Shown piece after piece: positions 1 through 23,466 of a stretch of DNA of 23,466 nt. The notes under the pieces are model-generated. The model was given only the letters and a program-made list of their open reading frames with translations. It was not told the origin of the DNA and made no database searches. The translations under genes and the position numbers were made by a program. The stretch spans positions 1-23,466 of IMG/VR virus record IMGVR_UViG_3300025645_000462. The stretch is one strand, 5' to 3'. How positions within the stretch are numbered: the first letter of the stretch is position 1; each line of letters begins with the position of its first letter. Source of the DNA: a virus.

Positions 1-126
1 TGCGTTAAGATGTTGAAAGATAACGACATCACCGCAATCCCAACAGAAAACAACAAACTAGGGAAGCTGGCCCTGAGCCTGCCCGACTTCGATACCGACG
101 AGGAAGCACTCTATGCCAAACATTGA
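1..126 (+). CDS. C-terminal end of a virion protein (5' partial)
   Basis: The frame is open from the first base and ends at TGA 124-126, giving the last 41 residues of a protein that begins outside the window. The visible tail is hydrophilic, ends in an acidic stretch (DFDTDEEAL) and shows no motif. It lies two small genes upstream of the tail fibre. In T7-like genomes that slot belongs to the last internal virion protein (gp16 type), so that is the likely identity, but this rests on gene order only. Its stop overlaps the start of the next gene by 14 bases, which indicates translational coupling. Confidence 0.6.
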   Translation, partial: CVKMLKDNDITAIPTENNKLGKLALSLPDFDTDEEALYAKH

Positions 127-373
127 ACAACTCGCAGACACACGACGGGATCCTATGGTCCACGATCTACATATGCGTGTTTCCCGTATCGAACAAGGCG
201 CACAGGTTCAGTCGACCGAACTGGCAGTTATGAAGAACGACATGGCCTACGTGAAGACATCAGTCAACTCCATCCAATCTGGGGTCAACAAGATACTATG
301 GGCGATAGGCCTTAGTGTCCTTGGGGTCGGAATAACCTTCGTTCTCTCAGGGGGCTTGGTGATCCTGCGATGA
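113..373 (+). CDS. Small coiled-coil protein with C-terminal membrane anchor (XhlA/holin-like)
   Basis: 86 residues. The N-terminal two thirds is polar with spaced hydrophobics (VSRIEQGAQVQ, LAVMKNDMAYVKTSV), as in a short coiled coil. Residues about 61-84 form one hydrophobic segment (ILWAIGLSVLGVGITFVLSG). This layout, helix then C-terminal transmembrane segment, is that of haemolysin XhlA-like phage proteins, some of which assist lysis. It overlaps the preceding partial gene and shares an ATGA overlap with the next gene, so it sits in a tightly coupled late operon. An AGGA sequence lies about 9 bases before the ATG. It may be an auxiliary holin or a membrane-anchored structural protein; the sequence does not decide. 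Confidence 0.75.
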   Translation: MPNIEQLADTRRDPMVHDLHMRVSRIEQGAQVQSTELAVMKNDMAYVKTSVNSIQSGVNKILWAIGLSVLGVGITFVLSGGLVILR

Positions 374-783
374 AGAAGTTTCACCTAAAAGACTTCTTAT
401 GGGGCGTGTTTATCGCCCTCTTTGTGGTCACTCCCGCAATCATCCTATCAGGCGCTCTCAAGCCCTCTCCGTACTCGAAGGTTCGCGTGGTTGAAGTAAC
501 CATAGAAGAACAGTTCGTCACCCTAACGGCTAACTTCGTGAAGAACGATGCATGCACCTTCCAAACACTCGCTGTGTTCGGAGAGACATTAGGGCGTTGG
601 TCTCCCCCTCTTGATTGGGCAGACGCTGGCACACCGGCGGGGGATCGTCTGGCCGGGTCGCAGACCTTGAACATCCTTATCGGCTCTCTTGATACCCACT
701 ACGACAAACTTGAAGTCCGCACACGACATTTGTGTGGAGACGCGAAGATCGACAGGGTGTTCACCACAATTAAACTAAAATAG
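370..783 (+). CDS. Membrane-anchored protein of unknown function
   Basis: 137 residues; I do not recognise a family. Residues about 10-30 (FLWGVFIALFVVTPAIILSGAL) form a single N-terminal hydrophobic segment that could be a membrane anchor or uncleaved signal. The rest is a soluble beta-rich looking domain with two cysteines (about residues 58 and 118), which could form a disulphide if exported. ATG 370 overlaps the preceding TGA (ATGA), and the stop is 8 bases before the tail-fibre start, so it is co-expressed with late structural genes. The position between internal virion and fibre genes suggests a virion-accessory or lysis-related role, but this is only context. Confidence 0.7.
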   Translation: MKKFHLKDFLWGVFIALFVVTPAIILSGALKPSPYSKVRVVEVTIEEQFVTLTANFVKNDACTFQTLAVFGETLGRWSPPLDWADAGTPAGDRLAGSQTLNILIGSLDTHYDKLEVRTRHLCGDAKIDRVFTTIKLK

Positions 784-791
784 GAGGCCTT

Positions 792-1970
792 ATGGCTTAT
801 TCATCCCAGAACTACACGGGGGATAACACCGCATTCGACTTCGCTGTGAACTTCTCCTACCTCGACCCCAGCCACGTTAGGGTCTCCGTCAACAAGGTCC
901 TCACAACCGCTGTGGGGTCAGACTACAAGTTCAGCTTCAACAACCCGACGAGTATCCGCGTGGACACGGTGGTGGGCAATAATCCCGTACCCGCGGGGCT
1001 AGAGATCACGATATCTCGAGTGACCCCCATCAACACACCTGCGGTTGTCTTTGGCGGCGGCGCTAGCTTGTCCTCTTCGAACCTGAACAAGAACTCAGAG
1101 TACCTCACGTTTGCTCTGCAGGAGGCAACTGATGCCAATGAAGAGTTCACGAAGTTGTACCTCGGTGCATTCGCAACGGACCCCGTAGTTGATAACGAAG
1201 GTGACGCTCTACAGGCGGGTGCCGTGTACTACAACAGCGCCGATACTGCGCTTAACTACTGGACGGGTTCAACTTGGATCGTCGGTGAAAGTACGGCTGC
1301 GGCTTCTGTCTTTAGGGATGCTGCAGAAGCTGCTCGAGATGCCGCTGTGGTCGCTCAGGCTGCTGCTGAGGGTGCTGCTGCTGCCGCTGCTAGTGATGCT
1401 GCTGCTGTAATCAACAGTGCTGTATCAGACGCTTCGGCCAGTGCAACTGCTGCTTCCAATAGTGCAACGGGTGCGTCCAATAGTGCAACCGCTGCTGACT
1501 CTAGTGCAACTGCGTCTGCCTCTAGTGCAACTGCCTCTGATGTATCGGCTCAGGCTGCTGCTGCAAGTGCTGCTTCCTTCGTTACGGAGATTGCAACACA
1601 GGCGGAGGCGGAAGCTGGTGTCGAGAACACTAAGGCTATGTCGTCACTCCGCGTTTCACAGGCGATTGTAGAGAGTGCGATGGGGTCTTCCATTGGTGTT
1701 GGTCAGACATGGCAAGATGTATCCGGATCAAGGGTGGCAGATACCTCCTACCAAAATACGACAGGGCGGCCTATAGGTGTTTGCGTATATCAAGGCGACA
1801 GTTCTTGGTTCCGAGTATCCGAAGACAACGCAACGTGGCTTACCCTGTTCGTGTCCGACACAGACCAAGATGGGGGCGGCATGGGGGGAATTTATGTTAT
1901 ACCGGATAACTATTACTACATTGTAACTTTAGCCCTCGGCGGCGGCCCTCGTTGGCACGAATTAAGGTAA
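792..1970 (+). CDS. gp17-like: Tail fibre protein, T7 gp17-like N-terminus
   Basis: 392 residues. Residues about 1-150 (from MAYSSQNYTGDNTAFDFAV) match the pattern of the T7-type fibre N-terminal domain that attaches the fibre to the tail. Residues about 170-260 are almost only Ala, Ser, Thr and Asn, with an exact 7-residue repeat, as expected for a trimeric coiled-coil shaft. The C-terminus (from about residue 300, GQTWQDVSGSRVADTSYQN) resembles the small C-terminal domains common on phage fibres and would contact the host surface. The protein is much shorter than T7 gp17 (553 aa), with a short shaft. RBS AGGAGG lies 7 bases upstream of the ATG. The N-terminus is conserved and the C-terminus host-specific, the usual modular pattern. 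Confidence 0.88.
   Translation: MAYSSQNYTGDNTAFDFAVNFSYLDPSHVRVSVNKVLTTAVGSDYKFSFNNPTSIRVDTVVGNNPVPAGLEITISRVTPINTPAVVFGGGASLSSSNLNKNSEYLTFALQEATDANEEFTKLYLGAFATDPVVDNEGDALQAGAVYYNSADTALNYWTGSTWIVGESTAAASVFRDAAEAARDAAVVAQAAAEGAAAAAASDAAAVINSAVSDASASATAASNSATGASNSATAADSSATASASSATASDVSAQAAAASAASFVTEIATQAEAEAGVENTKAMSSLRVSQAIVESAMGSSIGVGQTWQDVSGSRVADTSYQNTTGRPIGVCVYQGDSSWFRVSEDNATWLTLFVSDTDQDGGGMGGIYVIPDNYYYIVTLALGGGPRWHELR
1440..1544 (+). repeat. Five 21-bp tandem repeats in the fibre shaft
   Basis: AGTGCAAC recurs at 1440, 1461, 1482, 1503 and 1524, an exact 21-bp period. It encodes a Ser-Ala-Thr heptad at residues about 217-251. The surrounding GCT-rich Ala tract makes this the most slippage-prone coding segment in the window. 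A seven-residue period fits a coiled coil. Confidence 0.9.
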
Positions 1971-1980
1971 GGAAAGTATT

Positions 1981-2280
1981 ATGGAAAAAGGTTTCTACCA
2001 CCCTGATCGCGGGTACTGGCAGGCAACAGGCAAAGTGCCTCAGAGCGTCTTGGACACATACCCCGAAGGCACAATCGAAGTGGATCTAAAACCATCCGCG
2101 CTTCACACGTTTTCCAATGGGCGTTGGGCTTTGGATCCCGCAAAAGACAAGGCGGACAAGGACGCCAAGAAGGCGGCCAAAGATCGGGGCGATGCGGGAC
2201 GAGCAGCCGCAACACAGGTTCGCGGATCAATTCCAGAGGCGGTGTTTGTCGAGGCAATTAAGTGGGCCTTGAAGCAATGA
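1981..2280 (+). CDS. Small tail-fibre-associated protein, possible fibre chaperone
   Basis: 99 residues. The N-terminal 55 residues (GFYHPDRGYWQATGKVPQ, then TYPEGTIEVDLKP, then FSNGRWAL) follow a pattern seen in many small phage proteins encoded just after a tail fibre and often called tail fibre assembly or virion proteins. The middle is a run of Lys, Asp and Ala (DPAKDKADKDAKKAAKDR), probably a charged helix. It begins 10 bases after the fibre stop with a GGAAAG site before the ATG, and its TGA overlaps the next ATG. The fibre-chaperone assignment is from pattern memory and position and is not certain. Confidence 0.72.
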   Translation: MEKGFYHPDRGYWQATGKVPQSVLDTYPEGTIEVDLKPSALHTFSNGRWALDPAKDKADKDAKKAAKDRGDAGRAAATQVRGSIPEAVFVEAIKWALKQ

Positions 2281-2615
2281 TGGCCGACACCAAACTAATC
2301 GGCTTTTGGACCATCTTCTCCTTCATGCTGATGGCACCTATCGTGGCCGTAGTCTACGCCGCGTACTCCTTCGGATACTGGATGCATAACAAAGGATGGC
2401 CCCAAGGGGTCGTCTACCCTTATGCACTCCTGTTCGGGGTATTGAACACCCTCCACAACTGGACGGTCTGTACCATCCTGTTTCGAGAGTTCCCTCGGGA
2501 GTTCTTCACAACACAGAGGCTCAAACGCCACAAGAACAACCTAGACCCATCAAAGCGAGAACTCGCAGACATGCTGGGTGGCTTCTTGAATGGTCGCGAC
2601 CCCGGTCATTACTAA
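2277..2615 (+). CDS. Two-helix membrane protein with conserved phage C-terminal motif
   Basis: 112 residues from ATG 2277, which overlaps the preceding TGA (ATGATGG); a GTG at 2262 would add five residues and is less likely. Two hydrophobic segments lie at about residues 7-29 and 42-66, followed by a basic tail containing REFPREFFTTQRLKRHK and ending GRDPGHY. Small phage membrane proteins with an FPREW/F-TxRLKRH stretch and a terminal DPxGH-like end recur in many podoviruses and siphoviruses, with no established function that I know. It lies next to the endolysin, so a lysis or membrane role is possible. It occupies roughly the place where T7 has its small terminase, but nothing in it looks like one. 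Confidence 0.75.
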   Translation: MMADTKLIGFWTIFSFMLMAPIVAVVYAAYSFGYWMHNKGWPQGVVYPYALLFGVLNTLHNWTVCTILFREFPREFFTTQRLKRHKNNLDPSKRELADMLGGFLNGRDPGHY

Positions 2616-2624
2616 GGATATCCT

Positions 2625-3143
2625 ATGGGTTTCATCGAATATCTCATCCACCTTATGAACCAAATAAAGGACGACACTATGACAACACACGTCCAGCCAA
2701 ACCGTGTGCAGCGGGTCGAACTGATCCAGAAGCACGAGGAGCTCCGCCTCAAGGCATACCTACCGACACCCCACGATGTCCCAACGATTGGCTGGGGTCA
2801 CACAAGCACCGCCAAGATGGGCATGGAGATCACCGAGGCGCAGGCGCTTGCTCTGTTTCGTAAGGACCTGACTTGGGTTCGCAAGGTGATCAAGGGCCGC
2901 GTTAAGGTTCCACTGACACAGATGCAGTACGACGCATTGGCCAGCTTTATCTTCAACCTAGGTGGTGCCAACTTCAAGTCTTCCACACTGCTCAAGCGCC
3001 TTAATGCTTACGATTACGCAGGGGCTGCAAATGAGCTCCTAAAGTGGGACAAGCAGCGCCAGAACGGCGAACTGGTACGCCTCCCGGGCCTCACCAAGCG
3101 CCGCAGAGAAGAACGTGCGCTGTTCTTAGGAGGAACCAAATGA
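2625..3143 (+). CDS. Endolysin, GH24 lysozyme
   Basis: 172 residues. It hydrolyses the peptidoglycan glycan backbone at the end of infection. The T4-lysozyme type catalytic block is visible: E38 in HEELRLKAY, D51 in the PHDVPT stretch, and T54 in PTIGWGHT. Further family marks are the QYDALASFIFNLG stretch (about residues 105-117) and the basic C-terminus LTKRRREERALF. There is no signal peptide, so export depends on a holin. Two starts are possible: ATG 2625 (AAGGAT upstream) and ATG 2679 (AAGGACG upstream, in frame). The upstream one adds a short hydrophobic stretch (FIEYLIHLM). The stop overlaps the holin-candidate start by ATGA. It is the only wall hydrolase in the window with its catalytic residues intact. 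Confidence 0.93.
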   Translation: MGFIEYLIHLMNQIKDDTMTTHVQPNRVQRVELIQKHEELRLKAYLPTPHDVPTIGWGHTSTAKMGMEITEAQALALFRKDLTWVRKVIKGRVKVPLTQMQYDALASFIFNLGGANFKSSTLLKRLNAYDYAGAANELLKWDKQRQNGELVRLPGLTKRRREERALFLGGTK

Positions 3144-3325
3144 ATAAGACCTACAAACGAGAGGTGGCTGGTGGAATGCTGGTCTTTCTCGGCGTTATGT
3201 TCGTCTGGGGTGTTGGGAACGAGGTGGCTATCGAAGCTGCCCGTTTCCTGACCCTCCCGATCTTCACATTCGCTGGAGGTGCCTTCGCGATTGATGCCGT
3301 GTTCAAGCAAGGCCCGGCCCGATGA
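3140..3325 (+). CDS. Holin candidate, two transmembrane segments
   Basis: 61 residues from ATG 3140, chosen because TAGGAGG (3127-3133) lies just upstream and the ATG overlaps the endolysin TGA. Hydrophobic segments are at about residues 11-27 (GGMLVFLGVMFVWGVG) and 36-54 (LTLPIFTFAGGAFAID). The N-terminus is basic (MNKTYKRE) and the C-terminus ends with KQGPAR. Size, two helices, and the slot between endolysin and spanins all fit a class II-like holin. No sequence family is recognised. The stop overlaps the next start. Confidence 0.72.
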   Translation: MNKTYKREVAGGMLVFLGVMFVWGVGNEVAIEAARFLTLPIFTFAGGAFAIDAVFKQGPAR

Positions 3326-3552
3326 TCTCTTTCATCATGTCCCCCCTCGCAAAGCTCATTGTTCCCCTTCTCGCTGCAGCCGCCATATTCTTTATAGGCG
3401 CTCAGTGGGTCGCAAATGTTGAGCGAGAGGCCATCCGCGTCAAACAACTCGAAGTATTCGTCAAGACCACGGAGGTCATCAAGAATGTGGAAGTTTCTCC
3501 TACCCGTGCTGTTGCTATCGAGCGCCTGCACCACAACGGTTGGGTCCGCTGA
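3322..3552 (+). CDS. Rz: Inner-membrane spanin (Rz-like)
   Basis: 76 residues. A single N-terminal hydrophobic segment (about residues 7-28, LAKLIVPLLAAAAIFFIGAQ) is followed by a charged, helix-forming periplasmic part (VEREAIRVKQLEVFVKTTEVI). This is the i-spanin layout: anchored in the inner membrane, spanning the periplasm and meeting an outer-membrane lipoprotein to fuse the membranes at lysis. It is short compared with T7 gp18.5 (143 aa). Its second half overlaps the o-spanin gene in another frame, the classic Rz/Rz1 arrangement, which strongly supports the call. It overlaps the holin-candidate stop by four bases. Confidence 0.78.
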   Translation: MISFIMSPLAKLIVPLLAAAAIFFIGAQWVANVEREAIRVKQLEVFVKTTEVIKNVEVSPTRAVAIERLHHNGWVR

Positions 3553-3673
3553 CGCTATCTGCGACATACCCACCCCTACGTTCACAGAGAAAGAGCTAAT
3601 ACTCCTCTCTGATGAGACCCTGAGCGGTCTCGATGTGTTCGCTGCACAACTAGCAGCGGCCTGTAGCCTCTAA
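3485..3673 (+). CDS. Rz1: Outer-membrane spanin lipoprotein (Rz1-like), nested out of frame
   Basis: 62 residues from ATG 3485. The frame is open from 3416, but only this start puts the signal peptide at the N-terminus: MWKFLLPVLLLSSAC gives a basic residue, a hydrophobic core and a lipobox-like SSAC with the lipidated Cys at residue 15. The -3 residue is Ser rather than the usual Leu, so the lipobox is slightly off consensus. The mature part is about 48 residues and has two further cysteines. The gene starts inside the Rz-like gene in the +1 frame and runs 121 bases past its end, an overlapping rather than fully embedded spanin pair. Confidence 0.75.
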   Translation: MWKFLLPVLLLSSACTTTVGSADAICDIPTPTFTEKELILLSDETLSGLDVFAAQLAAACSL

Positions 3674-3679
3674 ACCACC

Positions 3680-3728
3680 CCTAGAACCTCCCCATACAGC
3701 TCTCTCAGTGCCCTGAGGGTGTTCTAGG
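3680..3728 (+). terminator. Stem-loop between spanin genes and terL
   Basis: CCTAGAAC (3680-3687) and GTTCTAGG (3721-3728) are perfect 8-bp inverted arms around a 33-base loop that can extend the stem with mismatches. No T-run follows, so this is a weak intrinsic terminator at best. It could instead be an RNase processing site that separates the lysis and terminase messages. Confidence 0.4.
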
Positions 3729-3785
3729 CGGCTACCCCCACTCAAATGCAATACATACGCCTCAGTAAGGCTTACAGGAGGCCTC

Positions 3786-5471
3786 ATGGCTCACATCCCA
3801 GACAGTGCATTCCACAAGAAACTCAGAGCGGACTTCAAGGTCTTCCTCTGGTACGTCCACCAGTATCTCAATCTGCCCGAACCGACCCCTCTGCAGTATG
3901 ACATCGCCGACTTCCTGCAATACGGAAAGAAGCGTTCCTGCATTCAGGCGTTCCGGGGCGTGGGTAAGTCCCACATCACTGCCGCATACGTCGTCTGGAG
4001 GCTACTCTGTGACGCCGAGGCGAAGATCATGGTGGTGTCGGCCTCCAAAGAGCGAGCCGATGCCTTCTCGACCTTTACACAGCGTCTCATATGGGAAATG
4101 GAAGGGATCGAGTACCTCCGTCCTAGCTCCGACCAGCGTCAGTCCAAGATTAGCTTCGACGTAGGCCCTGCGACAGCCTCTCAGTCCGCCTCGGTCAAGT
4201 CCGTGGGCATCACCGGCCAGCTTACCGGCTCCCGCGCTGACCTGATCATCGCCGACGACATCGAGGTGTTGAACAACGTCTTCACACAGACCGCCCGGGA
4301 TCGTCTCTCGGAGGCCGTGAAGGAGTTCGACGCGATCCTCAAGCCGCTCCCTACGAGCCGCATCATCTACCTTGGTACACCCCAGACCGAGGACAGCCTC
4401 TACACCAAGCTCCCTGAGCGTGGCTACGATCTCCGCGTATGGCCAAGCCGTATGCCCGACGACAACGCCAAGGAAGGCTACGGTGACACCCTCGCTGAGT
4501 ACATCACCAAGCTCCCCTACGCTGTGGGGCAACCTACCGACCCCCTACGCTTTGACGATAGCGACCTGATCGAGCGGGAGGCCTCCTATGGTAAGGCTGG
4601 CTTCGCGATGCAGTTCATGCTCTCAACCTCCCTGAGTGACACCGAAAGGTTCCCTCTCAAGGTCCGTGATCTGATCGTCATGCCGATCGACCCGGAGACA
4701 GCACCTCTCAAGTTGCAGTGGGGTCCACTCGAGGACCGTGTGTTCCGTGACCTGCCCTGCGTTGCCATGCGGGGCGACCGTATGTTTCCACCTATGAACG
4801 TCGGGGATATCACCTCGGAGTTCACCGGAAGCATCCTCGCGATTGACCCTGCGGGACGGGGTAAGGACGAAACAGGCTATGCCGTGATCAAGATGATCAA
4901 CGGTTACCTCTACGTTCCGGCGTGTGGTGGTCTCCAAGGGGGCTACGACAAGGACACCCTGTCCGAGCTTGCCCACATCGCCAAGAAGCACAAGGTGCAT
5001 GAGGTGATCTACGAGAGCAACTTCGGTGATGGTATGTTCGGTGAACTGCTCAAACCAATCCTCGCCAAGATACACCCGTGTACACTCGAGGAGGTCCGTC
5101 ACTCCACCCAGAAGGAACGTCGGATCATCGACACCCTCGAACCTGTGATGATGTCCCACAAGCTGGTCATCTCCCCAGAGGTCATCGAGAACGACTATCG
5201 GACTGCCATGAAGTATGAGCAGGCTGTGCGTCAGTCGAAGATGCTGATCTACCAGATGACACGTCTGACAGCTATGAAGGGTTGCCTCCGCCACGATGAC
5301 CGGTTGGATGCCTTGGCTATCGGGGTGGCTCGGTTCACTGAGCAGATGGCAAGGGATGAAGAGATGGGTATTGATCAGATCAAGCAGGATGCTCTGGACA
5401 GTGCCCTCGAGAACTTCATGGACAATGCCTTCGGTCGTCTTCCAGCTACTGCTGGGAACACGTGGATGTAA
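3786..5471 (+). CDS. terL: Terminase large subunit (T7 gp19-like)
   Basis: 561 residues, close to T7 gp19 (586). It is the ATP-driven packaging motor and the nuclease that cuts concatemers. The ATPase domain shows a Walker A-type FRGVGKS with K61 and a Walker B run DLIIADDIE (about residues 152-160). The nuclease domain shows acidic motifs in LAIDPAGRGKDETGYAV (about 350), VIYESNFGDGMF (about 405-416) and HDDRLDALAIGV (about 503-514), the RNase H-like metal site. A strong ACAGGAGGCC precedes the ATG. It is followed by a long noncoding region with a phage promoter, as T7 gene 19 is followed by the right genome end. No small-subunit partner is recognisable nearby. Confidence 0.96.
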   Translation: MAHIPDSAFHKKLRADFKVFLWYVHQYLNLPEPTPLQYDIADFLQYGKKRSCIQAFRGVGKSHITAAYVVWRLLCDAEAKIMVVSASKERADAFSTFTQRLIWEMEGIEYLRPSSDQRQSKISFDVGPATASQSASVKSVGITGQLTGSRADLIIADDIEVLNNVFTQTARDRLSEAVKEFDAILKPLPTSRIIYLGTPQTEDSLYTKLPERGYDLRVWPSRMPDDNAKEGYGDTLAEYITKLPYAVGQPTDPLRFDDSDLIEREASYGKAGFAMQFMLSTSLSDTERFPLKVRDLIVMPIDPETAPLKLQWGPLEDRVFRDLPCVAMRGDRMFPPMNVGDITSEFTGSILAIDPAGRGKDETGYAVIKMINGYLYVPACGGLQGGYDKDTLSELAHIAKKHKVHEVIYESNFGDGMFGELLKPILAKIHPCTLEEVRHSTQKERRIIDTLEPVMMSHKLVISPEVIENDYRTAMKYEQAVRQSKMLIYQMTRLTAMKGCLRHDDRLDALAIGVARFTEQMARDEEMGIDQIKQDALDSALENFMDNAFGRLPATAGNTWM

Positions 5472-5504
5472 CGCTCTGCTGGACGCTACGCTGGACGCTC
5501 TGCT

Positions 5505-5562
5505 GACCCTCAGGGGGTCCCTAAGAAACCTAACGATAACAGTAGGATGAATTAGGGACCCC
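5505..5562. repeat. 11-bp inverted repeat overlapping the post-terL promoter
   Basis: GGGGTCCCTAA (5514-5524) and TTAGGGACCCC (5552-5562) are perfect inverted arms 27 bases apart. The right arm is the core of the phage promoter, so the left arm is a promoter-like core on the minus strand. A competing small hairpin, GACCC (5505-5509) with GGGTC (5515-5519), shares bases with the left arm, so only one structure can form at a time. Confidence 0.75.
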
Positions 5563-5575
5563 ATGAAGATAAGAT
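5551..5575 (+). promoter_or_regulatory. Phage RNA polymerase promoter after terL (phi-OR-like)
   Basis: ATTAGGGACCCCAT is identical to the core before the RNA polymerase gene, and the ATAA downstream is also shared. It diverges at four of the next nine positions (GAAGATAAG versus CAGTATAAC). It points into noncoding DNA just after the terminase gene, as T7 phi-OR does near the right end. A role in priming replication or packaging rather than gene expression is inferred from that position. Confidence 0.6.
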
Positions 5576-5587
5576 ATGGCAGGTTAA

Positions 5588-5820
5588 CCTTAAGTATACC
5601 TCCAGTTCTCTATGAGTTAACTTGAGGTACACTCTGGGTACACCTAGGGTCCACACCGGGTACTGCCTAGGTGGTGAGACCAGAGACTAAACGATTACTT
5701 CAAGTATCTCCCCTCGGTGTACCTCAAGTGTACCCTCGGTGCAGCCACCACCAGCAACCACCCCCACCAATAACTCAAGGATACCCTGAGACACCTGCAG
5801 TTGACTTTGAGTGGACCCGG
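5588..5820 (+). repeat. Cluster of degenerate direct repeats near CTCAAGTGTACCCTCGG
   Basis: Six related 17-21 base elements occur: CCTTAAGTATACCTCCAG (about 5588), ACTTGAGGTACACTCTGGG (5619), ACTTCAAGTATCTCCCCTCGG (5698), CCTCAAGTGTACCCTCGG (5721), ACTCAAGGATACCCTGAG (5772) and ACTTTGAGTGGACCCGG (5804). Spacing is irregular, 23 to 79 bases. They recall the short repeat arrays beside the T7 terminal repeats, though the sequence is different. Confidence 0.55.
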
Positions 5821-5826
5821 CTAGTT

Positions 5827-5855
5827 TTGGGAGAAATATCTGAGGGGTCTATAAT
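5827..5855 (+). promoter_or_regulatory. Candidate host sigma70 promoter for early genes
   Basis: A perfect -10 box TATAAT (5850-5855) follows a -35-like TTGGGA (5827-5832; TTG..A matches) at a 17-base spacing. It is the best sigma70-type match I found by eye between terL and the early genes and points toward them. It lies about 900 bases before the first gene, so a long leader would be made. Confidence 0.45.
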
Positions 5856-6092
5856 ACGTGATCCTTCCGCCGCCACCCCCCTTGGGGGCCTCGAGAGGGC
5901 CGAAAGCAAGGCAATGGGGACGGGGGGCACGTCCGATGTGACACCGATGACCACGCAAGGCCTTGTTTGCATGGTCCCACGCGGTGGAAACTGACCATCG
6001 GTGACGAGGGGTGACCTCGAGTTGGGTCCGATCCGGTCCTATTCGTATGTGTGTCTTCATGCCTTTTGTGTGATAGTATAACACCAGCCTCG

Positions 6093-6163
6093 CGCACACC
6101 TGACGCACACCTGACGCACACCTGACGCACACCTGACGCGCACCACGCGCACCACGCGCACCA
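6093..6163 (+). repeat. Minisatellite: 4 x CGCACACCTGA then 3 x CGCGCACCA
   Basis: Four exact 11-base units start at 6093, 6104, 6115 and 6126. Three exact 9-base units CGCGCACCA start at 6137, 6146 and 6155. The units differ by an internal TG-containing segment, so one array may have arisen from the other by slippage. Reading frames through it on the minus strand encode only Cys/Val/Ala runs and are not genes. Confidence 0.95.
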
Positions 6164-6165
6164 CG

Positions 6166-6188
6166 CACACACACACACACACACACAC
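6166..6188 (+). repeat. (CA)n microsatellite, 23 bases
   Basis: An uninterrupted alternating CA tract directly follows the minisatellite and is succeeded by a GC-rich stretch (to about 6235). Alternating purine-pyrimidine DNA of this length, next to CG-rich alternation, can adopt Z-DNA under supercoiling and is unusual in a compact phage genome. Confidence 0.95.
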
Positions 6189-6296
6189 GCACCCACGCGC
6201 CCGAGCGCACACACGGACGCGAGCGGGGCGCGGGCAATCTATCTCTGATCACGAAAGGATCACTCGAGATCCGCCTAGGGTGATTCGTTTTATGGT

Positions 6297-6324
6297 GATC
6301 AGGGGCGATCAGGGGCGATCAGAT
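6297..6324 (+). repeat. GATCAGGGGC tandem repeat, 2.6 copies
   Basis: GATCAGGGGC occurs at 6297-6306 and 6307-6316, followed by a partial GATCAGAT. It lies between the GC-rich minisatellite and the AT-rich segment. The function is unknown; each unit carries a GATC site. Confidence 0.7.
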
Positions 6325-6377
6325 AGCATCGAAAGGCCTAGGATATCGCATGAAACGCTCACTAGGGTGTCAATCGT

Positions 6378-6450
6378 GCATTTTTATTTGTCATATAAAT
6401 AAGGGGTTTGGGGGTCGTGAACCCAATTAAATGACATTTACCTAAAAGAA
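6378..6450. other. AT-rich segment, possible origin or early leader element
   Basis: A local AT-rich stretch (TTTTTATTTGTCATATAAATAAGG, split here only by function, then AATTAAATGACATTTACC) stands out against its GC-rich surroundings. A duplex-unwinding role is possible, but no initiator repeats or adjacent phage promoter are visible, so the origin idea is weak. Confidence 0.25.
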
Positions 6451-6714
6451 ATGCTTGCGTTATCGAAAGTAATAAGCGAGAACTAAGACATCGAAAGACG
6501 CAGACAACGTCGGACGGGACGAAAGAGACCTAAGAGACGCAGGACGGCGAAGTCCACACCTCGGAGCTGGTCGATTTTATGAGGCGCAAGCCGCACGTTA
6601 TTTGAGGCACTGGGGCCTACACCATCCCAGCCAGACACCAAGGCGCACCGAACGTGCAGCACTCCGAAGGGCTAGTACCCCGACGCATCGCCTCTTGTCA
6701 CCTGCATCGTCAAG

Positions 6715-6733
6715 CAACCTCGCGGGGTTGTTT
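6715..6733 (+). terminator. Weak stem-loop before the first early gene
   Basis: CAACC (6715-6719) pairs with GGTTG (6726-6730) around a GC-rich loop and is followed by TTT. The short stem and short T-run make termination doubtful; it may be an attenuator or a leader structure upstream of the first small gene. Confidence 0.3.
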
Positions 6734-6763
6734 CACCATGTAACACCGAAAGGATCACACCCA

Positions 6764-6856
6764 ATGGATATCATCCAAGCAATCATGGTTGGCTACCCCG
6801 TCCAAACCTTGATCATCACGACGGCAGCATTCGGTTGCTTTCTACGTGCCCTCTAA
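6764..6856 (+). CDS. Small single-pass membrane protein (30 aa)
   Basis: 30 residues from ATG 6764 (MDIIQAIMVGYPVQTLIITT...). The open frame extends back to 6602, but this ATG has a CGAAAGG site 11 bases upstream, the same context used by the next gene. The sequence is mostly hydrophobic with a single Arg near the end, so a membrane peptide is likely. It is the first early gene candidate after the leader. No family is recognised; short early membrane peptides in phages are often host-takeover factors, but nothing specific can be claimed. Confidence 0.55.
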   Translation: MDIIQAIMVGYPVQTLIITTAAFGCFLRAL

Positions 6857-6883
6857 TACCTACTCAATCGAAAGGCCTACCCA

Positions 6884-7636
6884 ATGGCATTTGTCACCAA
6901 AATCATCTATTCCGGTCCTTCCCTGATCGACGGTCAACCTATTATTGTCCTTGCTCAACGTGGTTCTAAGAACCGCAAGACAGGCAACATGCTGCAGACT
7001 TTCATCCTTCGTGGTGATGTGGACCCTGTCACCGCGAACCGTTGTGGCCAAGACGTCTCAATCTGTGGCACCTGCCCGCACCGTGGCGTTGCCGACCCTG
7101 CAGCAACTCAAGGCCAAGCCAAGGACCGCACCTGCTACGTTACCTTGATCCATGCCCCTGCATCGAAGTATCGTGCCTACAAGGCTGGTCGTTATGGCAC
7201 CTTGAGCGGTCATGAAGATATCGCGGCGTTTGGCGCTGGTGAAATGGTACGGATCGGCACGTATGGCGATGGTGCTGCAGTCCCTTCCTACATCTGGGAC
7301 AGTCTCTGCGCAGATGCCAAGGGCTGGACAGCTTACACACACCAGAACGGATGCAATACTGCAGCCCTCGATGCCAACCGATACATGACGTCAGCCGAAA
7401 GCCTTCCTGCAGCACAAGCCGCATGGGCCAAGGGTGAGCGCACCTTCCGAGTGATTGCCGACATTGCAGACCTTTCCAAGTCTGAAATACTTTGCCCAGC
7501 GAGTGAAGAGGCAGGCAAGCGAACAACATGCGAAAGCTGCAAGCTATGTGCTGGTGCTTCCGTCAAAGCCAAGTCAATCGCAATCGTTGCCCACGGCACA
7601 AGCAAGCGCAAGGCCAAGGAATTGGTCGCAGCTTAA
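6884..7636 (+). CDS. Cys-rich early protein, phage DUF7227-like
   Basis: 250 residues, start ATG 6884 with CGAAAGG upstream. Landmarks in order: a basic KNRKTGNMLQTFILR (about 25-42), CGQDVSICGTCPHRG (about 54-68), CYV (about 83), SKYRAYKAGRYG (about 93-104), a central RIGTYGDGAAVPSYIWD (about 122-138), GWTAYTHQ (about 146-153), and a C-terminal CPASEEAGKRTTCESCKLCAG (about 204-224). The CxxC pairs suggest a metal or Fe-S site. I recall this arrangement from a phage family labelled DUF7227, with no proven activity; the label is from memory. It is the largest early gene before the integrase. Confidence 0.85.
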   Translation: MAFVTKIIYSGPSLIDGQPIIVLAQRGSKNRKTGNMLQTFILRGDVDPVTANRCGQDVSICGTCPHRGVADPAATQGQAKDRTCYVTLIHAPASKYRAYKAGRYGTLSGHEDIAAFGAGEMVRIGTYGDGAAVPSYIWDSLCADAKGWTAYTHQNGCNTAALDANRYMTSAESLPAAQAAWAKGERTFRVIADIADLSKSEILCPASEEAGKRTTCESCKLCAGASVKAKSIAIVAHGTSKRKAKELVAA

Positions 7637-7681
7637 ACCTTCCGATATCCTAATCCCTCCTCAAATCTAAGGACTAAACCA

Positions 7682-7918
7682 ATGCGTAAAGGCTATGGCC
7701 CCACGGGCGTCTCATTTCACTACCCTCTCGAAGCCTTCCTACATGATGTGGAGAAGGGAGCCGAGTTCAAGTTCGAACTGGTCATGGGAGGCAACACCTT
7801 CTCACCTTCCTTCGACCTGCAGCAGTCCACCGAAAGCGAACTCCGGTCCTTTTTTGATCGGGCTGACTGCCTGACCTTGGACCCTGACGGCCCTCGTATC
7901 CACATCATCGCCAACTGA
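7682..7918 (+). CDS. Small hypothetical protein (78 aa)
   Basis: 78 residues, no family recognised. The sequence is soluble and mixed, with a hydrophobic FKFELVMGGNTFSPSF core and a C-terminal RIHIIAN. It starts 45 bases after the preceding gene, after a TAAGGA site, and ends just before a pair of hairpins. The composition is normal for its neighbours, so it is likely real. No function can be assigned. Confidence 0.65.
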   Translation: MRKGYGPTGVSFHYPLEAFLHDVEKGAEFKFELVMGGNTFSPSFDLQQSTESELRSFFDRADCLTLDPDGPRIHIIAN

Positions 7919-7950
7919 CCTTTGATCAAGGTGACCTCTGAGGGGGTCAC
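7918..7950 (+). terminator. Tandem stem-loops after the 78-aa gene
   Basis: ACCTT/AAGGT (7918-7932) forms a small hairpin around TTGATC-type bases, and GTGACC (7931-7936) pairs with GGTCAC (7945-7950). The two hairpins overlap by two bases. TCTATC follows rather than a T-run, so they may attenuate or protect the message rather than terminate it fully. Confidence 0.35.
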
Positions 7951-7992
7951 TCTATCAACAGTCATTTTCACACCCTTCTGAAAGGCCACCCA

Positions 7993-8166
7993 ATGGACAC
8001 CCCCCGCAACACCTTCACGGCCATCGTCACCCGATTGGATGGCAGCGTTGCCGACTATGAAATCCCTCAATCCGAGATGGGCTGGGCCTTACGTTGGGTC
8101 GCCCGCAACATCGACCTTCAAGACACCGATCTTGTCACCGTTCAACTGAAAGGCACAAAGTCATGA
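7993..8166 (+). CDS. Small hypothetical protein (57 aa)
   Basis: 57 residues from ATG 7993, with CTGAAAGG 10 bases upstream in the same GAAAGGCC..CCCA context as other early genes. The sequence (MDTPRNTFTAIVTRLDGSV...) looks like one small alpha/beta fold with a Trp-containing helix (MGWALRWVARNI) and a beta strand (DLVTVQLKG). The stop shares an ATGA overlap with the next gene, so the two are translationally coupled. No function is recognised. Confidence 0.6.
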   Translation: MDTPRNTFTAIVTRLDGSVADYEIPQSEMGWALRWVARNIDLQDTDLVTVQLKGTKS

Positions 8167-8294
8167 ACCATTCACCCGAAGCAATCATCGAGATGTTCGA
8201 TAGCAACCCTGACCTGACCTTGGGTCGCCTCGCGTCGATCACAGGCTGGTCTGTCAGTGAATTGAAAACCCTTCTGACGGGGGGCGCGTCATAA
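8163..8294 (+). CDS. Tiny helix-turn-helix-like protein (43 aa)
   Basis: 43 residues from ATG 8163, which overlaps the preceding TGA. The frame opens earlier (8094), but the coupled start is the sensible one. Residues about 19-40 (LTLGRLASITGWSVSELKTLL) have the spacing of a helix-turn-helix: helix, G-W-S turn, helix. It could be a minimal DNA-binding regulator. The protein is too short for more certainty, and its stop overlaps the next start (TAATG). Confidence 0.55.
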   Translation: MNHSPEAIIEMFDSNPDLTLGRLASITGWSVSELKTLLTGGAS

Positions 8295-8491
8295 TGTCCC
8301 GGAAACCTAAGCGCGAATGGTTCTCGGTGATCAGCGTCCCTCTCAAGGGGCCCCCCTACGTCTACGTGACTATGGGCAAGATCAGCACCGCCGAACACAT
8401 CGCCAAGACCTACTTCGGGCCACGCGGCTACGTGCTGCCCCGCTCCGAAGTTCCCCTAGAAATCCTTAATCAACCGAGGCCCTTCCTATGA
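8294..8491 (+). CDS. Small hypothetical protein (65 aa)
   Basis: 65 residues, basic N-terminus (MSRKPKREWF), then a beta-like SVISVPLKGPPYVYVTMG and a helix (TAEHIAKTYF). No family is recognised. It is sandwiched between overlapping neighbours (TAATG before, ATGA after), which argues strongly for translation. Function is unknown. Confidence 0.62.
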   Translation: MSRKPKREWFSVISVPLKGPPYVYVTMGKISTAEHIAKTYFGPRGYVLPRSEVPLEILNQPRPFL

Positions 8492-8583
8492 CCTTCCTCG
8501 AAGCAATCCAAACCCTCGCCCTGCTCGCAGCCTATGTGCTGCCTTGGCTCCTTCTCACAGCTTACCTAGAAATGGACGGATAA
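8488..8583 (+). CDS. Tiny membrane protein (31 aa)
   Basis: 31 residues (MTFLEAIQTLALLAAYVLPW...). One hydrophobic helix spans about residues 5-26, flanked by Glu, then MDG at the end. Its ATG overlaps the stop of the 65-aa gene (ATGA), and it stops four bases before the next ATG. It is one of several small membrane peptides in the early region. No function can be assigned. Confidence 0.55.
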   Translation: MTFLEAIQTLALLAAYVLPWLLLTAYLEMDG

Positions 8584-8587
8584 CACC

Positions 8588-8836
8588 ATGTTCAACTTCA
8601 TGCTCTTCTGGACCGACGGAGAATACACTCGAGACGACCGCAACCTGACACCCTGCGACCTCGAGGGTCACCTCATGGACCTCCGCAAGTACGATACCAC
8701 GCCGGACTTCTGGGATGCCTCCGATGATCTCAAGAAGATGGTCGTCGCTGCCACGCTAGACGGTCGCCCCTTGACCCTCGTGGACAGTAGCAAGGATCAC
8801 GCAGTGGTCTCAACCTTCAACACCAACAAAGGGTAA
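8588..8836 (+). CDS. Small hypothetical protein (82 aa)
   Basis: 82 residues, acidic overall (DGEYTRDDRN, CDLEGHLMDL, DASDDLKK). The N-terminus FNFMLFWTDGEY looks like a beta hairpin, and the C-terminus TLVDSSKDHAVVSTFN is beta-like. No family is recognised. The neighbours lie four bases on each side, so it belongs to the same early operon. Confidence 0.65.
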   Translation: MFNFMLFWTDGEYTRDDRNLTPCDLEGHLMDLRKYDTTPDFWDASDDLKKMVVAATLDGRPLTLVDSSKDHAVVSTFNTNKG

Positions 8837-8840
8837 CACC

Positions 8841-9065
8841 ATGCAACTGGAAACACACCTGACGTCGCGGCCTAAGCGCCTCCACGACATGATGATCGGT
8901 GATCTACAGGATGCCATCAGGTCGATCGATACAGTCATCATCAGCAACACCCTGAGCGCCCGAGAGGATGCCTGCCTAACGGCGACCCTTGTGCAACTTA
9001 GGGCGATCATCCGAGAAAGAAATAGTCAGATCGATAATTCAGGTTGCGTCAGCAGCCCTGACTAA
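8841..9065 (+). CDS. Small hypothetical protein, helical (74 aa)
   Basis: 74 residues. It is predominantly helical by eye: KRLHDMMIGDLQDAIRSIDTVI and AREDACLTATLVQLRAIIRERN look like two long helices, possibly a helical hairpin. It starts four bases after the preceding stop. The C-terminal Cys-containing tail is unlikely to be structured. No function is recognised. Confidence 0.65.
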   Translation: MQLETHLTSRPKRLHDMMIGDLQDAIRSIDTVIISNTLSAREDACLTATLVQLRAIIRERNSQIDNSGCVSSPD

Positions 9066-9095
9066 CTAAACGGCAGATATCCAACTGTCTAATAG

Positions 9096-9134
9096 GCCTC
9101 CGATTAGAGGGGCTTGCTTATTCGTAAGGAATAA
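9096..9134 (+). promoter_or_regulatory. Hairpins covering the RBS of the 58-aa gene
   Basis: CCTC/GAGG around CGATTA (about 9097-9110), then TTATTC (9118-9123) pairing with GAATAA (9129-9134) around the loop GTAAG. The only SD-like AAGGA (9126-9130) lies in this second loop and stem, so access of ribosomes to the next gene may be limited by it. Confidence 0.35.
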
Positions 9135-9141
9135 TAGCATA

Positions 9142-9318
9142 ATGAATATTACCCACTCACAAACCAGGGATGATCTCGCAAGAGTACGGGACATCATCGA
9201 GCAACGCATCTACGAAGTGAAAACAGAGTTACCCATGTTAACCAGAGACCGCTGCTGGACCTGCCCAATTCTCAACCTACTTCTCTGGTTGACACGCTTG
9301 GTCCGCAGATTGGTCTAA
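9142..9318 (+). CDS. Small protein with CxxC and basic amphipathic tail (58 aa)
   Basis: 58 residues from ATG 9142 (MNITHSQTRDDLARVRD...). A helical N-terminal half (about 9-30) is followed by RDRCWTCPILNLLLWLTRLVRR, a CxxC and then a hydrophobic, Arg-rich amphipathic segment that could bind a membrane. No family is recognised. It ends 15 bases before the MarR-like gene, so it may belong to the lysogeny-related block. The SD lies in a hairpin. Confidence 0.5.
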   Translation: MNITHSQTRDDLARVRDIIEQRIYEVKTELPMLTRDRCWTCPILNLLLWLTRLVRRLV

Positions 9319-9333
9319 CCAAGGACTAAAATT

Positions 9334-9681
9334 ATGGCTTCTTCAAAGGAAATTAGAACAGCGATCCGCCTACTCGAGACGTTCAAGCGTATCGATCCCG
9401 ACATCACCCTGCCTTCTATGCTCACATTCCTCTACGCAGTGGAACGTGACGGACAGGCGGGCAACCAGTTCGAAATCGATCAACGCCTCGATATGTCAGG
9501 CGCAACTGCCAGCCGTGCCATCGCGCACTGGTTGGACTACAAGCGGCCTCGTGTCGCTGGCCTGAACATGGTGGAAAGCATCCCAGATCCTGAGGACCGC
9601 CGTTACAAAGTCATCACCCTGAACCGTCGCGGCCTCGACTTCGCCGCCAAGATAGAGGAAGCAATCAATGGCACGTCGTAG
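9334..9681 (+). CDS. MarR-type winged-helix DNA-binding protein
   Basis: 115 residues. The central part shows the winged-helix pattern: MLTFLYAVERDG (helix), QFEIDQRLDMSGATASRAIAHW (recognition helices, about 48-70), then a wing with the typical DPEDRRYKVITLNRRG (about 89-105). MarR-like proteins repress or activate by binding palindromic DNA as dimers. The first helices are short, so it may be a minimal form. It overlaps the integrase by 14 bases and is probably translated with it, so a role in controlling integration or lysogeny is a reasonable inference. GTGACAC repeats at 11237-11273 are possible targets. Confidence 0.78.
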   Translation: MASSKEIRTAIRLLETFKRIDPDITLPSMLTFLYAVERDGQAGNQFEIDQRLDMSGATASRAIAHWLDYKRPRVAGLNMVESIPDPEDRRYKVITLNRRGLDFAAKIEEAINGTS

Positions 9682-10714
9682 AGGTACAAGCTGGCAGGGG
9701 GCTCTCAAGACACCCGAGAAATACTTCCGGTTCTCCTTCGCCACCGAGGCACAGGCCTTGGAATGGGAAGGTGCAGCCCGAGAGGCCCGTAAACTAGGGT
9801 GGCCGATCCCGATGCCTACAGTCACTTCGGAGCGCCCGACGTTGGATGGTTTCTTCGAAGAGAAGAAGCTATCGATCTGGGCAGACAAGCTGTCACGCAA
9901 CGTCGAGAGCAACCACAGGGCATGTGTCCGTTTCATAGGGGGTGACACCCTGCTGACCGACATCACGCTTAAAACAGCCACCCTGTGGGCAGAAGACATG
10001 CGCAACCGACGTCAGGTGCCTGCTACAATCAATACTCGGTTGTCTCATCTGAAGGTTCTCTTGCGATATGCTAAGAAGCTCGATTTGGTAGAGACTGAGT
10101 TCGACTTCCCTTGGGCCAACACCGTGGACAACTCGAGGCTCCGCTTCCTGACCGGAGATGAAGAGAAGGCGCTGCTCGATCTGCTGTCCCATTGGGGCCG
10201 TGAGGATATGGTGAGCCTGATCGCAACACTGATCGACACCGGATGCCGCCCCTCCGAGTTGATCTCGGGTGAGAGCAGGGGTGAGCCGATCAGGTGGACC
10301 GAGGTCTCTGTCTCCGCCGGGGGCACCGCGCCTGACGTCAACGATCCTGCCACGGGTAAGCCTAAGGCGGTCATCAGCCTGCTCAGAACGAAGACCGACA
10401 AGTACCGCGTCCTGCCTCTCACGGATCGGGCCAGAGATGCCTTCCTGCGGAGCAAGGCGCTCGGCGAGACGCGGCCCTTCGGTGACATCAGGGTGGACAC
10501 GGCTAGTGCTGCCTTCCGCATGGCTGCGAACCACCTCAAGATGGACGCCGTGGTCCTCTACACCTGCAGACACACCTGCGCCTCACGTCTGGTGCAACGA
10601 GGGGCTGACCTTCGGCGTGTCATGCAGTGGATGGGCCACACAAACATCAACACGACGTTGAGGTACGCCAAGCTGACCCCGACTGACATCTTTGCAATAG
10701 GAGATTTACTATGA
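9668..10714 (+). CDS. int: Tyrosine recombinase / phage integrase
   Basis: 348 residues. The N-terminal part (about 1-60) is basic and likely binds arm sites; about 55-150 is a core-binding SAM-like domain. The catalytic domain shows the first Arg in TLIDTGCRPSELI (about 183-195), Lys in LRTKTDKYRVLPLT (about 240-253), the box II YTCRHTCASRLVQRG (HxxR with Tyr in place of the first His, about 298-312), and GHTNINTTLRYAKL with the nucleophile Tyr (about 323-336). All active-site positions but the first His are seen. T7-like phages with integrases are known (for example in cyanophages and pelagiphages), usually with int just before the RNA polymerase, as here. Confidence 0.93.
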   Translation: MARRRGTSWQGALKTPEKYFRFSFATEAQALEWEGAAREARKLGWPIPMPTVTSERPTLDGFFEEKKLSIWADKLSRNVESNHRACVRFIGGDTLLTDITLKTATLWAEDMRNRRQVPATINTRLSHLKVLLRYAKKLDLVETEFDFPWANTVDNSRLRFLTGDEEKALLDLLSHWGREDMVSLIATLIDTGCRPSELISGESRGEPIRWTEVSVSAGGTAPDVNDPATGKPKAVISLLRTKTDKYRVLPLTDRARDAFLRSKALGETRPFGDIRVDTASAAFRMAANHLKMDAVVLYTCRHTCASRLVQRGADLRRVMQWMGHTNINTTLRYAKLTPTDIFAIGDLL

Positions 10715-10902
10715 GCGTATCAAACGAAGAACAAGCCCACGCCTGTCTGGGCGTTCTGGGTAGGCGGTATCGCGAGGACTGGTCGGACTTCGACGGGAAG
10801 ACACTCCGATACGAACTGGCTGATGTCTCTTCCGTTCTGAAAGGTGATATGACCTACGCAGAGTTCTCAGACAGAAATATACCTGATTGGATGAAATCAT
10901 GA
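10711..10902 (+). CDS. Small hypothetical protein (63 aa)
   Basis: 63 residues from ATG 10711, overlapping the integrase TGA and preceded by TAGGAG. The sequence is acidic with two predicted helices and aromatic residues (REDWSDFDGKTLRYELADV). No family is recognised. It could be an excisionase-like accessory by position, but it has no basic winged-helix look, so I do not claim that. Its stop overlaps the next start (ATGA). Confidence 0.6.
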   Translation: MSVSNEEQAHACLGVLGRRYREDWSDFDGKTLRYELADVSSVLKGDMTYAEFSDRNIPDWMKS

Positions 10903-10985
10903 GCATGACAGCAAAAGGCCTGATCTTCATCATCGCTGCCTACGTCATCGTTTGGACAGTCATGACGATCTACGACAACCTTTAA
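10899..10985 (+). CDS. Tiny membrane protein (28 aa)
   Basis: 28 residues (MSMTAKGLIFIIAAYVIVWT...). Nearly the whole length from residue 7 to 24 is hydrophobic, a single transmembrane helix. ATG 10899 overlaps the TGA of the preceding gene. It belongs to the int-downstream small-gene run. No function can be assigned. Confidence 0.5.
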   Translation: MSMTAKGLIFIIAAYVIVWTVMTIYDNL

Positions 10986-11000
10986 GGGAGAGGAAACACA

Positions 11001-11240
11001 ATGAGCAATGAAACCCTACACGATAAGATCACAGAAGTTCTTTGTGATGCAGCACCTATTGAGTACCCGCAAAGCGTTGCCGACGCCATCCTAGCCACCA
11101 TCAAGGCTGACAACGACGCCAAGGACAGCCGGATTGAGGAACTTAAGGCACTGGTGCATAAACTGGCATCCGATCCTGATTATACCGCGGCCTATGTGGC
11201 TGGTGTAGCTGACCAGAAAGCCACCCTCGAAGAACTGTGA
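11001..11240 (+). CDS. Small helical hypothetical protein (79 aa)
   Basis: 79 residues, acidic, mostly helical (VADAILATIKADNDAKDSRIEELKALVHKLA looks like a coiled coil, about 27-57). AAGGGAGAGG lies just upstream of the ATG, a strong site. The coding sequence ends exactly where the GTGACAC repeat block begins: the first GTGACAC contains its stop codon. No family is recognised. Confidence 0.65.
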   Translation: MSNETLHDKITEVLCDAAPIEYPQSVADAILATIKADNDAKDSRIEELKALVHKLASDPDYTAAYVAGVADQKATLEEL

Positions 11241-11273
11241 CACCTCATGTGACACTCATGTGTCACGTGACAT
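11237..11273. promoter_or_regulatory. Operator-like GTGACAC repeat cluster
   Basis: GTGACAC occurs directly at 11237 and 11249, inverted (GTGTCAC) at 11260, and as GTGACAT at 11267. TGTCACGTGACA (11261-11272) is a perfect 12-bp palindrome, and GTGACAC-TCAT-GTGTCAC (11249-11266) is a perfect stem. Four half-sites at 11-12 and 7 base steps look like a protein-binding array. It sits between the int block and the RNA polymerase gene. Confidence 0.6.
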
Positions 11274-11278
11274 AAAGA

Positions 11279-11347
11279 ATACCGTAACTACAGAGACTTA
11301 GGAGTGACCTTCATGGAAATACTCCACCGTTTTAATAGTTACGGTAT
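11279..11347. repeat. 12-bp perfect inverted repeat with inner stem
   Basis: ATACCGTAACTA (11279-11290) and TAGTTACGGTAT (11336-11347) are perfect inverted arms. Within them GGAGT (11301-11305) pairs with ACTCC (11321-11325). It could be a stable RNA structure, a terminator-like barrier for the early operon, or integrase binding sites of an attP. There is no tRNA-like core sequence here that I recognise. Confidence 0.6.
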
Positions 11348-11376
11348 CCTAATCCTTTCTCAGCTACCTGTTTATT

Positions 11377-11393
11377 AAGGGCCAAAAGCCCTT
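11377..11393 (+). terminator. Stem-loop AAGGGC-CAAAA-GCCCTT
   Basis: A perfect 6-bp stem (11377-11382 with 11388-11393) with a five-base loop. CCCGC follows instead of a T-run, so intrinsic termination is uncertain. It would separate host-driven early transcription from the phage promoter 78 bases downstream. Confidence 0.4.
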
Positions 11394-11470
11394 CCCGCTA
11401 CGCACCTCCGACGCTTACGGCATCGTAGAGGTCATCAACCATATGGTCACATCGATATCCTAAGGATTTT

Positions 11471-11495
11471 GATTAGGGACCCCATCAGTATGTAT
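11471..11495 (+). promoter_or_regulatory. Phage promoter before the RNA polymerase gene
   Basis: GATTAGGGACCCCATCAGTA matches the family consensus ATTAGGGACCCCAYCAGTAT over its whole length; TGTATCC follows instead of AACCC. It is 17 bases before the polymerase ATG. ATCCTAAGGAT (11457-11467), a hairpin-forming palindrome, precedes it. Transcription of the polymerase gene by its own product is implied. Confidence 0.7.
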
Positions 11496-11511
11496 CCGAA
11501 AGGTTAACTCT

Positions 11512-14028
11512 ATGAACACTCAAGTTATCACCGATGATCTCCTGAACGAGCAGATCCGGCTGGAAGAAGAGATGCGGGCTGTGACCGTTGATCGCTACTT
11601 TAAGAACCACGAGAAAGCAGCAGAGCGCGGTGAGTTCGCTGACACACACGCTGGCCGCAATGTTATGTCCGCAGTCCTCGACAAGTTCGTTGAGGGTATC
11701 GATGCATGGTGCGACGACTTCCGTACAGGAAAGGCAGGCCGACGCCCCCGGGCAATGCACATGATCGATCAGTTCGGTGACACACGGAAGATGGCCTACA
11801 TCTACGTCAAGAACGTCCTCAACCTGATCTACATGCTGGAGCGGGGTAAGAGCGGTGTAGCCAAGCGGACCTCGGTCGCACTGATGTGTTCGCAGGGTAT
11901 CCACGACGAGTTCCGTATCCAGTATTTCATGGACAACCGGAAATCACTGCTAAAGGCGATCCTCAAGGACTTCAAGAAGCGTGACGTAAACCGTGCCCGT
12001 CGTCGGCAGTTGCTGCAGCGTACATTCAAGGCGCAGCAGATCGATTGGGTCGCAGAAGGGTGGGGTCAATCCGAGCGCCTGAACCTCGGTCTGGTCCTGA
12101 CAGACGTATTCCGTAAGACCACTGGACTGATCGAAGAGATCACATCCCGTGATCACAAGGGGCGTACTCAGGTCTCTCTCCAAATCACCAAGGAGTTCAA
12201 CGAAGCCCTCCTAGATAAGATGGAGAACTCAAGCAATATGTTCACCCTCTTCTATCCAACAGTCATCCCTCCGAAGGAGTGGCAGTCGGGTGAGTTGATC
12301 GGGGGCGGGTACTACACGGACAACATCCAGCCGTATCGCCTGATCAAAGGGGCAAAGCCGAAGTACCTCTCGGAGATGGAGAACCGAGATATGTCAGAAA
12401 TCCTGACACCCCTCAACGCTATCCAGAACACACCTTGGCGTGTCAACAAAACCATGTTGGCAGTCCTGACACAGGTGTACGAGGCAGGCATCAACGTCAA
12501 CGGTCTGATCACATCGGACCACAAGGACCTCCCAGAGCCTCCCGTTGGTTTCAAAGAGGAAGGCCAAGAGGACATCACCAAGGAGTACAAGAAGACCTGC
12601 TTCATCATCCACGATGAGAACCGTCGCAACATCTCAAAGCGTCTTGCGGTCATCCGCACGATTGCTCTGGCGGGCAAGTTCTCTGCCTACGACAGCATCT
12701 ACTTCCCACACGATCTCGACAGCCGTGGCCGTGCCTACCCTCGTCCACACTTCCTGACCCCTCAAGGGGCGGATTATTCCAAGGCACTCTTGGAGTTCTC
12801 CGAAGGTAAGGTCATCGAGAGCGAAGACGACATCATGTTCCTTGCCATCGCAGGGGCCAACGCATGGGGTCAGGACAAGCTCCCGCTGCATGAGCGGTAC
12901 GAGTGGGTCATGGACAACCAAGACCTCTTCTTGGACATCGCTGAGGACCCTATGGGCGATCTGCGGTGGACCAAGGCCGACGAACCCTTCATGGCTCTCC
13001 GGTTCTGCCTCGAGTGGGCAGGTCTGGCCGAGCAGGGTGTTGGTGTCTTCAAGACCACGATGCCGGTTCACTTCGATGCAACCTGCTCCGGTCTGCAGCA
13101 CTTCTCTGCGCTCCTTCGGGATCGCGAGGGGGGCACACACGTCAACCTGACGAACTCAGGGAAACGTGAGGACATCTACGGCGAGGTCGCACGGAAGGCG
13201 ACTGCATCCGTCGAGGCGCTTCTCAATGACGACGAGTTCGGCGCAATCGCACGGATCGCCCTCGACATCGGGATCACCCGTTCTCTCTGCAAGCGTCCTG
13301 TCATGATCGTCCCGTATGCTGGAACATTCTCTTCCTGTATGCAGTACGTGAACGACTACTACCGTGAGCAGTCCGAAGAAGGCCTCGTGCTACCCCTCGA
13401 TCTGGATGAGATGCGTAGTATGGTGACACCCTTCGTCGCCAAGCACATCTGGGCTGCTATATCGGGCACCGTGATCGCGGCTCGTGAGGCAATGGATTGG
13501 ATCACAGCAACAGCCAAGCTGGCATGCACTGCCCAATCCTCCACTCCTCTTCAATGGACCACACCGGATGGCTTCATCATCCAACAAGCGAAGTACAAGG
13601 AGAGCGAAAGCCGTATCAAGACGTACCTCGACGGGGAACGTACTGTGCGCAGCCACGTCTATGCTGAGACCAACGTCTTGGATGCACGTCGCAATGCACA
13701 GTCACTCAGCCCAAACTACATCCACTCGATGGACGCCTGCCACATGCGAAAGTCCATCTCGCTTGCATTGGCATCGGACCGTAACTTGAGCTTCGCCATG
13801 ATCCACGACAGCTTCGGTTGCCATGCGTCAGACATGAAGTGGTTTCTTGCGGAATGCATCAAGCCTGCCTTCGTCGATATGTACGAGGGCGGCAAGAACC
13901 TCGAGTTGTTTAAGGAGCAAATGATGGTCAACATCCCGGACGACAAGCGCGATAAGGTGCGTGATCTACCACTCATGGGTTCATTGGATTTATCCGAGGT
14001 TCTCTCGAGCGAGTTCTTCTTCTCGTAA
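11512..14028 (+). CDS. gp1: Single-subunit (T7-type) DNA-directed RNA polymerase
   Basis: 838 residues (T7 883). Catalytic residues are in place: D522 in FDATCSGLQHFSALLRD (T7 D537), K594 in KRPVMIVPYAG (T7 K631), Y602 in the same motif (T7 Y639, sugar selection), and D766 in MIHDSFGCH (T7 D812). The SMDACHMRKSI stretch before the last Asp also matches T7. The C-terminus ends FFFS, comparable with the FAFA end of T7 that sits at the active site. The N-terminal domain is shorter and diverged, as is promoter recognition. Start ATG 11512 is preceded by CCGAAAGG. It would transcribe the replication and late genes from the ATTAGGGACCCC promoters. Confidence 0.97.
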   Translation: MNTQVITDDLLNEQIRLEEEMRAVTVDRYFKNHEKAAERGEFADTHAGRNVMSAVLDKFVEGIDAWCDDFRTGKAGRRPRAMHMIDQFGDTRKMAYIYVKNVLNLIYMLERGKSGVAKRTSVALMCSQGIHDEFRIQYFMDNRKSLLKAILKDFKKRDVNRARRRQLLQRTFKAQQIDWVAEGWGQSERLNLGLVLTDVFRKTTGLIEEITSRDHKGRTQVSLQITKEFNEALLDKMENSSNMFTLFYPTVIPPKEWQSGELIGGGYYTDNIQPYRLIKGAKPKYLSEMENRDMSEILTPLNAIQNTPWRVNKTMLAVLTQVYEAGINVNGLITSDHKDLPEPPVGFKEEGQEDITKEYKKTCFIIHDENRRNISKRLAVIRTIALAGKFSAYDSIYFPHDLDSRGRAYPRPHFLTPQGADYSKALLEFSEGKVIESEDDIMFLAIAGANAWGQDKLPLHERYEWVMDNQDLFLDIAEDPMGDLRWTKADEPFMALRFCLEWAGLAEQGVGVFKTTMPVHFDATCSGLQHFSALLRDREGGTHVNLTNSGKREDIYGEVARKATASVEALLNDDEFGAIARIALDIGITRSLCKRPVMIVPYAGTFSSCMQYVNDYYREQSEEGLVLPLDLDEMRSMVTPFVAKHIWAAISGTVIAAREAMDWITATAKLACTAQSSTPLQWTTPDGFIIQQAKYKESESRIKTYLDGERTVRSHVYAETNVLDARRNAQSLSPNYIHSMDACHMRKSISLALASDRNLSFAMIHDSFGCHASDMKWFLAECIKPAFVDMYEGGKNLELFKEQMMVNIPDDKRDKVRDLPLMGSLDLSEVLSSEFFFS

Positions 14029-14057
14029 ATACTTACGATATCGAAAGGCAATCAATA

Positions 14058-14567
14058 ATGGACCTACTTGACACACCCCTCGATCAGATAGGGGCCTCTG
14101 CCCACGGCCACTACAAGGTGGCTGAGAAGGCTGCGGGTAAAGCCGAGGAACACTACAAGTCCGCAGGTATCTACCTGAAACACGCCAAGCTGCGGGTCCT
14201 CAAGACACGCGGGTTAACTTGGCCTAGGTGGCTGGCGGACAACTGCCCTATCGGTAAAAGCCGCGCCGATGAGGTCATAGCGATCTCTGATGGTCGGAAG
14301 ACGGTAGAAGCGGAAGCTGATCGTGTACGTGAGTGGCGGGAAAAACAGAAGGCCGCTCGCGAAACTACCGCACGTACGGCAAATCGTCCCGAAAAACCAA
14401 ATGAAAACAACGAAAGGCAGGTCCATCAAAAGTCATTCGACCCTGTGAAAGAGGCCGAAGACATCAACTCACAGGCCCACGCCGACCGCCTCCGTGTTCT
14501 CAAGAACCGGATCAACAACGCAACAGAAGAGCAACTTGCTCAGATCGAAGGAATATTCAATGTTTAA
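14058..14567 (+). CDS. Helical protein, DUF3102-like / replication-associated (hypothetical)
   Basis: 169 residues. The N-terminal half (HYKVAEKAAGKAEEHYKSAG, then KRLTW-type PRWLADNCPIGKSRADEVIAIS, about 19-77) resembles the pattern of phage DUF3102-like proteins, in which a helical repeat precedes a helix-turn-helix. The middle (about 90-120) is a charged, low-complexity linker (REKQKAARETTARTANRPEK), and the end is again helical. It begins 29 bases after the polymerase stop with TCGAAAGG upstream. DNA binding is likely but not proven. Confidence 0.7.
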   Translation: MDLLDTPLDQIGASAHGHYKVAEKAAGKAEEHYKSAGIYLKHAKLRVLKTRGLTWPRWLADNCPIGKSRADEVIAISDGRKTVEAEADRVREWREKQKAARETTARTANRPEKPNENNERQVHQKSFDPVKEAEDINSQAHADRLRVLKNRINNATEEQLAQIEGIFNV

Positions 14568-14910
14568 CTTCAAGTCAGTACGCACCCTCCCTCAACTTCG
14601 TGTGGAAGTTAATGATGCAATCTCACTCAGGGTCGCTTCCATCGAAGAGGGTCACCTAGCACTGAGTGACCTTGATATCCCTAGTGAAAAGTATCCACGC
14701 CAGAACCGCCGCGCTGATGAAGGTCCGAACGACCTCAATATTCTGGCACAGGCCATCCTCGACAACACACCCGCTTCTCAACTCACCCCTAAGAACCACA
14801 GCTTCCTGATGAACATGATGAGTTACGGGGCGATCACGACGAAGCAACGTAAGTGGTTAATGGACCTAGCTGATAAGCACCTTGTCGCCGAACTCATCGA
14901 AGCAGCGTAA
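14560..14910 (+). CDS. Hypothetical protein (116 aa)
   Basis: 116 residues from ATG 14560, supported by GAAGGAAT just upstream; the frame opens earlier at 14494 inside the preceding gene. The C-terminal half (LTPKNHSFLMNMMSYGAITTKQRKWLMDLADKHL, about 77-110) is the strongest patterned part and resembles a small helical domain found in phage proteins of unknown role near replication genes. It overlaps the preceding gene by eight bases. Function is unknown. Confidence 0.72.
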   Translation: MFNFKSVRTLPQLRVEVNDAISLRVASIEEGHLALSDLDIPSEKYPRQNRRADEGPNDLNILAQAILDNTPASQLTPKNHSFLMNMMSYGAITTKQRKWLMDLADKHLVAELIEAA

Positions 14911-14940
14911 ATACGCACCCGACAACCGGAACGCTTCCCA

Positions 14941-14998
14941 TACCCTAGTCCATACGATTAGGGACCCCACCAGTATAACCCAAAAACACCGAAGGAAA
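14941..14998 (+). repeat. 58-bp regulatory repeat, copy 1
   Basis: This segment and 15356-15413 differ at only a few positions over 58 bases. Both hold a hairpin, the phage promoter and a purine-rich RBS region. A direct repeat of this length between two non-homologous genes indicates recent duplication or selection for one control unit. Confidence 0.9.
14956..14980 (+). promoter_or_regulatory. Phage promoter with upstream hairpin
   Basis: GATTAGGGACCCCACCAGTA followed by TAACC. CCCTAGTC (14943-14950), loop CATAC and GATTAGGG (14956-14963) can form an 8-bp stem with one G-T pair, placing half of the promoter core in the hairpin. It drives the 40-aa gene and what follows. Confidence 0.8.
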
Positions 14999-15005
14999 TC
15001 TTCCA

Positions 15006-15128
15006 ATGATCCAAGTATCTCGCCTCGGCTCCGGTTTCACTGTCCTCGTAGACGGTGTTGCTGGTCAACAGTTCCCATCACGCGGCGAGGCCGTGGCCCA
15101 CGCAATCACATTGAAGGAAATGTCATGA
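15006..15128 (+). CDS. Tiny hypothetical protein (40 aa)
   Basis: 40 residues from ATG 15006 (MIQVSRLGSGFTVLVDGVAG...). GAAGGAAAT upstream is a good ribosome site. The sequence suggests two beta strands and one helix (RGEAVAHAITLKEMS). It is the first gene after a phage promoter and its TGA overlaps the next ATG, so it is very likely expressed. No family is recognised. Confidence 0.65.
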   Translation: MIQVSRLGSGFTVLVDGVAGQQFPSRGEAVAHAITLKEMS

Positions 15129-15346
15129 AGTTTGAACCCGCGATTACCAAACGCGATCCAAAGGAAGCCGTAGCGTACATCGACAGATGTGGGGACCTGT
15201 GTATCCCTCAGTTCCACGGTGAAGAAGCCGCCGTGGGTTTACGATTGGGGGGTTCATCAGCCTATTCCGAGCTCACTTGGAACCCGCTCAGAGAAGGCAA
15301 CCAGCGACACTTCTACCCCGGTGACACAGTCACTATCACCTTCTGA
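15125..15346 (+). CDS. Small hypothetical protein (73 aa)
   Basis: 73 residues from ATG 15125 in an ATGA overlap with the preceding gene; the open frame further upstream crosses a promoter and is not used. Two Cys residues sit in IDRCGDLCIPQF (about 20-31), and the end is beta-like (HFYPGDTVTITF). No function is recognised. It is followed by the second copy of the promoter repeat. Confidence 0.65.
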   Translation: MKFEPAITKRDPKEAVAYIDRCGDLCIPQFHGEEAAVGLRLGGSSAYSELTWNPLREGNQRHFYPGDTVTITF

Positions 15347-15355
15347 TCCTTACGA

Positions 15356-15413
15356 TATCCTAGTCCATACGATTAGGGACCCCACCAGTATAACCCGAAA
15401 ACACCAAAGGAAT
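15356..15413 (+). repeat. 58-bp regulatory repeat, copy 2
   Basis: Second copy of the 14941-14998 element, 415 bases downstream, with substitutions at the third base, after the promoter (CCCA to CCCG) and in the RBS (CCGAAGG to CCAAAGG). The hairpin and promoter core are unchanged. Confidence 0.9.
15371..15395 (+). promoter_or_regulatory. Phage promoter before the ssDNA-binding protein gene
   Basis: GATTAGGGACCCCACCAGTA followed by TAACC, identical to the copy at 14956. CCTAGTC (15359-15365) can pair with GATTAGG (15371-15377) across the loop CATAC. It is 24 bases before ATG 15419. Confidence 0.8.
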
Positions 15414-15418
15414 ACCTC

Positions 15419-16042
15419 ATGGCTGACAAACGCCTCTCCACTCCCGTAGGCACTGCTGTCTACCCTCGCCTGAAAACACCGGACACCAAGTTCGACGACC
15501 TCGGCATCTACAAAGCTGACGTGTCGGTTACTGCCGCAGAAGCAGCACCACTGATCGAACAACTCATGGTCATCTGGAAGGACCACGTCGGGAAAGCTGC
15601 CAAGAAGGCCGACAACCCGATGTTCGCCAACGAGGTTGATGAAGCCGGCGAAGAGACAGGTAATGTTATCTTCAAGCTGCGCGTCAAGAACCGCATGAAC
15701 AAGAAGGGTGAACTCTGGGACCGCCGCCCTGTGTTGTTTGACGCCGCCCTCAAGCCTATCGACGTCAACCCTTGGGGTGGCACGAAGTACGCTGTGTCAT
15801 TCGACACGCACTGCTGGGACTACGGCGACAAGAAGGGTGTATCCCTCCAGCCTGCCGGTGTTCAGATCATCGAACTGGTAACTGGCGAAGGTTCACCGAA
15901 TGCCTCCGCGATGGGCTTTGCTGCACAGGAAGGCTACGCCGCGCCTGAGTATGAAGGTTCTGGCGACTTCGAGAAAGACGAAGAGCCTGCAGGTGACAAG
16001 AACGAAAGCGGTGATAACACACCGTCCGATGGCGACTACTAA
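15419..16042 (+). CDS. gp2.5: Single-stranded DNA-binding protein (T7 gp2.5-like)
   Basis: 207 residues (T7 232). The fold region shows the T7-like pattern of an OB fold: DDLGIYKADVSV (about 22-38), VIFKLRVKNRM (about 81-92) and PVLFDAALKPI (about 103-113), then KYAVSFDTHCW. The last 40 residues are strongly acidic (YEGSGDFEKDEEPAGDK and on) and end with Asp-Gly-Asp-Tyr; an acidic tail with a terminal aromatic is the gp2.5 interaction tail for helicase and polymerase. It coats single strands and coordinates replication. Own phage promoter and RBS (AAAGGAA) lie upstream. The stop overlaps the endonuclease gene by 14 bases. Confidence 0.9.
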   Translation: MADKRLSTPVGTAVYPRLKTPDTKFDDLGIYKADVSVTAAEAAPLIEQLMVIWKDHVGKAAKKADNPMFANEVDEAGEETGNVIFKLRVKNRMNKKGELWDRRPVLFDAALKPIDVNPWGGTKYAVSFDTHCWDYGDKKGVSLQPAGVQIIELVTGEGSPNASAMGFAAQEGYAAPEYEGSGDFEKDEEPAGDKNESGDNTPSDGDY

Positions 16043-16472
16043 GAAGAAGCCAAGTGTCTCCCCACGATCAGTGGGTCTAAAATATGGGTTTCGCTCAGGT
16101 CTCGAAGAGAGATTTGCAGCGGAACTCACTGCGTTTGGGGTCAGCTTTGACTTCGAACAGCACAAGTTCACCTACACCCACCCAGAGCGGACCTCGAAGT
16201 ACACACCTGACTTCCGGATTACCCACCGCCCTGATGGGACGGAGCGAACTAGACCCCTGATCATCGAGACCAAAGGCCGCTTTCTGACAGCCGATAGGCA
16301 AAAGCAAATCCTTGTTAAGAAGCAGCATCCCGATCTGGACCTGCGGTTCATCTTCTCGAACCCCAACCAGAAAATCTCCAAAACATCCAAAACAACATAC
16401 GCCACATGGTGCGAGAAGCATGGGTTCCTGTACGCCAAGGAACACGTCCCTCTCGCGTGGCTAGAGGAGTAG
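16029..16472 (+). CDS. gp3: Endonuclease I, Holliday-junction resolvase (T7 gp3-like)
   Basis: 147 residues (T7 149) from ATG 16029; longer upstream frames overlap the ssDNA-binding protein. All four T7 active-site residues are seen: E26 in SGLEERF (T7 E20), D61 in YTPDF (D55), E80 and K82 in IIETKG (E65, K67). The C-terminus with FLYAKEHVPLAWLEE also matches T7. The enzyme resolves branched DNA and degrades host DNA. It overlaps the preceding gene in a different frame and is followed two bases later by the gp3.5-like gene start region. A basic N-terminus (MATTKKKPS) is normal. Confidence 0.95.
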   Translation: MATTKKKPSVSPRSVGLKYGFRSGLEERFAAELTAFGVSFDFEQHKFTYTHPERTSKYTPDFRITHRPDGTERTRPLIIETKGRFLTADRQKQILVKKQHPDLDLRFIFSNPNQKISKTSKTTYATWCEKHGFLYAKEHVPLAWLEE

Positions 16473-16474
16473 AA

Positions 16475-16867
16475 GTGCTACGCACAGACCTATTCAAAAC
16501 AGTGGCCCGGGTTAACACTCGGGTCATTGCCGTTCGTGACACCCTCACTGCACCCTCAGTGGACACGGACGCATACACCATCGATGCCCAGCACTGTCTC
16601 CAAGGACGGTTGGGAATTGGTTACCACTTCCTCGTGATTGACGCAGGTGACATTCAGTTGTGCCGTGATGTCGATACATGCGGTGCCCACTCAAGAAATC
16701 TCGATGACATCTCGGTCGCCATTGGCGTCACTGGTGGCGTTGATGAAGATGGGAACCGCGCCTTCACACGCAACGAAGAACAGGTCGAAGCTGTCGATGA
16801 CCTGATCCGTTTCCTGAACGACAGATACCCTGACGCCGAGGTCGATGACCGACCCTTCGGAGAATAG
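16475..16867 (+). CDS. gp3.5-like: T7 lysozyme-like protein lacking zinc ligands; probable RNA polymerase regulator
   Basis: 130 residues from GTG 16475, which follows GAGGAG (16464-16469); an upstream frame from 16406 overlaps the endonuclease. T7 gp3.5 is both an amidase and an inhibitor of T7 RNA polymerase. The matching core is clear: GYHFLVIDAGDIQLCRD (about 49-65, T7 GYHFIIKRDG), GAHSRNLDDISVAIGVTGGVD (about 69-89). However R21 stands where T7 has zinc ligand H17, and the protein stops before the segment with T7 H122, K128 and C130. No zinc site remains, so it should not cut peptidoglycan. Its TAG lies inside the next promoter. With a GH24 endolysin present, a regulatory role is likely. 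Confidence 0.85.
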   Translation: MLRTDLFKTVARVNTRVIAVRDTLTAPSVDTDAYTIDAQHCLQGRLGIGYHFLVIDAGDIQLCRDVDTCGAHSRNLDDISVAIGVTGGVDEDGNRAFTRNEEQVEAVDDLIRFLNDRYPDAEVDDRPFGE

Positions 16868-16887
16868 GGACCCCATCAGTATAACCC
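16863..16887 (+). promoter_or_regulatory. Phage promoter before primase-helicase
   Basis: AATAGGGACCCCATCAGTAT followed by AACCC. It matches the family consensus except one base (A for T). The TAG at 16865-16867 ends the gp3.5-like gene, so the promoter begins in its last codons. ATG 16905 lies 18 bases after the element. Confidence 0.78.
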
Positions 16888-16904
16888 AAAACGCGAGGTC
16901 CATC

Positions 16905-18590
16905 ATGGATGATCAACGATCCGAAAGCTCCGTGCTTTTCAAAGGCCCTTGCGACCATTGCGGCTCTTCTGACGCTCGTGCTGTGTACGACGACGGACAC
17001 ACGTTCTGCTATGTGTGCCCAGAAGAAACCGCATATGCCCGACCCGAGGGCACCTCGAGCCGCCAAGGTAAGGAAGCAGGACAGCGTAAGTCCGTAGCTA
17101 GTGGTTCGCAACCATCGGCGCTCTTACCAACTGGCGAGTTCCGTGCCCTCGGGAAGCGCAGGCTGACCGAAGATACCTGCAAGAAGTTTGGCTACTCAAT
17201 CAGCATAGACTGGAAGGGCAACACCGTACAGATCGCCAGCTTCAAGAGGGATGGCGTGATCATCTCTCAGAAGGTTCGCTACCCCGACAAGGACTTCAAG
17301 CACCTCGGTGAACAGAAGCCCGGACTTTGGGGTGAACACCTCTGGAAAGGCAACGGAAAGATGCTCGTGATCACCGAGGGTGAGATCGATTGTATGACCG
17401 TCAGCCAACTCCAAGGTAACAAGTGGCCGGTCGTCTCCCTACCCAACGGGACCAACCTGACAGGCAAGTCGGCGGCTTCGGCCATCAAACACTCACTCGA
17501 GTTTGTAACGTCCTTCGAAAAGGTCGTCTTCATGTTCGACATGGATGAGGCTGGCCGTACTGCTTCACTTGCCTGTGCTGCACTCTGTAAACCCGGTCAG
17601 GCGTTCATCGCCGAGCTACCCTTCAAGGACCCCAACGAATGCCTCCAGAAGGGTGAGGGTAAAGCTGTCGTCTCCGCTATGTGGGATGCCAAGCCCTACC
17701 GCCCTGACGGCATCATCAACGCTGCCGATCTCTGGGAGCGCGTGAGAAAACCAAAGGAGAACAACTCCTTCGAGTACCCTTGGCCTGCTCTTCAAGCGAA
17801 GACCTTGGGCGCACGTAAGGGGGAACTCGTGGTTCTCACAGCAGGCTCAGGGGTCGGTAAGTCAGCAGTCGTCAGGGAGATCAACTTCCATCTCCTGAAA
17901 CAAGGGCTGACCGTAGGCAACCTCATGCTCGAAGAGAACGTGGATCGCACGGCTCTTGGTTACATGGGTCTCTATCTTAACAAACCACTCCACATAAGCC
18001 GTGAGGGTGTAACAGAGGATCAACTCCATGAAGCCTTCACCGAAACAACTGGAAGCGGGCGTCTATGGCTCTACGACCACTTTGGGTCTACTTCTGCTAG
18101 TAACCTCCTTGATCGGGTGCGTTATCTGGCTGTTGGCTGTGGCTGTGACTTCATTACTCTCGATCACCTAAGCATCGCTGTCAGTGACGCAGAGGCCAAC
18201 GACACCAACCTAGATGAGCGCAAGCTGATCGACATGCTGATGACCAAGCTCCGCTCCCTTGTGGAGGAACTCGGGATCGGCCTGTTCGTCATCTCGCACC
18301 TCAAGCGTCCCTCGGGCGACCGTGGACACGAGCAAGGAGCGACAACGTCCCTCTCTCAGCTACGCGGTTCCCACTCCATCGCCCAACTCGCGGACTTCGT
18401 GATCGGCATGGAGCGTGACCAGCAAGACGAAGACACACGCAACGAGACAACCCTGCGTGTACTCAAGAACCGCTTCTCTGGTGAAACTGGAGAGGCTGGT
18501 ATGCTAACCTACGGTCCCCTCACAGGACGCCTACAGGACGCCTCATCACACGGGTTCACCGCTCAAGGGGGCACTCAGGATGAATACTGA
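16905..18590 (+). CDS. gp4: Primase-helicase (T7 gp4-like)
   Basis: 561 residues (T7 566). Start ATG 16905 is chosen because the upstream frame crosses the promoter; GAGG precedes it. The primase zinc motif has C16, C19, C35 and C38 (CDHCG, FCYVC). The TOPRIM domain shows VITEGEIDC (about 153-161) and FMFDMDEAGR. The helicase domain shows Walker A AGSGVGKSAV (about 311-320), Walker B FITLDHLS (about 413-420), and the RGSHSIAQLADFVIGMERD segment (about 487-505). The C-terminus ends acidic and aromatic (QDEY), as gp4 ends for contact with polymerase. It unwinds DNA and primes lagging-strand synthesis. It overlaps the next gene by 11 bases. Confidence 0.96.
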   Translation: MDDQRSESSVLFKGPCDHCGSSDARAVYDDGHTFCYVCPEETAYARPEGTSSRQGKEAGQRKSVASGSQPSALLPTGEFRALGKRRLTEDTCKKFGYSISIDWKGNTVQIASFKRDGVIISQKVRYPDKDFKHLGEQKPGLWGEHLWKGNGKMLVITEGEIDCMTVSQLQGNKWPVVSLPNGTNLTGKSAASAIKHSLEFVTSFEKVVFMFDMDEAGRTASLACAALCKPGQAFIAELPFKDPNECLQKGEGKAVVSAMWDAKPYRPDGIINAADLWERVRKPKENNSFEYPWPALQAKTLGARKGELVVLTAGSGVGKSAVVREINFHLLKQGLTVGNLMLEENVDRTALGYMGLYLNKPLHISREGVTEDQLHEAFTETTGSGRLWLYDHFGSTSASNLLDRVRYLAVGCGCDFITLDHLSIAVSDAEANDTNLDERKLIDMLMTKLRSLVEELGIGLFVISHLKRPSGDRGHEQGATTSLSQLRGSHSIAQLADFVIGMERDQQDEDTRNETTLRVLKNRFSGETGEAGMLTYGPLTGRLQDASSHGFTAQGGTQDEY

Positions 18591-18936
18591 TCCCGATGAA
18601 ATCTTCGAGCAGGCCGAGAGGCTTTGCTTGGAGGCAAGTACCAATCCAACAATCACACCGGCCTACCGCATAGCGCACAAGGCCGCACAGTCACTCGAAC
18701 ACAGCGGGTGGAGAAAGAGCAATGGCATGACACAGAACCACAAGATCATGAAGCACCTCAGAACGGCAGGGTCGATCACAGTGCGTGAAGCAATGATCGA
18801 ATACTCCATCGCCTCCCTGACGAAGCGCATCAACGAACTGCGGGCTGACGGTGAGCATATCGTCTCCACACCAAAGTTCCACCCTGTGACGAACCAGAAG
18901 TACGTCCGGTATTCACTGGAGGCATCCCCAGCTTAA
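18580..18936 (+). CDS. Helix-turn-helix protein (HTH_39-like)
   Basis: 118 residues. The C-terminal half (MTQNHKIMKHLRTAGSITVREAMIEYSI, then SLTKRINELRADG, about 49-90) has the pattern of a small winged-helix domain (HTH_39 type): a helix, a turn, the helix starting TVREAM, then the recognition helix with K-R-I-N-E-L, and a wing ending TNQKYVRYSL. The N-terminal 45 residues are acidic helical. It overlaps primase-helicase by 11 bases and precedes the polymerase by 29, so it is probably expressed with replication genes; DNA binding is inferred. Confidence 0.75.
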   Translation: MNTDPDEIFEQAERLCLEASTNPTITPAYRIAHKAAQSLEHSGWRKSNGMTQNHKIMKHLRTAGSITVREAMIEYSIASLTKRINELRADGEHIVSTPKFHPVTNQKYVRYSLEASPA

Positions 18937-18965
18937 ACAATACTTCCCATATCTAGGAGATACAT

Positions 18966-20822
18966 ATGCCACGTTATGCTTTCGACATCGAGACTAACGG
19001 TCTCCTAGACACCATGAACACCATCCACTCCCTCGTGTTGACTGACGTTGATACGGGGAAAGTCTTCTCCGCTTGTCACGGGGACGCCCTCAACCACCCG
19101 CTCACGATTGCGCGTGGCCTCCAGATGCTCATGGAAGCTGACCAGATCATCGGTCACAACATCATCGGCTTCGATATTCCTGCGATCCAAATCATCTACC
19201 CTTGGTTCACCCCCGATCAGACCAAGGTGTTCGACACCCTGATCATGTCCCGCCTCATCTGGTCCGACCTCATGGATCGTGATGCCAAGGCTGTTGCCAT
19301 CTACCAGAACAGCGGTGGTACACACGGTCTTCCTCCTAAGATGCGCGGTCGGCACTCTCTCGAAGCATGGGGCTTACGCCTCGGCAAGTGGAAGGGTGAC
19401 TACTCCGCAGACATGAAGGCCGCTGGTCTTGATCCTTGGGCCAACTGGAACCAAGAGATGCAGGACTACTGCGTCCAAGACGTCGCGGTCACTCTGGCAT
19501 TCCTCGAGTTGATCGAGAGCAAGAATGTCGATCCCCGCGCTGTGGAACTCGAGCATCAAGTTGCCTTCATCGTCAACGAGCAGATCGCTCACGGCTTCAT
19601 GTTCAACCAACCAGCGGCCCTCGACCTTCTGAGGACACTCCAAGAGGAACGTGCAGAGATCGAGAGCAAACTCGGTGACCTGTTCGAACCTTGGGAGAGC
19701 CTCGACAGGGTCGTCACGCCTAAACGCACGATGAACTTCAAAGACCCCAACCGTCGCAACACTGTGGCCGGTGAGAGTTACAACAAGATGAAGATGAACG
19801 TCTTCAATCCCGGCTCTCGGGCACACATCGCGGATCGCCTTATGAAGGTCCGTGGGTGGAAACCATCCGAGTTCACATCCAACGGTCAACCTAAGATCGA
19901 TGACGAAATCCTAGGTAGCCTCCCATATCCCGAAGCCCAACAGATCGCCTATTACCTGATGCTGCAGAAGCGCATAGGTCAGGTGGCTGAGGGCAGGAAC
20001 TCTTGGCTCAACCTCTTCAATGAGAAGACAGGACGGATGCACGGCAGTGTCGTAACCAACGGCGCAGTCACAGGCCGCATGACCCACAACTACCCTAACG
20101 TCGCCCAGACCCCAACACCTTTGAAGCCTTTTGGCGCAGAGTGTCGTGCCCTCTGGACCGTACCGAAGGGTAAGAAGCTGGTTGGTGTTGACGTCTCAGG
20201 CCTCGAGCTTCGTATGCTTGCCCACTTCATGGCACCATTCGACAACGGGGAGTACGGACGCACAGTCATCGACGGTGACATCCACACGGTCAACATGAAC
20301 GCTGCTGGCCTCACTGAACGCAACCAAGCGAAGACCTTCATCTACGCCTTCCTCTATGGCGCAGGTAACGCCAAGATCGGATCGATTGTAGGCGCTGGTC
20401 AGAAGGTTGGCGGCGAACTCAAACAACGCTTCCTAGATCAGACACCGGCACTCGCCAAGCTGATCAAGGGTGTGTCGAGAGCTGCCAAGCGAGGATATCT
20501 CGTTGGTCTCGACGGACGCATCCTGAACATCCGCCACCAACACGCTGCCCTCAACACCCTGCTGCAATCAGCGGGTGCCCTAGTGTGCAAGCGTTGGGCC
20601 GTGGAAATGGAACGGGAGCTACAGGCTCGTGGCTGGAAGGATCGCTGCCAAGTGGTCGCCAACATCCATGACGAACACCAATACGAAGTCGATGAAGAGA
20701 TCGCCGAAGAAGTCGGTCTCTTGTCCATCGAATGCATCAAGAAAGCCGGTGCCTACTTCAACATCCGTGTGGCCCTCGATGGCGACATGAATATCGGAAA
20801 CAACTGGAAAGAGACACACTAA
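18966..20822 (+). CDS. gp5: DNA polymerase, family A with 3'-5' exonuclease (T7 gp5-like)
   Basis: 618 residues (T7 704). Exonuclease motifs: FDIETNGLL (about 5-13), IIGHNIIGFDIPAI (about 58-72) and YCVQDVAVT (about 168-176). Polymerase motifs: A VGVDVSGLELRML (about 406-418), B RNQAKTFIYAFLYGAG (about 447-462), C VVANIHDEHQYEV (about 563-575). The thumb segment between FEPW and FNPGSR is about 36 residues, against about 70 in T7, so the thioredoxin-binding insertion is shortened. Start ATG follows CTAGGAG. It replicates the genome with gp4 and gp2.5 type partners. Confidence 0.96.
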   Translation: MPRYAFDIETNGLLDTMNTIHSLVLTDVDTGKVFSACHGDALNHPLTIARGLQMLMEADQIIGHNIIGFDIPAIQIIYPWFTPDQTKVFDTLIMSRLIWSDLMDRDAKAVAIYQNSGGTHGLPPKMRGRHSLEAWGLRLGKWKGDYSADMKAAGLDPWANWNQEMQDYCVQDVAVTLAFLELIESKNVDPRAVELEHQVAFIVNEQIAHGFMFNQPAALDLLRTLQEERAEIESKLGDLFEPWESLDRVVTPKRTMNFKDPNRRNTVAGESYNKMKMNVFNPGSRAHIADRLMKVRGWKPSEFTSNGQPKIDDEILGSLPYPEAQQIAYYLMLQKRIGQVAEGRNSWLNLFNEKTGRMHGSVVTNGAVTGRMTHNYPNVAQTPTPLKPFGAECRALWTVPKGKKLVGVDVSGLELRMLAHFMAPFDNGEYGRTVIDGDIHTVNMNAAGLTERNQAKTFIYAFLYGAGNAKIGSIVGAGQKVGGELKQRFLDQTPALAKLIKGVSRAAKRGYLVGLDGRILNIRHQHAALNTLLQSAGALVCKRWAVEMERELQARGWKDRCQVVANIHDEHQYEVDEEIAEEVGLLSIECIKKAGAYFNIRVALDGDMNIGNNWKETH

Positions 20823-20974
20823 TGAATGATCGCGCATCAAACCTCACAATCGCCCGACGGCTGATCCCTTGGTTTCTCGTAAACTACGCCCTGCTGCCTC
20901 TCTGTGCCCTGCTGATCCTGATCGGCTTCGGTAAGGAGATCGCAGTGGAGTTCTGGGACAACCAATATGAATAA
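20822..20974 (+). CDS. Small membrane protein (50 aa)
   Basis: 50 residues from ATG 20822, sharing one base with the polymerase stop (TAATG). A single hydrophobic segment spans about residues 15-37 (IPWFLVNYALLPLCALLILIG), preceded by a basic N-terminus (ARR) and followed by an acidic tail. No family is recognised. Its tight spacing with the polymerase and the next gene supports translation. Confidence 0.6.
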   Translation: MNDRASNLTIARRLIPWFLVNYALLPLCALLILIGFGKEIAVEFWDNQYE

Positions 20975-21230
20975 CCCAAGCAATCTCCCAGTTCACGCTG
21001 GGGGACCCCTGCTGTCCTACAGCACACCCGAAGAATACGCGGCGTCACTCAAGGCTCACCACGAACTGATGACGCTTGTCGATAAACACAATGAAGGAAA
21101 TCGGTATGCCACGGAAGCAGACAACGAAAACGATGACCAGTTCCTCTACGGACAAGACTTCGGCACTACCCCCGAAATCTGGGACAACGAAGACCACGAT
21201 TACTACAACCGCGTCCTGCGCTACCTGTAG
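20967..21230 (+). CDS. Acidic hypothetical protein (87 aa)
   Basis: 87 residues from ATG 20967, overlapping the preceding stop by eight bases. The C-terminal part is very acidic and aromatic (EADNENDDQFLYGQDFGT, IWDNEDHDYYNRVLRYL). The N-terminus has an EEYAASLKAHHELMTLVDK helix. No family is recognised. Its last 125 bases overlap the next gene in another frame. The Lys/Thr-rich sequence of the neighbour in that overlap suggests this frame is the original one. Confidence 0.6.
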   Translation: MNNPSNLPVHAGGPLLSYSTPEEYAASLKAHHELMTLVDKHNEGNRYATEADNENDDQFLYGQDFGTTPEIWDNEDHDYYNRVLRYL

Positions 21231-21342
21231 GTTCTTCAAGGTGTTCAACACCCGTGGCATCCATACCCATGTGTGCCGAAGGTATCCCGGGATTACTGAC
21301 ACCCCCGTCGATGGTTGGTGCGGTGAATACAATGCATCATAG
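21106..21342 (+). CDS. Small Cys-rich zinc-ribbon-like protein, overlapping frame
   Basis: 78 residues from ATG 21106 (GAAGGAAA upstream); an earlier in-frame ATG at 21076 is possible. The C-terminal 40 residues carry CATCRFFKVFNTRG, then CRRYPG, then WCGEYN, a pattern (CxxCRFF...CRRYP...WCGE) I know from many small phage and bacterial zinc-ribbon proteins, so this part is real. The N-terminal 35 residues are almost only Thr, Ser and Lys, and lie entirely over the acidic gene 20967-21230. It may be a recently extended N-terminus, or true translation may start later. The stop overlaps the exonuclease start. Confidence 0.65.
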   Translation: MPRKQTTKTMTSSSTDKTSALPPKSGTTKTTITTTASCATCRFFKVFNTRGIHTHVCRRYPGITDTPVDGWCGEYNAS

Positions 21343-22159
21343 GACCATCCTGCTCGACGCAGACATCACGGCCTACCAGATTGCTTCCACGCATGAAGAG
21401 GTCTTTAACTTCGGTGGGCAGGAAACCCGTGTAGCTGATCTGCCCAAGGCCCAGAAGGCACTGGACAAGCACATCAAGCACATCCGCAAGATCAGCCATG
21501 CGACCAACATTATCCTCTTCCTCACCGAGGGGGACAACTTCCGCAAGGGTGTTCTACCCACCTACAAGGGCAACCGGAGCGGCATGGCGAAACCCCTGAT
21601 CCTCTACGAACTCAGGGACTACATGCGGGCCAACTACACCGTGATAGATGAACCGGGGATCGAAGCTGATGATCTACTCGGTATTCACGCCACGATGCCC
21701 CACAAGGGTGAACGGGTGATCTGGAGTGCCGACAAAGACCTCAAGACTATCGCCGCGCTTCATTGGGACCCCGAGGACGGACAGCCTATCAAGGTGACCG
21801 ACCAAGAGGCCGACCGCTTCTTCTATGAGCAGATCATCACTGGCGACCCGACGGACAATTACAAAGGTTGTCCCGGCGCTGGTGCGAAGGCTGCTGCTGA
21901 CCTCCTAGACTACCGAGTAAAGTGGGTGAAAACCTCACGTATCCTCAAGTCCGGTAAGAACAAGGGCCAAGAGAAGATCGAGTGGATCAGACAGACCCTC
22001 GAGCCTCATGAGGGCTGGTGGACTTCTATCGTCAGTGCTTACGAAAGAGTAGGCCTTACCGAAGCCGATGCTCTCGTCCAAGCCCGCTGTGCCCGCATCC
22101 TGCGCCACGGAGAATACAACTTCAAAACCAAGGAGGTATCCTTATGGAACCCGGAATGA
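21332..22159 (+). CDS. gp6: 5'-3' exonuclease (T7 gp6-like)
   Basis: 275 residues from ATG 21332; the open frame extends back to 21254 but overlaps the Cys-rich gene more. The 5'-nuclease pattern is clear: LLDADITAYQI (about 7-17), LFLTEGDNFRKGVLPTYKGNR (about 62-82), EADDLLGIHA (about 110-119), WSADKDLKTI (about 130-139), and TGDPTDNYKGCPGAGAKAA (about 169-187), where acidic residues bind two metals and the last part is the helix-hairpin-helix. It removes RNA primers and degrades host DNA. It is shorter than T7 gp6 (300 aa). The stop overlaps the next gene by 16 bases. Confidence 0.93.
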   Translation: MHHRTILLDADITAYQIASTHEEVFNFGGQETRVADLPKAQKALDKHIKHIRKISHATNIILFLTEGDNFRKGVLPTYKGNRSGMAKPLILYELRDYMRANYTVIDEPGIEADDLLGIHATMPHKGERVIWSADKDLKTIAALHWDPEDGQPIKVTDQEADRFFYEQIITGDPTDNYKGCPGAGAKAAADLLDYRVKWVKTSRILKSGKNKGQEKIEWIRQTLEPHEGWWTSIVSAYERVGLTEADALVQARCARILRHGEYNFKTKEVSLWNPE

Positions 22160-22629
22160 CATTTAAGGGAGGCGACCGTGTCTCAAGGCGTGATGGCGGC
22201 ACGTTCTCAAACGGTAACCATGTCGTAACCGTGAAGGCACCAAGTGCATCGCTCCCCTATGCTATTTGGTTCGAAGAAACTGACACATGGAGTTCTGCAA
22301 GTAGCCTCCAGTTGGTTTCGAGTGCGCCGATGGAGGACCTCTTCCCTGAGACACCTAAAGTCACCCGTCAGTCCGTCCTTGATGAAGCCTCTAAGTTGAT
22401 CAACGAGGATCGTGCCTCCGACTATGGTGATCCTAAGGTCATGCACCAACTGATCGGTGACTTCTGGTCTACCTATCTGGGTCTCGAGACCAAACTTACG
22501 CCTGACCAAGTGGCGATGATGATGGCTCTCATGAAGATCGCACGTTCCACAAGTTCACCCAAGTTCGACACCTACGTTGACCTAGCAGGCTACGCAGCCC
22601 TCGCTGGTGAAATGAGCATTCAAGGGTAG
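22144..22629 (+). CDS. Protein with C-terminal DUF6378-like domain
   Basis: 161 residues from ATG 22144, set by a strong AAGGAGG (22130-22136) seven bases upstream. The first 60 residues (FKGGDRVSRRDGGTFSNGN, then VTVKAPS) look like a small SH3-like beta domain. Residues about 79-160 (VLDEASKLINEDRASDYGD, FWSTYLG, MMMALMKIAR, TYVDLAGYAALAGE) match the phage DUF6378 pattern. The domain ends in the usual place, so the gene seems complete. Its TAG lies at the edge of a structured region. Function is not known to me; a link to nucleotide metabolism is suggested only by the neighbouring thyX. Confidence 0.82.
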   Translation: MEPGMTFKGGDRVSRRDGGTFSNGNHVVTVKAPSASLPYAIWFEETDTWSSASSLQLVSSAPMEDLFPETPKVTRQSVLDEASKLINEDRASDYGDPKVMHQLIGDFWSTYLGLETKLTPDQVAMMMALMKIARSTSSPKFDTYVDLAGYAALAGEMSIQG

Positions 22630-22790
22630 CGCCCTCGGCCAGACCGTAAGGCTAACGGTGACAAGCAGGGAGAGACCTGCACAAACATACCCACCTATGC
22701 ATCTATTGACGTTTGTAAGGTGGGAAAGTCGTGGACTACTCAGACTGAAACACCGGAAGTCTCCTGCAGGGGCACCGGGCGTCCACGCAC
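22623..22790 (+). ncRNA. Candidate structured RNA before thyX, group I intron-like elements
   Basis: Complementary segments: AGGGT/GCCCT (22623-22627, 22631-22635) closed by U-G; CCGT/ACGG (22644, 22655); GCAGG/CCTGC (22665, 22676); ACAAAC/GTTTGT (22681, 22711); CCCACCT/AGGTGGG (22690, 22718), which interlaces with the last as a pseudoknot; AGACT/AGTCT (22742, 22758); CGTGGAC/GTCCACG (22730, 22781). CGGTG (22656) also pairs with CACCG (22751), between the two AGACT arms, as P3 does with P7 in group I introns. A normal P8 is missing. It may be a degenerate or reduced intron, a cis-regulatory leader for thyX, or a chance cluster. Confidence 0.4.
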
Positions 22791-22817
22791 CCTTATTCAA
22801 CACATCAAGGACACCTC

Positions 22818-23466
22818 ATGAAAGCTACATACAAAGACCACATGGGCGGGGACCTGTCCGTGGTTAACGCCGCTCGGGTCTCCTTCGGGAAAGAGAGCGA
22901 AGCCCTCACCAAGGGGGACGAAGGGCTGATCCAGTTCCTAGCTCGAGGTTGTACCTCAGGTGATTGGGATGCCCACATCAATAGCCTGCAGGGTATCATT
23001 GATCGTGAGGCCATCGAGGATGTACTCCGGTACGTCAAGAAGATGCCCGATCACTGGACACCCTTTGGGCACACCGCAATCACCCTCCACATGAAGGCAC
23101 CTATATTCATCGCGAGGCAACTCGGGAAACATCAGGTGGGCATGGTGTGGAATGAGGTGTCTCGTAGGTACGTCTCGGATACCCCTGAGTTCTATGTACC
23201 TGATCAATTTAGGAAAGCAGCGGATAACGTGAAGCAGGGGTCCAGCACCGAAGCTGCCTACACCCGCGTCACACCTTGGAAGCTATTTGAGTACCAAGCA
23301 GAAACCTACCAAGAACTACTAGATGAAGGCGTCTGCCCAGAGCAGGCCCGCATGGTTCTCCCTCAGTCCATGTACACCGAATGGTACTGGACGGGTAACC
23401 TCTACTCCTTCGCCAACGTGTTCGTCCAGCGCACCGACAGTCACGCCCAGCGCGAGTGTCAGGACA
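22818..23466 (+). CDS. thyX: Flavin-dependent thymidylate synthase ThyX (3' partial)
   Basis: The first 216 codons are visible; the window cuts the gene. ThyX methylates dUMP to dTMP with FAD and methylene-folate. Family marks: VVNAARVSFGKES near the N-terminus (about 15-27), WTPFGHTAITLHMKAPIFIARQLGKHQVGMVWNEVSRRYV in two parts (about 76-115), carrying the ThyX motif, and the C-terminal RMVLPQSMYTEWYW (about 177-190). The motif reads KHQ...NEVSRRY rather than the canonical RHRxxSxNExSxRY; such variants occur in phages. Start ATG 22818 has CAAGGA six bases upstream and matches usual ThyX N-termini. It supplies thymidine nucleotides for phage replication. Confidence 0.95.
   Translation, partial: MKATYKDHMGGDLSVVNAARVSFGKESEALTKGDEGLIQFLARGCTSGDWDAHINSLQGIIDREAIEDVLRYVKKMPDHWTPFGHTAITLHMKAPIFIARQLGKHQVGMVWNEVSRRYVSDTPEFYVPDQFRKAADNVKQGSSTEAAYTRVTPWKLFEYQAETYQELLDEGVCPEQARMVLPQSMYTEWYWTGNLYSFANVFVQRTDSHAQRECQD

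Follow-up and report, generated by a model that had tools for sequence, protein, structure and literature searches.

The window, a stretch of 23,466 nucleotides that covers positions 1 to 23,466 of the IMG/VR virus record IMGVR_UViG_3300025645_000462, carries near its end two plus-strand genes: one with a C-terminal DUF6378 domain (22144..22629; PF19905, E=2.3e-27) and thyX (22818..23465; PF02511, E=5.2e-40), which runs off the window. Both are complete as far as the window extends, and a gap of 188 nt (22630-22817) separates them. At this junction lies a conserved RNA element on the plus strand (22623..22681), which comprises a hairpin P1 (22623..22635, AGGG-UAGCG-CCCU) whose loop holds the TAG stop of the DUF6378 gene (22627-22629), a hairpin P2 (22643..22659, ACCGU-aaggcua-ACGGU), a spacer GACAA (22660..22664; GACA, GACAG or GACAA in the family), a hairpin P3 (22665..22680, GCAGG-GAGAGA-CCUGC) and a final A. 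The unit is kept in the related contigs L084, L085 and L088 and in the aligned group of window-type copies. Two more plus-strand pairings follow outside it, a hairpin CCCACCU..AGGUGGG (22690..22724) and a helix CGUGGAC..GUCCACG (22730..22787). L084 also has two hairpins after the element, with a merely similar layout and a different sequence, and the stretches that hold them (22684-22800 in the window, about 2087-2200 in L084) both end in a shared GCACCCTTATT before the next gene; these hairpins may be a further, variable RNA module. A T7-type RNA polymerase (PF00940) is encoded by the window phage, and the element lies beyond it. This polymerase occurs together with an integrase gene (PF00589) at 9668-14028. 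Elsewhere, 5821-6252 consists of low-complexity repeats in which minus-strand ORFs read CVCVCV and GARGARGAR, and no genes were recognised in that stretch.

A first-pass annotation of this DNA had described the gap as a densely paired, pseudoknotted RNA of group I intron-like architecture, and had proposed a degenerate intron, a compact ribozyme or a ligand-sensing thyX leader. The complementary stretches that it named are present, its gap length is right, and a structured RNA does start at the DUF6378 stop codon. The pairs it counted exist, but their number is what dinucleotide shuffles yield: 38 perfect helices of at least 4 bp against 38.4 ± 4.9, and 4 of at least 6 bp against 2.4 ± 1.4, while 31 of 200 shuffles equal or exceed the gap in interlaced pairs. 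Folding of the gap is mildly more stable than that of shuffles (z about -2.1 to -2.5), and the core at 22640-22683 reaches z = -3.5. The interlaced pair ACAAAC/GTTTGT finds no support, as L084 and L085 keep ACAA and not the partner strand. The P1-like helix at the TAG stop is real and conserved (loops UAGCG, UCGCU or UCGCG), but it is an ordinary hairpin and marks no splice site. A kissing contact between UAGC of the P1 loop and GCUA of the P2 loop, perfect in the window, was dropped because relatives do not keep it.

Relatives also separate the element from thyX. Upstream regions collected from thyX relatives in IMG/VR (L003 onward) hold other sequences and lack the RNA, and where relatives of the RNA occur, the feature downstream is another gene or a tRNA, so we rejected a thyX-linked leader. 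L084, L085 and L088, which are relatives in the DUF6378 gene and DNA polymerase, keep the first 60-80 bases of the gap, although the downstream neighbour varies: L085 has a small ORF there, L084 a small ORF and ribonucleotide reductase, and L088 another gene. No Rfam 15 family matches the element above threshold in the window, its relatives or the other copies scanned, and no known ribozyme or riboswitch matches at lax thresholds; three lax matches for the window lie far below threshold and outside the gap. A search of open-access papers for the element sequence found nothing relevant. Measured against Rfam 15 and these papers, we judge the element to be an apparently undescribed phage RNA family.

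Each stem is supported by comparison among copies. P3 pairs in 126 of 128 matches to a pattern that left four P3 positions free, whereas about 14% would do so by chance. P2 was in none of the search patterns, which makes its count unbiased: a perfect 5-bp complement stands near the bases before GACA in 69 of 160 non-redundant copies, against 15 ± 3.5 with strands permuted. An alignment of 26 copies, a set chosen by P2, is 97.7% paired, compared with 84.0% when shuffled and 17-40% when slid, and contains compensatory changes in both P2 and P3. The arms of P1 change in step across 20 window-related copies (CTTAGG/CCTAAG, CCACGG/CCGTGG, GTAGGG/CCCTAC, CTTCGG/CCGAAG). A covariance model (R1) of 26 copies, from which window-type members were left out, still finds the window at 22641-22683 (E=3.3e-8). 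The P3 loop varies among GAGAGA, GAAAGA and GCGAGA; among cases selected for a P2 stem, TGAC and then a 5-bp hairpin whose 6-nt loop was left free, 69 of 71 have GAGAGA and two GAAAGA, which speaks for consistency and not independence, as GAGAGA was part of the patterns that retrieved most of these loci. In some members with longer P2 loops, a pseudoknot seems to arise from pairing of an upstream strand with the 3' part of the loop: 6-bp pairings between P1 and the P2 loop number 7 against 1.8 for loops of 10-16 nt and 13 against 6.4 for loops of 17-32 nt, with none clear in longer ones. This excess is moderate and absent from the window subgroup, and we rejected a general pseudoknot because it appears in part of the loop-length classes only; such pairing is likely limited to a subgroup of copies. 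Together, these comparisons show that 22623-22681 specifies an RNA structure of the transcribed strand, kept by compensatory change and belonging to a large unnamed phage family. They likewise show a family core of P2, GAC(A)(R) and P3 with a GNRAGA loop, preceded by a P1 hairpin or, in some members, by a strand that appears to pair with the P2 loop.

The exact pattern GACAAGCNGGGAGAGACCNGC (19 bases; P3 core and spacer) occurs in 61 IMG/VR contigs, where from the collection size we expect about one chance match for 19 fixed bases, and the sister pattern TGACAGCNNGGAGAGACNNGC occurs in at least 120. A 21-base version has three matches in 84,980 bacterial and archaeal genomes. Matches at E <= 1e-6 were found in 4 of 298 further Pseudomonadota genomes, one near repressor genes and another adjoining a phage-family gene, neighbours that make these matches likely prophages; given this and the rarity in cellular genomes, the family is mainly phage-borne. 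Sequence matches place the predicted element in hundreds of tailed phages of very different bacteria. Carriers infect Pseudomonadota, Bacteroidota, cyanobacteria and actinobacteria, and include phages of Caulobacter (CcrPW, BL57), Rhizobium (B1VFA), Planktothrix (Pag-Yong1), Microcystis (Mwe-JY26), Cronobacter (CS01), E. coli (mEp390), Klebsiella (P7641), Mannheimia (587AP2), Erwinia (phiEt88), Acinetobacter (Alexa), Stenotrophomonas (BUCT708, Pokken), Pseudomonas (Medea1, Itty13), Rhodobacter (RcCWillis), Gordonia (Sour), Vibrio (1.033.O) and Bacteroides (BS-TP2). In 36 of 5,426 E. coli genomes, the chromosome holds sequences related to parts of the mEp390 leader. A match in JBD68 (E = 0.42, coding) was discarded as chance.

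Copies sit on the same strand as the genes downstream. A tRNA gene starts 5-32 nt downstream, mostly 5-13 nt, in 21 of 185 copies, always on the same strand and never antisense, and start codons bearing a Shine-Dalgarno (SD) sequence are concentrated 13-30 nt downstream, where 52 of 181 copies have one; the corresponding figure for the opposite side is 17, and for random positions 16%. Two to several copies stand in series at many loci, and major capsid genes lie upstream in several. No common function was found among downstream genes at the loci examined. Promoters are not enriched upstream of the IMG/VR copies, nor is boxA beside copies (2 of 203 sites, 0.7 expected); intrinsic terminators are weakly enriched downstream of the IMG/VR copies (6 within 100 nt, about 1.9 expected), and none was seen between the element and thyX in the window. 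In the Caulobacter phages CcrPW and CcrColossus (L164, L169), several diverged copies with altered P3 loops are spread across the tRNA region.

Lambda nut or qut and HK022 put are found in the leader beside the repressor or in the region after Q. An untranslated early-operon leader beside the repressor holds the element in mEp390, P7641, BUCT708, Medea1, 587AP2 and Aggregatibacter S1249. In mEp390 it lies 370-400 nt after a sigma-70-like promoter, between a CI-type repressor and the leftward early operon; BUCT708 has four copies in the leader after its early promoter, the third and fourth being separated by an intrinsic terminator; Medea1 carries it in a long leader after cI, with a terminator downstream; and in 587AP2 and S1249 it follows the repressor. 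The copy of phiEt88 stands after Q, before a tRNA and holin. By analogy, the positions in temperate phages are those of antitermination sites (nut, put, qut). The early leaders of mEp390 (L295, 2600-3290), P7641 (L302, 1960-2600) and BUCT708 (L304, 1800-2560) are untranslated RNAs of 600-700 nt that contain, besides at least one copy of the element, long hairpins ACAAC..GCGCATTCC / GGAGTGCGC..GTTGT, apparently conserved too; none of the hairpins of these three leaders matches Rfam above threshold.

The element most likely acts on the polymerase or the transcript that makes it. Our tentative preference, at a little under an even chance and by analogy with HK022, is that it works in cis as a put-like nascent-RNA antiterminator. 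The RNA would fold on leaving RNA polymerase and stay bound to the elongation complex. This complex could then pass terminators as well as untranslated stretches, among them tRNA clusters, long early leaders and operon junctions; for the window copy, the place of action would be the junction between the DUF6378 gene and thyX. We count for this reading the RNA-level stems, the strand-bound placement upstream of genes and the leader positions in temperate phages. As the hosts span several phyla, a universal partner such as RNA polymerase is to be expected. We propose put-like working and not membership of put, because leader positions and shape are similar but the model has no match at put. Counted against antitermination are the lack of a visible terminator before thyX, of promoter enrichment and of boxA enrichment, and the weakness of the terminator enrichment. 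An antiterminator would not need to fit so tightly against tRNA 5' ends and SD sequences, which also counts against the reading, and the T7-type polymerase makes it less certain for the window phage, where the phage polymerase is expected to transcribe the element.

An RNA-processing element, either a self-cleaving ribozyme or a host-nuclease site, by which tRNAs or mRNAs would be released from long phage transcripts, is unlikely but the best of the alternatives. The positions by tRNAs and capsid genes would fit a processing site or ribozyme as well as an antiterminator. The location at gene junctions, close to tRNA starts and start codons, the tandem copies and the absence of promoter enrichment suit processing, which is moreover independent of polymerase type and thus suits the window phage. 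Yet the element resembles no Rfam ribozyme family, most tRNAs in a cluster do without it (L176 has 15 tRNAs and two model matches), and some copies stand in leaders, hundreds of nt away from any gene. The known ribozymes of phage tRNAs, the theta ribozymes, sit at tRNA 3' ends (PMC10879173).

We consider it improbable that an RNA-binding protein of phage or host binds the element, either as a nut-like site for an N-type antiterminator or as a site for a stability or translation factor; the GNRA-type P3 loop would then be the contact, like boxB. The GNRA start is kept in all three loop variants and the positions match nut sites, and the mEp coliphage collection has been described as Nus-dependent in a paper that does not name mEp390 itself (PMC11893012); against this, boxA is not enriched and phages whose hosts belong to several phyla share this RNA, whereas N-type proteins are phage-specific. 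Protection of downstream RNA from exonucleases, which would make the element a stability element, is more improbable still: a compact fold directly 5' of genes and tRNAs would suit it, and no specific evidence speaks against it, but in Alexa two copies lie 3' of the integrase gene and not 5' of a gene.

A group I intron before thyX, intact or degenerate, has practically no probability: some complementary stretches do stand in P3/P7 order (CGGTG..CACCG, AGACT..AGTCT), but they fall at least partly outside the conserved part and find no support in relatives, helix number is at chance, Rfam gives no group I match in the stretch at gathering level or at E up to 10, both flanking genes are complete, and the conserved unit P1-P2-GACAA-P3 lacks the group I order, relatives keeping P1-P2-P3 alone. 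The misfits that the first-pass annotation conceded, no space for P8 and no need of splicing in either flanking gene, hold. The same kind of scan does detect a true group I intron (RF00028, 54.5 bits) in L100 at 3521-4109, preceded by a copy of the element at a distance of less than 1 kb.

We also entertain a wider claim, with slightly less confidence than the antiterminator reading: that phages infecting Pseudomonadota, Bacteroidota, cyanobacteria and actinobacteria share a new RNA class which serves as a universal RNA-only expression device, either by modifying the RNA polymerase of the host or by cutting phage transcripts itself. If true, RNA-only control of phage transcription or processing would be testable by a simple reporter, and the family extends to a cultivated phage of E. 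coli and to prophage leaders in this species that are related to the leader of that phage. It would also annotate many "empty" phage intergenic regions and tRNA-cluster spacers.

Among known RNAs, group I introns (RF00028) share nothing with the element beyond chance pairings, their core helices being absent from the window RNA. Theta ribozymes, which are HDV-like, are likewise small structured RNAs of phage tRNA clusters, but the new RNA lies 5' of tRNAs, has a different fold and no Rfam match. Lambda nut (boxA-boxB) shares the leader position and a hairpin with a GNRA-like loop, whereas the new RNA lacks boxA and an N protein in common with it, and has P2 as an additional conserved stem. To our knowledge, few phage RNAs influence transcription without the help of a protein, the main ones being HK022 put and its relatives. 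The put RNA acts in cis on elongating RNA polymerase and suppresses termination via the beta' zinc-binding domain. In its published structure, a pseudoknot comes first and a hairpin second, and an A.G contact is made where the two meet (PMC9378689). HK022 putL and putR resemble the element as phage RNAs of about 60-80 nt that act in cis, putatively so in the case of the element, in their leader position in lambdoid phages, and in a possible purine pair at the junction (A9.G35 in put; an A before P2 and a G after P2 in the new RNA). The new RNA can likewise be drawn with a pseudoknot or hairpin ahead of a second hairpin. They differ in that put has a longer stem II and another order and other lengths of loops, and the covariance model has no match anywhere in the HK022 genome at E <= 0.01, nor at put itself at E <= 1; unlike put, the new family also stands before tRNAs, in tandem and in virulent phages.
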